Positions 1 through 64,000 of a DNA stretch of 64,000 nt are shown piece after piece. The stretch spans positions 1 to 64,000 of the forward strand of contig CABVRX010000012.1 in the NCBI GenBank assembly GCA_902500825.1, in the 5' to 3' direction. A program made the translations under genes and the position numbers. Position 1 is the stretch's first letter; each line of letters opens with the position of its first letter. The notes under the pieces are model-generated. The model ran no database searches and was not told the DNA's origin. It was given only the letters and a program-made list of their open reading frames with translations. The DNA is from an uncultured Nitrospira sp. (lineage in GTDB: Bacteria > Nitrospirota > Nitrospiria > Nitrospirales > Nitrospiraceae).

Positions 1-46
1 GCTTCGAACCCGTAGGTCGCAGGTTCAATTCCTGCCGGGCGCACCA
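1..46 (+). tRNA. tRNA-Arg (anticodon UCG), 3' part only
   Basis: The window starts inside the anticodon arm. The loop reads CTTCGAA, giving anticodon TCG (arginine, CGA codons), followed by the 3' anticodon strand CCCGT, a short variable loop, a T arm with GCAGG/CCTGC around TTCAATT, the acceptor strand CGGGCGC, discriminator A and an encoded CCA. The D arm and 5' acceptor strand lie outside the window. A degraded copy of this 3' end is found near position 1066. Confidence 0.93.
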
Positions 47-249
47 TAGATTCAACGAGTTACCGGAATTCCCCAAGTCGACTTGCTGTCCTGGTTGCGC
101 GGCGAGCGCGGATCCTCTCTGGCGTGGAGAGACTCAGCCGTCAAGCTGATCTACCGCCTGCTAATTACCACAAGGGATTAATGTTCGGGCAAGTTTACCG
201 CTATCACGATCGAGAGCATATCGCGGCGTATTTTTTATGGGGCAAAATA

Positions 250-936
250 ATGATGAAGTGGCAAGCAGGGGCGCTGGTCACCTGCGCCTTCATCCTCATG
301 ACGAGTCTGCCGAGTGCATGGGCGACATCGAACGACACTTACGGCAATGACGGGCCGTCGCTTGAGGAGACGTTGGCATTTATCAAAGAGACGTGGGAAG
401 CATGTGCAACAATGCACAGTGGTTTGCAACGTATGATTGCCAAGGACGGATCCCTCTGGCATATGGATCGGATGGCGAAGGTCGATGTGGTGGTTATCCC
501 TCCATCAGCTCTCAGAATTATCACACGTCTGAATGAATTGAAGAAGTTGAGCGGGATATTCGGAATCCAATCGCCGGCGGAAAAGATTCAAGAGTTGGAC
601 TTGAACGCACTATCTCCTAACGTGAGCTCGGAGCGGGAGGGTGAGAACGTCAATCTCTATGGAATTCGGCTGCGCTGTGCGCGTGGGGCATGTGTGACTG
701 AATGGCTTGCGTCTCTCGTGATGCCTGGTAAACCCATGCACGAACTAAAAACCGGCAAAGTGGCCATCACCAGTCTTGAGGAGCTTGCGTATGAGGATCG
801 CGCTCCAAAAGACAAACCGGGAGAAAAAAAGGGGGAGGCGTATATTCCCGTCTGTGATAGGGCGACCGTAGAAAGCCTTTCACACGCCCTTACCCACGCC
901 ATCAACAAAGCTGGCGGAAAAAAGCCACTGTTTTAG
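250..936 (+). CDS. Secreted protein of unknown function
   Basis: The open frame extends upstream, but the ATG pair at 250/253 begins a convincing signal peptide: Met-Met-Lys-Trp, a hydrophobic stretch, and a likely cleavage after Ser-Ala-Trp-Ala near residue 26. The mature part is about 200 residues with four cysteines, which could form disulfides in the periplasm. The C-terminus is basic and ends in Gly-Gly-Lys-Lys-Pro-Leu-Phe. I do not recognise the family with certainty. It sits alone between the tRNA-Arg gene and its decayed copy, so it may be cargo of a former integrated element. Confidence 0.7.
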   Translation: MMKWQAGALVTCAFILMTSLPSAWATSNDTYGNDGPSLEETLAFIKETWEACATMHSGLQRMIAKDGSLWHMDRMAKVDVVVIPPSALRIITRLNELKKLSGIFGIQSPAEKIQELDLNALSPNVSSEREGENVNLYGIRLRCARGACVTEWLASLVMPGKPMHELKTGKVAITSLEELAYEDRAPKDKPGEKKGEAYIPVCDRATVESLSHALTHAINKAGGKKPLF

Positions 937-1065
937 TCCATAGTACGAATTAGCCTTGAGAAGACGAGACGGAGCCGATCCCTGAAAGTCCTGCCTTGAT
1001 TTTCATTCATCTGCCTGTGTAGCCTTCCTGTCTGTTGCAATTCCGGTGTCCGAATCGCTCGGTAT

Positions 1066-1121
1066 GACTTCGAACCCATAGGTTGCAGGCTCAGTTCTGC
1101 CTGGCACACTAGACAAACGAG
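1066..1121 (+). repeat. Decayed copy of the tRNA-Arg 3' end (att-like scar)
   Basis: This segment aligns with the tRNA-Arg 3' half at 1-46: CTTCGAACCC is identical, and the T arm and acceptor strand follow with a handful of substitutions and small deletions. Similarity continues past the CCA into the flank (TAGA...AACGAG in both). The T stem and acceptor pairing are broken, so it is not a functional tRNA. Two explanations fit: the distal attachment site left by an element that integrated at the tRNA 3' end, or the remnant of a tandem tRNA duplication. Confidence 0.75.
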
Positions 1122-1254
1122 GCTATCTCCATCATTGTCGCACATTTCCAATGGGTTATGATCATGTGGGTTTTGTCGGTCATTCCGCTAAAGCTGGATG
1201 GATTTGTGATGGATTTCATTTATTATAATGTTTATGCGTGCAAGAGGTTATCCC

Positions 1255-1422
1255 ATGCAGTGGTTTTGCCGATATAGAGGGCAAGCGCCATCTGGAGCGG
1301 TATACTATGAACAGAAGAAGCGACTTGCTTGGACTAGACAATGTCCCTGTTGTGGAAGACCGCTTGAGAAGGCGGACCCGATGAGTCCGTGGGTCTGTGA
1401 ATGTGGGTGGCGCAGTCAATGA
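1255..1422 (+). CDS. Small zinc-ribbon-like protein (55 aa)
   Basis: The frame is open from 1228, but the ATG at 1255 has a purine-rich AAGAGG a few bases upstream and is preferred. The product is basic, with Cys-Pro-Cys-Cys in the middle and Cys-Glu-Cys near the C-terminus, a layout typical of one-zinc ribbon knuckles. No catalytic motif is visible. It lies 25 bp upstream of another very small gene with a strong ribosome binding site, so the two may be co-transcribed. The function is unknown. Confidence 0.55.
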   Translation: MQWFCRYRGQAPSGAVYYEQKKRLAWTRQCPCCGRPLEKADPMSPWVCECGWRSQ

Positions 1423-1446
1423 ATCGAGCAAGAAGAGGGAGGTACC

Positions 1447-1587
1447 ATGATCCCCGTTTTGCACGACATGAGGGCGGCATTTATTCTGACAATCGCTATA
1501 GCCATGCTCTTGTTCATCTGTGCACTGGCCGGCCTGGGAACAGTGCTGCGACCGGTTCGTTGGTCTGATCGGAAAGGGTCTCGCTGA
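1447..1587 (+). CDS. Single-pass membrane microprotein (46 aa)
   Basis: A strong ribosome binding site (GAGGGAGG) precedes the ATG by 4-5 bases. The 46-residue product has one hydrophobic helix from about residue 10 to 32, followed by a basic tail rich in Arg and Lys, giving a likely N-out/C-in orientation. It is close behind the zinc-ribbon gene. No family is recognised. The ribosome binding site together with the clean transmembrane segment makes it more likely a real gene than chance. Confidence 0.55.
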   Translation: MIPVLHDMRAAFILTIAIAMLLFICALAGLGTVLRPVRWSDRKGSR

Positions 1588-1915
1588 GCAAGACGAGGTC
1601 TGATCAGCTTAAGCCGGCAGTGGTGTCTGAGCGGCCCTCGTTCTCCTTCTCTTAGTGGTTCTCGTTTCTTCCTGCTCCAACTTCAGTTCTCTGTCTAGCA
1701 GAATCTTCCACTCCAGCAGTGCTTGCCAAATATTGGAATTTATTAGGCATCCTGAAGTCCTTCAGCTAGGCTCTTGCTAAAGCATTCCTTCTCAACTGCG
1801 GTGCTATATTTGTTTAGCGAGGGGACCATCGAACATCGCAGACTATCATCCACGCACCGATTGTCATGGATCAATTAAGTAACTGCGTCGTAATGTCACC
1901 CGGAGGAGAATGGCT
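1588..1915. other. Intergenic stretch with no recognised gene
   Basis: About 330 bp without a convincing reading frame on either strand. I see no strong hairpin terminator, tRNA or repeat. The only clear signal is GGAGGA at about 1902-1907, which serves the lipoprotein gene that follows. Confidence 0.6.
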
Positions 1916-2551
1916 ATGAATAGAGTGTTAACGAAATCTGGAGCTGTAGTGATGATGGGACTAATCTTGTTGTCAAGCCAGGGCTGTAACACGAAGTGGC
2001 TCCAGTCGGACGGTGAGGGCAGAGCCGGTGGTGGTAGTTCAAAGCTCCCAAACATGTCGGGGGAAGGCCGAAGTAGTGAACTGAGCGGTTTCTCTCGTAA
2101 TCCATCCGAGGAACGGCTTGCGCAAGGCGGATATTCGACGGCACTGAATCCATCGGGACTCAGTGCGCGTCAGCGTGCTGAACTGACAAAAGACGAAATG
2201 GCTGCGGTAGAGGCGGGCTTGCAGGATGTTTTCTTTGGTTATGATCAGTGGACCCTGTCAGATGCCGGCACGGAAGCGCTCAATCAAGACGCGGCATATC
2301 TCAAAGATCATCCAGGCGTCCTGTTGAAAATTGAAGGGCATTGCGACGAGCGAGGCACTGCCGACTACAATATCGTTTTGGGGGACAAACGCGCCAAGGC
2401 TGCTCGGAACTACCTTGCGGAAGTTGGTGTGAATCCCAAGCAGGTGGCGATCGTTTCATATGGGAAGGAGCGTCCCTTCTGTTTTGAGCGGGCTGAATCC
2501 TGTTACCAGCAGAACCGACGTGGCCATATGCTCCTTACCACCCCCAAATAG
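1916..2551 (+). CDS. pal: Pal-like OmpA-family lipoprotein
   Basis: The C-terminal half (about residues 100-210) is an OmpA-like peptidoglycan-binding domain: Phe-Gly-Tyr-Asp followed by the hallmark Gly-His-Cys-Asp-Glu-Arg-Gly-Thr with an Asn-Ile-Val-Leu-Gly-Asp stretch, as in Pal. The N-terminus has a hydrophobic signal and a cysteine after Ser-Gln-Gly, a somewhat unusual lipobox. A Ser/Gly-rich linker joins the parts. Two ATGs are possible (1910, 1916); GGAGGA is only two bases from the first and about eight from the second, so 1916 is chosen. Pal anchors the outer membrane to peptidoglycan with the Tol system, but no tol genes are in this window. Confidence 0.85.
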   Translation: MNRVLTKSGAVVMMGLILLSSQGCNTKWLQSDGEGRAGGGSSKLPNMSGEGRSSELSGFSRNPSEERLAQGGYSTALNPSGLSARQRAELTKDEMAAVEAGLQDVFFGYDQWTLSDAGTEALNQDAAYLKDHPGVLLKIEGHCDERGTADYNIVLGDKRAKAARNYLAEVGVNPKQVAIVSYGKERPFCFERAESCYQQNRRGHMLLTTPK

Positions 2552-2630
2552 GGTTTCTACAGTGGGAGCCAGGTCTCTCACCGATTGGTTTGGTTCCGCT
2601 GGTTATGCGATTGCGATAGGAATTTATTGA

Positions 2631-3011
2631 GTGAAAAATCTCAGTTCGCTTTTCAAGTCCGAAGGTACTAAACAAACTACTCCGCTGCCTCGACCGAAGG
2701 ATCGACGGGTTCAGCCAAGGTTCACCGCCCAATTTCGCAGCACCTTGTCTGGACAAAAGCAGGAAGGACAGGGGCGAACTCTGGATGTTTCTGCGGGCGG
2801 CTGTAAAATCGAAAGTGACATGAAGGTGGAGCAAGGCGCGAAGTTCGAATGCCGACTCCACGTCCCAGGTTTTGACTGGCCCTTGCGGATCGAGGAAGCC
2901 GCTGTGCGATGGATTGGTGACAATAGCTTCGGAATCTCGTTTTCACGTATTGCCCCAGAAGAATTGGCAAAGCTCAAGGCGGTTCTTTCCGATCTCGAAC
3001 ACGACGAGTAA
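2631..3011 (+). CDS. PilZ-domain protein
   Basis: A 126-residue protein starting at GTG. After a basic N-terminal tail it shows the PilZ c-di-GMP signature: Arg-Arg-Val-Gln-Pro-Arg around residue 25, then Asp-Val-Ser-Ala-Gly-Gly about 27 residues later, followed by alternating beta strands ending in Phe-Gly-Ile-Ser-Phe. The protein is essentially a single PilZ domain, so it is likely a c-di-GMP-responsive adaptor that acts by binding a partner. Its neighbours do not reveal the partner. Confidence 0.85.
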   Translation: MKNLSSLFKSEGTKQTTPLPRPKDRRVQPRFTAQFRSTLSGQKQEGQGRTLDVSAGGCKIESDMKVEQGAKFECRLHVPGFDWPLRIEEAAVRWIGDNSFGISFSRIAPEELAKLKAVLSDLEHDE

Positions 3012-3031
3012 CTCCCTCCTCGATCACTGCT

Positions 3032-3130
3032 TCATCCCTGCTTCTCCCAGGTAAGCATCTGCACCGGCACGGCTGCATCCAGCCGCGCTTGCGCAAAGCA
3101 CGCTGTTCCAAACACGGTTGACATGGCCAT
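3032..3130 (-). CDS. Possible remnant encoding only a signal-peptide-like sequence
   Basis: On the minus strand, 32 codons start at ATG 3130 and encode a hydrophobic segment ending in Cys-Phe-Ala-Gln-Ala, a good signal peptidase I site, followed by only about 18 residues before a stop. The same frame stays open for a few codons upstream but lacks a better start. It could be the N-terminal stub of a broken secreted-protein gene, or chance. No ribosome binding site is obvious. Confidence 0.2.
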   Translation of the reverse strand: MAMSTVFGTACFAQARLDAAVPVQMLTWEKQG

Positions 3131-3196
3131 CGCAACTGTCAGAAAGTACGGTTTGATGTCTAAATCTCGGCATGAAGATAGAGAAAGGAGTCGTGA

Positions 3197-3358
3197 GTGG
3201 AACAGAGATATGCGATCACTGTGAAGTTTTTGGTGGATGCCGATTCAGCGGAAGATGCTGAAGAGATGGTTGAGACTGCCTGTGAAAAGGCGTCGGCCTC
3301 ATTCCCGGAAATGAGTTATGAAGGGATTGAGGATATTGAAGAGGAAGAAGAGGAGTAG
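3197..3358 (+). CDS. Small acidic protein (53 aa)
   Basis: A GTG start is preceded by GAAAGGAG with six bases of spacing. The product begins Met-Glu-Gln-Arg-Tyr-Ala-Ile-Thr-Val-Lys, a beta-strand-like start, and ends in an acidic tail of six consecutive Glu. The middle is an amphipathic helix rich in Glu and Ala. It resembles the short cytoplasmic conserved hypotheticals of environmental bacteria, with no known function. It ends 17 bp before msrA and may be in the same transcript. Confidence 0.6.
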   Translation: MEQRYAITVKFLVDADSAEDAEEMVETACEKASASFPEMSYEGIEDIEEEEEE

Positions 3359-3375
3359 CTCGTCTTCTCCACATA

Positions 3376-3975
3376 ATGAAAGAATCCCACCCCGACTCGA
3401 CAAATCGCACAATGGAGAATGAATCACGATCGATCCCGTCTGAGAAGGAAGTCGCTATTCTCGCAGGCGGCTGTTTTTGGTGCCTTGAGGCTGTCTATGA
3501 TCAGATCCAAGGTGTTGAATCGGTCGAGTCTGGTTACATCGGGGGGCACCTCAACCATCCCACCTATGAAGCTGTTTGTGGGGGGCAGACCGGCCATGCC
3601 GAAGCCGTACGGATCGCTTTTGATTCTCGGGTGATCACCTATAAAGAACTCCTTGAGATTTTTTTCACCATTCACGATCCAACGACGCCCAATCAACAAG
3701 GCAACGATAAGGGAACCCAATACCGTTCGGCGATTTTCTACTGTGACCCGACACAGCTCCATGCAGCCGAGACCTTGATCAAAACGCTAGTTGACGAGAA
3801 GCTGTACGATGCTCCGATCGTCACACAGGTCGTACCTGCTGAGCAATGGTATGAGGCAGAGCCCTATCATCAGGAGTATTTTGTTCGAAATCCTTACCAA
3901 GGCTACTGCCAGTTTGTGGTGAGTCCGAAAGTCGCCAAGTTCAGAAAGCAGTTTGCTCACCGCCTAAAAACTTAG
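3376..3975 (+). CDS. msrA: Peptide-methionine (S)-S-oxide reductase
   Basis: MsrA reduces methionine-S-sulfoxide in proteins. The active-site motif Gly-Gly-Cys-Phe-Trp-Cys is present near residue 30, followed by Gly-Tyr-Ile-Gly-Gly, the conserved Gly-His-Ala-Glu-Ala-Val, His-Asp-Pro-Thr-Thr-Pro-Asn-Gln-Gln-Gly-Asn-Asp and Tyr-His-Gln-Glu-Tyr. The length of 199 aa is normal. The ATG at 3376 has no clear ribosome binding site; an in-frame ATG at 3412 is an alternative. The gene runs convergently into its neighbour with only 11 bp between stop codons. Confidence 0.95.
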   Translation: MKESHPDSTNRTMENESRSIPSEKEVAILAGGCFWCLEAVYDQIQGVESVESGYIGGHLNHPTYEAVCGGQTGHAEAVRIAFDSRVITYKELLEIFFTIHDPTTPNQQGNDKGTQYRSAIFYCDPTQLHAAETLIKTLVDEKLYDAPIVTQVVPAEQWYEAEPYHQEYFVRNPYQGYCQFVVSPKVAKFRKQFAHRLKT

Positions 3976-3986
3976 GCACCACTCGC

Positions 3987-4421
3987 TTATCGACTGAACA
4001 ATCCAGCCAAGATCTCTCGTGCCGTCCCAAAGACCGCCGGCTTCTGGAATACTTGATGGGTTTTTAATATCACCTCGGCATGCACGGAGCAAAAAGGCCA
4101 TTCGCCAGATGGATTACCCTGAACTTGGGCGATGATCGAGCCATCAGCTTGGTTACTTGACGACTGAAGCACTATCAGAGGGCTGTTCGCATCAAGTAAA
4201 CAGATATCTTCTCTCTTCCAAGATTGCCCTGAAGTCGTAGAACGAATCCGCGTGTGTTGTTCACCCTCTGCGAATACTGTGTCCCCTTCCCGAATGGGGC
4301 CGGTTGGTGCAAAGGAATACAGCACGAGCGGAGCAACTAGAATAATAATCACCACAATGGCGATCGACCACAGCGGAGGTTCTGAATTGCTGACTGTTTC
4401 TGAGGTTGATGGAATAGCCAT
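3987..4421 (-). CDS. Single-pass membrane protein of unknown function
   Basis: The frame opens at 4493, but ATG 4421 has GAGGGG just upstream on the minus strand and starts a 144-residue protein. One strong transmembrane helix lies at about residues 18-38, followed by a soluble domain of about 100 residues that is probably periplasmic. That domain has two cysteines and an Ile-Val-Leu-Gln-Ser-Ser stretch, suggesting a small beta-rich fold. No family is recognised. It is transcribed away from the phosphate island. Confidence 0.6.
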   Translation of the reverse strand: MAIPSTSETVSNSEPPLWSIAIVVIIILVAPLVLYSFAPTGPIREGDTVFAEGEQHTRIRSTTSGQSWKREDICLLDANSPLIVLQSSSNQADGSIIAQVQGNPSGEWPFCSVHAEVILKTHQVFQKPAVFGTAREILAGLFSR

Positions 4422-4589
4422 ATTCCCCTCTGGGGCTCGATCAAGAGGTGTACAAAAGGTTCCCACGAACTGAGTGGCTAGGCCCATCCGCATGAATTCA
4501 AAGAGCTCACGTGTTGAATGGCTGGTGCCATTTCCATCAGGTTCGTCTTTCGGAATTCGTTGTATCGGTTCATAGCTTCACAAGCAAAA

Positions 4590-4618
4590 GTTAACACTTT
4601 TGTAACAAGGTGGTTACT
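4590..4618 (+). promoter_or_regulatory. Pho-box-like tandem repeats upstream of the PstS-like gene
   Basis: Three 7-mers repeat at exactly 11 bp: GTTAACA (4590), TGTAACA (4601) and GGTTACT (4612). The spacing equals one helical turn, the arrangement used by PhoB/PhoP-family activators. The last repeat ends 67 bp before the start codon. Similar arrays precede the porin at 9300 and pstS at 10797. Confidence 0.6.
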
Positions 4619-4685
4619 CACCTGCAACTCTTCTCCTCTACATCTACAGCCAACAGCCTTTTCCATTCATGAAAGAGAGGAGTTC

Positions 4686-5771
4686 ATGATTGCATCAGCT
4701 AATAATAAAAGAACGGTTGCGGTTGGGTTTGTTCTGCTCTCTTTACTCCACCTTGTCTTTTTGGTTGACCGATCTTCAGCCGAGCACAGCGACCCCTTCA
4801 CTCCCCTGAGCGTGAATTCGGCACTGGCCCATTATAGTCCCAAGAAACAGATTTCAGGTACGTTCAAAGTTCAAAGTTCGGAAGCGCTGTATCCACTACT
4901 CACCCGCCTCAGCATCGACTTCCAGAGAATTCAGCCGAAAGTTACTATCGATGTGAAAAAAGGAAGCCCTAAAGCGATCGTTGAGTTTCTGCAGCCGCCT
5001 CTCAGCAAGACTGGCAAGATCATGATGGTGGACGATCGTGCGTCCAATTTTCAATTGCTTGCCACGTCGCATCAGCTTTCTGACGCCGAAGTGAAAGAAT
5101 TCGTCGCTCAACATGACTATGAACCGACGACAGTGTCTGTAGCCATTGATGCCGTCGCGTTGTATGTGCATAAGGACAACCCGTTGCCTGGTCTGACTCT
5201 GGACCAAGTTGATGCCGTATTCTCATCCACGCGGAAACGAGGATTCAAGACAGCCATTTCCCAGTGGGGACAGTTGGGGTTGTCCGACGGCTGGAAAGAG
5301 GCGTCAATCCAGCTCCATGGTCGTGATAGACAGTCGGAAGCCCGGGCAACTTTTCAGGAACATGGGCTCAGTGGCGGTGAATTCAAATCAGGCGTCCGAG
5401 AACATCCTGGCGCGGCGACAGTTGTCTTCAATATCGATCGTGACCCAACGGGGATAGGCTACAGCGGACTGGGCTTGCATGCGTCAAATGTGCGAGCCGT
5501 CCCAATTGCGGAGAAGGAAGGGATGCCGTTTGTATCACCGTCTCGAGAGACGGTAATTGATCAGACCTATCCGTTGCGACATGGGTTGTATTTGCACTTC
5601 GACAAGTCGCCCAAGACGTCTTTGCCTGAGGCAGTTCAGGAATTCTTAACCTTCATTATGAGTCGGGAAGGGGAAGAGACCATGATGAAGGCCGGATTGT
5701 TCCCCCTACCTCCCACCCAAGCTGAGCGCAAGGCCGTTGCCTTCGGCGTTCCTGCCGGACTGAGTCAATGA
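4686..5771 (+). CDS. PstS-like periplasmic binding protein, divergent paralogue
   Basis: The ATG at 4686 follows AGAGAGGAG and opens a typical signal peptide. The 361-residue protein is a PBP-like-2 binding protein and clearly parallels the PstS encoded at 10797: Leu-Asp-Gln-Val-Asp-Ala-Val-Phe-Ser, Gly-Ile-Gly-Tyr-Ser-Gly and the Phe-Pro-Leu-Pro ending are shared. The residues that cradle phosphate in PstS differ. The Gly-Ser-Asp-Thr-Leu segment is Gln-Ser-Ser-Glu-Ala-Leu here, and Gly-Arg-Asn-Ser-Ala-Ser-Gly-Thr-Tyr has become Gly-Arg-Asp-Arg-Gln-Ser-Glu-Ala-Arg. It therefore probably has another ligand or an accessory role. It is followed by a porin gene 75 bp downstream. Confidence 0.8.
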   Translation: MIASANNKRTVAVGFVLLSLLHLVFLVDRSSAEHSDPFTPLSVNSALAHYSPKKQISGTFKVQSSEALYPLLTRLSIDFQRIQPKVTIDVKKGSPKAIVEFLQPPLSKTGKIMMVDDRASNFQLLATSHQLSDAEVKEFVAQHDYEPTTVSVAIDAVALYVHKDNPLPGLTLDQVDAVFSSTRKRGFKTAISQWGQLGLSDGWKEASIQLHGRDRQSEARATFQEHGLSGGEFKSGVREHPGAATVVFNIDRDPTGIGYSGLGLHASNVRAVPIAEKEGMPFVSPSRETVIDQTYPLRHGLYLHFDKSPKTSLPEAVQEFLTFIMSREGEETMMKAGLFPLPPTQAERKAVAFGVPAGLSQ

Positions 5772-5846
5772 TCAGTAGAAATCCTGTGAAGACAACGTAA
5801 TTCGAGTTTCGACACGCTACGCAATTATTACCCAGGAGGATCCCGC

Positions 5847-7406
5847 ATGAGAGGACTGTACGGAACGGCCTATACTGCCCAAGTGACGCTTGTGGCACTG
5901 TGTATAGCCGCGATCGTATTGGTACAGCAGCCTTCATTAGCTCAGGAGGCTTCAACCAGTCGAAAGCCATCGTCAGACCCAATAGTCACTACACAACAGA
6001 CAGATTCAGTACCTGAAAAGCAAGGACCATCATCGGCTATCCAAACCCCGCCAGGCGGAATATCGCTGGAAGATCTTCTTCTTCAAAAGGGCACCATCAC
6101 CAAGGATGAGTGGCTGCGAATTCGTACGGAGCAGGAATATAGAACCGCAGACCAGACACGACGGCTGGATAATTTAGAAGAGTGGAAAAATAGAACGGAA
6201 GTGCTTCCGATCCTTCGGGACAAGGTCAATTTCGGCCTGAACGCGCTGCAATTTCTCTATGGGCATGTCAATGCAAATGTTCCTGAAGGAAGAAGTCAAG
6301 ACAGTCTGTCCATTCGACGAGCTGAGATGGTTTTCTGGGGAAAGCTGAGCGATTATCTTCCCCGGTGGCACATGTTGATGGAGTTCCAGAGCACCAGTCT
6401 CACGAACAACACTCCTTTGTCCGGCGCGTCTTCTCCAACCGTGGCCACATTCTTTCGGGAAGCCTATATCGACGTTCGTCCAGTTCAAGCATGGGCGCCC
6501 AATTTGAATATCATCAGGATGGGGATTTTCCGTATGCCCTTCGGTATCTTTACCGAAACGTCAGGCGGTTTGCGCGATATCATCAGTTCTCCCTACTTGA
6601 ATGGGGTAGGAGGCGGTGGTGGGCCAGGGCAGAACCGAAACGGTACGGGTGGCGCTATTGAATTCATCCAAGAGCGCGATTACTTCGTCGATGTACGTGG
6701 AAAAATCATGAACCGGCTGGAATATGTGGTCGGAATCATGAACAACAATAATTTTCAGGCGAATGGCATCGTCAGCAACACCTCGGGGATTGGCGGAGCC
6801 AATCAGCCGAAGGCAATCTATACCCGCCTGAGGCTCTTTGGAGACGACGTGTCGTTTATCAGCTTCACCATGATCCAGGGGACATCCAACAATGCCGGTA
6901 CGTTCATTAACGGGCGCGGCAAAGGTCACTTTGACCGCTATGGCATAGATTTTCGGTACAACCCGAAGTTCTTACCTGGTTTTATGGTCTATGGAGAATA
7001 TTGGCAGGGCCATGATGGGTCGAATGCGACCACGGTAGGGACTGCGGCTAACGGCGCCTGTCTTGATACCTGCGGTGGCTCCGGTGCGCCGGGGGCGCAA
7101 CGACGCACATGGTATGTGCTGGCAAAGTATCTCTTTACGGAAGGGCCGCTCGAAAACTTTGAGTCGGTCTACATGTATGAGGAATTCGACCCTAATACTA
7201 GGATGTCGAACGACCTCTATACGAGGCATATCGTCGGCCTGACCTATTATTTCGAAAACTTCCCGCCGAAAATGCAGTCCAAAATCCAGTTCAATTACGA
7301 GTTCCGACACCATTCAGGGTTGGGACCAGACATCGCGCTCAATGCTGCGACGGACCCATTTGCACAAAACGCATTCTTCCTACAGTGGCAATTGCGGTAC
7401 ATGTAG
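5847..7406 (+). CDS. OprO/OprP-type outer-membrane porin
   Basis: GGAGGA stands seven bases before the ATG. A signal peptide ends after Ser-Leu-Ala-Gln near residue 32. Residues 70-105 carry a Glu-Asp-Leu-Leu-Leu-Gln-Lys-Gly-Thr-Ile-Thr-Lys-Asp-Glu-Trp module and a short coiled-coil, and the remaining 400 or so residues are alternating amphipathic strands ending in an aromatic residue pattern, as in the phosphate-selective porin O and P family. The 519 aa length is somewhat long. Its position between a PstS-like gene and the pst operon supports a role in phosphate or phosphate-ester passage across the outer membrane. Confidence 0.8.
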   Translation: MRGLYGTAYTAQVTLVALCIAAIVLVQQPSLAQEASTSRKPSSDPIVTTQQTDSVPEKQGPSSAIQTPPGGISLEDLLLQKGTITKDEWLRIRTEQEYRTADQTRRLDNLEEWKNRTEVLPILRDKVNFGLNALQFLYGHVNANVPEGRSQDSLSIRRAEMVFWGKLSDYLPRWHMLMEFQSTSLTNNTPLSGASSPTVATFFREAYIDVRPVQAWAPNLNIIRMGIFRMPFGIFTETSGGLRDIISSPYLNGVGGGGGPGQNRNGTGGAIEFIQERDYFVDVRGKIMNRLEYVVGIMNNNNFQANGIVSNTSGIGGANQPKAIYTRLRLFGDDVSFISFTMIQGTSNNAGTFINGRGKGHFDRYGIDFRYNPKFLPGFMVYGEYWQGHDGSNATTVGTAANGACLDTCGGSGAPGAQRRTWYVLAKYLFTEGPLENFESVYMYEEFDPNTRMSNDLYTRHIVGLTYYFENFPPKMQSKIQFNYEFRHHSGLGPDIALNAATDPFAQNAFFLQWQLRYM

Positions 7407-7475
7407 GGGGCATGAGATACATTAGCCTCATCATCGGTTTGACGCTAAGTAATTGAACAGTGTAAGGAGGTGAAA

Positions 7476-8018
7476 GTGAGAGCTATCATTAGTCTTCTCA
7501 TCCTATCACTGGCGATGGCGAGCGCCTGTGCTCATCCTTACAAGGTGTTTCCCTCTAAAGTTATGGAGGACGTCGACCGCAATTTTGATTTTTCCCGCTG
7601 GCGCATGATGACCGATGGGTCTGAATCGAAAAAGGTTCAGCTTGGGGGGAGGATTGTGCAGTCGCACGCATCCGGCGACACGGTAACGATTGTTGTTGGC
7701 CAGTTGCCCATCGTCGATTACCCGGCTTATGGGCCAAAGGATAACGGGAAGAATAACGGAGATTTTGTCATTATCTATCAGGGACAAATCGAAAGGCCGG
7801 ATCTCCAGCCCGGCAATCGAATCATGGCTGTAGGAACGACGCATCCGCCGAAAGTCATCACTGTCAATGATCTCTCCCGAAGCTTTCCGATCGTGATGGC
7901 ACAATGTCTTCATTTCTGGAACACGCAGGGGCGAGACATTGCAGATTTTCCATTCTATGAAGCAGGATACGTAACCCTCAGGCAAGAGACTGTTTGCGTA
8001 AGTACTCCAACTCCATAA
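7476..8018 (+). CDS. Slp-family outer-membrane lipoprotein
   Basis: The frame opens with GTG at 7470, but that codon overlaps the Shine-Dalgarno AAGGAGG; the next GTG at 7476 has proper spacing and is chosen. The signal sequence ends with Ala-Ser-Ala-Cys, so the protein is probably lipidated. The mature part shows Slp-like features: Val-Gln-Leu-Gly-Gly-Arg-Ile-Val, a Gln-Leu-Pro-Ile strand, Gly-Asp-Phe-Val-Ile-Ile-Tyr and Leu-Gln-Pro-Gly-Asn-Arg. Slp proteins are stress- or starvation-induced lipoproteins in gamma-proteobacteria. Here the gene sits inside the phosphate island, which suggests induction on starvation. Confidence 0.7.
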   Translation: MRAIISLLILSLAMASACAHPYKVFPSKVMEDVDRNFDFSRWRMMTDGSESKKVQLGGRIVQSHASGDTVTIVVGQLPIVDYPAYGPKDNGKNNGDFVIIYQGQIERPDLQPGNRIMAVGTTHPPKVITVNDLSRSFPIVMAQCLHFWNTQGRDIADFPFYEAGYVTLRQETVCVSTPTP

Positions 8019-8090
8019 AGAGAGGCGCTGTGGAGTTGTTTATCCTCCCATAGGGTTCAGCCATGGTAGAGACGGCAAAGAGTCATCAGG

Positions 8091-9044
8091 ATGAAAAAAA
8101 GAAACCTCGATAAGTGTGGTTCAGTATCGACGTTGCTCACAGGGTTGGTCCTATGCGCAGTTGTAAGTATGTCTGGGTGTGCTCTCTTTAGCAGCGGAAG
8201 ATCGGTGTATGATCATGATGGTATCTGGATTGGCATTGACGCCGACCCTTCAGTCCGACGATCTATTCAAACAGATTTGAACAATCATTCGATCGATGTG
8301 GCTCCGAAGGAACTCGAATCACTACTGCAGGTCATTGAGGTCAGTGGCTTTAGTGGAACCCTTGTCGGTATGTTTACAAAACCGCAGCCGGTACCTCTGT
8401 TTACTCCCCAAGAATTATCGATGATTTCAGGACATCTCGCCGCTGCTTTCCGAGAAGCGAAGCCGACGGAACGGGTGTCCTTTTCGTTGCCGAAGCCGAA
8501 TGTAAGGTATAGTGAAGATCGAACGGTCGGGTTCTTATTTTTTCGTGGACGGTACCTCCATGTGATCGTAACTGACCATTCTTCGGTTATTCGAACCGAC
8601 GCCGCCGGCGGCGATTATAGAGATGTCCGAGACACGAAAGGTATGAGGCTCTGGATTGCCGGTCCGGCTCAAGCGGCCATGGTGCCTGATGTCGAAGAGC
8701 CTCGATGGGCGCACTTCGAAAGGGTTCATATTTCTCTCGATGTCAAACGAGTTCTGGCCAGGAAAGCAAATGTTCCCGCTGCGTCTATGGATCAAATGGA
8801 AGCGGAGACGCCAGTGTCTCTGCCTGGCGCAGGGCCACCAGAAAGCCGTCAGGGCAGTGCTTCGCCTAAGGATCTGCAACTCCAAATTCGAGAACTCTCC
8901 GGTGCCAATCAAGAGCTTAAAATTCGGCTTGATGAGCAAAATAAACGTACACAGCAGTTGCAAGATCAGATAGAACAGCTACGTCGAGAACTTCCTCAGT
9001 TGGCTCCTAAGAAAAATCCCCACAACACTATTCCTGCTCAATAA
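8091..9044 (+). CDS. Lipoprotein with C-terminal coiled coil
   Basis: A 317-residue protein with a signal peptide ending in Met-Ser-Gly-Cys, a good lipobox near residue 30. The central domain (about 40-210) is of unknown fold. From about residue 260 to 305 heptad-like Leu/Gln/Glu repeats predict a coiled coil, and the C-terminus is Lys/Pro/Asn-rich. I do not recognise the family. It lies between the Slp-type gene and the second porin, so it is likely an envelope component of the same island. Confidence 0.65.
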   Translation: MKKRNLDKCGSVSTLLTGLVLCAVVSMSGCALFSSGRSVYDHDGIWIGIDADPSVRRSIQTDLNNHSIDVAPKELESLLQVIEVSGFSGTLVGMFTKPQPVPLFTPQELSMISGHLAAAFREAKPTERVSFSLPKPNVRYSEDRTVGFLFFRGRYLHVIVTDHSSVIRTDAAGGDYRDVRDTKGMRLWIAGPAQAAMVPDVEEPRWAHFERVHISLDVKRVLARKANVPAASMDQMEAETPVSLPGAGPPESRQGSASPKDLQLQIRELSGANQELKIRLDEQNKRTQQLQDQIEQLRRELPQLAPKKNPHNTIPAQ

Positions 9045-9174
9045 TTCTTTCCGGCTCCTCTATCCATAGAAATTGGCGCCATACTTACCTGCCCGGTTCC
9101 TTTTTGTTTGTCATGATGACTCACTGAGCGAAACAGCCAAACAATTGTTTGCCTACGATTTAATGCTTGTATTA

Positions 9175-9214
9175 TTTAACTCCCATGTAACAATTCCGTA
9201 GCGCCATCTTAATC
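9175..9214 (+). promoter_or_regulatory. Pho-box-like tandem repeats upstream of the second porin
   Basis: Four 7-mers follow each other at an 11-bp period: TTTAACT (9175), TGTAACA (9186), CGTAGCG (9197) and CTTAATC (9208). The second is identical to a unit in the array at 4590. The array ends 85 bp before the porin start. The outer units are degenerate, so this is the weakest of the three arrays. Confidence 0.5.
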
Positions 9215-9299
9215 ATTTCCCTCTATACCTCTCCGTGTCGTGCGGTAGCGCCCGCTGGACACAGTGCAAATATACACAACTAGAGGAGGGGGAAATAGA

Positions 9300-10637
9300 A
9301 TGAGGGGATGGTGGTTCACGGTCACGGTGTGTGTAATCGGTTTCGGATTGATCTTCACAGCTAATGTGGCTCAAGCCAAGGTGGAGGATCTCCTCTATGA
9401 GAAGGGGCAGATTACGAAGGAAGAATGGCTCAAGCTGAAAGCCGACCAAGAAAAAGAAGAAGCGATCGTTCAACAACGGTCAGCGCTAAAAAACTGGTTC
9501 GACAAGATCAGCATCCGAGGCTATGTGCAAGCTCGCTATAGCTATCTTCCCGGAGATAAATCGATACGGAGTGAGTACGACAATACCATTCGGGATAATA
9601 CAGGCTTCGCATTCCGCCGCGTCCGCCTCGTCATTTCTGGTGACGTTACTGATTGGCTGTCCTTTTATTTTCAGCCGGAATTTGCAGGCTCTGTGCCAGG
9701 CACGACCGGAGATGGGAGCAATAACTTTGCCCAACTTCGCGACGCCTATGCCGATATCTTTCTGCCCGTGCCCTTCCTTTTCTTGGACAAAAAGGAATTG
9801 CGTATTCGAGCTGGGCAATCGAAGGTTCCGTTTGGATTCGAAAATCTCCAGTCCAGTCAACAGCGGCTTGCCTTCGACCGAAGCGATGGGATCAACAGCG
9901 CGGCGAATGGCGAGCGCGACCTCGGATTTTTTCTCTACTACACGCCAAATGAAACCAGAAAACTATTCCGAAAACTGATCGATTCCGGTCTCAAGGGGTC
10001 TGGAGACTACGGTGTCTTAGGCGTTGGGGTCTACAACGGCCAGACCATCAATGTCTCGGAACGCAATGACAATAAGCATATCGTCTTGCATGCCACTTAT
10101 CCAATGGAATTACCCTACGGACAGATTATCCAGTTTGGAGTGGATGCGTACCGTGGGACGTTCAATGTCGGAACTCCATCCGGTACCGGTCTCCCAGGGA
10201 CTCCCACACTCGTCAATAACGGGAACATCCTCGATGAGCGAGTCGGCGTGCATTTCGTGCTGTATCCTCAACCGTTCGGTCTCCAAGCGGAATGGAACTG
10301 GGGCCATGGCCCTCAGTTGAACGCGACTCGAACAGCCATTGAGGGGGGATCAATCCAGGGCGGCTACGTCCAGGGGATGTATAGATGGAATGTTAACGAT
10401 TGGACAACTCTTATACCTTATGTACGTTACCAGGAATACAGCGGCGGAAAGAAGCATCGGACCAATGCACCGTTCAATGTCGTCCGGGAATGGGAAGTCG
10501 GGCTTGAGTGGCAATTCACCCAGTCTCTGGAATTCACGATTGCCTATGCCCGAAGCAGACGCACCGATACGCAGACAGCGCCCTATGCCATCCGTGAGGG
10601 TGATATTGTTCGCACGCAGTTACAGTACAATTTTTAA
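9300..10637 (+). CDS. OprO/OprP-type outer-membrane porin
   Basis: The ATG at 9300 follows GAGGAGGGGG; an upstream in-frame start at 9264 would precede the ribosome binding site and is rejected. A signal peptide ends at Ala-Gln-Ala near residue 25. The mature N-terminus starts with Val-Glu-Asp-Leu-Leu-Tyr-Glu-Lys-Gly-Gln-Ile-Thr-Lys-Glu-Glu-Trp, the same module as in the porin at 5847. Then come typical strands (Gly-Tyr-Val-Gln-Ala-Arg-Tyr-Ser, Phe-Arg-Arg-Val-Arg-Leu) and a C-terminal Phe. The length of 445 aa fits the family. It is upstream of pstS and preceded by a Pho-box-like array. Confidence 0.85.
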   Translation: MRGWWFTVTVCVIGFGLIFTANVAQAKVEDLLYEKGQITKEEWLKLKADQEKEEAIVQQRSALKNWFDKISIRGYVQARYSYLPGDKSIRSEYDNTIRDNTGFAFRRVRLVISGDVTDWLSFYFQPEFAGSVPGTTGDGSNNFAQLRDAYADIFLPVPFLFLDKKELRIRAGQSKVPFGFENLQSSQQRLAFDRSDGINSAANGERDLGFFLYYTPNETRKLFRKLIDSGLKGSGDYGVLGVGVYNGQTINVSERNDNKHIVLHATYPMELPYGQIIQFGVDAYRGTFNVGTPSGTGLPGTPTLVNNGNILDERVGVHFVLYPQPFGLQAEWNWGHGPQLNATRTAIEGGSIQGGYVQGMYRWNVNDWTTLIPYVRYQEYSGGKKHRTNAPFNVVREWEVGLEWQFTQSLEFTIAYARSRRTDTQTAPYAIREGDIVRTQLQYNF

Positions 10638-10703
10638 CGGAGAGAGGCGTGGAAACCGTCCAGTTACTGAAACGCAAAGGGGAGCACGGTGACCCTGCCC
10701 ATA

Positions 10704-10732
10704 CGTAACATTCTCGTAACAGTCTCGTAATA
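10704..10732 (+). promoter_or_regulatory. Pho-box-like tandem repeats upstream of pstS
   Basis: Three 7-mers at an exact 11-bp period: CGTAACA (10704), CGTAACA (10715) and CGTAATA (10726), separated by TTCT and GTCT. This is the clearest array of the three. It ends 64 bp before the pstS start codon, a suitable position for an activator site that replaces the -35 element. Confidence 0.7.
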
Positions 10733-10796
10733 TGACGGCAATACGACAGGGTTATTGTGTTGGTGATGATTAATTGATGATTACGAAAGGATTATT

Positions 10797-11789
10797 ATGA
10801 AAATGTCGGCTGCTAAGCCCGGTCTGTTGTGTTTCATCATCCTTGGGTCTCTTGTTTCAGCTATACCATTAGCCTATGCCGATGACGCCATCGTGCTGGA
10901 TCCAGCCTTGAAAGGCTATGTCAGAGTCACCGGGGTATCCGGCAATGTCAACAGCATCGGTTCGGATACGCTCAACAATCTCATGACGCTCTGGGCCGAA
11001 GGATTTCGTAAACAATACCCGAACGTCAAGATCCAAATCGAAGGCAAAGGATCAAGCACCGCACCTCCGGCCTTGATCGAAGGCACAGCGCAATTGGGGC
11101 CGATGTCCCGAGCGATGAAAAGCACCGAGATCGATGCCTTCGAAAGAAAGTTCAGATATAAGCCCACCGCATTTCCTGTTGCCATTGACGCACTTGCCGT
11201 CTATGTCAACAAAGATAACTCAGTTCAGGGACTCACGATGACGCAGGTCGATGCGATCTTTTCCAAGACTCGTCGGCGTGGTGCTCCAGAAAACCTGGGT
11301 CGATGGACTCAGCTGGGTGTGACAGGCGAAGTGGGGACTTCTCCGATCAGTATCTATGGCCGCAACTCAGCATCCGGTACCTATGGATTTTTCAAAGAGT
11401 ATGCGCTGAAAAACGGCGACTATAAAGATGAGGTCAAAGAGCAGCCAGGCTCTGCATCCGTAGTGCAAGGTATCACAGAGGATCAAGCTGGTATCGGGTA
11501 CAGTGGTATCGGCTATTTGACATCCGGTGTGCGCGTGCTCCCACTGGCAGAAAAAGAAGGAGGGTCTTTCATTGCACCTACGCAGCAAAATGCTATGAAT
11601 GGGTCATATCCACTCTGGCGGCATCTTTTGATCTACGTCAATAAAGCGCCGAACAAGCCTCTTGATCCCCTCGTGAAGGAGTTCATCAAGTTTATTTATA
11701 GCAAAGAAGGGCAAGCCATTGTGATCAAGGACGGCTTCTTTCCTCTCCCACAGATCGTGAGTGAGAAGGAATTACCAAAACTCGAATAA
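10797..11789 (+). CDS. pstS: Phosphate ABC transporter substrate-binding protein
   Basis: PstS captures inorganic phosphate in the periplasm for the PstCAB importer. A signal peptide (cleavage after Ala-Tyr-Ala, about residue 28) is followed by the conserved Gly-Ser-Asp-Thr-Leu-Asn-Asn, Gly-Lys-Gly-Ser-Ser-Thr, Gly-Pro-Met-Ser-Arg and Gly-Arg-Asn-Ser-Ala-Ser-Gly-Thr-Tyr segments that contact phosphate. The length of 330 aa is normal. The gene is first in pstSCAB-phoU, with 72 bp to pstC. Confidence 0.95.
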   Translation: MKMSAAKPGLLCFIILGSLVSAIPLAYADDAIVLDPALKGYVRVTGVSGNVNSIGSDTLNNLMTLWAEGFRKQYPNVKIQIEGKGSSTAPPALIEGTAQLGPMSRAMKSTEIDAFERKFRYKPTAFPVAIDALAVYVNKDNSVQGLTMTQVDAIFSKTRRRGAPENLGRWTQLGVTGEVGTSPISIYGRNSASGTYGFFKEYALKNGDYKDEVKEQPGSASVVQGITEDQAGIGYSGIGYLTSGVRVLPLAEKEGGSFIAPTQQNAMNGSYPLWRHLLIYVNKAPNKPLDPLVKEFIKFIYSKEGQAIVIKDGFFPLPQIVSEKELPKLE

Positions 11790-11861
11790 GTTCAAGCCAG
11801 ATGTCTGGTCTGCATCGATGGATGCGATGTGGAAACATCGGGGAGAAGCCTCAGGTAGAGT

Positions 11862-14183
11862 ATGAACGTACCACCATTCGCTCCGACATCTGCTCTTCAG
11901 GAAGAACCTCCATCCGGTCGGGGTTCATTTCCAGCCTCGGCCATAGTCGGCGGATTGCTTAGTCGACGCCAAATCAGATCAATCACCGACAGGGTCACAC
12001 GTTTCATCATCAAGACAGGCGGGATCGGCATCATCCTCTGCATTCTCGGGATGTGCATCTTTCTGGTCAAAGAAGTCATCCCGCTCTTTCAGCAGGCACA
12101 AGTGACCTCCACCGAACCGATTTCACTTTCCGCACCTGAGAGTTCATCTTCTGCGGCGCTTATTGGAATCGACGAACAACAAGAACTCGCGTATGTGTTA
12201 CGTGGTGGTTCTCTGGGGTTTGTGTTCTTAGCGGGAGCGATTCCTGCGACGCCGGAAATCCCTTTGCGCCAGCTGGTAGCTGATGGATCGATGACGGCTG
12301 TAGCACGTGCCCTCGGGAAAGGACACAATCTGGCTATGGGCACCGTGGATGGGCGTGTGATTCTGATGGCGATCGAATTTACCCACGAGTTTAAAGGCAC
12401 CGATCGTTCGATCTCTCCGTCCGTCACGGTCGGGGCCCCCATCATGGCCGCACCAACTCCGCAGCCAATCTCAAAGATGGCGTATCAAAGCACTGAATCC
12501 GATGTTCGGATCGCCGCACTGCTACAAGACCAGCATCTTTGGCTGACCACAAGCCGAACAACATCACGTCCGGATGGCACGGCCGCTGCCTCGATCACGC
12601 AAATCGACCTCACGCCCACTATCCCAGGTCGGATCACGGCGTTCACACTCGCGAGTCGGGCGGAGATCCTTGCGGTAGGAACAGCAGAGGGCAATCTGTA
12701 CCACATGGATTTACAAGAACCCGCGAGCCCAGTCCTGGTTGAGACGACTCGGGCTTCCGAGCAAGGCAAAGCCATTACCGCGCTTGCCTATCTTATGGGT
12801 GACCGGAGTCTAGTAGTCGGCAACGCGTCAGGGCAGATTTCTGTATGGACGCCTGTACGGGAACATCCCGGAACCAATATGACCCATATGGCGCTCATCC
12901 ATCGGTTTGCCGATCACCGGAGCGCCGTGACCAACATCACGATCTCCCAACGTGACAAAGGGTTCATCACCTCCGATGAGGGAGGAGAAATCCGGTTACA
13001 CCATTCGACTTCTGATCAAACGTTGCTTACTCTCACTCCACAACATGGGCCACTCCGCAACACATATTTTTCACCCAAAGCCGATGGCTTGGTGAGCTTG
13101 ACCGAGGGTAATCGACTGATCCACTACCACATTGCGAATCCTTATCCGGAGATTACATGGGCAACTTTGTTCTCCCCGGTCTGGTACGAGGGGTATGATC
13201 AACCGAAACTTGTTTGGCAATCCTCAAGCGGGTCAGACGACTTCGAACCAAAGTTCAGCTTAACTCCGCTTATCTTTGGAACCATTAAAGGTACCGTCTA
13301 TGCCGTGCTACTCGCAGTCCCTTTGGCAGTATTAGCCGCGATCTACACCGCAATGTTTATGCACCCGAATCTCCGGGCAAAGATTAAGCCCACGATTGAA
13401 ATCATGGCGGCGCTCCCCACCGTGGTCCTTGGATTTCTGGCCGGACTCTGGTTTGCGCCGATTCTGGAGCGGAACTTTCCCGCCATAACAGCAATGGTGT
13501 TGGTTCTTCCCTTGGCCATTGCCGTTTCCGCCGGGTTCTTTCTTATCCTCCCGGCCTCTCTTCGGCATCGTATACGGCCGGGCGTCGAGGCGTTGCTCTT
13601 GATACCAATCATCGTCGCCGTTGTCTGGGGCTGTCTTGAGGCCAACGCATGGTGGGAATCGTTCTTATTCGATGGCCATTATAAGCCTTGGCTCGAATCG
13701 CATCTCGGTCTGAATTATGACCAGCGCAACGCCATCGTAGTCGGCGTGGCCATGGGGTTTGCCATCATTCCCATCATCTACAGTATTTCGGAAGAGGCAC
13801 TCTCAAACGTTCCCAAGAATCTGATCGCAGGCTCATTGGCCCTTGGTGCGACTCGGTGGCAAACGCTCGCACATCTCGTCCTGATCTCCGCCAGCCCAGG
13901 TATCTTCTCGGCACTGATGATCGGCCTCGGCCGAGCTGTCGGAGAAACCATGATCGTCCTCATGGCGACCGGCAATACACCAATCATGGACTGGAGCCTA
14001 TTTAACGGATTCCGAACGCTCTCCGCGAATATCGCGGTCGAAATTCCAGAAGCTCCGCACGGTGGGACCTTGTATCGTACCCTCTTCTTGGCGGGGCTGC
14101 TCCTCTTTATGGCGACCTTTGCCCTTAATACAGCAGCGGAATTGATTCGCCAGAGACTCAGGTCGAAATACAGTCAATTCTAG
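11862..14183 (+). CDS. pstC: Phosphate ABC transporter permease PstC with large periplasmic domain
   Basis: The C-terminal third (from about residue 475) is a classic PstC permease: several transmembrane helices and the cytoplasmic coupling loop Glu-Ala-Leu-Ser-Asn-Val-Pro...Gly-Ser-Leu-Ala-Leu-Gly-Ala-Thr. Before it comes one N-terminal helix (about 47-70) and a domain of about 380 residues with repeated Val-Gly-Thr-x-x-Gly and Val-Gly-Asn-Ala-Ser-Gly-Gln-Ile-Ser-Val-Trp segments that look like beta-propeller blades. Total length is 773 aa, over twice a minimal PstC. Large PstC forms are known in some proteobacteria. The extra domain is predicted to face the periplasm. Confidence 0.93.
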   Translation: MNVPPFAPTSALQEEPPSGRGSFPASAIVGGLLSRRQIRSITDRVTRFIIKTGGIGIILCILGMCIFLVKEVIPLFQQAQVTSTEPISLSAPESSSSAALIGIDEQQELAYVLRGGSLGFVFLAGAIPATPEIPLRQLVADGSMTAVARALGKGHNLAMGTVDGRVILMAIEFTHEFKGTDRSISPSVTVGAPIMAAPTPQPISKMAYQSTESDVRIAALLQDQHLWLTTSRTTSRPDGTAAASITQIDLTPTIPGRITAFTLASRAEILAVGTAEGNLYHMDLQEPASPVLVETTRASEQGKAITALAYLMGDRSLVVGNASGQISVWTPVREHPGTNMTHMALIHRFADHRSAVTNITISQRDKGFITSDEGGEIRLHHSTSDQTLLTLTPQHGPLRNTYFSPKADGLVSLTEGNRLIHYHIANPYPEITWATLFSPVWYEGYDQPKLVWQSSSGSDDFEPKFSLTPLIFGTIKGTVYAVLLAVPLAVLAAIYTAMFMHPNLRAKIKPTIEIMAALPTVVLGFLAGLWFAPILERNFPAITAMVLVLPLAIAVSAGFFLILPASLRHRIRPGVEALLLIPIIVAVVWGCLEANAWWESFLFDGHYKPWLESHLGLNYDQRNAIVVGVAMGFAIIPIIYSISEEALSNVPKNLIAGSLALGATRWQTLAHLVLISASPGIFSALMIGLGRAVGETMIVLMATGNTPIMDWSLFNGFRTLSANIAVEIPEAPHGGTLYRTLFLAGLLLFMATFALNTAAELIRQRLRSKYSQF

Positions 14184-14237
14184 TCGAAACCGAACGGGCG
14201 AGGACAAGTTCTCACAGAATGGCATGAGAGTACTTCG

Positions 14238-15653
14238 ATGAAACCGTGGGTGAGATACTTCTTCGGCAGCGGCGAACTCTTCATCTGGGGCTGCGGGGCC
14301 GGACTTTCCCTGTCGCTCCTCATGATCGGGGGACTCCTGGTGCTCATCCTCCTCAACGGCTTCGGCTATTTCTGGCCGGCAGATCTCGTCGAATTGACAC
14401 TGAAGGACGGAAAACACGTGATCGGTCAGTTGGCCGGCGAGGAAGTGAGTCCCAAAGGGATCCCGCGAATAAGGATGAAGATCGGTAATCGTGACCTGTA
14501 CGGCTTAGACTATCGATGGATCAACACCGATCAGATCATCGAACGGACCAAGCCACCCGACCTCGTGATGGTGGAACGGCGCGAATGGGGCAATTTCTAT
14601 GGGCGCCTCGGAACCCTCCACAAGGAAGACCAAATTGTGGCCGAAGGGTCGGATGCCGTATGGCAGTCTTTACCACCCCTTCTTCGGCATCAGGAATCGA
14701 GTGAGACGGAGAGTGGCTACACATTGCGTATTGTCGATGCCAATGGCAAAGAAAAGTCCGTATCACTTAGCCAAGTGATGCGGGTCTTGCGACCCAACGA
14801 TCTTTCGACCTTAGAAAAGCTGTGGGTTTATGTCGGCAACGTCTGGACGGTTCTGACCACAGAACCGCGAGAAGCCAATACCGAGGGGGGAATCTTTCCT
14901 GCAATCTTCGGCACGGTCATGATGGTGATCATCATGACTGTCGTCGTAACCCCCGTTGGTGTCATCAGCGCGCTGTATCTCAGGGAATACGCCCGTCAAG
15001 GAGTCATTGTGCGGACTGTCCGGATCGCTGTCAACAATCTCGCCGGTGTTCCGTCGATCGTCTTCGGTGTGTTTGGTTTGGGGTTTTTTGTGTATGGGGT
15101 CGGCGGTACAATCGATGCGCTGTGGTTTTCTGAACGACTACCGACTCCTACTTTCGGTACGGGCGGTATCCTGTGGGCCTCATTGACACTGGCACTTCTG
15201 ACGGTTCCTGTTGTGATCATCGCAACCGAGGAAGGACTTGCTGCAGTGCCGCGAGAATACCGTGAAGGATCCATTGGGTTGGGCGCAACCAAATGGGAAA
15301 CGATTTGGAAAGTCGTGCTTCCCACCGCACTCCCTGGCATTCTGACCGGCCTGATACTTGCCATGGCTCGAGCCGCTGGAGAGGTTGCTCCGTTGATGTT
15401 GACCGGTGTAGTGAAACTGGCCCCTGCCATGCCGATCGATGGGACCTGGCCGTTCCTGCATCTGGACCGAAAGTTTATGCACTTGGGCTTTCATATTTAT
15501 GACGTGGGCTTCCAATCACCAAACGTTGAGGCCGCTAAACCCATGGTTTATGTCACGACGTTGGTGTTGATTCTTGTCGTCGTGACCCTTAATCTGACGG
15601 GCATCGTGATGCGGAACCGGATGAGGAAGAAATATGCCGGATCAGCAGTCTAG
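14238..15653 (+). CDS. pstA: Phosphate ABC transporter permease PstA
   Basis: A 471-residue permease. An N-terminal helix (about 15-42) is followed by an extra domain of about 150 residues, probably periplasmic, that starts with Leu-Thr-Leu-Lys-Asp-Gly-Lys. From about residue 215 it has the transmembrane core with [10 protein letters not shown] and the ABC coupling motif [11 protein letters not shown]. The partner pstC ends 54 bp upstream, and a possible long pstB reading would overlap its end. Both permeases carry extra periplasmic domains, which suggests the domains work together. Confidence 0.93.
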
Positions 15654-15714
15654 AATGTCATCCGGTCCCCTTGTACTCGCGACGCCTCTCGGCGTGAAGA
15701 TGGGGAGGGAGACG

Positions 15715-16524
15715 ATGAAGCGCGAGGAAGCTGCTGATTCCTCATTCTCGAAGGAAAACGTCGTGCAGACGAAGCCCAAGCTTCGAGTCCAGCGGTTCAG
15801 CTTTTTTTACGGTCCGGTTAAGTCTCTGTTCAATATCGATGTCGGGATTCCGGAGCATGAAGTGACGGCCTTTATTGGGCCTTCCGGATGCGGAAAATCG
15901 ACGTTGCTTCGCTGTATGAACCGTCTGAACGATTTGATCGAAGGTGCGAGGCATGAGGGGAATATCCTCATTGACGACGTTGATATTTTTGATCCCAGGA
16001 TTGATATCACAGATCTGCGCAAGCGTGTGGGAATGGTATTTCAAAAATCTAATCCCTTTCCCAAATCGATCTACGAAAATGTCGCCTACGGGCCGCGCCT
16101 TCAAGGCATGAGGAATCGGCCGATGTTGGACGACATCGTCGAAAGAAGCCTCCGAGGTGCTGGCTTGTGGGAGGAGGTGAAGGACCGGCTCCACAAGAGT
16201 GCGTTGGGTTTGTCCGGCGGACAGCAGCAGCGGCTCTGCATTGCGCGAGCCCTCGCCGTCAAGCCGGAGGTTCTCCTGATGGATGAGCCCTGTTCTGCGC
16301 TCGACCCGATTGCTACGGGGATCATCGAAGAATTGCTGTTTTCACTCAAGAAGGAGTTGACGGTCGTGATCGTGACGCACAACATGCAGCAAGCGGCACG
16401 GGTGTCCGATAGTACGGCCTTCATGTATCTCGGGCAATTGGTCGAGTTCGGCCGCACGAAGCAACTGTTCACGAACCCTTCGAAGAAGCAGACAGAAGAC
16501 TACATCACCGGACGATTCGGGTGA
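15715..16524 (+). CDS. pstB: Phosphate ABC transporter ATPase PstB
   Basis: PstB drives phosphate import. Walker A Gly-Pro-Ser-Gly-Cys-Gly-Lys-Ser-Thr, the ABC signature Leu-Ser-Gly-Gly-Gln-Gln-Gln-Arg, Walker B Leu-Leu-Met-Asp-Glu-Pro and the Thr-His-Asn-Met-Gln switch are all present. The frame is open from 15634 and overlaps pstA, but GGGAGG six bases before ATG 15715 and a resulting length of 269 aa, usual for PstB, favour this start. phoU follows after 3 bp. Confidence 0.95.
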
Positions 16525-16527
16525 CCT

Positions 16528-17202
16528 ATGGTTCAACACCGACATTTCGACGAAGAGCTTGCTGAACTCAAGACGAAACTGGCGCGAATGGCTGGTCTGG
16601 CTGAAGACCAAATCGACAAGGCATTGACCGCCCTGGTCACCCGAGACTCAGCCCTGGCCTGTCGGGTGATCGAGCGAGACCATAAAGTGAATGCGATGGA
16701 TGTGGAGATCGACGAAGCGTGCATTCAGTTGTTGGCGCTCCATCAACCAGCGGCGCGCGATCTGCGTTTGGTGACAACGGCCATGAAACTTTCCACTGAG
16801 CTCGAGCGTATCAGCGACCTTTCGGAGAGTATCTGTGAGCGAGCGATCGAACTGAACGAAGAGCCACAGCTAAAGCCCTACATCGACATCCCGCGCATGG
16901 GGAGCCTCGCAAGGGTGATGGTGAAGGAAAGCATCGATGCCTTCGTCAAGGAAGATGCCAAGCTGGCCAGGAAAGTGGTCATGGATGATGACTTCGTCGA
17001 TGATCTTATGGAACAGTTGTTTCGCGAGCTGCTCTCCTTTATGGTCGAAAACCCACAAACGATTTCCCGTGCCATCCGATTAAGCTTTATCGCCAAATCT
17101 CTCGAGCGAGTGGCCGATCATGCGACTAACATCGCCGAGTTGGTCGTCTATCTGGTGGAAGGCAAGATCATTCGACACACATCGCCCCCGGTTCCGTTGT
17201 AA
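16528..17202 (+). CDS. phoU: Phosphate signalling protein PhoU
   Basis: PhoU couples the Pst transporter to the phosphate-sensing kinase and limits phosphate uptake. The 224-residue all-helical protein shows two PhoU repeats with the usual acidic metal-binding motifs: Glu-Arg-Ile-Ser-Asp-Leu-Ser-Glu-Ser in the first and Glu-Arg-Val-Ala-Asp-His-Ala-Thr-Asn in the second. It is the last gene of the pst operon. The phosphate-sensing kinase and regulator are not in the window. Confidence 0.95.
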   Translation: MVQHRHFDEELAELKTKLARMAGLAEDQIDKALTALVTRDSALACRVIERDHKVNAMDVEIDEACIQLLALHQPAARDLRLVTTAMKLSTELERISDLSESICERAIELNEEPQLKPYIDIPRMGSLARVMVKESIDAFVKEDAKLARKVVMDDDFVDDLMEQLFRELLSFMVENPQTISRAIRLSFIAKSLERVADHATNIAELVVYLVEGKIIRHTSPPVPL

Positions 17203-17296
17203 CGCACCGATTCATTCCCGTTCAGGCCGCGCACGATCAGAAGCATGAATGCCCGTTTGTTTGAAATGACTTTCCCCCTGTGCTAGCATCCACCGC

Positions 17297-19726
17297 ATGG
17301 GTGCCACCACCTCGGCGAAGCGGAGAGAAGTCCGCCGCGCCCCATCCCCTTCTTCGCATATCCAGCGCGAAGTGATTGGCGTGATGTTGATCGCGCTGAG
17401 CTTGCTTATGCTCTTGAGCCTTCTGTCATTTGTGCCTGGGGAGGCGAAGATCGTGGCGGACGGCGCATTGGAGGCCCACCCGCCTCGAAATCTCATCGGT
17501 TCATTCGGAGCCCTCTTGGCCGGGGCGTTTTTTTATAGTATCGGCGGAGCGGCCTATCTCTTTCCCGTACTGCTGGGGCGGTTGGGGTTCCGTTGTTTCT
17601 CTCAAGTGCCGGTGAGTCTGAGGCTGCGGACGGCCGCCAGTTCGCTTGCCACCGTATTCTTCTTGAGCGCCTTTCTGCATCTTGAAACGACGGGGATTCC
17701 GACGTTGACCAACGGGATGATTTCCCGGGGGATGGCCGGCGGTGTCGTGGGCCAGACGATCGCTGAGGGGCTCCGTGCCGTCTTTGCCGGAACCGGAGCC
17801 CATATTCTGATCATCGCGGGATTCCTTGTGTCAATCTTGTTGACGATGCCCTTATCCTTAGCCGAAGCCGTGCGTCGGATGCCTGAACGTTGGGCCACTC
17901 TCCGCGAAGGAGTGTCCGCGGTGATGCCTGAGCGATCGAGTGAAGTCCGGAAGGAGGGCGGCACTCGACGGTCACGGGTGAAGCCTTCCAGGTCAAGCGG
18001 CGTCATCCTGGAAGGAGAGTCGGATGCTGAAAGAATCGAGGACGTGGAATCAATTCCAGCCTCGACCCCGCTGACTCCGATCATCCAGCCATTCTCTGTC
18101 ACAACCTCGACACTGGAAGTGCAAACGACGGAGCCGGAAGTGGTAGTTCCACCGGCTGAGCCCGTGGATTATCAGCTGCCTGATCCGGAGATGTTGTTAA
18201 GCGATCCTTCCGGACCGATGGATCGGATGTCGGATGAAGAATTACGAGCGCAGTCCGAGGTCTTGTCACGAGCATTGATGAGTTTCGGCATCGAAGGCAT
18301 CGTGACGGAAGTGAGACCAGGCCCTGTCGTGACAATGTACGAATTTGAGCCGGCGCCAGGTACGAAAGTGGCCCGTATCGTGAATCTGGCCGACGACCTT
18401 GCGTTGGCCCTCAAGGCGACGAGTCTACGAATCGTGGCGCCGCTGCCTGGGAAATCGGTGGTTGGAATCGAGGTGCCGAACCGGTCCCGAGAGACGGTGT
18501 CGCTGAAAGAAGTCGTCATGAGCGATGCCTTTCGTCGGGCAAAGTCCAGACTGACACTGGCGTTGGGCAAGGATATCTTCGGCGCCCCGGTCACGGCCGA
18601 TCTGAAGATGATGCCGCATCTCTTGGTGGCCGGTGCGACAGGCGCCGGGAAGAGTGTCAGTTTGAATACGATGTTGCTGAGCATCCTCTTTTCCGCCAAG
18701 CCCAGTGAAGTGAAGCTTCTGCTCATTGACCCGAAGATGCTCGAATTTCAATCATACGAGGGCATTCCCCATCTGTTGCGACCGGTTATTACGGAGCCCA
18801 AATCTGCCGCAAGAGGGTTGGGCTGGGTCGTCGCTGAAATGGAACGACGGTATAAGCTGCTGGCAGAAGCCGGCGTGCGGAATATCGATGCGTACAATCG
18901 AAAGGTCGCAGGTTTGCATGAGGTGTTTACTGAAAACAACCCGGCGGGTGTCGAGCACACCGAGCGTCCGATGCAGTTTCTCTCCGAAGAAGAGCGCCTC
19001 TCTGCGGGTGAAACGTCGATTGCCGAAGGCGAGCGGGGCTGCATGCAGCCGAAACCGACGCCGCCGGAATCGCTGCCCTTTATCGTGGTCATGATCGACG
19101 AGTTGGCGGATCTGATGATGGTGGCTCCCAAAGATGTGGAAGACAAGATCGCCCGACTCGCACAGATGGCACGGGCTTCCGGCATTCATCTGGTGCTGGC
19201 CACTCAGCGCCCATCCGTCGATGTGTTGACCGGATTGATCAAAGCGAATTTTCCGGCGCGAATCGCGTTTCAAGTCTCTTCGAAGACCGATTCACGAACC
19301 ATTCTTGATGCGAACGGAGCGGAGGCCCTGCTCGGCCGAGGCGATATGCTGTATCTGGCCTCCGGGACCGGCCGCCTCGCTCGTCTACATGGGTCCTTTG
19401 TGTCGGACGATGATGTCCGCTCGGTGGTGGAGTTTGTCAAACAGCAGGCGTCTCCCATCTATAATCAGGAATTGCAGTCGCTCAAGTTGGAGGAGACGGC
19501 GGAGGAAGAAGCAAAAGATGAAGTGTACGAGCAGGCCAAAGACCTGGTGTTGTCGACCGGACAGGCGTCAGCCTCGTTGATTCAGCGCCGACTGCGGGTC
19601 GGCTATCCTCGGGCGGCGCGCATGATTGAACAGATGGAATCGGAAGGTATTGTGGGGGCGGCGGGTCGTGATGGGCGTCGGGAGGTGCTTGGTCGGCGCG
19701 GCCCGGTCGGCGCGGCGGAAGCATGA
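17297..19726 (+). CDS. ftsK: DNA translocase FtsK/SpoIIIE
   Basis: FtsK pumps chromosomal DNA at the division septum. The 809-residue protein has four or so N-terminal transmembrane helices (residues 25-185), a Pro/Glu-rich linker, an ATPase domain with Walker A Gly-Ala-Thr-Gly-Ala-Gly-Lys-Ser-Val and Walker B Val-Val-Met-Ile-Asp-Glu-Leu, and a C-terminal gamma winged-helix domain (about 740-800) for KOPS recognition. An insertion of about 50 residues sits between the two Walker motifs. The start at ATG 17297 gives a basic N-terminal tail. It overlaps lolA by 4 bp. Confidence 0.95.
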   Translation: MGATTSAKRREVRRAPSPSSHIQREVIGVMLIALSLLMLLSLLSFVPGEAKIVADGALEAHPPRNLIGSFGALLAGAFFYSIGGAAYLFPVLLGRLGFRCFSQVPVSLRLRTAASSLATVFFLSAFLHLETTGIPTLTNGMISRGMAGGVVGQTIAEGLRAVFAGTGAHILIIAGFLVSILLTMPLSLAEAVRRMPERWATLREGVSAVMPERSSEVRKEGGTRRSRVKPSRSSGVILEGESDAERIEDVESIPASTPLTPIIQPFSVTTSTLEVQTTEPEVVVPPAEPVDYQLPDPEMLLSDPSGPMDRMSDEELRAQSEVLSRALMSFGIEGIVTEVRPGPVVTMYEFEPAPGTKVARIVNLADDLALALKATSLRIVAPLPGKSVVGIEVPNRSRETVSLKEVVMSDAFRRAKSRLTLALGKDIFGAPVTADLKMMPHLLVAGATGAGKSVSLNTMLLSILFSAKPSEVKLLLIDPKMLEFQSYEGIPHLLRPVITEPKSAARGLGWVVAEMERRYKLLAEAGVRNIDAYNRKVAGLHEVFTENNPAGVEHTERPMQFLSEEERLSAGETSIAEGERGCMQPKPTPPESLPFIVVMIDELADLMMVAPKDVEDKIARLAQMARASGIHLVLATQRPSVDVLTGLIKANFPARIAFQVSSKTDSRTILDANGAEALLGRGDMLYLASGTGRLARLHGSFVSDDDVRSVVEFVKQQASPIYNQELQSLKLEETAEEEAKDEVYEQAKDLVLSTGQASASLIQRRLRVGYPRAARMIEQMESEGIVGAAGRDGRREVLGRRGPVGAAEA

Positions 19727-20430
19727 TGCATTGGTGGCTTACAGCTGCAGTGAGTGTCCTGTTCGTCTTGCCGGCCTGGGCGGCGGACGGGTCGACCAGT
19801 GAAAAGGCGTTTCGGGAAGTTCGTGAAGTCGTCAAACAGTTGCAAGCACGATACGAGAAAACGAATGATCTGCAGGCTGACTTTTCTCAGAAAACCACGA
19901 TTGAAGGGTTTGAGCGGCCTGTGACCTCTGCCGGTAAGGTGTATATCAAAAAGCCCGGCCGTTTACGGTGGGACTATTTGGATCCGGCGACTGAGCAAAT
20001 CTATGTGAACCAGGACGATGTGAAGGTGTACGTCCCGGAACATAAGCAGGTCCTGCTCGGGAAACTGACACATATGGCTGCCTCTAAAGCACCGTTGGAA
20101 CTGTTGCAGGGAGCAGCCAAATTGGATGAGTCGTTTGAGATTGAACCCACCCCTGGAAAAATTCGGGGAATCGGTGGAACGCCGCTTATCACGCTGATTC
20201 CCAAAGCCAAGGAGCAGGAATCCACCCAGAATCTTCAAAAAATAGTCGTCGAAGTCTTCCCGAAGACCTATTTTATCCGCACGGTGTCACTCCATGAGAT
20301 CAGCGGCAACGTCGCCGTCTTTGAATTTTCGAACTTGCAACCGAACCTGGGATTAGGTAATGAGGTGTTTGACTTTAAAACACCGCCGGACACCGAAGTG
20401 GTGAGGGCACCGGTCTTGAACGGACCCTAG
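19723..20430 (+). CDS. lolA: Outer-membrane lipoprotein carrier protein LolA
   Basis: LolA ferries lipoproteins across the periplasm from the LolCDE complex. A signal peptide (about 20 residues, ending Ala-Trp-Ala-Ala) precedes the LolA pattern: Ala-Asp-Phe-Ser-Gln-Lys-Thr, Gly-Lys-Val-Tyr-Ile-Lys-Lys-Pro-Gly-Arg-Leu-Arg-Trp-Asp-Tyr and a later Asn-Val-Ala-Val-Phe-Glu-Phe. Length 235 aa. The ATG lies inside the end of ftsK, so the two are translationally coupled; this pairing is common in many bacteria. Confidence 0.93.
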   Translation: MMHWWLTAAVSVLFVLPAWAADGSTSEKAFREVREVVKQLQARYEKTNDLQADFSQKTTIEGFERPVTSAGKVYIKKPGRLRWDYLDPATEQIYVNQDDVKVYVPEHKQVLLGKLTHMAASKAPLELLQGAAKLDESFEIEPTPGKIRGIGGTPLITLIPKAKEQESTQNLQKIVVEVFPKTYFIRTVSLHEISGNVAVFEFSNLQPNLGLGNEVFDFKTPPDTEVVRAPVLNGP

Positions 20431-20550
20431 GCGCATGGTGGCCGTGTCACACGTGAATGATCAAGCGCCGGACGGAAAAGAGAGAATGCCTCACGGCGGA
20501 TGACCGACGAATGAGGGTTGACGCGTGGTGTGCGGGGAGTGAACTGAGAC

Positions 20551-21309
20551 ATGACAGCGGAAACGAGTACCGTAGTCGAGACCGTTGATCAAGCGGTGGC
20601 GAGACTGGATTTCGACCGACTTCACCAGGAATATTGGGAGCAAAATGAGTTCCTGGTGATCAAGCAATTCTTGCCGCGAGCCTTTGTCGAGGACGTGTTC
20701 GTTCCTCAGGCCCAGGGTGTGAAAACGGATCTCAATCGAAATTACATTCCCGGCCATAAGAAAGGCGGGAGTGTCAGCTATTATACCGTGCAAGAAAAAG
20801 CTCCCCGTTTTCTGGACCTGTACCGTTCAGAATCATTCCGGCAATTCTTGAACCGTCTCGTTCACGCAAAGGTGATGTACTGTCCGGACAACGACCCTCA
20901 TTCCTGTGCCTTGTACTACTATACAGAACCAGGTGATCACATCGGATTTCACTACGATACGTCATACTATAAGGGCGCTCGGTACACGATTTTGATGGGG
21001 CTTGTTGATCGATCCACTCACTGCAAGTTGGTCTGCGAGCTTTTCAAAGACCACCCCACCAAGCCGCCGCGCCATCTTGAGCTGGTCACCGAACCGGGAG
21101 ACATGGTGATGTTCAACGGGGACAAGCTCTGGCATGCGGTCACGCCGCTCGGAGAGGGTGAAGAGCGGATCGCACTCACGATGGAGTACGTCACCAATCC
21201 GGAGATGGGCACGGTCAAGCGGCTCTATTCCAACCTGAAAGATTCCTTCGGCTATTTCGGGTTCACCACGGTCTTCAAGCGTGCCCTGGGGTTGAACCGG
21301 TCCAAGTGA
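20551..21309 (+). CDS. 2-oxoglutarate/Fe(II) oxygenase-like protein
   Basis: The 252-residue protein shows the double-stranded beta-helix iron site: His-Tyr-Asp (HxD) near residue 133 after Gly-Asp-His-Ile-Gly-Phe, a distal His in Lys-Leu-Trp-His-Ala-Val-Thr-Pro, and a following Arg in Arg-Ile-Ala-Leu-Thr that would bind the 2-oxoglutarate carboxylate. There is no signal peptide, so it is cytoplasmic. The substrate is unknown; a hydroxylase acting on a small molecule or lipid is plausible. It stands alone downstream of lolA with its own GGAGTG ribosome binding site. Confidence 0.75.
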   Translation: MTAETSTVVETVDQAVARLDFDRLHQEYWEQNEFLVIKQFLPRAFVEDVFVPQAQGVKTDLNRNYIPGHKKGGSVSYYTVQEKAPRFLDLYRSESFRQFLNRLVHAKVMYCPDNDPHSCALYYYTEPGDHIGFHYDTSYYKGARYTILMGLVDRSTHCKLVCELFKDHPTKPPRHLELVTEPGDMVMFNGDKLWHAVTPLGEGEERIALTMEYVTNPEMGTVKRLYSNLKDSFGYFGFTTVFKRALGLNRSK

Positions 21310-21512
21310 TGAAATGCGCCGCTGGGCTTGCTCCCCGTTCTTGATTCAATTTACCGCCGCGACAACTATGTGCCGATAGCACGGTGAAGTATCCCGCATA
21401 GCTTTTCTTGCTTCCACGGTTTGGTCAAGCGAGCGTATGTGTGCAGAGGCTCCTGGTCTCTTTCGAAGCCGTTAAGAAAATTACCGGAGGTGAGAATGAG
21501 GTGTGCGCGGTA

Positions 21513-22022
21513 CTATTGATGCAGATGCTTCATGGCCGCGGCGCAGAGGATGATGAAAAAACCCATCCAGAGAGCGGCACGCTGGAAGGGAATGGCTTCA
21601 TAGGGCTCTCCCTCATCGGTCTCATCGTCTGACTTGAAAATGACCGTATAGAGGAACAGTGTGAGGAGGCCCAGCACGAGAAGCAGCTTAATCATGAAGA
21701 CCATGAGGTACTTGGAGTGGTGCTGAACACCGGCGCCCGTCTGAGAGGTCAGAACCTGATTGACGTAGTGGAGGTTCACGCCGCCGGTGAAGAGGAGCAC
21801 GACCAACAACATGCCAGCGACTTTCTTATAATACCGATAAAAAATGTCGGTGATGGGTTTGATCTGATCCTTTGGAACGGCTTTCTGTAGACCGGGGGTT
21901 ACCGCCATGACGAGAAACGCCAAGCCGCCGATCCAAATGATCGCCGAGAGCAGGTGAAACCAATGGTTGACGATAGGAATGAGGATGTTGAGATCGGTCG
22001 TAATGCTTTGAAGGGTGTCCAT
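21513..22022 (-). CDS. CopD-like integral membrane protein
   Basis: A 169-residue protein with four transmembrane helices and a CopD-domain look: His-Trp-Phe-His-Leu-Leu-Ser-Ala-Ile-Ile-Trp-Ile-Gly-Gly near the N-terminus and a histidine pair at the C-terminus (His-Leu-His). Such proteins are implicated in copper or haem handling. Here it is downstream of the radical SAM gene in the same direction, which fits a metal or haem context. The start at ATG 22022 lacks a clear ribosome binding site. Confidence 0.7.
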   Translation of the reverse strand: MDTLQSITTDLNILIPIVNHWFHLLSAIIWIGGLAFLVMAVTPGLQKAVPKDQIKPITDIFYRYYKKVAGMLLVVLLFTGGVNLHYVNQVLTSQTGAGVQHHSKYLMVFMIKLLLVLGLLTLFLYTVIFKSDDETDEGEPYEAIPFQRAALWMGFFIILCAAAMKHLHQ

Positions 22023-22046
22023 CTGAGAGCCGATAATGAGTGAGCA

Positions 22047-22119
22047 GTAAGGGGTGAGGGGTGTTGAAAGTGGGGCCCCTCAATATTCACCCCTGACGCC
22101 TTACCCCTTACCCCTTACG
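22047..22119. repeat. Nested inverted and direct GTAAGGGGT repeats
   Basis: A left arm GTAAGGGGTGAGGGGTG (22047-22063) faces a right arm containing CACCCCT and three tandem TTACCCC-type units (22089-22119), around a GGGGCCCC palindrome at 22072-22079. The right arm overlaps the end of the radical SAM gene and encodes its last residues. It may act as a transcription terminator or attenuator between the two genes, or be a mobile intergenic repeat. Confidence 0.5.
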
Positions 22120-23498
22120 TCAAAGTTGAAGACCGGCGCGTCATTGCCGAATCGCTTCTTGCGCAGTTCTTCCATGAGTTCAACGGTGATCAGCGGCACA
22201 TTATTTTCACGGGCGTGCTTCTCCACACCTTTCTTCACCATGGCGCGGAGGAAATAGGGGATCCGGCTTAACCTCAGCGCAGATGCGTCATCCCATGTGA
22301 CGTCAGTTTCTTCCGAGACATTGAACGCCACTTTGACTTTCTCGCCACCCTTCGGGGTGTAGAGGCACCACTGATCTTCGTCCAGCCAGTCGCCGTGATC
22401 AACGTAGGGGCGGGCGCGGCAGCCTCCGCAGATGTCGCTATATTCACAGTCGCCGCACTTTCCCTTGAGCTGAGGATAGCGGAATGAATTGAAAACATCT
22501 GATCGTTCCCAGAGATCGACGAAGCTCTGTTGGCGAAGATTGCCCGCCGACAGCGGCATATAGGGACAAGGAGTCAACTCGCCGTTCGGCGTCACCCGGG
22601 CATAGTTGGTGCCTGCGAGGCACCCTCCTCCCATGTATCCGGTGGCTTTGGTGATCGGAGAGTTGGGATCTTTCTCATAAGCCAACCGTTTGAAGTGCGG
22701 AGCGCAGCGGGCTCTGACCAGCATGCCTTTGTAATTATCCTGGCATTCAACGAGGTATCCCAGCACCTCTTCATACTGAGCGGGAGTGATATCGGTCAGC
22801 TCTTCGCCCCGTCCCGTACAGACCATAAAGAACACGTTCAATACGCGGGCGCCGAGTCGATGCGCCCACTCAACGACCTCAGGCAGCTCCGTATAATTCA
22901 TCGGTTGAGCGCTGAAATGTACTTGAAATTGGAGGCCGTTTCGCTTGCTGGCTTCTATGCCGGCGACCGCCGCTTCCCATGCCCCCGGTACCCCGCGAAA
23001 AGCGTCGTGCTTGGCGGCCTGCAAAGAGTCAATACTGATGCCCACGCCCATCACACCGATCTCCACAAGGGTCTTGGCCAGTTGATCATCAATCAGCATC
23101 CCGTTTGTCCCGAAGACGACCATAAAGCCGAGTTTGACCGCGTAACGGGCGATGTCGAGGATGTCAGGTCGTACGAACGGTTCGCCGCCCGTGATGACAA
23201 GCAGACAACCCTTATTCACCTCCGCGATCTGATCGATGAGCCGATAGCATTCTTCGGTGCTCAGTTCATCGTCCCCACCGGCTGCTTTAGTCGTCGCATC
23301 AAGATAACAATGATCGCATTTGAGGTTACAACGTTTGGTCAGGTTCAGCGCAACGAGGTAGGGTTTGAAGTCATCGACCGTCCGACCGTCGAACGGTCCG
23401 TCCCCCTTTGGAGCGGGTGTGATGAACTGGGAAATCTGTTGCTGCAAAGAGCTCAGAATACCGGAAGGGCCGTTGAAGATGGGAAGAGATTTACCCAT
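22101..23498 (-). CDS. Radical SAM/SPASM protein with C-terminal PCP_red-like domain
   Basis: The N-terminal half is a radical SAM barrel with the cluster motif Cys-Asn-Leu-Lys-Cys-Asp-His-Cys (C57, C61, C64), a Gly-Gly-Glu-Pro-Phe loop and a Ser-Ile-Asp-Ser strand. A SPASM-like region follows with Cys-Gly-Asp-Cys and Cys-Gly-Gly-Cys pairs that would hold auxiliary [4Fe-4S] clusters. The layout resembles haem d1/haem biosynthesis enzymes of the NirJ/AhbC/AhbD type. Residues about 402-450 form a PCP_red-like domain: Trp-Asp-Asp-Ala...Ile-Pro-Tyr-Phe...Ala-Arg-Glu-Asn...Ile-Thr-Val-Glu. The same domain occurs three times in the next gene upstream, implying a joint function. Confidence 0.85.
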   Translation of the reverse strand: MGKSLPIFNGPSGILSSLQQQISQFITPAPKGDGPFDGRTVDDFKPYLVALNLTKRCNLKCDHCYLDATTKAAGGDDELSTEECYRLIDQIAEVNKGCLLVITGGEPFVRPDILDIARYAVKLGFMVVFGTNGMLIDDQLAKTLVEIGVMGVGISIDSLQAAKHDAFRGVPGAWEAAVAGIEASKRNGLQFQVHFSAQPMNYTELPEVVEWAHRLGARVLNVFFMVCTGRGEELTDITPAQYEEVLGYLVECQDNYKGMLVRARCAPHFKRLAYEKDPNSPITKATGYMGGGCLAGTNYARVTPNGELTPCPYMPLSAGNLRQQSFVDLWERSDVFNSFRYPQLKGKCGDCEYSDICGGCRARPYVDHGDWLDEDQWCLYTPKGGEKVKVAFNVSEETDVTWDDASALRLSRIPYFLRAMVKKGVEKHARENNVPLITVELMEELRKKRFGNDAPVFNFDVRGKG

Positions 23499-23582
23499 GA
23501 CGTGTTGTGTTGGGGTGCTGAGACTGATAACTCGTTAGAGGAAAGGGTTGGGGTTCAGCACCAAAAGCTCAGTATGCGAAAC

Positions 23583-25649
23583 CTATCCGCGTCCCTTTCC
23601 CGTGAGGTCGGCGATCATGTCCTTGAGGTTGCCGGTTTTCATCGCTTCCGCCATGTATCCCTTCGCCTGTTCAATGCCTTCATTCGCGACTTCGAGCGTG
23701 ATCATGGTCGCTCCGACTTTTTCAGCGTGCTTGAGAATGAGCGCTCTGGTGCAATCGCGCATGAAGCCTTCCGGAGCCCGATCCAATCTGGCTTGTGCCT
23801 CGTCCGTCCAGGTATAGGGTGATGGGGCTTCCACATGACCGTTCGAACCATTCCCATTTTCCACTGCAAGCGCGGCTTCCGCTACCGGCGATGTGCCGGT
23901 ACCCTTGTTGGAGAAAATGGGGGTATAGTCCTCGGCGGCGGCTTCCTTGATCATCGGCGCCGCATATTCGAGCGTGATGGTGGTCATTCCCAACTTCCGC
24001 GCGCTCTTTTCAATTCTGGCCTTCGCACGCCTGCGCTGAAAACCGGCCGGCACGGCGCGGATTGCTTCTTTCGCATCCTTGGTCCATTGCATCGGTACGT
24101 CGTCATAGGCGACGTCCGTTTCCAGCTCGCCTTCAGATGCCGCGGCAACTTCAAAAATCTTCTTATCGACCTGTTTGAATTTCGTCCCATCCGCGCTGCA
24201 CACCGGACATTTGACGGGGGCGTCACCCTTCCCGATGTAACCGCAGCCATCACACACGAAATAGGTTTGCCCCATCCGGTCCAGGTAGGCCTGGGTGGAC
24301 GCGTTGATCTCCTTCGGCTTCTCTTCAACGATCTGGGTCATGATTCCGCTCAACGTGGGACCCATGAGATCTTTCGTCACGGCCTCGTCGGCCTGCATCT
24401 TGTCACGATCGATACCGGCCGCATCCAAGCTTCCGCCGAGTGCCCTCATCGCATCCATGGCGCCTTTGGGTAGAATGTGTCCTACAGCGGCGTCTACAAC
24501 GGTGTTACTGATGATCGTGTGGCCCTTTTCGATGGCATAGCGGTGAATGGCAGTCTTGGCTACGCCTCGCGCAAAGACCGGGATTTTTTCCATCCGCCGC
24601 AACGCTTCTTCCGTCCACGCAATTGTGTACTCGGCTTGCGTGTCGATCGGAGGAACGTATTTGCGGTTGGAAATCAGCACATTACAGGGCGCACTTCGGA
24701 GCAGGTTTTCGGTGTTGCTGCCGACGTCCATGTCATCGTCGCTGTGGACGCCGATGCGCCCGACGATGAGCAAGGCCGGGACGTCTTTACGGACGTACTG
24801 AATGATTTTTTCGAATGCTTTGCCGTCCAGCAACGTCGTTTTCACATCCGTTTGCTCGGCTTGGGCAATTTCACGGGAAATATCCAGATGGGATTGGTAG
24901 ATCTTGGCCAAGCCGCTGTCGATAATTTCTTCGTGCAGCTTTTCCTGTTCCTTGAAACGAAAGACTTTACCGGCTTCTTCGTTGAGGACGCCGGAAATGC
25001 TGTGGAATGCCGCGTAGTGAAAATAGGGATCAAATGCCGAAATCGCTTCCACCGGCATATTGAATGCCTTGCCGAGCGCCAAGCCGGTCATCAGCCCGCC
25101 GAACGAGTAGGGGCTGCCGTCGATGGCAACGACGATCTTCCCGCCGGTTATCGGCTGAACGTTCTTGATAATCAGCATGTCGGAGTTGCGGACTCGGCGG
25201 ACCACGCGCTCTGTATTGCTGCCGATGACGCTGTCCTTGACCGCCCCGACCCCCAAGGCTCCCATGATGACGAGGTCATACCCGTTGGTGTTGATGTCCT
25301 CGGCCAGTACCTTCCAATTTCGTCCTTCGAGCGATCGCCGTTCGACCGGAAGATTGGCCTCGTTACATTTCTTGTCGACGTAGTCGAGGTAAGAATCGGT
25401 GATGATTTGGAGACCGCGGGTGATCAGCGAATCATGGATCTGGCGCTGCCGGTCGAGCTCCTTTTCATCGTGGTATTCCTCCGGCAACCCGGCTTCCATC
25501 TGCTTGAAGCGCTTGTCATGCATTTTCGCGGCATAGACATGGCTTCCCACAATTTTTGAGCCGAAGGTTTTGGCCAAGTGGACGCCGACATCCACCGCTG
25601 TATTAGAATGGTCGGAGTTATCGACCGGAACATAGATTGTCTTATACAT
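23583..25649 (-). CDS. Tandem universal stress protein fused to PCP_red-like and rubredoxin-like domains
   Basis: 688 residues. Two universal stress (UspA) domains at about 1-163 and 168-330 have the Gly-x2-Gly-x8-9-Gly-Ser-Asn-Thr type nucleotide loops. Then come a first PCP_red-like domain (344-392), a rubredoxin-like zinc/iron knuckle (C466, C469, C481, C484), and two more PCP_red-like domains (520-570 and 612-662), each opening with Trp-Thr and closing on Ile-Thr-Leu-Glu or a similar strand. No membrane segment or signal is seen, so it is cytoplasmic. PCP_red domains are named from a subunit linked to protochlorophyllide reductase. The combination suggests a redox- or tetrapyrrole-linked stress function; this is inference. 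Confidence 0.8.
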   Translation of the reverse strand: MYKTIYVPVDNSDHSNTAVDVGVHLAKTFGSKIVGSHVYAAKMHDKRFKQMEAGLPEEYHDEKELDRQRQIHDSLITRGLQIITDSYLDYVDKKCNEANLPVERRSLEGRNWKVLAEDINTNGYDLVIMGALGVGAVKDSVIGSNTERVVRRVRNSDMLIIKNVQPITGGKIVVAIDGSPYSFGGLMTGLALGKAFNMPVEAISAFDPYFHYAAFHSISGVLNEEAGKVFRFKEQEKLHEEIIDSGLAKIYQSHLDISREIAQAEQTDVKTTLLDGKAFEKIIQYVRKDVPALLIVGRIGVHSDDDMDVGSNTENLLRSAPCNVLISNRKYVPPIDTQAEYTIAWTEEALRRMEKIPVFARGVAKTAIHRYAIEKGHTIISNTVVDAAVGHILPKGAMDAMRALGGSLDAAGIDRDKMQADEAVTKDLMGPTLSGIMTQIVEEKPKEINASTQAYLDRMGQTYFVCDGCGYIGKGDAPVKCPVCSADGTKFKQVDKKIFEVAAASEGELETDVAYDDVPMQWTKDAKEAIRAVPAGFQRRRAKARIEKSARKLGMTTITLEYAAPMIKEAAAEDYTPIFSNKGTGTSPVAEAALAVENGNGSNGHVEAPSPYTWTDEAQARLDRAPEGFMRDCTRALILKHAEKVGATMITLEVANEGIEQAKGYMAEAMKTGNLKDMIADLTGKGRG

Positions 25650-25931
25650 TGAGGCGCCTCCTTAAGGCGCGAGTTAGGTAGAGGAAAGGGACTAGAATCA
25701 TCTGAAAAACCAAATGGTTGACGACTTCCAAGTCCCTCTAAAGAAAAAAGATGATAGCACCTGCCTAAATCGGAATGCAAGGTGTTGCACGAGCAGGAGC
25801 CATCGAGAAAATTACCCGGCTGAAGTTCTTGGCGCAGGTGCCTGCGAAGGGGATGCAACCGGCCGGCGCGAACGAAGGATTTCTTCGAGCGAGAGGAGCG
25901 CATCCCGAGTAAGCTCTCATGACGAGATCGA

Positions 25932-27200
25932 CTATTGAGATCGTTCGTGCGACCGAATATCGGGAAATAACCCCGCCGCAATGATCCGATCGATCCCGCT
26001 AAACGGCGACACGGTTCGCAACCCCGCCGTCGTCGACAGGACCTGATAACGCAGCCGTGCGTTTCGATCGAGTGTCTGAAACACACGATCGCGGATGAAG
26101 GCCAGCACCGGATTCCCCGTATCCCAATAGAACACTTGTTGATCGGCCAAGTGTTGGAGCATGTTCACTTGCGGTCGCCTGGTACGTTCAAATGCACTCA
26201 ATCTGGCAGCCGAATAATCCTTGTCGGCGAGACAACTTGGTATGAGATCGGAGAGCGCGATGGCATCGACCATCGCCTGCATGCGCCCCTGCGATGCGTG
26301 GGGATTCATCGCATGGGCCGCATCACCGATCAGGACGGCTCCATTTGCCACCCATCTCGGCGTGCGCACCCGACCCGTCGGCAGATATGCGACCTGACTC
26401 CAATCATGTAGATTTCGAAAGAGCCGGGTAAACGGCGGTGCGATCCGGCTCCATGTCTGCTGGAGCGCAGGGATCCCCTGTTGCTTCACGGCTTCCATCG
26501 AATCTTTAGGAATCATGTATAAAATGAAAACCTTCTTTCCCGTCACCGGAAACAGTCCCAAGATGGTCTTGTCTCCAACGTAGTAGAACGATTCCACTAT
26601 CTGATCGTCCGACTCCAGTATCGCAATCAGATATCCATCACGATAGAGATGCAGATCGACGGGGATCTTGAGCGCTTCACGCACTTTCGAAAATGCTCCG
26701 TCTGCACCGACAACAACCTTTGCACGGATCGTGAGTGGGCCATCCTGTCCTGTTGTCGATAATCCAACAACCCGATCGTCTTCGAGTAGGAGCCCTGTGA
26801 AAGAGGTTCCGTAGTGAAGTGTCACGCTCTTCTGTTGCTGTATTGCCGCGATGATCGCATGGTGGGCCACGTTGGCGAGGGTCACGATGGCACGGTTGTA
26901 CGGTGCCGGCAAGTCGCCATAGTCGAAGCTGCAAAGACGCCTGCCCCCGGCCCGGCAAAAATGAAAATGGCGCACGGCCAGCGTGGCATCGGCCGGCAAT
27001 GACGATAAGACGCCCAAGCGGTCAAGGACTTCTTGCCCGTTCGGTTGGATAATCTCACCCCGCAAACTTTTAGACGGACTGCCTGCCTGATCTACTACCA
27101 CTGTGCGAATGTTTTGCTTTGCCAGTGCCAGGGCTAAGACGGCACCCCCGCCGCCCGCGCCGACAATGGCCACATCCGTTTCGATCATTTCCTTGTTCAT
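25932..27200 (-). CDS. FAD-dependent monooxygenase, UbiH/PHBH-like
   Basis: The 422-residue flavoprotein begins with the dinucleotide fold Gly-Ala-Gly-Gly-Gly-Gly, has the Val-Gly-Ala-Asp-Gly (DG) motif near residue 165 and Gly-Asp-Ala-Ala-His (GD) near residue 290, all hallmarks of class A flavin hydroxylases such as UbiH or p-hydroxybenzoate hydroxylase. No membrane anchor is seen. The substrate may be an aromatic or quinone precursor; the neighbouring quinone methyltransferases support this but do not prove it. It shares a 282-bp gap with the stress protein gene, in which I recognise no gene. Confidence 0.85.
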   Translation of the reverse strand: MNKEMIETDVAIVGAGGGGAVLALALAKQNIRTVVVDQAGSPSKSLRGEIIQPNGQEVLDRLGVLSSLPADATLAVRHFHFCRAGGRRLCSFDYGDLPAPYNRAIVTLANVAHHAIIAAIQQQKSVTLHYGTSFTGLLLEDDRVVGLSTTGQDGPLTIRAKVVVGADGAFSKVREALKIPVDLHLYRDGYLIAILESDDQIVESFYYVGDKTILGLFPVTGKKVFILYMIPKDSMEAVKQQGIPALQQTWSRIAPPFTRLFRNLHDWSQVAYLPTGRVRTPRWVANGAVLIGDAAHAMNPHASQGRMQAMVDAIALSDLIPSCLADKDYSAARLSAFERTRRPQVNMLQHLADQQVFYWDTGNPVLAFIRDRVFQTLDRNARLRYQVLSTTAGLRTVSPFSGIDRIIAAGLFPDIRSHERSQ

Positions 27201-27247
27201 TGGCTAGATGATGTTCACCGACCGGAACTCGATATCGTTCTCGTGTC

Positions 27248-27505
27248 TCATGGCAACAGGATTTCGGGAACAGCTACCAAATAGCACATTCCGAATACCC
27301 TGCGCACCTGGATCATCGCGATGTCCGCCCGCTCCAGGTTGATCACCTCGTCGCGAAGGGCGAGGGCGATCTGAAAACAGGTCTCCGGATGTGGTAGATC
27401 GTCGTGGACGAACGACCACTGGAGAATGGTCACCGGCCTCGTGAGCATGCCTTTCATCGGGCGCCGCCTGAGATTCCAATACCCTTCGCATTGACTTAGC
27501 AGCAT
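27248..27505 (-). CDS. Hypothetical protein (85 aa)
   Basis: An 85-residue frame directly upstream of the flavoprotein and in the same direction, with 47 bp between them. The sequence has a balanced composition with a plausible helix-strand pattern (Cys-Phe-Gln-Ile-Ala-Leu-Ala-Leu, then Phe-Gly-Met-Cys-Tyr-Leu-Val-Ala-Val). No family is recognised and the ribosome binding site is weak. A shorter start at an internal Met is possible. It fills what would otherwise be a long empty stretch. Confidence 0.4.
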
Positions 27506-27646
27506 TTCCGAGGCTAATCTACGCCACTTTTCGCCTCTGTTGGCACATCAATGGAGCGGGGGTGAAGTGTTCCCTAAGTTACTCGTGTCACTTTCTTTGT
27601 ATTGTCCATTGAAACCACTGAAACCACGTTAATTCAGACATTCGAT

Positions 27647-28645
27647 ATGATGAACATTTTCATAGTGGCGATCGTCCTTCTCTTGGTCTTACTGCTGATT
27701 GGATTAGTGCTGTACTTGTTATTTCCCCGCAAATATCAGTCTGCCGATTCTGTCGCCAATTCTTATGATGACTGGACGAATGACGGCATTCTGGAGTTCT
27801 ACTGGGGCGAACATATTCATCTGGGACACTATGGCTCTCCGCCCCACAAAAAGGATTTTCGCAAAGCCAAGTCAGACTTTGTGCATGAAATGGTGCATTG
27901 GGGTGGGTTAGATAAGCTTCCTTCCGGTACGACGGTGTTAGATGTGGGCTGTGGTATCGGCGGCAGCAGTCGCATTCTGGCGCGGGATTATGGCTTTGCT
28001 GTCACAGGAATCACCCTCAGCCCCCGGCAAGTCAGACGTGCTCAAGAACTGACCTCCCCGGAGGTGAATGCCCACTTCCAGGTCGATGATGCGCTGGCAC
28101 TGTCGTTCCCCGATGCCAGTTTTGATGTGGTCTGGTCGGTCGAGGCAGGACCGCACATGCCGGATAAGGCACAATTTGCTAGAGAGCTCATGCGCGTTCT
28201 GAAACCGGGTGGAATTCTGGTTGTTGCCGATTGGAATCAGCGGGACGATCGCCAGGTTCCACTCAATTTTTGGGAAAAGCCGGTGATGCGGCAACTGCTG
28301 GATCAGTGGTCTCATCCGGCATTTGCCAGCATTGAAGAGTTTTCAGAATTACTGGAGGCAACCGGACTGGTGGCGGGTGAAGTGACCACAGCGGATTGGA
28401 CTGCCGAAACCTTACCCTCATGGCTTGATTCCATCTGGCAGGGAATGGTCCGTCCAGCAGGGATTGTTCGGTTTGGCGTGATCGGGTTCATTAAATCATT
28501 GCGGGAAGTGCCCACGTTCCTGTTAATGCATCTGGCATTTGGGGCAGGGCTGTGTCGCTTTGGCATGTTTCGAGCCGTGCATGCCAATGTCCCTACGAGT
28601 GAGATGTTGTCTACGCAGACGGATGACAGGCTTGTACGATCATGA
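27647..28645 (+). CDS. Membrane-anchored quinone methyltransferase, MPBQ/MSBQ-like
   Basis: An N-terminal helix (about residues 4-26) anchors a class I SAM methyltransferase: Val-Leu-Asp-Val-Gly-Cys-Gly-Ile-Gly-Gly (motif I), Val-Asp-Asp-Ala (motif II) and Leu-Lys-Pro-Gly-Gly (motif III). The sequence recalls the cyanobacterial MPBQ/MSBQ methyltransferases of plastoquinone and tocopherol synthesis, including Ser-Val-Ala-Asn-Ser-Tyr-Asp-x-Trp and Tyr-Trp-Gly-x-His-Ile-His-Leu-Gly-His-Tyr. This is from memory of the family and needs a search. A TTG start at 27602 is also in frame, but the ATG at 27647 is favoured. It overlaps a truncated flavoprotein gene by ATGA, as in an operon. Confidence 0.85.
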   Translation: MMNIFIVAIVLLLVLLLIGLVLYLLFPRKYQSADSVANSYDDWTNDGILEFYWGEHIHLGHYGSPPHKKDFRKAKSDFVHEMVHWGGLDKLPSGTTVLDVGCGIGGSSRILARDYGFAVTGITLSPRQVRRAQELTSPEVNAHFQVDDALALSFPDASFDVVWSVEAGPHMPDKAQFARELMRVLKPGGILVVADWNQRDDRQVPLNFWEKPVMRQLLDQWSHPAFASIEEFSELLEATGLVAGEVTTADWTAETLPSWLDSIWQGMVRPAGIVRFGVIGFIKSLREVPTFLLMHLAFGAGLCRFGMFRAVHANVPTSEMLSTQTDDRLVRS

Positions 28646-28761
28646 GTGCCACTGATGCTCTAGTTCCCCAGAATACCGACCATGATGTCGTCATTGTCGG
28701 CGGTGGCATTGTAGGGTTGGTGCTATGCTTAACGAACCAACCAGACTTTCCCGCGAACTAG
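28642..28761 (+). pseudogene. Truncated FAD-dependent monooxygenase, N-terminal stub
   Basis: The frame overlaps the methyltransferase stop (ATGA) and encodes 39 residues: a short tail, then Asp-Val-Val-Ile-Val-Gly-Gly-Gly-Ile-Val-Gly, the start of a Rossmann dinucleotide-binding fold as in UbiH-like hydroxylases. It then runs out of the family pattern and stops. From about 28725 the downstream sequence reads as a short open frame in another phase (28725-28823, 32 codons), suggesting a deletion or recombination junction near 28720. It is probably the remains of a gene acquired together with the methyltransferase. Confidence 0.65.
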
Positions 28762-28834
28762 AAAATCTCATCCAGCAGATCAACCCCGGATCCGTCTCTC
28801 CGGACTTTGTGCGACAGGCCTAAGGTATAGTCCT

Positions 28835-29611
28835 TCATTTGGTTGCTATGTGAATGGCGACAATTCCGCCGCTGAGGTTCTTGTACGACACCTGGCGAAA
28901 TCCGGCATCGCGTAGAATCTGGCACAACCGCTCTTGGTCGGGAAACGTCCGGATTGAGGCCGGAAGGTACTCGTAGACGCCGGTGCGGTCGCGGGCGACC
29001 ACGGTGCCGATCCAGGGCAGCAGTTTGAATGAATACCAATCGTAGAGCGTCCGCAACCAACCGAATACCGGACGCGAAAATTCCAGACACACGAACCGGC
29101 CGCCGGGCTTCATCACACGGCGGATCTCTCGCACGGCTCCCGGCAAATCTCCGACGTTGCGCATGCAGAACCCGGTGGTGACCGCATCAAAGGTATTGTC
29201 TCCAAATCCCAGATGCTCCGCGCTTGCCTGTAGGCAGGTAATTTTGTCGGTGAGTCCTTTACCACCGACTTTCTTGAGGCCCTCGGCCAGCATTGCGTGG
29301 TTGAGGTCTGAGGCGATCACGCGCCCATTTGGACCCATTCGAGGTTCGACAAGCATCGCCAGGTCGGCTGTACCGGACCCAACATCGAGGGCTGTGCCCC
29401 GCCCGACGGGAGTAATGAAGGAAGCGGTAATCTTTTTCCAATGGTAGTGCAGACCGAAACTCAACAGCGTGTTGTTCAGGTCATAGACGCCTGCAATGGA
29501 GGTGAACATCCGCTGCACGGCATCTTCGCGGGCCTGGCCGGACCATGTCGAGACGACTTTGGCCGAAGCCTGGGGATCTTGGGTCAATGGAGGATGGTCG
29601 GTTTTCACCAT
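28835..29611 (-). CDS. ubiE: Ubiquinone/menaquinone C-methyltransferase
   Basis: UbiE/MenG methylates the ring of demethylmenaquinone or the ubiquinone precursor. Family marks: Arg-Met-Phe-x-x-Ile-Ala-x-x-Tyr-Asp-Leu-Asn-Asn near the N-terminus, Ala-Leu-Asp-Val-Gly-Ser-Gly-Thr-Ala-Asp (SAM motif I), Gly-Phe-Cys-Met-Arg-Asn-Val and Phe-Pro-Asp-Gln-Glu-Arg near the end. The frame extends to 29695, but ATG 29611 begins a normal-length protein of 258 aa. In a menaquinone organism this would be menG; the symbol ubiE is used for the family. Confidence 0.9.
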   Translation of the reverse strand: MVKTDHPPLTQDPQASAKVVSTWSGQAREDAVQRMFTSIAGVYDLNNTLLSFGLHYHWKKITASFITPVGRGTALDVGSGTADLAMLVEPRMGPNGRVIASDLNHAMLAEGLKKVGGKGLTDKITCLQASAEHLGFGDNTFDAVTTGFCMRNVGDLPGAVREIRRVMKPGGRFVCLEFSRPVFGWLRTLYDWYSFKLLPWIGTVVARDRTGVYEYLPASIRTFPDQERLCQILRDAGFRQVSYKNLSGGIVAIHIATK

Positions 29612-29848
29612 GCGACGGTGGTAGCACCCGGTTTCAAGCTTTGTCAAGGCGAGAGGTGGGAAGCCGTTGTATGAGACGGCTTCGCCTTGAAGCAAAGTAC
29701 AGGCAGAAGAAAATTCCCGTCATGTCGTCGGGAGAGACATGATAAGCATTCCTCATCGTGGTCTTGTGTGAATTTTGGAACGATCTTGGACCCATCTTCA
29801 GGCATTCATCAGCTTGGACGGCCGCGCAAATGGTATAATCCCGCCCCT

Positions 29849-32356
29849 ATGGGCAACTCCATCGTCATCAAGGGCGCACGGGAGCACAATCTCAAGAATA
29901 TCGACGTGGAGATTCCGCGCGACAAGCTGGTGGTGATCACCGGCCTGAGCGGGTCCGGAAAATCGTCGCTCGCGTTCGACACGATCTATGCGGAAGGGCA
30001 GCGGCGGTACGTAGAGTCGCTATCGGCCTATGCCCGGCAGTTTCTCGAACAGATGGGCAAGCCCGATGTCGATTCGATCGAAGGCCTGTCTCCTGCGATC
30101 TCCATCGAACAGAAAAGCACGAGCCACAATCCCCGTTCCACCGTCGGCACGGTCACGGAAATCTACGATTATCTTCGGCTGCTCTTTGCCCGCGTTGGCC
30201 GTCCCTACTGTTTTCAATGTGGAGAAGAGATTACCGCACAGACGGTCACGCAAATGGTCGATGCCATCGCCTCGTTGCCGGAAGGGGAGAAGTTTCAGAT
30301 CCTCGCCCCGATCGTGCGGGGACGAAAGGGTGAATACAGGAAGGAACTGCTGGAGATGCGTAAGGCGGGCTATGTCCGCGCTCGCGTCGACGGCAAAATT
30401 GTCGATCTGGGTGAAGACATTGTCCTTGATAAGCAGAAGAAGCACACGATCGAAATCATTGTCGATCGATTGGTGATGAAGGCCGGTGATGCGCTCATGC
30501 GGCGGCTGGCCGATTCCGTTGAAACATCGGTCAAGCTGACCGGCGGGTTAGTCGGCGTCTTAACGGAAGACGCTCGAACGAGGCTCTATAGTGACAAGCT
30601 GGCCTGTATCAATTGCGGGGTGAGTTATCCGGAAATCACGCCGCGAGTGTTTTCCTTCAACAGCCCGCACGGCGCTTGTCCGTCGTGCGACGGCATCGGT
30701 TATGCCATGACGCCGGGTGGTCAGGAGGAAGAGGATTTCACGCTGTTGGAACCCTGTCAGGTCTGTCGTGGGGCACGGCTGAGGCCGGAAAGCTTGTCGA
30801 TTAAATTAGCCAAGCAATCGATCGCCGAAGTGACCAGCCTCTCGGTTCGCGCGGCGGCGGATTTTTTCCTCTCGCTGAAGTTTACCGATCGGGAATTGGT
30901 CATCGCGCATCGGATTCTGAAAGAGATTCGTGAACGGTTGGGTTTTCTGGTCAATGTGGGCTTGGACTATCTGACGCTCGATCGGGCTGCGGCCACCTTG
31001 TCCGGCGGCGAGGGGCAACGCATCAGATTGGCCACGCAGATTGGGTCCGGCCTGGTCGGCGTATTGTACATCCTAGATGAGCCCTCGATCGGATTGCACC
31101 AACGCGACAATCGTCGGCTACTACAGACGTTGCTGAGGTTACGGGATCTGGGGAACACCGTTGTTGTGGTGGAGCATGATGCCGAGACCATGCAGGCCGC
31201 CGATCATGTTCTTGATATGGGCCCCGGCGCCGGTTCGCATGGCGGGCATGTCATCGCACAGGGGACGCCTCAGCAGATCATGGGCGATCCCAACTCGCTG
31301 ACCGGTCAATATCTGCGTGGCGCGCAGACGGTGTCTGTGCCGCAACGGCAGCGGAAGGAGCGGGGAAGGCTCTCGGTCATTGGCGCACAGAAGCATAATT
31401 TGAAAAATGTGACCGCGCGCATTCCCCTGGGACTCTTCACCTGTGTGACCGGGGTGTCCGGATCAGGCAAAAGCACGCTTGTGCTAGAGGTCCTGTTCCA
31501 CTCCCTTTCTCAGCTGCTTTACCACAAGAAACCGAAGATCGATGGATGTAGAGAATTGAAAGGCGTCGATGCGCTCGATAAAGTCATCGACATCGATCAA
31601 TCGCCGATCGGCCGGACGCCGAGGTCGAATCCCGCCACCTATACGGGCTTATTCGGTTACATCCGTGATCTTTATTCGAATCTCCCGGAATCACGAGTTC
31701 GTGGCTATAAGCCTGGGCGTTACAGCTTCAACGTGAAAGGGGGACGGTGCGAGGCTTGTCAAGGAGACGGGCTCATCAAGATCGAGATGCATTTCTTGCC
31801 CGATGTGTATGTGACCTGTGAGGTGTGTAAGGGACAACGCTACAACCGTGAAACGCTGGAGATTTTGCATAAGGGCAAGAGCATCGCCGATGTGCTGAAC
31901 ATGACGGTAGATGATGCGTTGGAGTTCTTTGAGCACATTCCGCTGATCAAGGCGAAACTTCAGACGTTGCATGATGTCGGCCTGCATTATGTGAAGCTCG
32001 GTCAATCGGCGACGACGCTCTCTGGCGGCGAAGCGCAGCGGGTGAAGCTGTCACGCGAACTCTCCAAGCGGGCCACAGGCCGCACGATGTACATCCTCGA
32101 TGAACCGACAACCGGTCTCCATTTTGCCGATGTCCAACGGTTGCTCGATGTGCTGGATCGGCTCGTCGAAGCCGGCAATACCGTACTGGTGATCGAACAC
32201 AATCTCGACGTGATCAAGAATGCCGATTGGATCATCGACCTGGGACCGGAGGGTGGAGATCGCGGCGGCGAGATCGTCGCTGAAGGACCACCGAGAGAGA
32301 TTGCAAAAGCGAAGCGGTCGTATACGGGACAGGTGTTGAAAGAAGCAGGGGTGTAG
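29849..32356 (+). CDS. uvrA: Excinuclease ABC subunit A, lacking the insertion domain
   Basis: UvrA finds bulky DNA lesions and loads UvrB. The ATG at 29849 gives the standard N-terminus. Two ABC ATPase halves carry Walker A (Gly-Leu-Ser-Gly-Ser-Gly-Lys-Ser and Gly-Val-Ser-Gly-Ser-Gly-Lys-Ser) and two Leu-Ser-Gly-Gly-Glu signatures. The UvrB-binding domain is present (about 120-240), as are the first zinc finger (C253, C256, C277, C280) and the C-terminal zinc finger. Between C280 and C303 only 22 residues remain, where E. coli UvrA has roughly 100 more (the insertion domain). Total length is 835 aa against about 940. It is therefore not the UvrA2 class, which instead lacks the UvrB-binding domain. 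Confidence 0.93.
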
Positions 32357-32632
32357 GGAGGGGATGGAAGGGATGGAGCTTTCGGTATCGCCATGATGCG
32401 ATGAGTCCTGACGGCAACCGAATCGCTACTTTTGGCCTCGTGCGACTGTAAGGCGCGAGAAGAATTGCATGTCGTCGCACGCGGTACGTTCTTTGGCTAC
32501 ATCTCGCCGCTTCCGCCATGGCGACTCCGAAAACTCCACCCCTCCCATCCCCGCTGAGGGGAGGATGGAAAGTGGAAACTGATAACGTTTATCGCCATAG
32601 CCGTATTAGTTATTCCGTTGAGTTTCAGTGCA

Positions 32633-33259
32633 ATGAAAGACTTTGCTTCACACATTAACTATCTGTTCGCAGCGGAACTTCAATTTCGACTCGCTTCTGC
32701 TGTGCGCTTTGCAGTGACCATGGACAATCAACCTCTTGATCTCCCCATGGAATGGAGCCATGGCAAGCACAAGGTTAGTTACGAAGAAGTCGCTCTGCGA
32801 AAAGATCAGACAGATTTCGCAGCTTGAAACATGCATCGCTCGGCGACATTTCTCATGGCAGTTGCAATGAAGGACGCTATCAAAGCTGCCGTGCAGGATC
32901 CAAAAAACTCGACGAATCCAGATATCCAAGCTGCTTACCAGATATCGAGATTAATTCGAAACGCCTATGCACACAATCCTTTCGAGCCGGTGTGGTCTAT
33001 TGATCCCGACTGTCGTAATCGAACATTTGAAGTTCGCGGGATTGCATCGTTAGATACAACGAATCTGCAAGGAGTTACATTTGATTGGCGACATTACGGA
33101 GGGCCTTTAGCAATACTGCGTCTGTGTCGTTACGTCCGCTTTGAGATTCTTAAAGATACGAAACAAACTAGGAAGCGAATCCCCATCCCCAAGGCTATTT
33201 ATATGCTGCAAGGCAACCTCCTCTTGAGGAAAACAGGAAAATCCAACAAGAACACATAA
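32633..33259 (+). pseudogene. HEPN-like protein gene interrupted by an in-frame stop
   Basis: Two frames in the same phase (ATG 32633 to the TGA at 32825-32827, and 32828 onwards to 33259) would join into one protein of about 208 residues if the TGA were a sense codon. The second part contains Arg-Asn-Ala-Tyr-Ala-His, the Rx4H motif of HEPN RNA-binding or ribonuclease domains, in a helical setting. The first part is helical too. A nonsense mutation in a HEPN-type gene is the simplest reading; translation of the second part from an internal ATG at 32831 cannot be excluded. The region looks AT-richer than its neighbours and may be a transferred remnant. Confidence 0.55.
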
Positions 33260-33278
33260 AGACTGAGAGGGGAAGCCC

Positions 33279-33329
33279 ATGCATACCATCCTTCTACTGA
33301 CCATCTCCATGACCCTTGCCGTGAGTTGA
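33279..33329 (+). CDS. Tiny hydrophobic ORF (16 aa), possible broken signal peptide
   Basis: GAGAGGGG lies seven bases before an ATG that starts 16 codons encoding a hydrophobic peptide ending Leu-Ala-Val-Ser before a stop. It reads like the first half of a signal peptide whose gene has been truncated. It could also be a leader peptide for the following DUF486 gene. Confidence 0.2.
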   Translation: MHTILLLTISMTLAVS

Positions 33330-33423
33330 TAGATCCTTCCGGTATTTTCTCATTTGCTTTCCCGCCAGGCGATTCCAATGGACAATATGCCAACGTTGTT
33401 TAAAAGAAGGAGGAGTGTGTCCG

Positions 33424-33753
33424 ATGCAGACTGTCGCGTTGCTGACGATTTCAAACGTGTTCATGACACTCGCGTGGTACGGTCATCTGAAGTTCAAGGA
33501 ATACCCCTTGTTCACGGTCATTCTGGCGAGTTGGGGAATCGCCTTTATCGAATATTGCTTCCAAGTGCCGGCCAACCGCATCGGTCACGCCCAGTTCAGT
33601 GCGGCGCAGCTCAAGACGATTCAGGAGGTGATCACACTGGTCGTGTTCTCGATTTTCTCGGTCGTCTATTTAAAAGAAGCGATGAAGTGGAACTATGTGG
33701 TGGGGTTCGCACTGATTGTCGTGGCGGTGTTCGTCATCTTCAAAGAATGGTGA
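33424..33753 (+). CDS. DUF486 small membrane protein (DMT superfamily)
   Basis: A 109-residue protein with three or four transmembrane helices and the conserved DUF486 features: Asn-Val-Phe-Met-Thr-Leu-Ala-Trp-Tyr-Gly-His-Leu, then Ala-Ser-Trp-Gly-Ile-Ala-Phe-x-Glu-Tyr and Gln-Val-Pro-Ala-Asn-Arg-Ile-Gly. These proteins resemble half a drug/metabolite transporter, but no substrate is known. The GAAGGAGG before the ATG at 33424 sets the start, rather than the earlier ATG at 33415. Confidence 0.9.
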   Translation: MQTVALLTISNVFMTLAWYGHLKFKEYPLFTVILASWGIAFIEYCFQVPANRIGHAQFSAAQLKTIQEVITLVVFSIFSVVYLKEAMKWNYVVGFALIVVAVFVIFKEW

Positions 33754-33914
33754 TGGTTGTCGGGGTTAGAAAACGTCTTGTCTCTCGCCTGCAAATCATG
33801 GGCTCATAGTCCTTCTGGTTGATCAGATCGTTCCACGCCTGCTTGCAGCTCATCTTTTAGGCCACTACAATACCGCGCAGTTCATCCCGCCCGTTGAGCG
33901 AAGGGAGGATTGGT

Positions 33915-36434
33915 ATGCCAAAGGTGAAGAAGACTGACTCCAGCGTGAAGGGTGAAAGCGCCGCAAAAAAATCCATGCCGTCACCCGCGTCTACGCAACC
34001 GACCGCAGAAGATTTTGAAAAGCTCGGCGTCTTCTACCTGGGACGACCATACGACCTTGCTGCCAAACAAGCCAAGCCGGGATGGCTTCTGTACGACTCG
34101 AAAGATCTGGTGACGCACGCCGTCTGCGTGGGTATGACCGGCAGCGGCAAGACTGGTCTTTGCCTCGCCCTTCTCGAAGAGGCGGCAATCGACAACATTC
34201 CTGCCATCATCATTGATCCAAAAGGTGACCTCGGCAATTTGATGCTGACGTTTCCGTCTCTGAAGGGCGAAGACTTTCAACCCTGGATCAATGAAGACGA
34301 TGCACGCAAAAAGGGATTGTCACCAGCTGATTATGCCAAGGCTCAAGCTGAATTGTGGACCAAGGGCTTGGCTGGCTGGCAGCAAGACGGCGCGCGCATT
34401 CAGCGGCTTCGCGATGCAGCAGATGTTGCGATTTATACGCCGGGCAGCAGCGCTGGCCTCCCGGTTTCCATTCTCAAGTCGTTCGCCGCGCCGGCTGCCG
34501 ATGTTCGTGAGGATGCAGAGCTTCTGCGTGAACGGATCAGTACGACCGTCACGAGTCTGCTGGGTCTGCTCGGCATCGAGGCCGATCCGATCCAAAGTCG
34601 CGAGCACATTCTCCTGTCTACGATTCTCGATCACACCTGGAAAAAAGGAGAGGATCTTGATCTCGCGGCATTGATCCAGGCTATCCAATCCCCGCCGGTC
34701 TCGAAGATCGGCGTGATGGACGTGGAGTCCTTCTTTCCCTCGAAAGAGCGGTTTGCACTCGCGATGAAGCTCAACAATCTCCTGGCTGCGCCGGGGTTCC
34801 AAGCCTGGATGGAAGGAGAAGCCCTCGACATTCAATCCTTGCTTTATACGCCGGCAGGTAAGCCCAGGCACGCGATCTTTTCTATCGCGCATCTCAACGA
34901 TGCCGAGCGGATGTTCTTTGTCACGCTGCTCTTGAGCCAAATGGTCGGGTGGATGAGAGCGCAGTCGGGTACGACGAGCCTGCGAGCCCTCCTCTACATG
35001 GACGAAATCTTCGGCTACTTCCCACCGGTAGCCAATCCTCCTTCCAAGCTGCCGTTGATGACGTTGCTCAAACAGGCGCGTGCGTTCGGGCTGGGTGTTG
35101 TGCTCGCTACCCAGAATCCCGTCGATCTCGACTATAAGGGATTGGCCAACACGGGCACGTGGTTCATTGGACGGTTGCAGACTGAACGGGATAAAGCCAG
35201 AGTGTTGGAGGGGTTGGAAGGGGCCTCGACCAGCGCCGGGAAGAAGTTCGATCGAGGCCGCATGGAGCAGACCCTGGCAGGGCTCGGCAATCGGATCTTT
35301 CTGATGAACAACGTCCATGAAGATGAACCGGTCGTGCTTGAGACACGCTGGTGCCTTTCCTATCTCCGTGGGCCTCTCACACGGACGCAGATCAAGACAT
35401 TGATGGATCCGGTGCGTGCAGCCCATGCCTCCGGTGGAACAAGTGCTCCGACTGTCAAACCCACGAAGAGTACTAAGGGAGGAGCTCGACCCATGCTGCC
35501 TCCGGATGTGCCGCAGCACTTTGTGCCGTTGCGGGGAGCTAAACCGGAGGGGAGCGAATTGGTCTATGCTCCTATGCTGTCGGGCTCATCGCAAATCCGT
35601 TTCTCCGATGCGAAAAGCGGGATCGACAGCACGCTGGACGTAGCGGTATTGGCGCCTATCGCGGACGGTGCCGTAGCGGTCGATTGGGACAAGGCAACAG
35701 CAGCGGAATTGGCCGTGGCCGATCTTGAGCGAGATCCAGAAGAGGGATCTCAGTTTTTAGCGCTGCCGGCAAGCGCCGGCAAGGCGAAGAGCTATGGCGA
35801 TTGGAACAAAGAGTTTGGTGGGTGGTTATTCAGGACTCAAAAAATAGAGTTGTTCAGAAGCCCCAGCACCAAAGAAGTATCAAAACCAGGGGAATCCGAG
35901 CGGGATTTCCGCGTGCGGTTGCAGCAAACCGGACGGGAACAACGCGATAAGGGCGCCGAAACGCTTCGCCAGAAATATGCCTCGAAGATCGCGACGATTC
36001 AAGAGCGCATCAGGCGAGCAGAGCTGGCGAAGGAAAAGCAGCAGGCTGAATCCCGTTCCAGCCAAGTGCAGGCGGCGATTTCCGTCGGCGCCTCTATCCT
36101 CGGCGCCTTTCTGGGACGGAAGACGATCAGCGCCTCGAACATCGGCCGTGTCACAACCGCCGCTCGGAGTGCCGGCCGTGTCATGAAAGAGTCCAAAGAT
36201 GTCGGGGCGGCGGAAGAAAATGTCGCGGCGCTCCAACAGCAACTGGCCGATCTCGAAGCGCAGTTCAAATCCGAGAGCGATGCATTGGCTGCGGCAACCG
36301 ACCCGCTAAACGAAAAGCTCGAAACCATTTCCATCAAGCCCACCAAGGCCAACATCGTGGTGAAACTCGTCGCCCTCGCCTGGACACCGCAATGGCGGGA
36401 CGCGAAGGGGCAGCTCACCGTTGCCTGGCAGTAG
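33915..36434 (+). CDS. HerA-like ATPase with coiled coil and glycine zipper
   Basis: 839 residues from the ATG at 33915, which follows GGGAGGA. Residues about 60-490 are a DUF87/HerA-like P-loop ATPase: Walker A Gly-Met-Thr-Gly-Ser-Gly-Lys-Thr, Ile-Ile-Asp-Pro-Lys-Gly-Asp-Leu-Gly-Asn and Leu-Leu-Tyr-Met-Asp-Glu-Ile. After a Ser/Thr/Lys linker come a beta-rich part and a long Glu/Lys/Arg/Gln-rich coiled coil (about 660-720) interrupted by Gly-Ala-Ser-Ile-Leu-Gly-Ala-Phe-Leu-Gly, a glycine-zipper-like segment. Related ATPases act as DNA or membrane-associated motors. The partner is unknown. No signal peptide. Confidence 0.8.
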   Translation: MPKVKKTDSSVKGESAAKKSMPSPASTQPTAEDFEKLGVFYLGRPYDLAAKQAKPGWLLYDSKDLVTHAVCVGMTGSGKTGLCLALLEEAAIDNIPAIIIDPKGDLGNLMLTFPSLKGEDFQPWINEDDARKKGLSPADYAKAQAELWTKGLAGWQQDGARIQRLRDAADVAIYTPGSSAGLPVSILKSFAAPAADVREDAELLRERISTTVTSLLGLLGIEADPIQSREHILLSTILDHTWKKGEDLDLAALIQAIQSPPVSKIGVMDVESFFPSKERFALAMKLNNLLAAPGFQAWMEGEALDIQSLLYTPAGKPRHAIFSIAHLNDAERMFFVTLLLSQMVGWMRAQSGTTSLRALLYMDEIFGYFPPVANPPSKLPLMTLLKQARAFGLGVVLATQNPVDLDYKGLANTGTWFIGRLQTERDKARVLEGLEGASTSAGKKFDRGRMEQTLAGLGNRIFLMNNVHEDEPVVLETRWCLSYLRGPLTRTQIKTLMDPVRAAHASGGTSAPTVKPTKSTKGGARPMLPPDVPQHFVPLRGAKPEGSELVYAPMLSGSSQIRFSDAKSGIDSTLDVAVLAPIADGAVAVDWDKATAAELAVADLERDPEEGSQFLALPASAGKAKSYGDWNKEFGGWLFRTQKIELFRSPSTKEVSKPGESERDFRVRLQQTGREQRDKGAETLRQKYASKIATIQERIRRAELAKEKQQAESRSSQVQAAISVGASILGAFLGRKTISASNIGRVTTAARSAGRVMKESKDVGAAEENVAALQQQLADLEAQFKSESDALAAATDPLNEKLETISIKPTKANIVVKLVALAWTPQWRDAKGQLTVAWQ

Positions 36435-36500
36435 CCACGTGCCATCATGTGCCAATCGGTCCTTGCCCAATGTTTGATGAACGATGCGGGAAGCCCGTGC

Positions 36501-37076
36501 TCAGTGTTTCTTGTCTTTCTGCATGATCTTGTCGGTCCATGCCAGCAAGATGGCAGAAGCCAAAAACGTCATGTGTATGAAGATCTTCCACTTCAAATGT
36601 TCTGGGTTTTCATTGGCGACATCGACGAATCCCTTCAACAGATGAATGCTGGAGATGCCGATCAAGGAAGCCGCCAGCTTGATCTTGATGGTGCCGGGAT
36701 CGACGTGGGTCAGCCAGTCCGGCCGGTCCGGATGGTGCTCCAAATCCAACTTGCTGACAAATGTGGCATACCCCCCTATCACAACCATAGTCAGCAGATT
36801 GGCGACCATGGTGACATCGATCAGCCCCAGGACTCCCAGCATGAACACGGTTTCGTCCATCTTGCTGATATGGGTCACCATTTCCCAGAGTTCGATGAGA
36901 AATTTGTATGCATAAAGCAGTTCCGCGACGATGAGTCCCGCATAGAGCGGAGCTTGAATCCATCGACTGGCGAAGACAATGGATTCAAAAGCTGCTTCGA
37001 CATGATTGCTGGCCGAGGGAGAGGGCTTCAGCGATCGGTGGGCCTCTCGAGATTCGGGGGAATGAGAATCGGACAT
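36501..37076 (-). CDS. UPF0114 family membrane protein
   Basis: A 191-residue protein with three to four transmembrane helices and UPF0114/TIGR00645 motifs: Phe-Ala-Ser-Arg-Trp-x-Gln-Ala-Pro-Leu-Tyr near the N-terminus and Val-Met-Val... later replaced by Gly-Leu-Ile-Asp-Val-Thr-Met-Val-Ala-Asn-Leu and Asp-Pro-Gly-Thr-Ile-Lys-x-Lys-Leu. GGAGGT precedes the ATG at 37076 by five bases. Function is unknown. Confidence 0.88.
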   Translation of the reverse strand: MSDSHSPESREAHRSLKPSPSASNHVEAAFESIVFASRWIQAPLYAGLIVAELLYAYKFLIELWEMVTHISKMDETVFMLGVLGLIDVTMVANLLTMVVIGGYATFVSKLDLEHHPDRPDWLTHVDPGTIKIKLAASLIGISSIHLLKGFVDVANENPEHLKWKIFIHMTFLASAILLAWTDKIMQKDKKH

Positions 37077-37284
37077 CAAGACCTCCTAGCAGTCCAATGA
37101 TGACATGCCCTCAAGTGACGACTCGACGGCGAGGCGTATCCTAGTCAGTGAATTCAAAGCTGTCAATTCAATGCCTCGCCGTATCCGCGGGCTGCAAAAC
37201 GGTGGAATGAAAGATCGATATTTGGCCCAATGTGGGTTTGATCTGCGATGGGACTGCGCCGTTCTTCGCGGTAACAGATGAGCA

Positions 37285-38019
37285 TCAACAAGAGTTGAGA
37301 TGGGGAATCGTCCTCGCGCGCTCAGGCTTGGCCGATTCATTGAGCGTTGATGGGTCAAGGGCCCCTGAGCCCTTAAAGCTCCCGGCATAGAGGGCAGCAA
37401 TCTGGGATCGGCGTCCAATATTCAGTTTTGAATAGATGTTTGCGAGATAGTTCTTGACGGTCTTTTCGCTTAACCGCAGGTCGTGGGCGATTTCCTTATT
37501 CGTGAGGCCCTTGGCCACCAACGGCAAAAGACGTTGCTCTTGTGGAGAAAGAAGAGAGCGTTTGGATTGTCCCGACTCACCATAGACAGTACTCAGCCAT
37601 TCCACTGTATGTTTTGTCAAGCGAGGGTCGATGAGGGCCTGACCCGAAGCGACGGTTCGAATGGCACGGATCAGGGCATTGGAGGCAATGTCTTTCAGAA
37701 TGTAGCCCTGAGCGCCGGAAAGGATGGCCTCGAGTACGGTATGGTCGTCCGCGAAGCTCGTCAAAAACAACACGCGAGTGTCGGGGCACTTGGCAAGAAT
37801 CGCGCGCGCGGCATCCACCCCACTGCCGTCCGGCAGCCTGATATCGAGTAAGAGGAGGTCCGGCTTAAGACGATAACAGAGCTTCTTAGCGTCTTCCATC
37901 CGCCCACCCTGTCCAACAACCTTCATGCCGGGTGTCAAATTGAGGACCGCACAGAGTCCAATCCGCACGACTTCATGATCATCTACCAGGACCAGCCGAA
38001 TCGGCTTGGACTTATTCAT
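37285..38019 (-). CDS. NarL/FixJ-type response regulator
   Basis: Residues 1-120 form a receiver domain: Asp-Asp-His near the N-terminus, phosphoacceptor Asp in [10 protein letters not shown] and a conserved Lys in Leu-Lys-Asp. A LuxR-type helix-turn-helix follows at about 150-205 with Leu-Thr-Asn-Lys-Glu-Ile-Ala and Thr-Val-Lys-Asn-Tyr-Leu. The C-terminus has an extra 30 residues. The kinase gene overlaps by 8 bp, so this is its likely partner. Targets are unknown. Confidence 0.93.
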
Positions 38020-39940
38020 ACACAGTTCCCTTCTTCAGCGGAACATCGACCAGGACCGTGGTTCCCTTCCCAGGCGCACTCTCCAGCGCAAAGGCGGCGG
38101 AGATTTGCTTGGCTCGGGCGGCCATGTTGCCTAATCCATGACCGCCTCGACGTTTGCGCTTGGAGGAAAATCCGACCCCATTGTCGCCGACGATCAAGTG
38201 GATCGTGTTATCCGCCAGACTGAGTCGAACCCACCGACGAGACGCACGGGCATGACGAGAGCTATTGCTGAGAGCTTCTCGTACGATGTTGAGTAACTGT
38301 TCCCCCAGCTTGGGGGTGATGAAGGACAGGACCGGGTTTGTGATGTCCAGTTCAGGCGCGGATTGGCCTGCGCCGGGCATCGATGCGATGAGCTGCTGCA
38401 GGGCCCGTCCGAAGTCCGGCTCCGTCGTGGTGCGGTGCGCCAGCAAGGCGATGAACCGACGGACATCGAGCATCAGACTATTGAGTTGGTTTACGGCTTG
38501 AGTCATGTGGATTTTGGACCGCCGGGGTGATTTCACCATCGACAACTTGCCGGCTTCCAGCTGCATACCGACCGCGTAGAGGGCTTGTAAAATATTGTCG
38601 TGCAGGTCTCGGCTCAAGTGCTCACGTTCCTCCATCGCTAGTTTGCGCTCGGTAATGTCCTGAACCGCGGCAAGGAGGAGCGGCCCGGCATGCCCTGATA
38701 ACTCAACGCGAGTCGCTTTCACCGAGACCCAAATAATTTCACCGGACTTACGGATGTATCGCTTTTCGTAGGTATATTCCGATCGAATCCCGCGGAAAAA
38801 TTCGTCCGTCAACACGATGTTGACGGAAAGATCCTCCGGGTGTGTATACAACGCATAGGTACAGCCGATCAGTTCATGTTCTTCATACCCCGTCAGCTCA
38901 CAGAGGGCGTTGTTGACGCTGACCAGTCGCCAGTTTTCATCGAGGATACCGAGCCCGACCGGGGCTTCGGCTACGAAGCGCTGAAGCCGACGCTCGCTTG
39001 CACGTAAGGCTTCTTCGGCACGCTTTTGTTCGGTGATATCTCGGAAACTCCAGACGCGTCCGACGATTTCACCATCGAGAATCTGTGGCCGAGAATAGCG
39101 CTCGAAGATCCGCCCGTCCTTGAAGTCAAGGACATCGAAGCTTTCCTGCCTCGGGTGGGCATACAGCTCGCGAACCTTCCTCAAAAATGCCTCCGGTTCC
39201 CGCAGTTGGTCGAGGACAAATGCCAGCAGCTCTTCATCATCCCGGTTGTCCGCCAGCGCTTGTGGAATGTTCCATAGATGCAGGAACCGCTGGTTGACAC
39301 TGGTCACCTTACCCTGTCGATCTACGACGAGCAGGCCGTCGGCGACGGAATTGATGGCGGCTTGAAGGAGTGAGTAAGAACGTTTGCGATCGGAGATGTC
39401 GCGCACGATGCACCCGACCGTGGCGCTATCCGCTCCGCTTCCTGGAATAAGCGTCAGAATCCCCGAAAAATACCGTAACTCTCCACCCAACGACACAGTA
39501 TAGTCGACCGTCGCTGGTGCGCCTGTTGTCATGACGCGACGAATCGTTTCAAGATAGTGAGATCCAGTCTCCGGTCCGAAGATGTCGGTCAATCGCTTCC
39601 CGATAAGGTCCTGTTTGGGAAGCAGGAGTTTGTCTTCGTTGCGGGTCCACACATTGAGATATTGTCCATTCTCGTCAAATTCGAAGGCGAGGTCGTCCAG
39701 AGCGTCTAGGAATGAGCGGAGCCGGGCTTCGCTCTTGGTCTTGGCTTCCTCGGCCCGCTTCAGGTCCGTGAGGCCTTCCCATTCCCACATTCCCACTGGG
39801 GAGGCCTCAAGCACCGCTCTGTGTTCAGAGACACGGTGGCGTTCTGCACGAGCCAACGCCTGTTGCAATTCAACAACCTGGCGACGTAGATCGCCAAGTT
39901 GGGTGGACATTGAGCTGTCGGTATCCAGCGGCACGCTCAT
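38012..39940 (-). CDS. Multi-PAS sensor histidine kinase (HisKA_3/NarX-like)
   Basis: 642 residues, cytoplasmic with no transmembrane helix. A short coiled coil is followed by three PAS regions (about 80-190, 190-310, 320-440), then a HisKA_3 phosphoacceptor in [12 protein letters not shown] and a HATPase domain with Gly-Asp-Asn-Gly-Val-Gly-Phe and Gly-His-Gly-Leu-Gly-Asn-Met. The PAS domains could bind haem, flavin or a small molecule, but the residues do not tell. It phosphorylates the overlapping response regulator. Confidence 0.92.
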
Positions 39941-40119
39941 AGAGAAGAGCCTTGTCGTTATGTCAGATGAAGCTACAAGGCCGGCCCGCTTCTGTCACAG
40001 GTAGGTCTACCTTGAACAAACAGTATAGAGCCTGTCGGGCCATCAATTCCAGGGGGTGGTCGGGCGTCGGCGAAGTACGCAGGATGAAGCGCCAGGAACG
40101 CGAGCAGAGTACCGGAACG

Positions 40120-40800
40120 CTATAATTTTTGATTTCGCGCAGCGCCGGGCACATGGGTTTCCTTCATGAACCAGGCAACGGCTTCCGTGCGACGCTTGAC
40201 ATGAAGTTTATCAAAAATATTTGCCAGGTAGTTTTTGACGGTTTTGTCGCTCAAGCGAAGCTGGACGGCGATCTCCTTATTTGTTTTTCCTTCGGCCAGA
40301 AGCGGCAGGATCAATCGCTCTTGCGGGGATAGTCGGGATGTCCCATGGGAAGGCGTCCCAAGGTGTGAACTGGCCCGAATCCAATGTAGGGCGTGCTGGG
40401 TAACTCGCGGGTCGAGATAGCCCTGGCCGCCGGCGACGGTCCGAATCGCACGAATCAGGTCATCCATTCGGACATCCTTGAGGACGTATCCGTGGGCTCC
40501 GTTCTGGACTGCAGCCATCACCGTAGAATCTTCAGCGTAACTGGTGAGAACGAGAATCCGAAGCTTCGGGGAAACGGTCAGAAGCCGTCGACAAGCCTCG
40601 GTGACCGAGGCGTCGGGAAGTTTCGCGTCGAGTAACACCATCTGAGGGACGAATCGCTCTACGGCTGCGACGCCGTCCGCCACAGTTGCGGCTTCTCCGA
40701 TGATCGTCATGTCCGGTTCGAGGTGGAGCAGCGCGCGTAACCCTCTACGGACCATCTCATGGTCGTCGATAAGCACAATGCTGGTCGATGACTGTTTCAT
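40120..40800 (-). CDS. NarL/FixJ-type response regulator
   Basis: A 226-residue receiver plus LuxR-type helix-turn-helix. Phosphoacceptor Asp in Val-Leu-Leu-Asp-Ala-Lys-Leu-Pro-Asp, then Leu-Lys-Asp, then Thr-Asn-Lys-Glu-Ile-Ala-Val-Gln-Leu-Arg-Leu-Ser and Val-Lys-Asn-Tyr-Leu-Ala. Closely parallel to the regulator at 37285 in domain order, so the two systems may come from a duplication. It overlaps the kinase gene by 4 bp (ATGA). Confidence 0.93.
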   Translation of the reverse strand: MKQSSTSIVLIDDHEMVRRGLRALLHLEPDMTIIGEAATVADGVAAVERFVPQMVLLDAKLPDASVTEACRRLLTVSPKLRILVLTSYAEDSTVMAAVQNGAHGYVLKDVRMDDLIRAIRTVAGGQGYLDPRVTQHALHWIRASSHLGTPSHGTSRLSPQERLILPLLAEGKTNKEIAVQLRLSDKTVKNYLANIFDKLHVKRRTEAVAWFMKETHVPGAARNQKL

Positions 40801-41633
40801 ACGGACGTCAAAAGTGGCTCCAAGGAAAACTCCACGATGACGTGCGTGCCTTCTCCTGTCTTGGACTGGACCCGCAGCGCCCCACCGAGCCGTTTGGCTC
40901 TGGCTTCCATGTTGGCAAGCCCGTATCCTCGCGATTGCCCGCCCGCCGTGGAAAATCCGATGCCATCGTCCTGGATGCTGACCAGAACTTTCGCGTCTCT
41001 CATACGAATCGAGACGACCGCTTGGGTTGCGTTGGCGTGGCGCACGCAGTTGCTGAGAGCCTCCCGTACGATATTCATGATTTCTCGCTCCTCCTCGTTC
41101 GTGAGAACATCGATGGCGCTCCGTTGGAGATCCAACTGTATGCGTACCTGCCCTGTTTGCTCATAGGTCGCGCACAAGGCGAAGAGCTCCAACGGCAGGT
41201 CGAATTCTTGGACACGTCCCGATTCCAATTCTCGAACCATCCCGCGGACCTCATGAATCAACTGATTGATCTGCTGGACCATCCGATCGTCGACCTCTTT
41301 TGCTTCAGCCGTTCGATCGCGCCGAGTCCGCTGAGCCGTCTCAATGTTCAAGCCGATGGCATACAACGACTGCAATACGCAGTCATGCAAGTCACGACCG
41401 ATACGGGTGCGGTCTTCCAGCAGCGCACTTAAGCGGCTCTCAGTCGCTTTGAATGCGGTCGTTAATTCACCGGCGCATGGATCCAACCGATGCAGGTCGA
41501 AAGTTTCCTTCACCGGTCGACCGGACCGGGGGACGGGGAGCGCTGAGGTTGATCGAAGTCCTCCGTCCAATAATTGGAACCGTTTCATGCCTTGTATCAC
41601 CCTGCCCCTCCTTCCCTCGGTTTGTATCCGCAT
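40797..41633 (-). CDS. Short cytoplasmic sensor histidine kinase (HisKA_3)
   Basis: 278 residues with no transmembrane helix and no recognisable sensor domain. HisKA_3 His in Arg-Asp-Leu-His-Asp-Cys-Val-Leu-Gln-Ser-Leu-Tyr, then a HATPase domain with Asp-Asp-Gly-Ile-Gly-Phe and Gly-Tyr-Gly-Leu-Ala-Asn-Met. The start is uncertain: ATG 41633 has GGGAG eight bases upstream, ATG 41588 is also possible. Lacking a sensor, it may take signals from a partner protein. It is divergent from luxI and shares an intergenic region with a lux-box-like site. Confidence 0.9.
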   Translation of the reverse strand: MRIQTEGRRGRVIQGMKRFQLLDGGLRSTSALPVPRSGRPVKETFDLHRLDPCAGELTTAFKATESRLSALLEDRTRIGRDLHDCVLQSLYAIGLNIETAQRTRRDRTAEAKEVDDRMVQQINQLIHEVRGMVRELESGRVQEFDLPLELFALCATYEQTGQVRIQLDLQRSAIDVLTNEEEREIMNIVREALSNCVRHANATQAVVSIRMRDAKVLVSIQDDGIGFSTAGGQSRGYGLANMEARAKRLGGALRVQSKTGEGTHVIVEFSLEPLLTSV

Positions 41634-41690
41634 AAAACCGACTCCCTTCAGGATGTAGTGAGTATGTACCTCATGAAGGACCTAGGAAGC

Positions 41691-41710
41691 ACCTGGCGGG
41701 TCCGCCAGGT
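41691..41710. promoter_or_regulatory. lux-box-like palindrome upstream of luxI
   Basis: The 20-bp sequence ACCTGGCGGGTCCGCCAGGT is an almost perfect inverted repeat (9-bp arms around GT) and fits the CT-N12-AG pattern of LuxR-family operators; the classical Vibrio fischeri lux box also begins ACCT and ends AGGT. It ends 85 bp before the luxI start codon and is in the divergent region shared with the kinase gene. LuxR from the neighbouring gene is the likely ligand-dependent activator. Confidence 0.75.
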
Positions 41711-41795
41711 GACGTTCGGCGTCTGAGGTGGAACCATCGGCCTCCTCACCGGACAATCGGCCCTATCAAGTTCCCTTGCTGAACGGAGGCAGGCA

Positions 41796-42575
41796 ATGCA
41801 AGGATTAACAGTTGAAGAAGAAAGCAGAGTCGAGTTTTATGAAGGAGAGTTTCTCGTCAAGACGCTCGAAGAACAGGCCGAGCTGACCCAAGCCTACCGG
41901 CTGCGGCACAGGGTATTTGCGGAGGTGCTTCGGTGGGTGCCGTCGACAGACGATGGGCAAGAGATGGACATGTATGATTTGTGGGGTTCCTCGATTGGAC
42001 TGATCGACCGCAAAGGCAAGCTTCACGGCCTGGCGAGGCTCCTGCCTGCTTCCGGCCCCTTCATGCTTGAGCAGGATCTTCGTATGCTGCTGCCGACCGA
42101 TCATGCCGTGAGGAAGAGCCGGGACACTGCAGAAATTACCAGACTCGCTATTGATCCCGACATCAAGGATAAAGGGTTATCGGCTCGCCTCATGCTGACT
42201 CTTATCAAGGGGATTTATCATTGGGCGATGACGCATGGCGTCCGATACTTCTATTTAGAAGTCGACCATCGATTCTTTCGGGTCCTTCATGCGATAGGGA
42301 TTCCATCAAATCCGTTAGGTCCTCCGGTCCCGCTTCCTCCGGCCGGGGCCCTCTCAATTGCGGCTATCATGGACATCGTACAATGCGAAGATGTTCTTGG
42401 CAGGAAACGGCCGGCGATCATGGAATGGATGTCGACCATTACGACGACGCAAGGAGACATCGTGAATCGGACAACAGCTCAATGGATGGAAGCGGATCAT
42501 AGCCTGTCGGCCTTTGCGGCTTCAGGGGACATGACAAGCGCGGACGAACATTTGGCGCTGCAATCGGTTATATGA
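41796..42575 (+). CDS. luxI: Acyl-homoserine lactone synthase (LuxI family)
   Basis: LuxI enzymes make AHL signals from SAM and an acyl donor. The invariant residues stand at family spacing: R37, F41, W47, D58, D61, R81, F89, E113 and R116, within Arg-His-Arg-Val-Phe, Glu-Met-Asp-Met-Tyr-Asp and Ala-Glu-Ile-Thr-Arg-Leu. At 259 aa the protein is about 50 residues longer than common LuxI enzymes, mostly at the C-terminus. The acyl chain cannot be predicted. The ATG follows CGGAGGCAGGCA. It is convergent with luxR, with 57 bp between stop codons. Confidence 0.9.
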   Translation: MQGLTVEEESRVEFYEGEFLVKTLEEQAELTQAYRLRHRVFAEVLRWVPSTDDGQEMDMYDLWGSSIGLIDRKGKLHGLARLLPASGPFMLEQDLRMLLPTDHAVRKSRDTAEITRLAIDPDIKDKGLSARLMLTLIKGIYHWAMTHGVRYFYLEVDHRFFRVLHAIGIPSNPLGPPVPLPPAGALSIAAIMDIVQCEDVLGRKRPAIMEWMSTITTTQGDIVNRTTAQWMEADHSLSAFAASGDMTSADEHLALQSVI

Positions 42576-42632
42576 TAACCGGTGAGGAGCAAGCGAGGAA
42601 GTACAACAGACAGTAAGCGAACAAAACAAAAA

Positions 42633-43427
42633 TTATGCCAAATTAGGCAGCCCGTGCTCAACTGCCACGGCAACCGCCTGGGTGCGTGATGTCACATCCA
42701 GCTTGGAGAAGATGCTCTCCACATGAAATCGTATGGTGCGTTCAGTGACCCCTGTGATTTGAGCGATTTCCCAATTGGTTTTCCCGTTCTTTATCCAGTT
42801 CAGGATCGTGACTTCTCGCGGAGATAGTCCCGTCACGCAATTATTGTTTGCACAGGGGACCTTCGGAGAGGAGCGCAGGAGAGCCAAATGCAGATGCTGG
42901 CCGAGATAGTCCAAGAATTTCACATACTGTGCGTGCAGAGCCGGGTCACCTCCGGCAAACGCAAAGAATGACGTCACTCCGCAGGATGGGTCCTGTGTGC
43001 CGACCGTCACTCCGTCACTGAGCCCGAATGACGCCGCCGTTTCGACGAACTCTTTTTCTCTTTTTGATTTTACACCGGCATAGACCTCGCTCCACACCTG
43101 CGCTTTTTTCGATCGTACCAAGGCATGGAGGACCGGATCGACTTCTCCGTACCGATTCTTCCAGTATTGGAAAAGCCATATTTGCGGAAAATTGACGTTC
43201 AGGACGTCGGAAAATCCCTTGAATGTACCATCTGGACTTAATCGAACGAGGCCGCCGATCAATTGATCGAACGGAAGAAATTTTTTGGTGCGAATCATGA
43301 CATCTTTTATGTCGCTCGAAGTGTCCGCCAGTACGGCATAGTGCATGACTTCAAGCAGGTTTTGAAGGTCGGCTTTTGAGGCGTCTTCAAAGGCATGAGC
43401 AGGAAAGGGAAGGACTGCGGTCGCCAT
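42633..43427 (-). CDS. luxR: LuxR-type autoinducer-binding transcription factor
   Basis: 264 residues in two domains. The N-terminal autoinducer-binding domain has W84, D97-P98 and W112 at the spacing of W60, D73 and W88 in LasR, with F80 in place of the usual Tyr. The C-terminal domain (about 200-255) is a LuxR helix-turn-helix: Leu-Ser-Pro-Arg-Glu-Val and Asn-Trp-Glu-Ile-Ala-Gln, then Thr-Ile-Arg-Phe-His-Val. No receiver aspartate exists, so it is a true quorum-sensing receptor rather than a response regulator. It would bind the lux-box-like site upstream of luxI. Confidence 0.92.
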   Translation of the reverse strand: MATAVLPFPAHAFEDASKADLQNLLEVMHYAVLADTSSDIKDVMIRTKKFLPFDQLIGGLVRLSPDGTFKGFSDVLNVNFPQIWLFQYWKNRYGEVDPVLHALVRSKKAQVWSEVYAGVKSKREKEFVETAASFGLSDGVTVGTQDPSCGVTSFFAFAGGDPALHAQYVKFLDYLGQHLHLALLRSSPKVPCANNNCVTGLSPREVTILNWIKNGKTNWEIAQITGVTERTIRFHVESIFSKLDVTSRTQAVAVAVEHGLPNLA

Positions 43428-43494
43428 TGCGTATTCCCTCCTCTTACGAGGTGCAGAGCTGGGCCAAGATATAGCAGGATTTACAGGAGAAATA

Positions 43495-43537
43495 TAGGCC
43501 CATCATACAAAAATATACCTAGAGCCGGATGGGCCTA
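43495..43537. promoter_or_regulatory. Inverted repeat between luxR and the FadL-like gene
   Basis: TAGGCCCATC (43495-43504) and GATGGGCCTA (43528-43537) are perfect 10-bp inverted arms separated by 23 bp of AT-richer DNA. It lies in the divergent promoter region of luxR (start at 43427) and the outer-membrane gene at 43635. A dimeric or looping regulator site is plausible; it does not match the lux-box pattern. Confidence 0.5.
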
Positions 43538-43634
43538 GTCGAATACGTGCCATATGCGGTGAAGGAAGTTCCTAGACAAGGCCAAGAAGTGGTCGGTACC
43601 ATGGTCATTCTTTTTCACGGTAATAAGAACTGAC

Positions 43635-44996
43635 ATGGTCAAATTCTTGGTCTTGTCCGCGAATCTCTGCGTAGTGGCGTTGTCATGCTCAGCGGATGCC
43701 GCTGCGCAGGCATTGAGATTCCAGCCTCAAGGGGCATCGGCTGCCGGGCAGGGGAACGCATTCGCGGCCCAGGCAGACGATCCCTCAGCGATTCACTTTA
43801 ATCCGGCGGGTTTGACTCAGGTCCCAGGTGTCCAGGGGTACTTCGGGACTACTGTTATGGGGGGATCGATCAAGGTCAAGGGGCCGACAGGCATCGATAG
43901 CCGAGGTGATCTCGGCGACAGTGTTTCCACGCCTCTTCCCAGTCACTTTTATGTGAGCGCCAATCTGGGGACGTTCGGCGCAACCAGGCTCTCTTCGCTA
44001 ACCATCGGTCTAGGAGTGATTTCTCCCTTTGGCTCGAACACTCATTACCCGCTCGACGGTCCGTTCAACACTGCCGTCACCTCAGCGGATCTGCCGCTGA
44101 TCGACATCAAGCCCACCATTGCCTACAAGATAAGCGAGGATCTGTCGGTCGGTGTAAGCGCTGATATTTATACCTTTGCAAGTTTTCTTGGCGAAGGACA
44201 TGTCGAGCAGAAACAGGTGAGCGCCGGAGCGTTGGGAATCCCGGCTGGAGCGTCTATCGAATTAAACGGGAAAGGGACCGGCGCGGGCGTGACGGCCAGT
44301 CTGCTCTATAGCCCCCTGAGAAATGCAACGAGTAAACCGATCCTGTCCATCGGGCTGGTCTATCGCAGTCAGGCAGTGTTACCGTTAAATGGGACGTTAT
44401 TAGTCAATGGAGCGAAGGTGGCCGATGCCTCCGCTGATCTTGTACTGCCGCAAGTGGTTACCGGAGCCATCGCTGTCTGGCCGGTGCGTACCAGCGAAAA
44501 AGAGTGGAAGGTTGAGCTCGATGTTGAATATGTGGGCTGGAGTTTGAATAAGAATGTTGATGTCCGCCTTTCAAACGGCGCCACGATTCCCCAGCCGCAA
44601 GAGTGGAGCAACGTGCCCGTGATTGCGCTTGGAACCGAGCATAAGTGGCTGAGTCCGAAGTGGCTCCCGCACTGGGAGGTTGCGGTTCGTTCCGGCTATA
44701 CCTATACGGAAGACCCTGTTCCCAATCGAACCTTCAATCCTGCGACCATCTCCTTATCGGCCCATACCCTATCTCTTGGCGCCGGGTTTCTGTGCAAGGG
44801 AGCAGGACGATTTCTAGGCGTCATTCCTTGCAGCGGAGCGTCGGCTCTGTGGCCGAAAGGCATCGGACTCGACCTTGCCTATCAAGAATGGTTCTACGAA
44901 TCTCGCACCGTCATCGGCAATTTGAATCCGACCGTCGACGGGACGTACCATGCGTTTGTGCACTTAGGGACGTTCAGTTTGCGCACTCTGTTTTAG
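43635..44996 (+). CDS. FadL/OmpP1-family outer-membrane transporter
   Basis: 453 residues with a signal peptide (cleavage after Ala-Asp-Ala-Ala, about residue 24). The N-terminal plug motif Ala-Ala-Gly-Gln-Gly-Asn-Ala-Phe-Ala and Asp-Asp-Pro-Ser-Ala-Ile-His-Phe-Asn-Pro-Ala-Gly-Leu are typical of FadL, which lets hydrophobic compounds into the cell. The C-terminus ends in Phe after amphipathic strands. Its position beside luxR suggests it may be regulated with the AHL system or help long-chain AHL pass the outer membrane; that is speculation. Confidence 0.88.
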   Translation: MVKFLVLSANLCVVALSCSADAAAQALRFQPQGASAAGQGNAFAAQADDPSAIHFNPAGLTQVPGVQGYFGTTVMGGSIKVKGPTGIDSRGDLGDSVSTPLPSHFYVSANLGTFGATRLSSLTIGLGVISPFGSNTHYPLDGPFNTAVTSADLPLIDIKPTIAYKISEDLSVGVSADIYTFASFLGEGHVEQKQVSAGALGIPAGASIELNGKGTGAGVTASLLYSPLRNATSKPILSIGLVYRSQAVLPLNGTLLVNGAKVADASADLVLPQVVTGAIAVWPVRTSEKEWKVELDVEYVGWSLNKNVDVRLSNGATIPQPQEWSNVPVIALGTEHKWLSPKWLPHWEVAVRSGYTYTEDPVPNRTFNPATISLSAHTLSLGAGFLCKGAGRFLGVIPCSGASALWPKGIGLDLAYQEWFYESRTVIGNLNPTVDGTYHAFVHLGTFSLRTLF

Positions 44997-45010
44997 ATAG
45001 CGGACGTGTA

Positions 45011-46816
45011 CTACTCGGCAAGCGCCCTACGGAGGTTCGAGACGGTCTTCGCATTGAGTCCGGCTTCCCGTAAGGCTTCGTCGCTGGCCGAAGCCAGTTT
45101 GTCGAGACTGCCGAATTTCTCTAGGAGTTGATTGCGCCGAATCTCACCGATTCCGATGACCTGATCCAGCCTGGAGCCGACCAGTGATTTGCCGCGCAGC
45201 TTTCGATGGAAGGTGATCGCAAAGCGATGGGCTTCGTCGCGAATCCGTTGGAGCAGATGGGTGGAAGGAGATTGCGGTTTGAGCACGATCGGGTTTTTTC
45301 TTCCCGCTAGGAAGACACGCTCCTCTTTGTCGCCGCGGGCCTTGGCCAGCCCAAGGATCGGCAGACCTTGTCGTCCTGTCTCTTTGAGCCCCTCCAGCGC
45401 GGCGGCCAGTTGACCCAGTCCGCCGTCGATAAGTATCAGATCCGGTTGAGCCAGGTTCTCCTCTCGCCCATAGCGACGCGTCACCACCTCTTTCATACTT
45501 GCGAAGTCATTGGCCCCCATGACCGTTTGGATCTTGAACCGCCGATAGTCCGCCTTCTTCATCTGTCCGTCTTCCCAGACGACCATCGAAGCGACGGATT
45601 GGTTGCCCATCGTGTTAGAGATATCGAATCCTTCGATTCGACGGGGAGCCTGTTCCAGTCGCAGCAATCGCTTCAGTTCGTCACCGGCTTGCCGGTCCAG
45701 TTCCTCATCCCGCAAGTGATCAGCGACCGCCGCCGCTGCATTCTCCTCGGCTAAGAGGACAAGCTGATGCTTGGCGCCTCGCTCAGGCGAGCGTACACGA
45801 ACGGATTCCCCTCGCTTGTCGGACAGCCATTGTTGAATCAGGGGAGCGTCTTCGAGATCGGTCGGGACAAGGACTTCTCTCGGCGGCTGCCCGTCCTTGT
45901 TGTAGAACTGCTCGATCGCGGAATGCACCAGCTCCTCATCGGACACAGCGGCCGACTGAGGCCAGAAGAAATCTTTCCGTCCGATCAGCAAGCCGCCACG
46001 CACGAACAGAATCTGGAGGTCCACTGCCGAACCTTGTCTGGCTAAGCCGATCACGTCCTGATCGGCGGCCGAGGTCTGCGTGATCCGTTGCTTTTCCAGC
46101 ATCCGTTCGATTTTGAAGAGGCGGTCCCGCAACCGGGCCGCTTCCTCGAACTCTTCCCGCTCTGCCGCCGCTTCCATACGGGCGCGGAGATCGTCCAGTA
46201 ACTCGCGATCCCGGCCCTCCAGAAAGTGGCGAACCTGTTTGACGATCTGATGATATTCCTCCTTCGATTGGTTGCCGGTGCAGGGCGCCATGCACCGCTT
46301 GATCTCAAATTCGATGCAGGCGCGGTCGGCGGTCCCGTCGATATCGATCGTGCACGTGGCGAGGGGGAAAACGTGTTTGATGACTTTCAGCGTCTCTCGA
46401 AGGGCGTTCGCCGGGGTATAAGGGCCGTAGTAAAGGGCTCCGTCTTTTTGCACGCGGCGCACGATCGAGAGTCGGGGAAAATCGTCCTTGATGGGCAGCC
46501 GTACATAGGGATACTGTTTGTCGTCCCGCAACACGATGTTGAAACGGGGTTTATGGCGCTTGACCAGGTTGCTCTCAAGAATCAGGGCTTCGAGCTCGGA
46601 TCGGGTCACCATCGTCTCTATGTCGGCGATGTGGCTGACGAGAAGACTGGTCTTGGGGCTATGGTCTGTACCCTTCTGAAAATAGGATCGGACGCGGTCG
46701 GCGAGCACGGCTGCTTTCCCGATGTAAATGATTTCTCCTTGCTCGTTCTTGAACAGGTAGACGCCGGGGCTCTCGGGGAGATGGGCAAGTTTGGATTGGA
46801 GAATATCGATCGTCAT
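45011..46816 (-). CDS. uvrC: Excinuclease ABC subunit C
   Basis: UvrC makes both incisions in nucleotide excision repair. The 601-residue protein has an N-terminal GIY-YIG nuclease (Gly-Val-Tyr...Ile-Tyr-Ile-Gly-Lys-Ala), a Cys-rich region around residue 165, a UVR motif that binds UvrB (about 200-235), an RNase H-like nuclease with Glu-Gly-Phe-Asp-Ile-Ser and Ile-Leu-Ile-Asp-Gly-Gly, and a C-terminal helix-hairpin-helix pair. uvrA, also in this window, encodes a protein that lacks its insertion domain. Confidence 0.96.
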   Translation of the reverse strand: MTIDILQSKLAHLPESPGVYLFKNEQGEIIYIGKAAVLADRVRSYFQKGTDHSPKTSLLVSHIADIETMVTRSELEALILESNLVKRHKPRFNIVLRDDKQYPYVRLPIKDDFPRLSIVRRVQKDGALYYGPYTPANALRETLKVIKHVFPLATCTIDIDGTADRACIEFEIKRCMAPCTGNQSKEEYHQIVKQVRHFLEGRDRELLDDLRARMEAAAEREEFEEAARLRDRLFKIERMLEKQRITQTSAADQDVIGLARQGSAVDLQILFVRGGLLIGRKDFFWPQSAAVSDEELVHSAIEQFYNKDGQPPREVLVPTDLEDAPLIQQWLSDKRGESVRVRSPERGAKHQLVLLAEENAAAAVADHLRDEELDRQAGDELKRLLRLEQAPRRIEGFDISNTMGNQSVASMVVWEDGQMKKADYRRFKIQTVMGANDFASMKEVVTRRYGREENLAQPDLILIDGGLGQLAAALEGLKETGRQGLPILGLAKARGDKEERVFLAGRKNPIVLKPQSPSTHLLQRIRDEAHRFAITFHRKLRGKSLVGSRLDQVIGIGEIRRNQLLEKFGSLDKLASASDEALREAGLNAKTVSNLRRALAE

Positions 46817-46901
46817 GCGTCAACCGTCATGTATCAATCGTAAGAATACCAGGAGAAGGCTCGATATTTCCTCGGTTGACTCCCTGACGATCGACGAGAC
46901 G

Positions 46902-47771
46902 CTATTTCAATCCTCGGACAAATGATGGGCTGAATGTCCCTCGCGCGACTTCGGCCACCGGCCCTTTCATCGTGAGGCTGAAGTCCGGTGCGACATCGAT
47001 ATGCAGCACCCCTCCCGGCATCTTTACAGTGACGGGGCTCTTCACGAGTCCTAGACGTACCGCTGCGCTGGCTGCAGCGCAGGATGAAGAGCCGGAGGCC
47101 TGCGTCTCGCCGGCGCCTCGCTCCCAAATCAGAATGAAGATTTCCTTGGGCCCGGTTGGAACCGCGAGCTGCACGTTAGTCCGTTTAGGAAATAGTGTGT
47201 GGCGTTCCAGGGCTGGTCCAATCGCCACGAGTTCTTCCCGTGACCAGGATTCTCCGGCTGGTTTGAAGACGACACAATGTGGATTGCCGACGCTCACGCC
47301 GGTAAACGTCAGAGTCCGTCCTGCTGCTTGGATCGGCTGCTGAATCAACTCGGGTACGTTCAGCGAGCAGGGGAGCGCATCTGGTTTGAACGTTGCGACT
47401 CCCATCTCGACGGTCGCAGCAGCTGCATCGCCATGCCGGTCTATATGCAGGTCAATGCTGACCATCCCGCCCTTTGTCTCGACTGTGAAGCGCTTCTTCT
47501 TCGTTTTACCGGTCGCGTGGAGATAGCGTGCAAAGATCCTGAGGCCATTCCCTGATTTTTCCGCCTCGCTGCCGTCGGGGTTGAAAATACGTAGCCCGAA
47601 ATCGGCCTTCTTTGAAGGGACCAAGGCCAAAATCCCGTCACTGCCTACGCCCCAATTGCGGTCGCAAATAGTTTTGATGTTTTTGGGAGTCAATTTAAAG
47701 GTCATTTCCTTGGGATCCATTACCAGATAGTCGTTACCGAGACCATGTCCGCGAAAAAAACCGTTCTTCAT
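46902..47771 (-). CDS. dapF: DapF-like diaminopimelate epimerase with both catalytic cysteines replaced by serine
   Basis: 289 residues of the DapF fold, with Gly-His-Gly-Leu-Gly-Asn-Asp-Tyr at the start, Gly-Val-Gly-Ser-Asp-Gly and Gly-Asn-Pro-His-Cys-Val later. In normal DapF the two bases are Cys73 (Glu-x-Cys-Gly-Asn-Gly) and Cys217 (Thr-x-Ala-Cys-Gly-Thr-Gly). Here they are Ser73 in Glu-Lys-Ser-Gly-Asn-Gly and Ser226 in Gln-Ala-Ser-Gly-Ser-Ser-Ser-Cys; both are read directly from the codons (TCA and TCC). Other pocket residues (Asn, Pro, Arg, Glu) are kept. The protein may catalyse a different reaction, or work with serines. Confidence 0.85.
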   Translation of the reverse strand: MKNGFFRGHGLGNDYLVMDPKEMTFKLTPKNIKTICDRNWGVGSDGILALVPSKKADFGLRIFNPDGSEAEKSGNGLRIFARYLHATGKTKKKRFTVETKGGMVSIDLHIDRHGDAAAATVEMGVATFKPDALPCSLNVPELIQQPIQAAGRTLTFTGVSVGNPHCVVFKPAGESWSREELVAIGPALERHTLFPKRTNVQLAVPTGPKEIFILIWERGAGETQASGSSSCAAASAAVRLGLVKSPVTVKMPGGVLHIDVAPDFSLTMKGPVAEVARGTFSPSFVRGLK

Positions 47772-47907
47772 GCCAATCTCCCCTGTGAAGTTCCTGTGAG
47801 TTAATAAGGTCGCTGGAGGGCGAGGGTACTGAGCCTTTCGTCAATGGTCAATAGTCAACAGTTCGTGGCTGGTTCAATGACCAATGACTTTATGAACGAG
47901 GACTTTC

Positions 47908-48306
47908 TTAAACGATCTTCACGCCGACCGGCCGTTCGATCAACTCGATCTCATAGCCGTCTGGCGCATCGATAAAAATGAATCGGCTGCCGGAGGAGGT
48001 TGTCGTGGGACCGTCGGTGATCCTGACTCCCTGCGCATTGAGCAAGGCGATCGTTTCGTCGAGGTTTTCGACTTGAAAGGCTAGATGAACGAGATCTTCC
48101 TGAACTTTCACCGGGCCACTTGGTGGGAAACTGGTCAACTCGATCAGCTCGTCGCTATTGGGAACTTTCAAGAAAGCGAGATGTGATCCACGAGGAGAAG
48201 TCTTCCGCTCAATAACCTCAAGGCCCAAGACGGTCGTATAAAACCGGATGGTCTCATCCAAATCGCTGACCCGCATACGAGTGTGGAGCAGTTTTTGTAC
48301 CTTCAC
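47908..48306 (-). CDS. gloA: Glyoxalase/VOC-family protein
   Basis: 132 residues of a vicinal oxygen chelate protein. It opens with Leu-His-Thr-Arg-Met-Arg-Val, keeps a metal His-to-Glu pattern (His-Leu-Ala-Phe and a later Glu-Leu-Ile-Glu), and shows Pro-Asp-Gly-Tyr-Glu-Ile-Glu near the C-terminus, as in lactoylglutathione lyase (glyoxalase I). Methylglyoxal detoxification is the likely role, though other VOC functions cannot be ruled out. Confidence 0.8.
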   Translation of the reverse strand: MKVQKLLHTRMRVSDLDETIRFYTTVLGLEVIERKTSPRGSHLAFLKVPNSDELIELTSFPPSGPVKVQEDLVHLAFQVENLDETIALLNAQGVRITDGPTTTSSGSRFIFIDAPDGYEIELIERPVGVKIV

Positions 48307-48318
48307 ACGCTACCTTAG

Positions 48319-48507
48319 TTAGACCGAAAAGAAATGCCACACCAACAAGCCCACGATAAACCAGAATAAGAAGCCCACTATTCCAACAATATATTCCCGT
48401 CTGTCAAAGTCACGGAAGCCAAGGCACCTAAGTATCACGTAGCCGGTCCCATAGCATAGCACCTCAACAAAAACTGAATATGCGAGCTCTAGGGCAACTT
48501 GCGCCAT
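48319..48507 (-). CDS. Small two-helix membrane protein (62 aa)
   Basis: The start chosen at ATG 48507 gives a 62-residue protein with two hydrophobic segments (about 3-25 and 38-60) joined by Phe-Arg-Asp-Phe-Asp-Arg-Arg-Glu. It follows the acetyltransferase gene by 4 bp in the same direction, suggesting co-transcription. A longer frame from 48561 would overlap that gene. No family is recognised. Confidence 0.5.
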   Translation of the reverse strand: MAQVALELAYSVFVEVLCYGTGYVILRCLGFRDFDRREYIVGIVGFLFWFIVGLLVWHFFSV

Positions 48508-48511
48508 ATAT

Positions 48512-48985
48512 CTATGCGTTCCTGGTCGGCCCAGCGGTTTTTCGCAGCAAGATCTCCGCACTCCCTGGGATCAAGAAGTTCGGCATGGGGCCGATTTCTT
48601 GATAACCGTGTTTCTGATAGAAGGCCCTCGCCGGTTCGTTGAAATCCGACACACAGGCAAAGAGGTTCCTGGTTCTCGTAAAGACCAGTTCCTCGATGTG
48701 CCGCAACAGCTGACCGCCGATCCCCTTTTTGCGAGCCCATATGGCCACGCCCAGGAGCTCCAGATAGTCGCCGAGGAGAAACTTCTGCTTCACGATAGCG
48801 ACGCCTGCCACTTGTCCATTGAGGAGAGCGACGTAGCAGTCTCGCCCCTGCGGAGTCGGGCAAAAGATGCGGGTCCAATCATCCTTCGAGTAACCGAGTT
48901 TTTGCCAGGGATCGGACTCACTGAGCAGTTGGACGACGGACTCACGATCGTCCGGCTCCATGTTTCTGATAACCGGGTCAGTCAT
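48512..48985 (-). CDS. GNAT-family N-acetyltransferase
   Basis: 157 residues with the GNAT acetyl-CoA loop Arg-Lys-Lys-Gly-Ile-Gly-Gly-Gln-Leu-Leu (Q/RxxGxG/A) and the usual Val-Ala-Leu-Leu-Asn-Gly-Gln-Val-Ala-Gly-Val strand before it, then Phe-Tyr-Gln-Lys-His-Gly-Tyr. The substrate is unknown; it may modify an N-terminus or small molecule. It overlaps the polysaccharide deacetylase gene by 8 bp. Confidence 0.85.
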   Translation of the reverse strand: MTDPVIRNMEPDDRESVVQLLSESDPWQKLGYSKDDWTRIFCPTPQGRDCYVALLNGQVAGVAIVKQKFLLGDYLELLGVAIWARKKGIGGQLLRHIEELVFTRTRNLFACVSDFNEPARAFYQKHGYQEIGPMPNFLIPGSAEILLRKTAGPTRNA

Positions 48986-49697
48986 GGGCTTGGGAAGTAC
49001 AGGTCAACAGTTCGCTGACGGTCATGGGTTGGAGTCCTTTTCGGGGCAGGATGTCCGAAGTGAGTCGTTCAATCACCTGTCGGGTTTGTTTGCCTTTGCC
49101 GTTCGCATGGAAGACGATGATGCTCCCTGGCTTGGCACGCGCGGTGACTCCGGTGAGAATCTGCTCGGCGGAGAGCGTAGGGTCCGGATCGCCTGATTCG
49201 ATATTCCATTGGATGAACCGCAGGCCGAGCATGTTCACCACTGCAACGGTCACATCGTTGTATTCGCCGTACGGTGGCCGAAACAATGTCGCCTCATGAG
49301 TGTAGTGTTCCTGCAGCAATTTGACCGGACCAAGAATTTCCGCGCGCTGTTCGTCGGCATCATGCATGGGAAGGTGGGCATGTACCTCACCGTGCGTGCC
49401 CACTTCGAAAAATCCCAAGCCTAATAGACGGTCCACTTCCGGTTCATGTTTGGTCATCCACTTGCCGGACATGAAGAAGGTGGCCGGAATGCGATGCTTG
49501 ATCAGATAGTCCATCAAAGGTTGGTCGTAGCCGGTTCCCTTCCTCACGGGACAGAGATCGAACGTCAGTGCCACGCCCGGGCACATGGGTGGGCCGGACT
49601 TAATAACTTGAGCAACCCCATCAACCGGGAGGAAAGGCTCGGTCGCCACTGCCGACAGGATGCCAAGCAGCAGGTGTCGCAGAACGTGTCGCCGCAT
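48978..49697 (-). CDS. Polysaccharide deacetylase (NodB family)
   Basis: A signal peptide from the ATG at 49697 is followed by a NodB domain: Leu-Thr-Phe-Asp-Leu-Cys (motif 1, where TFDDGP would be usual), Thr-His-Gly-Glu-Val-His (motif 2, the zinc histidines), Arg-Pro-Pro-Tyr-Gly (motif 3) and a late Val-Phe-His. The Asp-Leu-Cys variant is seen in a subfamily of deacetylases. Substrate is probably an envelope polysaccharide or peptidoglycan. The frame opens 53 codons earlier, but the first signal-like start is 49697. 239 aa. Confidence 0.85.
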   Translation of the reverse strand: MRRHVLRHLLLGILSAVATEPFLPVDGVAQVIKSGPPMCPGVALTFDLCPVRKGTGYDQPLMDYLIKHRIPATFFMSGKWMTKHEPEVDRLLGLGFFEVGTHGEVHAHLPMHDADEQRAEILGPVKLLQEHYTHEATLFRPPYGEYNDVTVAVVNMLGLRFIQWNIESGDPDPTLSAEQILTGVTARAKPGSIIVFHANGKGKQTRQVIERLTSDILPRKGLQPMTVSELLTCTSQAHD

Positions 49698-49767
49698 AAA
49701 GGTCAGTATACCTGAACCGGTGGAGAAGAATTGACCCTTTACGTATTTGGCTGTTACGGTGTGGACT

Positions 49768-50928
49768 ATGCGTATCCCTTCCTGGGAAATCGGCCGCGCG
49801 TTGGGGATTCCGATCCGTATCCATGCTTCATGGTTTCTGGTCTTCCTTCTGGTCACCTGGACTCTCTCGACCGGCTATCTTCCGGAAAGTTTGCCCGGAC
49901 TCACTCCCGAGCGTTATTGGGCCATGGGTGGCCTCGCCGCAGTGCTGTTATTCCTCTCCGTGCTGCTGCATGAGCTCGGCCATTCCTACGTCGCGTTGTA
50001 CTATCGTATCCCGATTGAAAAGATCACGTTGTTTATTTTCGGCGGCGTGGCACACATGCGGAAGGAAGCTCCGACGCCTCGTGCCGAATTCCTCATTGCG
50101 TTGGCCGGGCCTGCGGTCAGTTTTGTCATCGGCGGTCTCTGCTTTGTCTTTGTGGAATTGGCCGAGGCGATTCAACGGCAACATGGTTTGCAAGGGTGGA
50201 TCATGCTCGGGGCCTTATTGGGCTTCGTCAATATGCAACTCGGTCTCTTCAATATGATTCCGGGTTTCCCGCTGGACGGCGGCCGGGTTTTACGCGCAGG
50301 ATTGTGGGCATGGGGAAACGATTTTTATCGGGCTACGAAGCAAGCCGCAGTAGTCGGCCTGGCGTTTGGATTGCTGCTCGGGCTGGTCGGCCTTGTCGTG
50401 ATGTACGGAGCGGTAAGCGGCGGATTACCTGCCTCGATGGCATCAAACGGTGGGTGGGTTCTCATCATCGGCATGTTTCTCTTCGCCGCGGCTCTGGCGA
50501 GTCGTCGTCAAGCCGCCATACGTCAATCGCTGCAGACGGTCCCTATTCGAGATTTAATGGTGACGACGGTCACCACTATTCCCTCGCATTGCACGCTGGA
50601 TGAGGCGGTGAATCAATACTTCCAGTCCTATGGCTACGGCGGATTTCCGGTGTTAGAGGATGGACGACTGATGGGACTCATCACCGTGTTGGAGATTCAA
50701 AACGTGTCGCCGTCACTGTGGTCGTGGCGACGGGTCGAACAGGTGATGCGTCCGAGCTCGGAATCGTTGGTGATTGAGCCGGACATTCCCGTGATCCATG
50801 CGATGGAGCGCATGGCTCGTGAAGGATGGGATCGATTGGTCGTCATGCAGAATGAGGAAATCGTCGGACTTGTCACCCATTCAGCCATCGTGCATTTTCT
50901 TCAGCTACGGGGCTCTTCCAGTCGTTGA
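49768..50928 (+). CDS. Site-2 metalloprotease (M50) with CBS domains
   Basis: 386 residues from the ATG at 49768. Membrane helices carry the zinc protease motif Leu-Leu-His-Glu-Leu-Gly-His (HExxH) and the second motif Asn-Met-Ile-Pro-Gly-Phe-Pro-Leu-Asp-Gly-Gly-Arg (LDG). A C-terminal pair of CBS domains (about 260-380) can bind adenine nucleotides and regulate the protease. Such proteins cut transmembrane substrates such as anti-sigma factors. Adjacent genes do not name the substrate. Confidence 0.93.
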   Translation: MRIPSWEIGRALGIPIRIHASWFLVFLLVTWTLSTGYLPESLPGLTPERYWAMGGLAAVLLFLSVLLHELGHSYVALYYRIPIEKITLFIFGGVAHMRKEAPTPRAEFLIALAGPAVSFVIGGLCFVFVELAEAIQRQHGLQGWIMLGALLGFVNMQLGLFNMIPGFPLDGGRVLRAGLWAWGNDFYRATKQAAVVGLAFGLLLGLVGLVVMYGAVSGGLPASMASNGGWVLIIGMFLFAAALASRRQAAIRQSLQTVPIRDLMVTTVTTIPSHCTLDEAVNQYFQSYGYGGFPVLEDGRLMGLITVLEIQNVSPSLWSWRRVEQVMRPSSESLVIEPDIPVIHAMERMAREGWDRLVVMQNEEIVGLVTHSAIVHFLQLRGSSSR

Positions 50929-50968
50929 ATAGCGGCACTCGCCGTCTGTCACTCAGTCCACATCTTTT

Positions 50969-51829
50969 CTATGCACCATCAGCCGGCATCTTAGGCGATG
51001 AGTGTGCGAACTCTTGTAACTTGTGGGCAATGATGCCGCCGAACAGCAAGAGCCCGGCGGAATAATAGACCCAGAGCAGCAAAAGGACGACTTCCAGCAA
51101 TGATCCATAAAGTCGAGCATAGACCGTGGCATAGTCACTATAGCTGACGAACAACAACTTGGCCGAGACCCAGAGCACACTGAAAGTCAGTGCTCCGGCC
51201 ATCGCGGCTCGCCAGCGTGGACGGCGTCGAGGAACGAGGCGGTACAACAGGCTGACCGCCAGGAATGCGAGGGCGAATGGCAGTGTATAGGTCAGATGAA
51301 AATCATGTGCGGCCAGGGCAACAAGATCGAGCCCCCAGAGCCTGGGTGCATAGTCGGTTAAAAAGGTGATGGTTTGCGTCCCGACATACGCCATAAGCAG
51401 CAGAAGTCCGGTCGATCCGACCAGCGCGATCGAGATTGCCGTTGAAATCAGCGGATGACGCTGATGCATGCTCTCAAAGACCACGTTGAGCGTGTAGTCC
51501 AATTCATAAAAGACGAGCCCTCCAAACCAAAAAAACGACAAAAATACGAGCCATCGCACACTCTCCAACACGCTGATCCGATGGAGCTCTTCAGCCAGTC
51601 GCTCGCCCAACGACGGCAAAAATTCTCTGAGGAAACTCAGCATGAACTGTTCGCCGATGACATCCTGACTCACGAAAAAACTCACTCCATACAGGACCAG
51701 AAACGCGAGGGGAAAGAGCGAGAGGAGAGAGAAAAAGGCCAAGGATGCAGCGAGGCTGGCACAGCCCTGCTGTAAAAAGATCTTCAGGACGTCAAGCAGG
51801 AAGCGGAAGACATTCATGAGACTCCGCAT
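50969..51829 (-). CDS. YihY/virulence factor BrkB family membrane protein
   Basis: 286 residues with six predicted transmembrane helices and YihY features: Gly-Cys-Ala-Ser-Leu-Ala-Ala-Ser-Leu-Ala-Phe-Phe-Ser-Leu-Leu-Ser-Leu-Phe-Pro early, and Pro-Arg-Arg-Arg-Pro with Trp-Arg-Ala-Ala-Met-Ala-Gly-Ala before the last helices. Function is uncertain; once called ribonuclease BN in error. It faces away from the protease gene, sharing a short gap at their 3' ends. Confidence 0.9.
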   Translation of the reverse strand: MRSLMNVFRFLLDVLKIFLQQGCASLAASLAFFSLLSLFPLAFLVLYGVSFFVSQDVIGEQFMLSFLREFLPSLGERLAEELHRISVLESVRWLVFLSFFWFGGLVFYELDYTLNVVFESMHQRHPLISTAISIALVGSTGLLLLMAYVGTQTITFLTDYAPRLWGLDLVALAAHDFHLTYTLPFALAFLAVSLLYRLVPRRRPRWRAAMAGALTFSVLWVSAKLLFVSYSDYATVYARLYGSLLEVVLLLLWVYYSAGLLLFGGIIAHKLQEFAHSSPKMPADGA

Positions 51830-51861
51830 TGCGGATCGTCAGTGTAACATGGGCGATACTT

Positions 51862-52029
51862 GAGAATGCTGAAAAAGCTCGTTCAGCAAGGCCGCAACGA
51901 GCGAAAGGCAGAGGCGTAACCTTTCTCACCCGGCCCACCCCGAGCTGCCGGAGCAGCTCTCTCCCGCTTCATACGTTGAGGCCGTAAGCGATGCGAGAAC
52001 AAAGCTGGAGGGGCTATTGCAGCATTCTC
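51862..52029. repeat. MITE-like repeat at the end of nuoN
   Basis: The segment begins GAGAATGCTG (51862-51871) and ends CAGCATTCTC (52020-52029), perfect 10-bp inverted termini, about 168 bp apart with no coding frame. An internal hairpin is GCTCGTT...AACGAGC. Similar non-coding elements with such termini occur in Nitrospira intergenic regions, as far as I recall. Its outer end overlaps the nuoN stop codon, so the repeat may have been inserted at, and contributed to, the 3' end of the gene. Confidence 0.65.
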
Positions 52030-53494
52030 ATCTTAACGTCAGCACCGCCTGCATGGCGAGCTGCACGAGCGGATTGGGGTAGATCCCGAAGATCACCACG
52101 CCGGCCACCGCGCAGGCCAACACGATGGAGAGAGTCGGGGACATGACGAACTGCGGAGCGCTATCGGCGGCGTCACTCGGCTCCCGCATGTACATGACCA
52201 TCACCAGCCGGAGATAGAAATAAGCCGACACGGCGGCGAAAATCAGCGCGATGACCGCCAGCCACGTCATGCCGGCTTCCACGGCAGACATAAACACGTA
52301 AAATTTTCCGATAAACCCCGCAGTGGGAGGAATGCCCGCCAATGAGACCATGAAAATCAACATGAGCAGCGCTGCCACAGGATGGCGCTTGGACAGACCG
52401 GTGAAGTCCTCGATTTCATCTCCTTCGACCCCGTCTTTGCGGAGCATAGCGACGATGGCGAATGCGCCGAAGGTCATGAAGGTATAGAGCGCGAGATAGA
52501 GCAACACACTGGCGATACCCGAAGAGTTTTCTAATCGTCCGGCCGCCACCACGCCGATCAAGGCATAGCCGGCATGGGCGATACTCGAATAGGCAAGCAT
52601 CCGCTTGATATTCGTCTGCACCAACGCCACGACATTTCCCAGCACCAGGGTGGCAAGACAGAGCAGGAGGAAGATGGCGGACCAATTGGCTTTCAGACCG
52701 CCGAGCCCCTCAATAAATACCCGGAGGAACGCACCGAAGCTGGCGGCTTTGGATGCCACGGCCATGAAGGCGGTGACCGAGGTTGGGGCGCCTTGATAGA
52801 CGTCCGGCGTCCACATATGAAACGGCACGACGGCGAGTTTGAACCCGAATCCGACCGCGAGCAGGATCGTTGCGAATAACAACAGGGGATCGTCCAGGCT
52901 TTGCCCTGCGATCGCTGTGGCAATGGCCGGAAGTCTGGTGCTTCCGGTCGCGCCGTAGAGGAGTGAGATACCGTATAAGAGGATGCCGGATGAAAATGCG
53001 CCCAGGACGAAGTATTTTGCCGACGCTTCGAGCGACCGAGGTTCCGATCGCTTCAGTCCCGCCATCACGTAGAGCGAAAGGGACATGAGTTCAGTACCGA
53101 GATAGATCGTCAGCAAGTCGGCTGCCGAGACCATGACCATCATCCCCGAGAGGGCGAGCAAGACAAAGCCATAGTATTCGCCGAAGTACAGCCGCTCTTC
53201 CTTGAGGTAGGAATGCGAGAGGAGAATCGTGAGGCCGGTAACAAAATAGAGCAGCAGTTTCCAAAAGGCTCCATAGGTGTCGATGACCACGAGCCCGCTA
53301 AAAGCCTCGGTAGGAGTGCTCATCTGCGAGGCCGTCAAACCCATGCAAATGGCAAGTGTTCCCAGGCTCAACCACACCAATCCATCTTTGTCGGATTGGC
53401 GCAGGACCGGATCGAGCACAAGCACGATACAGGCGGCGGTGATGACCAACAGCTCCGGCAGAATGAGAAACAGGTCTCCAACAGAGAAGGTCAT
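52028..53494 (-). CDS. nuoN: NADH-quinone oxidoreductase subunit N
   Basis: NuoN is one of three antiporter-like proton-pumping subunits of complex I. 488 residues, about 14 transmembrane helices. Conserved Glu in Leu-Gly-Thr-Glu-Leu-Met-Ser-Leu, a Lys in Phe-Gly-Phe-Lys-Leu-Ala-Val-Val-Pro-Phe-His and His-Met-Trp-Thr-Pro-Asp-Val-Tyr-Gln-Gly. It overlaps nuoM by 4 bp and is the last gene of the operon; a MITE-like repeat abuts its stop codon. Confidence 0.96.
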   Translation of the reverse strand: MTFSVGDLFLILPELLVITAACIVLVLDPVLRQSDKDGLVWLSLGTLAICMGLTASQMSTPTEAFSGLVVIDTYGAFWKLLLYFVTGLTILLSHSYLKEERLYFGEYYGFVLLALSGMMVMVSAADLLTIYLGTELMSLSLYVMAGLKRSEPRSLEASAKYFVLGAFSSGILLYGISLLYGATGSTRLPAIATAIAGQSLDDPLLLFATILLAVGFGFKLAVVPFHMWTPDVYQGAPTSVTAFMAVASKAASFGAFLRVFIEGLGGLKANWSAIFLLLCLATLVLGNVVALVQTNIKRMLAYSSIAHAGYALIGVVAAGRLENSSGIASVLLYLALYTFMTFGAFAIVAMLRKDGVEGDEIEDFTGLSKRHPVAALLMLIFMVSLAGIPPTAGFIGKFYVFMSAVEAGMTWLAVIALIFAAVSAYFYLRLVMVMYMREPSDAADSAPQFVMSPTLSIVLACAVAGVVIFGIYPNPLVQLAMQAVLTLR

Positions 53495-55065
53495 GGCCGC
53501 CTTCCCTCCGTCTCGGCACTCGTGAAGCCCGCGTCGCCGCCTGCATCGACGAGCCTGCGAGGCGTGTGAAGCTCTGGGTTTACGGCTGCCGCCTGCTCAG
53601 GAGCCGCCGGGAAGACGCGAGCGATGACTTTCTCCACGCTTGGGTGCATGCGGGTCAGGATAGGGTTCGGGAACAATCCAATCAGAAAGATCAACACGAC
53701 GAGCGGCACCAGGGTCACCATCTCGCGCAGATTGACATCGCGTAGTTTCGGAAGCATGTGCGGAGCCGGCACGCCGAACGCGACACGTTGAACCATCCAA
53801 AGTAAGTAGGCGGCGGCGAGGATGATTCCCAGCGAGGCGAAGGCTGTGGCGACCTTGCTCCAGAGGAAGGTGCCTGCCAGAACCATAAACTCCCCGACGA
53901 AACTGTTGGTGCCGGGCAATCCCAATGAAGACAATGCAAAAATGACCAGAAACGTTGCATACCGTGGCATCGGCTTGGTCAGCCCGATATTGTCCGCGAT
54001 CTGTCGGCTGTGGGTGCGTTCGTAAATCACCCCTACGCAGAGAAAGAGTCCGCCGGTGGTGATGCCGTGATTCACCATCTGCATCACGGCGCCTTCGATT
54101 CCCTGAATATTGAACATGAACAGGCCGAGCGTGACGAACCCCATGTGGCTGACGCTCGAATAGGCGATGAGTTTTTTCAGGTCATCCTGGGCCAACGCCA
54201 TGTACGCGCCATAGATGATGGCGACAATCGAGAGAACCACCATCAACGGTGTAAACGCTTGAGATGCGTCGGGCAACATCGGCAAACTGAAGCGCAAAAA
54301 TCCATAGGTGCCCATCTTGAGCAGGACGCTGGCGAGAATCACGCTGCCTGCCGTCGGCGCTTCCACGTGCGCGTCGGGTAACCAGGTATGGAAGGGGAAC
54401 ATGGGCACCTTGACGGCAAATGCGGCGAAGAATGCCAGGAAGATCCAGAATTGCAGCGACTTGGAATAGGTGCCTTGGCTCAATTGAAGAATGTCGAATG
54501 TATGGCCTCCCTGAAAATACAGCACCAAGATCGCGACCAGCAGCAAGACACTGCCGGCCAGGGTATAGAGAAAGAATTTGATTGCGGCATAGAGCCGATT
54601 CGGTCCACCCCAGACACCGATCAAGAGATACATCGGGATCAGCATCGCTTCCCAAAATACGTAGAACAACACAAAATCCAGCGCTAAGAACACGCCGATC
54701 ATGGCGCCTTCCATGATCAGCAGCACGGCCATGAAGCTTTGGACTCTCGATTCGATGGAGTGCCAAGAAATTAGGACGCAGAGCGGCATCAGGATTGTCG
54801 TCATGAGAACCAGCGGCAGACTGATGCCGTCGAGCCCAAGCCGATAATGAATCGGCGGCGACGAGATCCACAAGGCCGATTCCACGAACTGCATATGGCT
54901 GGAGGAGGGATCGAACAACCACCAGAGCGGAAGGGAGATCAGTACGTCAGCCACGGTGACGATGAGGGCGATGAGCCGAGCGGAGGCGTCCTTCACGAAA
55001 AAGACAGCGGCCGCTCCGATCAGCGGGAGAAAGATCAGTGCCGTAAGCCAAGGAAAGCCGGTCAT
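53491..55065 (-). CDS. nuoM: NADH-quinone oxidoreductase subunit M
   Basis: NuoM is the second antiporter-like subunit. About 524 residues with conserved Trp-Glu-Ala-Met-Leu-Ile-Pro-Met-Tyr, a Lys in Phe-Ala-Val-Lys-Val-Pro-Met-Phe-Pro-Phe-His and Thr-Trp-Leu-Pro-Asp-Ala-His-Val-Glu-Ala-Pro. The start at 55065 is chosen because Met-Thr-Gly-Phe-Pro-Trp begins the first helix; an upstream in-frame ATG at 55086 is possible. It is followed by nuoN with ATGA overlap. Confidence 0.95.
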   Translation of the reverse strand: MTGFPWLTALIFLPLIGAAAVFFVKDASARLIALIVTVADVLISLPLWWLFDPSSSHMQFVESALWISSPPIHYRLGLDGISLPLVLMTTILMPLCVLISWHSIESRVQSFMAVLLIMEGAMIGVFLALDFVLFYVFWEAMLIPMYLLIGVWGGPNRLYAAIKFFLYTLAGSVLLLVAILVLYFQGGHTFDILQLSQGTYSKSLQFWIFLAFFAAFAVKVPMFPFHTWLPDAHVEAPTAGSVILASVLLKMGTYGFLRFSLPMLPDASQAFTPLMVVLSIVAIIYGAYMALAQDDLKKLIAYSSVSHMGFVTLGLFMFNIQGIEGAVMQMVNHGITTGGLFLCVGVIYERTHSRQIADNIGLTKPMPRYATFLVIFALSSLGLPGTNSFVGEFMVLAGTFLWSKVATAFASLGIILAAAYLLWMVQRVAFGVPAPHMLPKLRDVNLREMVTLVPLVVLIFLIGLFPNPILTRMHPSVEKVIARVFPAAPEQAAAVNPELHTPRRLVDAGGDAGFTSAETEGRRP

Positions 55066-55146
55066 CGGAGTTCCCGTAGCGAACATTTATGAGCGAACAA
55101 TGCCATGCCGATATACCACCTGGTGTCTCACGACATTTCCTGTCGT

Positions 55147-57045
55147 TCAAAGAAGCAGGTACGCCGTCAAAATTACAATCCCTACTGCCATAGCCAACGC
55201 ATAGTGCTGGACTTGTCCGCTCTGGATCAGCCTTAATAACCATCCCCCCCACGCAACACCACGCGCGATGCCGTTGACTGCTCCGTCGATGAGATTGACG
55301 TCGACTCGCTTCCATAACTCAGAAGCAGCCGTACACGTTGGCCTGACAAACAGGCGGTCATAGGCTTCATCCACATACCATTTATTCAATGAGCCGCGAT
55401 ACAAGCTACCCCACTGTTGGGCCAAGCGCTCAGGGAGATCCGGGTTGAGTACATACACATAATACGCGGCGGCAATGCCGATCAGACCCATCGCGGTCGC
55501 CGCAGCCATAATCATGAGCCCATCCGAACCATGATGAGCAACCGCGTCGCGTCCGCTTGAAAACACCGGCTCCAGGAAGGACGGGATGCCGAGATAACCT
55601 GTCAGAATGCTGAACAGCGCGAGAATTAGGAGCGGCGTCGTCATCGTCTGTGATGGTTCATGGACCTGGTCGGCGTGGTGCGCATCGGCCCGCGAAGGGC
55701 CCCAAAAGGTCACGAACACCAAGCGGAAGCTGTAGAAGGCCGTCAGCAGGGCCGTCAGCAGCCCGAAGATCGTCAGTACCTGACCAAGACGGCCGGACGA
55801 CCAGGCGGACACGAGAATGTCATCCTTACTGAAGAATCCTGCCGTCAGCGGGAAGCCGGCGAGCGCCAGCGAACCGACCACAAACGTCCAGTAGGTAATC
55901 GGCAACTTGTCCTTGAGGCCGCCCATGTGTCTCATGTCCTGTTCATGATGCAGTGCGATAATGACCGAGCCGCAGCCTAGGAACAGCAGGGCTTTGAACG
56001 CGCCATGTGTCAATAAGTGGTACATGCCAGAGGCGTAGGCGCCGAGCCCGCAAGCCATGATCATGTAACCGAGCTGGCTGACCGTCGAATAGGCGACGAC
56101 GCGCTTGATATCGGTCTGAGTCAACGCAATCGTGGCGCCGAGGACCATCGTCGCCGCGCCTGTAATCGCGACCACGCTCATCGCGGTCGAAGAGAGGTTA
56201 TAGATCGGGGCAAGACGCGCCACCATGAAGACGCCGGCTGTGACCATCGTGGCGGCGTGAATGAGAGCCGAAATGGGCGTCGGTCCTTCCATCGCATCAG
56301 GCAACCAGACATGAAGCGGGACTTGTGCCGATTTGCCCACGGCGCCGGTGAACAGGAGAAGTCCGATCAGCGTGAATACCGACACCTCCCATGTCCCACC
56401 GAACGGGCCGAGGAGGTTCATCGTCACATCAGCCGCCTCGTGGAGGGCGGGAAAGATGTCGAGATAGTTCAGCGAACCGAATTGGTACCAGACAAGCAAC
56501 ATGCCCAGCATGAACCCAAAATCGCCCACGCGATTCACCAAGAAAGCCTTGGTCGCCGCAGCACAGGCGGAAGCACGTTCGTACCAATGGCCGATCAGCA
56601 AGTAGGAACACAGCCCCACAGCCTCCCAGAACACGAAGAGTTGCAATAAGTTGTCGGCCAATACCAACATCAACATCGAAAACGTGAACAGGGCGATGTA
56701 ACTGAAGAACCGGGCGTAACCCGGCTCGCCATGCATGTAGCCGATCGTATAGACATGCACGAGGGAGCTGACACCGGTGACCAACAGAAGCATGACGGCG
56801 GTCAGCCGGTCGATATGAAGACCGATGTGAATGTCGAGATGACCGGATGTCAGCCAGGTATACAGCGGAACCGAAATGATGGAGCCGGACACGGCCACTT
56901 CTAAAAATGCCGCCACCGACAAGCCGAGCGACAACACGACCGCCGGAACCGCGACAAGGTGCGCGCGCGCTCTAATACGCCAGCCGCCCAATCCTAGGAC
57001 AAGAAAGGCGGCCAACGGAAGGAGCGGGATGAGGGCGTACAACAT
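55147..57045 (-). CDS. nuoL: NADH-quinone oxidoreductase subunit L
   Basis: NuoL is the largest antiporter-like subunit; its C-terminal lateral helix spans the membrane arm. 632 residues: Phe-Trp-Glu-Ala-Val-Gly-Leu-Cys-Ser-Tyr-Leu-Leu-Ile-Gly, Val-Gly-Lys-Ser-Ala-Gln-Val-Pro-Leu-His-Val-Trp-Leu-Pro-Asp-Ala-Met-Glu-Gly-Pro, and the expected long C-terminal region. nuoM follows with an 81-bp gap. Confidence 0.96.
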   Translation of the reverse strand: MLYALIPLLPLAAFLVLGLGGWRIRARAHLVAVPAVVLSLGLSVAAFLEVAVSGSIISVPLYTWLTSGHLDIHIGLHIDRLTAVMLLLVTGVSSLVHVYTIGYMHGEPGYARFFSYIALFTFSMLMLVLADNLLQLFVFWEAVGLCSYLLIGHWYERASACAAATKAFLVNRVGDFGFMLGMLLVWYQFGSLNYLDIFPALHEAADVTMNLLGPFGGTWEVSVFTLIGLLLFTGAVGKSAQVPLHVWLPDAMEGPTPISALIHAATMVTAGVFMVARLAPIYNLSSTAMSVVAITGAATMVLGATIALTQTDIKRVVAYSTVSQLGYMIMACGLGAYASGMYHLLTHGAFKALLFLGCGSVIIALHHEQDMRHMGGLKDKLPITYWTFVVGSLALAGFPLTAGFFSKDDILVSAWSSGRLGQVLTIFGLLTALLTAFYSFRLVFVTFWGPSRADAHHADQVHEPSQTMTTPLLILALFSILTGYLGIPSFLEPVFSSGRDAVAHHGSDGLMIMAAATAMGLIGIAAAYYVYVLNPDLPERLAQQWGSLYRGSLNKWYVDEAYDRLFVRPTCTAASELWKRVDVNLIDGAVNGIARGVAWGGWLLRLIQSGQVQHYALAMAVGIVILTAYLLL

Positions 57046-57157
57046 CAGTGACCGTTCCTCGTCGTTCGTTCTTCGTGAGACACGATGGAAATGAACGGTT
57101 GCAAAGCTCGGTGATTCTCTGCAAAGGGCGCTTCACGCTTCACGAGAGACGGTTCCT

Positions 57158-57463
57158 TTACCATTTGAGCAGATTAAACTCTTCCACGTTGATCGTGGAT
57201 CTCGATCGGTGCAGGGCGATGATGATCGCCAGTCCGACTGCGACTTCCGCAGCCGCCACCGTCAACGCAAAAAAGACGAACACTTGACCGCCGAGATCTT
57301 GAAGGTGGTCGGAGAACGCGACGAAGTTAATGTTGGTCGCATTCAGCATCAGCTCCACCGACAGGAGAATGGCGATGATATTGCGCCGGATCAACACCCC
57401 CACAACGCCTGTCAGGAAGACAATGGCGCTCAAGATGAGGTAGTAGGAGATAGGGATGGTCAT
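57158..57463 (-). CDS. nuoK: NADH-quinone oxidoreductase subunit K
   Basis: NuoK, 101 residues with three transmembrane helices. Conserved Glu in [10 protein letters not shown] and a second acidic residue in [10 protein letters not shown]. These link proton transfer between the membrane and the antiporter subunits. It overlaps nuoJ by 4 bp and is followed by a 112-bp gap before nuoL. Confidence 0.96.
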
Positions 57464-58011
57464 TCGTCAACCGCCGTCTGACTCATGTGTGACGCGTCGT
57501 TTTCACCGATGTCTCGTTTCGCGAGGACGATGGCGCCGATCATGGCTACCAAGAGAACCAACGAGGCCACCTCGAAGGGGAACAAGTAGGTCGAATAAAG
57601 TATTTTTCCGATGGCCAACGTATTGTCGGCGACGATTGCGTCATGCGGTCCAGATTGGAGCGATCGACTGCCGGAATCTGTCGCTCCCGCTCCGGAGAGC
57701 AGCACGATGGACTCGATGAGCAGCGGGACACAGACAAATCCCGCGATCCGCCATTGGCTATGATAACGGTCGTCTTGCTTGACGTTCAGTATCATGACGA
57801 CGAATAGATACAGCACGAGGATGGCTCCGGCATAGACGATAATCTGTACGGCGGCAAGGAATTCGGCATGGAGTGTGATGAAGAGCCCTGCGACATGGAA
57901 AAACATGACAAGTAAGGAAAGCGCGCTGTAGACGGGGTTTCTCAGCGCGACCACCATCATGGAGGTGATGGCGATCATCCCGGCGAAGTATCCAAAAAAC
58001 AGCTGCGACAT
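57460..58011 (-). CDS. nuoJ: NADH-quinone oxidoreductase subunit J
   Basis: NuoJ, 183 residues, five transmembrane helices: an N-terminal helix with Ala-Gly-Met-Ile-Ala, Leu-Ser-Leu-Leu-Val and the conserved [13 protein letters not shown] motif of helix 3, which forms the pi-bulge important for proton coupling. It overlaps nuoK. A soluble loop precedes the last helix. Confidence 0.95.
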
Positions 58012-58100
58012 GAGACGGTTCCTGGGTTAGCGGTCGATCAAGGCCGGACTAACGCAACGGTGTTGCAGTCATCGCTCGTCCGATGCGTACTCTCTGAGAA

Positions 58101-58667
58101 TCAGTCCGGTTTGGGTGGCACATGCTTGAATGCCACGTTGAAAAACGCGACGTTTGGATGTTGAAGTTCCAGGCGTTTTTCACGGACCGGAAATGAGCGG
58201 TCGCCGATTGCGAGCAATTGTTGTTTATTCAAGTGGAGCTGGCGCTTGTCGTAGACTGCCCACTCGAATTCTCTCGTCATGCCCAGTGCATCGACGGGGC
58301 AGGCATCCACACACATCCCGCAGAACAAGCAACGGGTCATGTCCATGTAATATTCTTTAGAGTAACGTTTTGTCGGTTCACCAGGCACTTCTGCACTGAC
58401 GACCCGGATGACGCGAGACGGACAGGCTGCTTCACAGAGATCGCATCCCACGCACTTCTCGGTTCCATCATCGTATCGGAGCAGCGCGAGCATGCCTCGA
58501 TAATTGTCCGGCAGTGTGCGTTTTTCGTGAGGGTATTGCAAGGTCACGGGACGATAATGAAGCAGATGCGACAAGGTCGCCTTCATGCCGACGAGAATCT
58601 CGTAGAATGTGATCGTCTTGAACCACTCGTACAGGTTCAAACGCTTGGTGGTCGAGGTAGATGCCAT
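58101..58667 (-). CDS. nuoI: NADH-quinone oxidoreductase subunit I
   Basis: NuoI carries the two [4Fe-4S] clusters N6a and N6b that lead electrons to the quinone site. 188 residues with Cys-Val-Gly-Cys-Asp-Leu-Cys...Cys-Pro and Cys-Leu-Phe-Cys-Gly-Met-Cys...Cys-Pro, the classical pair of ferredoxin motifs. Cytoplasmic face of the membrane. It is 14 bp downstream of nuoH. Confidence 0.96.
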   Translation of the reverse strand: MASTSTTKRLNLYEWFKTITFYEILVGMKATLSHLLHYRPVTLQYPHEKRTLPDNYRGMLALLRYDDGTEKCVGCDLCEAACPSRVIRVVSAEVPGEPTKRYSKEYYMDMTRCLFCGMCVDACPVDALGMTREFEWAVYDKRQLHLNKQQLLAIGDRSFPVREKRLELQHPNVAFFNVAFKHVPPKPD

Positions 58668-58681
58668 ATCGGTCTCGTCCG

Positions 58682-59758
58682 TTACTTCATCTGTTGGTAG
58701 AAAAACACCGCAAGGGCTGTTACGACGATGTTACCCAACGCAATGGGCAGCATCACCTTCCAGCCGAATCGCATCAGCTGATCGTATCGTAGCCTCGGTA
58801 ATGTGGCCCGAAGCCAGAAAAAGAGGAACAAGAACGAGTACGTCTTGACTGCAAACCACATCGTATTCTCGACCCAGGCCAAGGACGGCAAACCGATGAG
58901 CGCCATGATCGTTCCTGGGTACGGTGCGTTGCATCCGCCGAGGAACAGCGCGGCCGCTACGCAGGACACTAATACCATGTTGGCGTACTCGGCGAGGAAG
59001 AAGAAGGCGAATCTGAGGCCGCTGTATTCAGTGAAGAAGCCGGCGACGAGCTCGCTCTCCGCTTCAGGCAGATCGAACGGGACCCGATTGGTTTCCGCCA
59101 CCGATGAGATCACGTAGACGACAAACGCAAAAATTTGCGGGGCCGGTAACGCGAAGAGATACCAATTCCAAAAGCCTCCGGCCTGTGCGTCGGTGATTTT
59201 CACAAGGCTGAGCGAACCGGCCAGAATCAACACTCCGACAATGGACAATCCGACGTTGAGCTCGTAGCTGATGATCTGTGCCGCCGACCGTAGTCCGCCG
59301 AGCAATGAATATTTGCTGTTGGAAGCCCAACCTCCGAGGATGATGCCGTAGGCCCCGAGCGAGGCGAATGCCAGGATGTACAGAATGCCGATGTTGATGT
59401 CGCTGATCACGAACGGCCTCACCGTGATGCCGTTGATCTCAAACGTCTGGTTGGGACCCCACGGAATCACGGCAAATCCGATGAACGCGGGAATTAAACA
59501 AAGAATCGGCGCGACTGTGAAAAGGAACTTGTTGGCACCGGCAGGGATGATGTCTTCCTTGAAGAAGAGCTTGATGGCATCCGCAAACGGTTGGAGAATG
59601 CCGTAGGGTCCAACTTCCATCGGTCCCATGCGGTCCTGCATCCACCCTAAGACTTTTCGTTCCGCAAGGGTGAGGATGAGTACCGTGACGACCACGATGC
59701 CCATGACCGCGGCGATCTGGGTAAGGGAGATAGCGAGACGCAATCCGAATTCAGTCAC
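58682..59758 (-). CDS. nuoH: NADH-quinone oxidoreductase subunit H
   Basis: NuoH forms the membrane anchor of the quinone site. 358 residues, eight or so helices; Glu-Arg-Lys-Val-Leu-Gly-Trp-Met-Gln-Asp-Arg-Met-Gly-Pro in loop 1, the conserved Asn-Arg-Val-Pro-Phe-Asp-Leu-Pro-Glu-Ala-Glu-Ser-Glu-Leu-Val-Ala-Gly loop and a C-terminal Arg-Ala-Thr-Leu-Pro-Arg-Leu-Arg-Tyr-Asp-Gln. Start at ATG 59758. Confidence 0.97.
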   Translation of the reverse strand: MTEFGLRLAISLTQIAAVMGIVVVTVLILTLAERKVLGWMQDRMGPMEVGPYGILQPFADAIKLFFKEDIIPAGANKFLFTVAPILCLIPAFIGFAVIPWGPNQTFEINGITVRPFVISDINIGILYILAFASLGAYGIILGGWASNSKYSLLGGLRSAAQIISYELNVGLSIVGVLILAGSLSLVKITDAQAGGFWNWYLFALPAPQIFAFVVYVISSVAETNRVPFDLPEAESELVAGFFTEYSGLRFAFFFLAEYANMVLVSCVAAALFLGGCNAPYPGTIMALIGLPSLAWVENTMWFAVKTYSFLFLFFWLRATLPRLRYDQLMRFGWKVMLPIALGNIVVTALAVFFYQQMK

Positions 59759-59804
59759 AATTGGACTCCTCGATTAGCATCGTCATCAGCGATGAAGAAA
59801 GTCA

Positions 59805-62471
59805 TCACGCCACCCTCATGATGGACACGGTCGCTGTCCGGAACGACGGCGCATGGGTGATCGGATCGATGACGCATTCAAATAGTCGAACAGCATCTTG
59901 GCCGAAGTGAGACGGGAACCATGCCGTACCTTGTGGGACCCGCTCCATAATCTTGACCTCGGTCGTCATTTCCCCGGACGTGCTTGAGAGGCGGACCCGA
60001 TCTCCATCCGATAAGGCAAAGCGTGCGGCGTCAAGCGGACTGATACGGAGTCGGCCTGTTCCTTCGATCTGTAACAACCCCTTCGATCGTGTGGATAATT
60101 TCCCGGAGTGGAACAGACTCTGTGTCAATTCCAGCCGTACGGTTCCATCGGGCCTGGCCGCTCGCGAAATAGGGCGGTACCTGGTTGCGAGGTCATGCTG
60201 ATAGCCGGTCGTGAGATAGCGGTCCACGACCGAGCGATCAACTTTGGGCGGCACCGGTGTCGGCCCCAGCGAGCCATAGCCGGGAATGAGACTTCGAATT
60301 TCCTTGAGGATCTCTTTGCTTTCGGCATACTCCATCGGCGAATCCAATAGGATTGAAAGCGCGGAAAAGACTTCCCAGTCAGGGCGGCTTTCTCCGACAG
60401 GCTCGATCGCCGGACGAACGGCCTGAACATGTCCCTCGGTATTGGTGAACGTCCCATGTTTTTCCAAGGAAGAAGCGGCCGGCAACACGACGTGGGCCAA
60501 GGCGGCCGTCTCCGTTAAAAAGAGCTCCTGACACACCAAGAGATCAAGATTGCGTAGTGATTGCTCGGCCTTTATCGTCGCAGGGAGGCTTCCGACCGGA
60601 TTCTCTCCGACAATGTACATCGCCTTGAGGGATCCCGCGTTGGCTCGATCCAACATTTCGATGAGAGATGCTCCTCTGTCGGTCGGGAATTCGCCTTTCC
60701 ATTGCTTGGTGATCCTTTCGCGATCTGCATCACTGGCGATGGGGCAGGCACCAGGCAGAAATTCTGTGACGGTTCCCATTTCGACCGCGCCCTGGTCGTT
60801 GTTTTCCTCGGCAAGCGGCGCAAAACCACAGCCGGGATCATCCAATTTCCCTGTCAGCAGAAGCAGATCGAGGAGAGTTAAACACCCGCTATAGCCATGT
60901 TCACTCCGCAGCAAAAGCTGTCCTGCCAAGATAACGACCCGGCGTGCTCCTGCCGCCACTTTGGCTGCTCTCGCAAAAGAGTCCGGCTCGATTCCGGTCG
61001 CCGCCTGTAAATCCTTCCAGGAGATCCCTTGCAGTGCACTCGTAATGGCGTTGAGATATGCCGGATACCGTTGCGCGAGGTCCGGATGTGCCAAGTTCTG
61101 CTCTACAACGGCCTTCACCAGACCGAGGATGCCATAGTGCGTGTTGCCGGTCGGAATACGGAAATGATGGTGTGAGAGATTGGCGATATTGCTCATCGTA
61201 TCGACGACCGGTTCCAGCGATTCAATTGTGATCAGTGTCGCCCGGCGCTTCTTGACCGCCTCTTTGACTTTCAGACCCGTAATCGGGTTTGTTTCGGTAA
61301 TGTTCGTGCCGACGAGGAGTAGGACATCGGCATCCAGGATGTCGTCGAAGGTGACGGTCCACCGATGCGTGCCCTGGACGAGTTGCATGGCCTGCAGGCC
61401 GTTGACATGGCCATAGCGCGCGCTGCTGTCGATATGGTTGGTGCCGACGGCGACGCGGAGAAATTTCTGAAAAAGGTACAATTCCTCGTTGGTGCAACGG
61501 CCTGAGATCAATCCTCCGAAACTCTGCCCCCCATGCGCGGCTTTAATCTCACCGACGCGGCCGGCAACGTACTCCAAGGCTTCTTCCCACGTCGTTTGCG
61601 CAAGTGCGCCATCGCGCCGAATGAGCGGATGCGTCAGGCGATGTGGATCACTGGGCGCATGGAATCCAAAAAACCCCCGAGCACACAGGTCTCCGTTGTT
61701 GCGACCGGCTCCATGCGCCGAGTTCACTTCAATGAGTTCCTCTCCCTTCGTCTGCACGGTGATCTGGCACCCGTCTCCGCAGTACCCGCAGATGGTCTCT
61801 GCTCGTTTCAGCATCCAGGGCCGGTACTCATACATGGACAGTCGGCTGGTAATCGCTCCGACGGGACAGATCTGAACGCAGCCCCCGCAGAACTCGCAAT
61901 CGAGCGGGTGAGCACCGAAGTGCTTGATCTCCGTCATGGTACCGCGACCGACCGGGGCCAACGCTTTGACGTCCATCACTTCGTCGCAATACCGGACACA
62001 GCGGAGGCACTGCACGCAGCGATTCATCTGCGTTTCGATGAGCGGACTGAAATACTCCTTTTGGAAAATGCGCTTGGTTTCGACGAACCGGCTGGCCGCG
62101 GTGTACTGATGCGAAAAGTCTTGAAGGTCGCACTTCCCCCCTTGGTCGCACACCGGACAATCGAGCGGATGATTGGCCAGAATGAACTCGAGTACCGATT
62201 TATGGGCGTCGTTGACCACGGTATTGGCGGTGCGTACGTTCATCCCTTCGTCGGCCGGTGTGCTGCAGGCTGTTTGAAGCTTGGGCATCTTTTCGATTTC
62301 AACCAAACACATACGGCAATTGGCGTCCGGTTTGAGTTTCGGATGATAGCAGAAGTGTGGAATCATGACGCCGACGCGGCGGGCTGCTTCGATCACCAAT
62401 GTCCCTTTCGGAACGTTGACTGTCATTCCGTCGATCGTGATGCGAACCATCTGTGGTGTGGTCTCAGACAT
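59805..62471 (-). CDS. nuoG: NADH-quinone oxidoreductase subunit G
   Basis: NuoG is the largest peripheral subunit (888 aa). The N-terminal part holds a [2Fe-2S] cluster (Cys-Tyr-His-Pro...Cys-Arg-Met-Cys), then His-plus-Cys and CxxCxxC cluster motifs (Cys-Val-Gln-Cys-Leu-Arg-Cys; Cys-Glu-Phe-Cys-Gly-Gly-Cys). Near residue 225 Cys-Gly-Tyr-Cys-Gly-Asp-Gly-Cys with a later Cys-Ala-Arg-Gly matches the N7 cluster seen in some NuoG. The rest resembles a molybdopterin oxidoreductase without its cofactor. nuoH follows after 46 bp. Confidence 0.96.
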   Translation of the reverse strand: MSETTPQMVRITIDGMTVNVPKGTLVIEAARRVGVMIPHFCYHPKLKPDANCRMCLVEIEKMPKLQTACSTPADEGMNVRTANTVVNDAHKSVLEFILANHPLDCPVCDQGGKCDLQDFSHQYTAASRFVETKRIFQKEYFSPLIETQMNRCVQCLRCVRYCDEVMDVKALAPVGRGTMTEIKHFGAHPLDCEFCGGCVQICPVGAITSRLSMYEYRPWMLKRAETICGYCGDGCQITVQTKGEELIEVNSAHGAGRNNGDLCARGFFGFHAPSDPHRLTHPLIRRDGALAQTTWEEALEYVAGRVGEIKAAHGGQSFGGLISGRCTNEELYLFQKFLRVAVGTNHIDSSARYGHVNGLQAMQLVQGTHRWTVTFDDILDADVLLLVGTNITETNPITGLKVKEAVKKRRATLITIESLEPVVDTMSNIANLSHHHFRIPTGNTHYGILGLVKAVVEQNLAHPDLAQRYPAYLNAITSALQGISWKDLQAATGIEPDSFARAAKVAAGARRVVILAGQLLLRSEHGYSGCLTLLDLLLLTGKLDDPGCGFAPLAEENNDQGAVEMGTVTEFLPGACPIASDADRERITKQWKGEFPTDRGASLIEMLDRANAGSLKAMYIVGENPVGSLPATIKAEQSLRNLDLLVCQELFLTETAALAHVVLPAASSLEKHGTFTNTEGHVQAVRPAIEPVGESRPDWEVFSALSILLDSPMEYAESKEILKEIRSLIPGYGSLGPTPVPPKVDRSVVDRYLTTGYQHDLATRYRPISRAARPDGTVRLELTQSLFHSGKLSTRSKGLLQIEGTGRLRISPLDAARFALSDGDRVRLSSTSGEMTTEVKIMERVPQGTAWFPSHFGQDAVRLFECVIDPITHAPSFRTATVSIMRVA

Positions 62472-62507
62472 AACCCAACGATATCATCTCATGACCGGGA
62501 GGGGTTC

Positions 62508-63812
62508 TCAGTGTCGTCCTACCGGTTCAGGTCTGATCAGATTCGCCGCTTCCGCTTCGTTGATCAGGGCGACGTACTCTTGTCGCCAATGTTTCAGCGT
62601 ACTTTGGATCGGAGCGACTTCCGCGTCGCCGAAGGCGCAGACCGTGCGGCCTGCGATGTTTTTGCATAGATCCAACAAGGTTTCAAGGTCCTCCATCCGG
62701 CCACGCTTCGCCAAAATTCTACGCAGCGTTTGCACGAGCCAAGAACTGCCTTCTCGGCAAGGGCTGCATTTCCCGCAGGACTCATGGTAGAAAAATTCCA
62801 TCAGCCGAAGCGCGGCCCAGACCATGCTGGTGCCTTCTTCCATCACCGTCACGCCGCCGGATCCCAACATCGATCCCGCCGCCGCAACATGTTCAAAATC
62901 CAGCTTCACATCGAGATGGGCCGGGGTCAGAAAAGGCGCCGACGCTCCACCCGGAATAAAGGCTTTCATCGGCTTGTCGGATCGCATGCCGCCGGCATGT
63001 TCATACACCAACTCTCGGACCGTCATTCCCATCGGAACTTCATAATTGCCCGGCCGCTTCACGTGGCCGCTCACACAGAAGACTCTGGTGCCCGTGCTCT
63101 TCGGCGGTGAGCCGATCGCGGCAAACCAGTCGGGGCCTCGGCTGATGATATGGGGAAGATTCGCCAACGTCTCGACGTTATTGACCACGGTCGGCTTATT
63201 GTAGAGCCCATGCGTGGCTGGAAACGGCGGCTTGATGCGCGGGAGTCCTCGTTTGCCTTCGAGCGATTCCAAGAGGGCTGTCTCCTCGCCGCAGATATAG
63301 GCCCCCGCTCCCCGATGCACCCACACATCCGCATTGATGCCGGTGCCGAGAATGTTTTTTCCGATATATCCGGCGGCCCTCGCTTCGTCGATGGCCTGTT
63401 CCAAGATTTTTGAGCCCAAGACCATTTCCCCACGAATATAGATGTAGGCGGTTTCCGCACCGATGGCGTAGCAGGCCAACACGATACCTTCCAAGACTTG
63501 ATGGGGATCCCGCTCCATGAGTTGACGATCTTTAAACGTACCGGGCTCGCTCTCGTCGGCGTTGCAACATAGATAACGGGGACCTTGATAGTCTTTCGGC
63601 AGAAACCCCCATTTCACGCCGGTCGGGAAGCCGGCGCCGCCTCGGCCCCGCAATCCGGACTTACGGACCATCGCCGTCACATCCGGTGGAGAGACCTTCC
63701 CAAGCGTATTGCGCAGGGCTTGATACCCGCCGGCCTTCTCATAGTCCGCCAACGACCCGGCGTATCCGGGCTGCATCATGTTTTTCAGAAGGATGAGTTC
63801 GTGTTGGGGCAT
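62508..63812 (-). CDS. nuoF: NADH-quinone oxidoreductase subunit F
   Basis: NuoF binds NADH and FMN and holds cluster N3. 434 residues; Gly-Arg-Gly-Gly-Ala-Gly-Phe-Pro-Thr-Gly-x-Lys-Trp near residue 55, the FMN/NADH glycine loops (Gly-Ala-Gly-Ala-Tyr-Ile-Cys-Gly-Glu-Glu-Thr-Ala) and Glu-Ser-Cys-Gly-Lys-Cys-x-Pro-Cys-Arg-Glu-Gly for N3. All expected residues are present. Length normal. Confidence 0.97.
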   Translation of the reverse strand: MPQHELILLKNMMQPGYAGSLADYEKAGGYQALRNTLGKVSPPDVTAMVRKSGLRGRGGAGFPTGVKWGFLPKDYQGPRYLCCNADESEPGTFKDRQLMERDPHQVLEGIVLACYAIGAETAYIYIRGEMVLGSKILEQAIDEARAAGYIGKNILGTGINADVWVHRGAGAYICGEETALLESLEGKRGLPRIKPPFPATHGLYNKPTVVNNVETLANLPHIISRGPDWFAAIGSPPKSTGTRVFCVSGHVKRPGNYEVPMGMTVRELVYEHAGGMRSDKPMKAFIPGGASAPFLTPAHLDVKLDFEHVAAAGSMLGSGGVTVMEEGTSMVWAALRLMEFFYHESCGKCSPCREGSSWLVQTLRRILAKRGRMEDLETLLDLCKNIAGRTVCAFGDAEVAPIQSTLKHWRQEYVALINEAEAANLIRPEPVGRH

Positions 63813-63829
63813 CTCAATCCAACTTCCCC

Positions 63830-64000
63830 TTACTTAACGTTCACCGGTTCCGGCCACATAAATGGCCCGCTCTTCAGTGGGCTGGTTCCTGCCGATCGCA
63901 GATCGGTCAAAATTCGGTCCAGTTTGTTCTCGGTCAGCTGCTCATAGTAATCATCGTTGACCTGCATCATGGGACCGGTCCCGCACGCGGCCAAACACTC
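63830..64000 (-). CDS. nuoE: NADH-quinone oxidoreductase subunit E, C-terminal part
   Basis: The gene runs off the window end. The visible C-terminal 56 residues contain [15 protein letters not shown], the second half of the [2Fe-2S] (N1a) binding pattern of NuoE, then Tyr-Tyr-Glu-Gln-Leu-Thr. The stop TAA precedes nuoF by 17 bp. The operon order E-F-G-H-I-J-K-L-M-N implies nuoA-D farther upstream, outside the window. Confidence 0.93.

Follow-up and report, generated by a model that had tools for sequence, protein, structure and literature searches.

The dapF locus and its two serine sites

The window, a stretch of 64,000 nucleotides from the genome of an uncultured Nitrospira species, carries on its minus strand an open reading frame for a DapF homologue of 289 amino acids plus stop, with an ATG start (46902..47771). 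The protein is the sole DapF match in its own genome. It reaches 225.6 bits against the DapF equivalog TIGR00652 (cut-off 114.65) and 178.7 bits against PF01678, and its closest PDB matches are all DapF, the P. aeruginosa enzyme 8qzy being first. Neither the CntK histidine racemase model NF033599 (10.9 bits, cut-off 300) nor the model for the Chlamydia-type bifunctional DapF/glutamate racemase, NF038284 (57.1 bits, cut-off 350), matches the protein, and the PhzF model PF02567 matches weakly and below threshold (15.5 bits against a Pfam cut-off of 27). On the same strand lie uvrC (45011..46816) and, upstream of dapF, a VOC/glyoxalase-type gene (47908..48306). Both neighbours were recognised as open reading frames and by synteny and serve here as position markers only; no functional link of uvrC to dapF is claimed.

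DapF, a drug target, is a textbook case of a two-thiol epimerase. Of the two cysteines of the classical enzyme, one abstracts the alpha proton and its partner gives a proton back, and the literature accounts for this chemistry by a cysteine thiolate/thiol pair. The preliminary description of the locus had reported serine in place of both catalytic cysteines, and the open reading frame, the codons and the alignment to solved DapFs all confirm it. At site 1, where solved DapFs read ..QCGNG.., the window protein has ..EKSGNG.. with Ser73 encoded by TCA (47553..47555, minus strand; surrounding sequence NPDGSEAEKSGNG). At site 2, ETQACGSG of the solved enzymes is aligned with ETQASGSS, and Ser226 is encoded by TCC (47094..47096, minus strand; surrounding sequence ERGAGETQASGSSSC). 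Thus, Ser73 and Ser226 stand in the alignment where a classical DapF has its two cysteines. The Glu-Arg-Gly-Ala-Gly-Glu-Thr segment, likewise said earlier to be kept, is intact in the translation as E217 to T223 (47103..47123, minus strand) and belongs to the conserved pocket motifs.

Conservation extends to most of the pocket. N13, N64, G74, N75, N199, E217, R218 and G227, which we take from established DapF structures to have substrate-pocket roles, are conserved across proteins with two serines (Ser/Ser), with serine at site 1 and cysteine at site 2 (Ser/Cys) and with two cysteines (Cys/Cys), and E217 and R218 are invariant in every sampled DapF. Every Cys/Cys and Ser/Cys enzyme sampled has a third cysteine, at +6 from site 1; the window protein has I79 there, and I79 is among the changes specific to the Ser/Ser clade together with P65, S228 and V272. 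Residues at and near the starts of the two helices do not vary. In a predicted model of mediocre confidence (pLDDT 67.6), which is silent on active-site geometry, Ser73 directly precedes helix 74-86 and Ser226 directly precedes helix 227-239. A Foldseek search with this mediocre model gave top matches that were all DapF (E 3.8e-23, TM about 0.46). Lys72, next to Ser73, is not supported as a replacement base, as this position is R in the Agrobacterium vitis homologue, M in that of Streptomyces and Q in that of Clostridia.

Distribution and conservation of the serine pair

Conservation of the serine pair across Nitrospirota, a check proposed in the preliminary description, was surveyed in 396 genomes of this phylum, N. 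moscoviensis and N. defluvii included, with counts taken by hand from tables. DapF is of the Ser/Ser type across Nitrospira and in families f3 and f22, the latter of which we take to be Leptospirillum-like; the DapFs sampled from most other families of the phylum, and from several other phyla, are Cys/Cys. Within the Nitrospiraceae (f1), DapF was detected in 107 of 110 genomes, with the motif AEKSGNG in 97 of these 107 and a Ser/Cys protein in the other 10. Family f3 yielded a DapF in 25 of 28 genomes, and 24 of the 25 have AEKSGNG; in the remaining one dapF is broken up between contigs, and its fragment shows the second serine. All f22 genomes with a detected DapF (13/13) carry the motif. Altogether, both sites are serine in 105/105 Ser/Ser-type DapFs tallied from Nitrospira, f3 and f22. 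The relatives retrieved from genome contigs, the best 80 of 301, are all Nitrospira. Isolated matches to the search pattern in other families are mostly due to chance, as codons for Thr, Arg, Cys and Trp satisfy it too. No dapF was found in 6 of the 138 f1 and f3 genomes (G122, G295, G348, G054, G306 and G364; stated completeness 88-99%), which likely reflects assembly gaps. A tandem pair of Ser/Ser dapF genes occurs in one Nitrospiraceae genome (L164, G236:C22:829946-832121), and one f22 genome (G086) has two Ser/Ser copies.

The first serine is encoded by TCN in most genomes and by AGC in the Leptospirillum-like genomes and N. moscoviensis, and the median pairwise dN/dS of Ser/Ser dapF is 0.064. 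Since the serine pair is invariant, synonymous serine codons are used and dN/dS is this low, decay is excluded and strong purifying selection acts on the gene. The Ser/Ser DapF of Nitrospira is real, conserved and biologically meaningful.

The genomic position of dapF differs between the types. Families f2, f4, f5 and f8 have the order lysA-dapF-dapA-dapB with a Cys/Cys DapF, and argH lies upstream where it is within reach. The corresponding operon of the source genome, argH-lysA-dapA-dapB, is without dapF. More generally, lysA and dapA share one neighbourhood in Nitrospira, f3 and f22 with no dapF between them, and the Ser/Ser gene lies elsewhere. Its surroundings are conserved: uvrC adjoins dapF in 80/80 Nitrospira loci checked, and the VOC/glyoxalase-type gene is found upstream in 75 of 87 loci.

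Ser/Cys DapFs were found as the sole copy, adjoining lysA, in 15 genomes, namely in seven other f1 genera (10 genomes) and in f9 (5 genomes); in the f1 genera the next genes are dapA and dapB. These lysA-linked proteins (L279-L288, L168-L174) keep the cysteine at site 2, and their serine at site 1 is encoded by AGC or TCC. They resemble the window protein in being the only DapF of their genomes and in having serine at site 1, but differ from it in the cysteine at site 2, in their place next to lysA and in falling on the Cys/Cys side of the tree. Judged by sequence, they are a natural half-way case between Cys/Cys and Ser/Ser.

For the trees, the columns of both sites were masked; the trees are unrooted, so that no direction of change is claimed, and the A. 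vitis and Streptomyces proteins form long branches. Plasmid, phage and viral collections were sampled for the spread of the subfamily outside Nitrospirota, the viral contigs contributing one useful homologue. All Ser/Ser proteins fall on one side of a branch with support of 100/99 and 100/98, and their clade takes in a phage-like homologue from Clostridia and plasmid homologues of A. vitis and Streptomyces. On these trees, site 2 has to change once and site 1 three times. Joining the two Ser/Cys groups into a single group gave an AU p of 0.31, and therefore the number of changes at site 1 is two or three. The masked-site topology marks the serine pair as the sign of a subfamily, not of a recent double mutation in Nitrospira, and it places a further origin of serine at site 1 within ordinary lysA-linked DapFs. 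The earlier suggestion that a paired change reflects selection rather than decay thus holds in its first part, given the invariant pair, a dN/dS of about 0.06, the use of both TCN and AGC codons and the lack of a second, Cys-type dapF; a local paired change is at odds with a clade that extends outside the phylum.

Gene contexts outside the main groups vary. In three genomes of one f19 genus (G064, G074 and G083; L291, L292 and L293), the lysine operon contains a Cys/Cys DapF, and a second DapF, of the Ser/Ser type, is encoded at another locus, which in G064 adjoins a ribulose-phosphate epimerase-like gene. The plasmids of A. vitis (L296:12225-18161) and Streptomyces (L297:12317-18015) share a gene set around the Ser/Ser DapF, comprising an iron-containing redox enzyme, a 2OG-Fe dioxygenase, a molybdopterin oxidoreductase and an aldo/keto reductase, with an EamA transporter nearby; by gene content it looks like an unassigned biosynthetic cassette. 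The coexistence with a Cys/Cys DapF in f19 and the occurrence in these cassettes imply that not every member need be a lysine-pathway epimerase; from the cassettes, a part of the clade probably has a role other than DAP epimerisation. On the phage-like Clostridia contig, the homologue (L272:2923-3765) has a large serine recombinase and a fragment of a sporulation-type sigma factor nearby, and the contig resembles a skin-type element.

The diaminopimelate pathway in the source genome

The source genome comprises 3.79 Mb and is 99.78% complete. A second dapF with cysteines, for which the preliminary description advised looking, was not found there, and searches with the protein itself, PF01678 and TIGR00652 revealed no second dapF of any type; a weak PF01678 match on contig C9 is not a DapF. 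The remainder of a DapL-type pathway is present. DapL, the LL-DAP aminotransferase, scores 617.5 bits with TIGR03540 (cut-off 593.25), which fits the protein; the plant-type DapL model TIGR03542 proved to be the wrong one. LysA is present with 547 bits, dapA and dapB adjoin lysA, and MurE is of the DAP-adding type with a DNPR motif. No meso-DAP dehydrogenase (Ddh), an enzyme that would make the epimerase dispensable as a bypass, scored over the cut-off in this genome, the only matches being weak and restricted to short N-terminal stretches. DapL delivers LL-DAP and LysA uses meso-DAP; therefore, lysine synthesis at the least requires an epimerase. As the pathway is otherwise complete and lacks a meso-DAP dehydrogenase, the conversion of LL- to meso-DAP has to be accomplished.

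Candidates for another enzyme with this activity were sought in two ways. A search confined to the alanine-racemase type (PF01168), as distinct from Asp/Glu racemases, detected no conserved extra enzyme in the Ser/Ser genomes; an Alr-like match, a YggS-like match and LysA were found in nearly all genomes compared. Likewise, no conserved new gene lies beside lysA-dapA-dapB or dapL in Ser/Ser genomes. The source genome has one extra match of the alanine-racemase fold (L251, G000:C10:73355-74026; 76.7 bits), which is absent from the congeners G024 and G022.

Proposed function and alternative readings

Either serines can do DapF chemistry, or another enzyme makes meso-DAP in Nitrospira. Considering that the window protein is the only DapF found, that the steps on either side of it in the pathway are represented, that no Ddh scores over the cut-off, that most pocket residues are kept and that the serine pair is fixed, we regard it as probably the working LL-/meso-diaminopimelate epimerase of Nitrospira, a member of a distinct Ser/Ser subfamily that would have replaced the ordinary operonic DapF. 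The simplest reading of the site, by analogy with the classical enzyme, would be a two-serine acid/base pair. Each serine hydroxyl, placed like the cysteine at the N-terminus of one central helix, would approach the alpha carbon of the substrate from one side within a closed, water-free pocket and serve there as acid or base; one serine would remove a proton and the other return one, so that one centre of LL-DAP is inverted. The helix dipole, groups of the substrate or a neighbouring residue are candidates for raising the basicity of serine.

Comparison with known systems shows which features are shared. Classical DapF (TIGR00652, PF01678; structures 8qzy from P. aeruginosa and 1gqz from H. 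influenzae) agrees with the window protein in family score and most pocket residues, probably in fold, in its place in a DapL-type lysine pathway and in being the sole copy. The two differ in the exchange of both catalytic cysteines for serine, the loss of the third conserved cysteine and the position of the gene outside the lysA operon; as it has neither catalytic cysteine, the window protein is not counted among the classical, two-thiol DapFs. A serine in one catalytic position of a natural two-base epimerase is known from 4-hydroxyproline 2-epimerase B9K4G4, a member of the proline racemase superfamily that works with Ser93/Cys255 (PMC4113996); its fold is related, but family and substrate are others and one cysteine is still present. 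CntK/HisR, the 2,4-diaminobutyrate racemase PddB and O-ureidoserine racemase have the DapF fold and perform a cofactor-free 1,1-proton transfer like that proposed here, but all possess the cysteine pair, and the serine mutants that have been assayed lost almost all or a large part of their activity. When a single cysteine is changed to serine, PddB retains <0.1% activity (PMC8225329), a figure cited in that paper for M. tuberculosis DapF as well, and the activity of HisR is greatly reduced (PMC11602996). PhzF isomerases have a DapF-like fold and, like the window protein, are devoid of the cysteine pair, but their chemistry is different and the window protein is only a weak match to them. Literature on a Ser-type DapF or on DAP in Nitrospira was not found, which is no proof of absence.

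These mutants, nearly dead or greatly reduced, are the strongest objection to the two-serine reading and speak for its main rival. On that view the Ser/Ser protein would be a paralogue of DapF that catalyses a different reaction or acts on a different substrate, and the meso-DAP of Nitrospira would come from an unrelated enzyme that has escaped recognition. The homologues in biosynthesis-like cassettes and on the phage-like Clostridia element point the same way, as does the f19 protein that coexists with a Cys/Cys DapF. We nevertheless consider such a paralogue unlikely, since the Ser/Ser protein is present in f1, f3 and f22 just where the operonic dapF is missing, the neighbourhoods of lysA-dapA-dapB and dapL offer no conserved new gene, neither Ddh over its cut-off nor a conserved extra PF01168 racemase was detected, and the lysA-linked Ser/Cys DapFs show that site 1 tolerates serine. 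Still less probable is a purely non-catalytic binding or regulatory role. It would fit the loss of both accepted catalytic residues, and E. coli DapF binds and regulates RppH (PMC4227774); yet genomes that depend on the reaction yielded no DapF homologue besides this protein, and residues superfluous for mere binding are invariant in and around both helix starts. Binding only and another substrate had both been listed as possible outcomes in the preliminary description, and pathway context renders each less likely than DAP epimerisation.

The faint activity left in the serine mutants of PddB and, as cited alongside, M. tuberculosis DapF (PMC8225329) allows for a DAP epimerase that follows the ordinary mechanism, but poorly, and whose slow residual serine-based activity would be enough for a slow-growing chemolithoautotroph. 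We hold this to be improbable, although less so than a mere binding protein: strong purifying selection and linked clade-wide changes (I79, S228, V272 and others) look like an adapted enzyme rather than a tolerated lesion, and the serine pair has been retained in two groups that are assigned to separate classes. For a decaying gene or a sequencing error nothing speaks beyond the substitutions themselves, and the identical residues in 105 sequences, the several synonymous serine codons, the median dN/dS of 0.064 and the conserved synteny reduce its probability to almost nil.

That a thiol-free, two-serine amino-acid epimerase of the DapF fold sustains an essential reaction of Nitrospira and Leptospirillum-like bacteria at physiological rates, as part of a wider Ser/Ser subfamily labelled ordinary DapF in databases, is in our estimate an evenly balanced proposition. 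Globally important nitrifiers that live with a two-serine DapF would either demonstrate that this chemistry can dispense with the thiol pair or bring a missing DAP epimerase to light. We can only guess that serine was favoured because it makes the active site resistant to oxidants or nitrogen oxides. The Cys/Cys, Ser/Cys and Ser/Ser proteins would form a natural series for testing the cofactor-free removal of a proton with a pKa near 29. Automatic annotation calls the Ser/Ser proteins DapF without a check of the catalytic residues.
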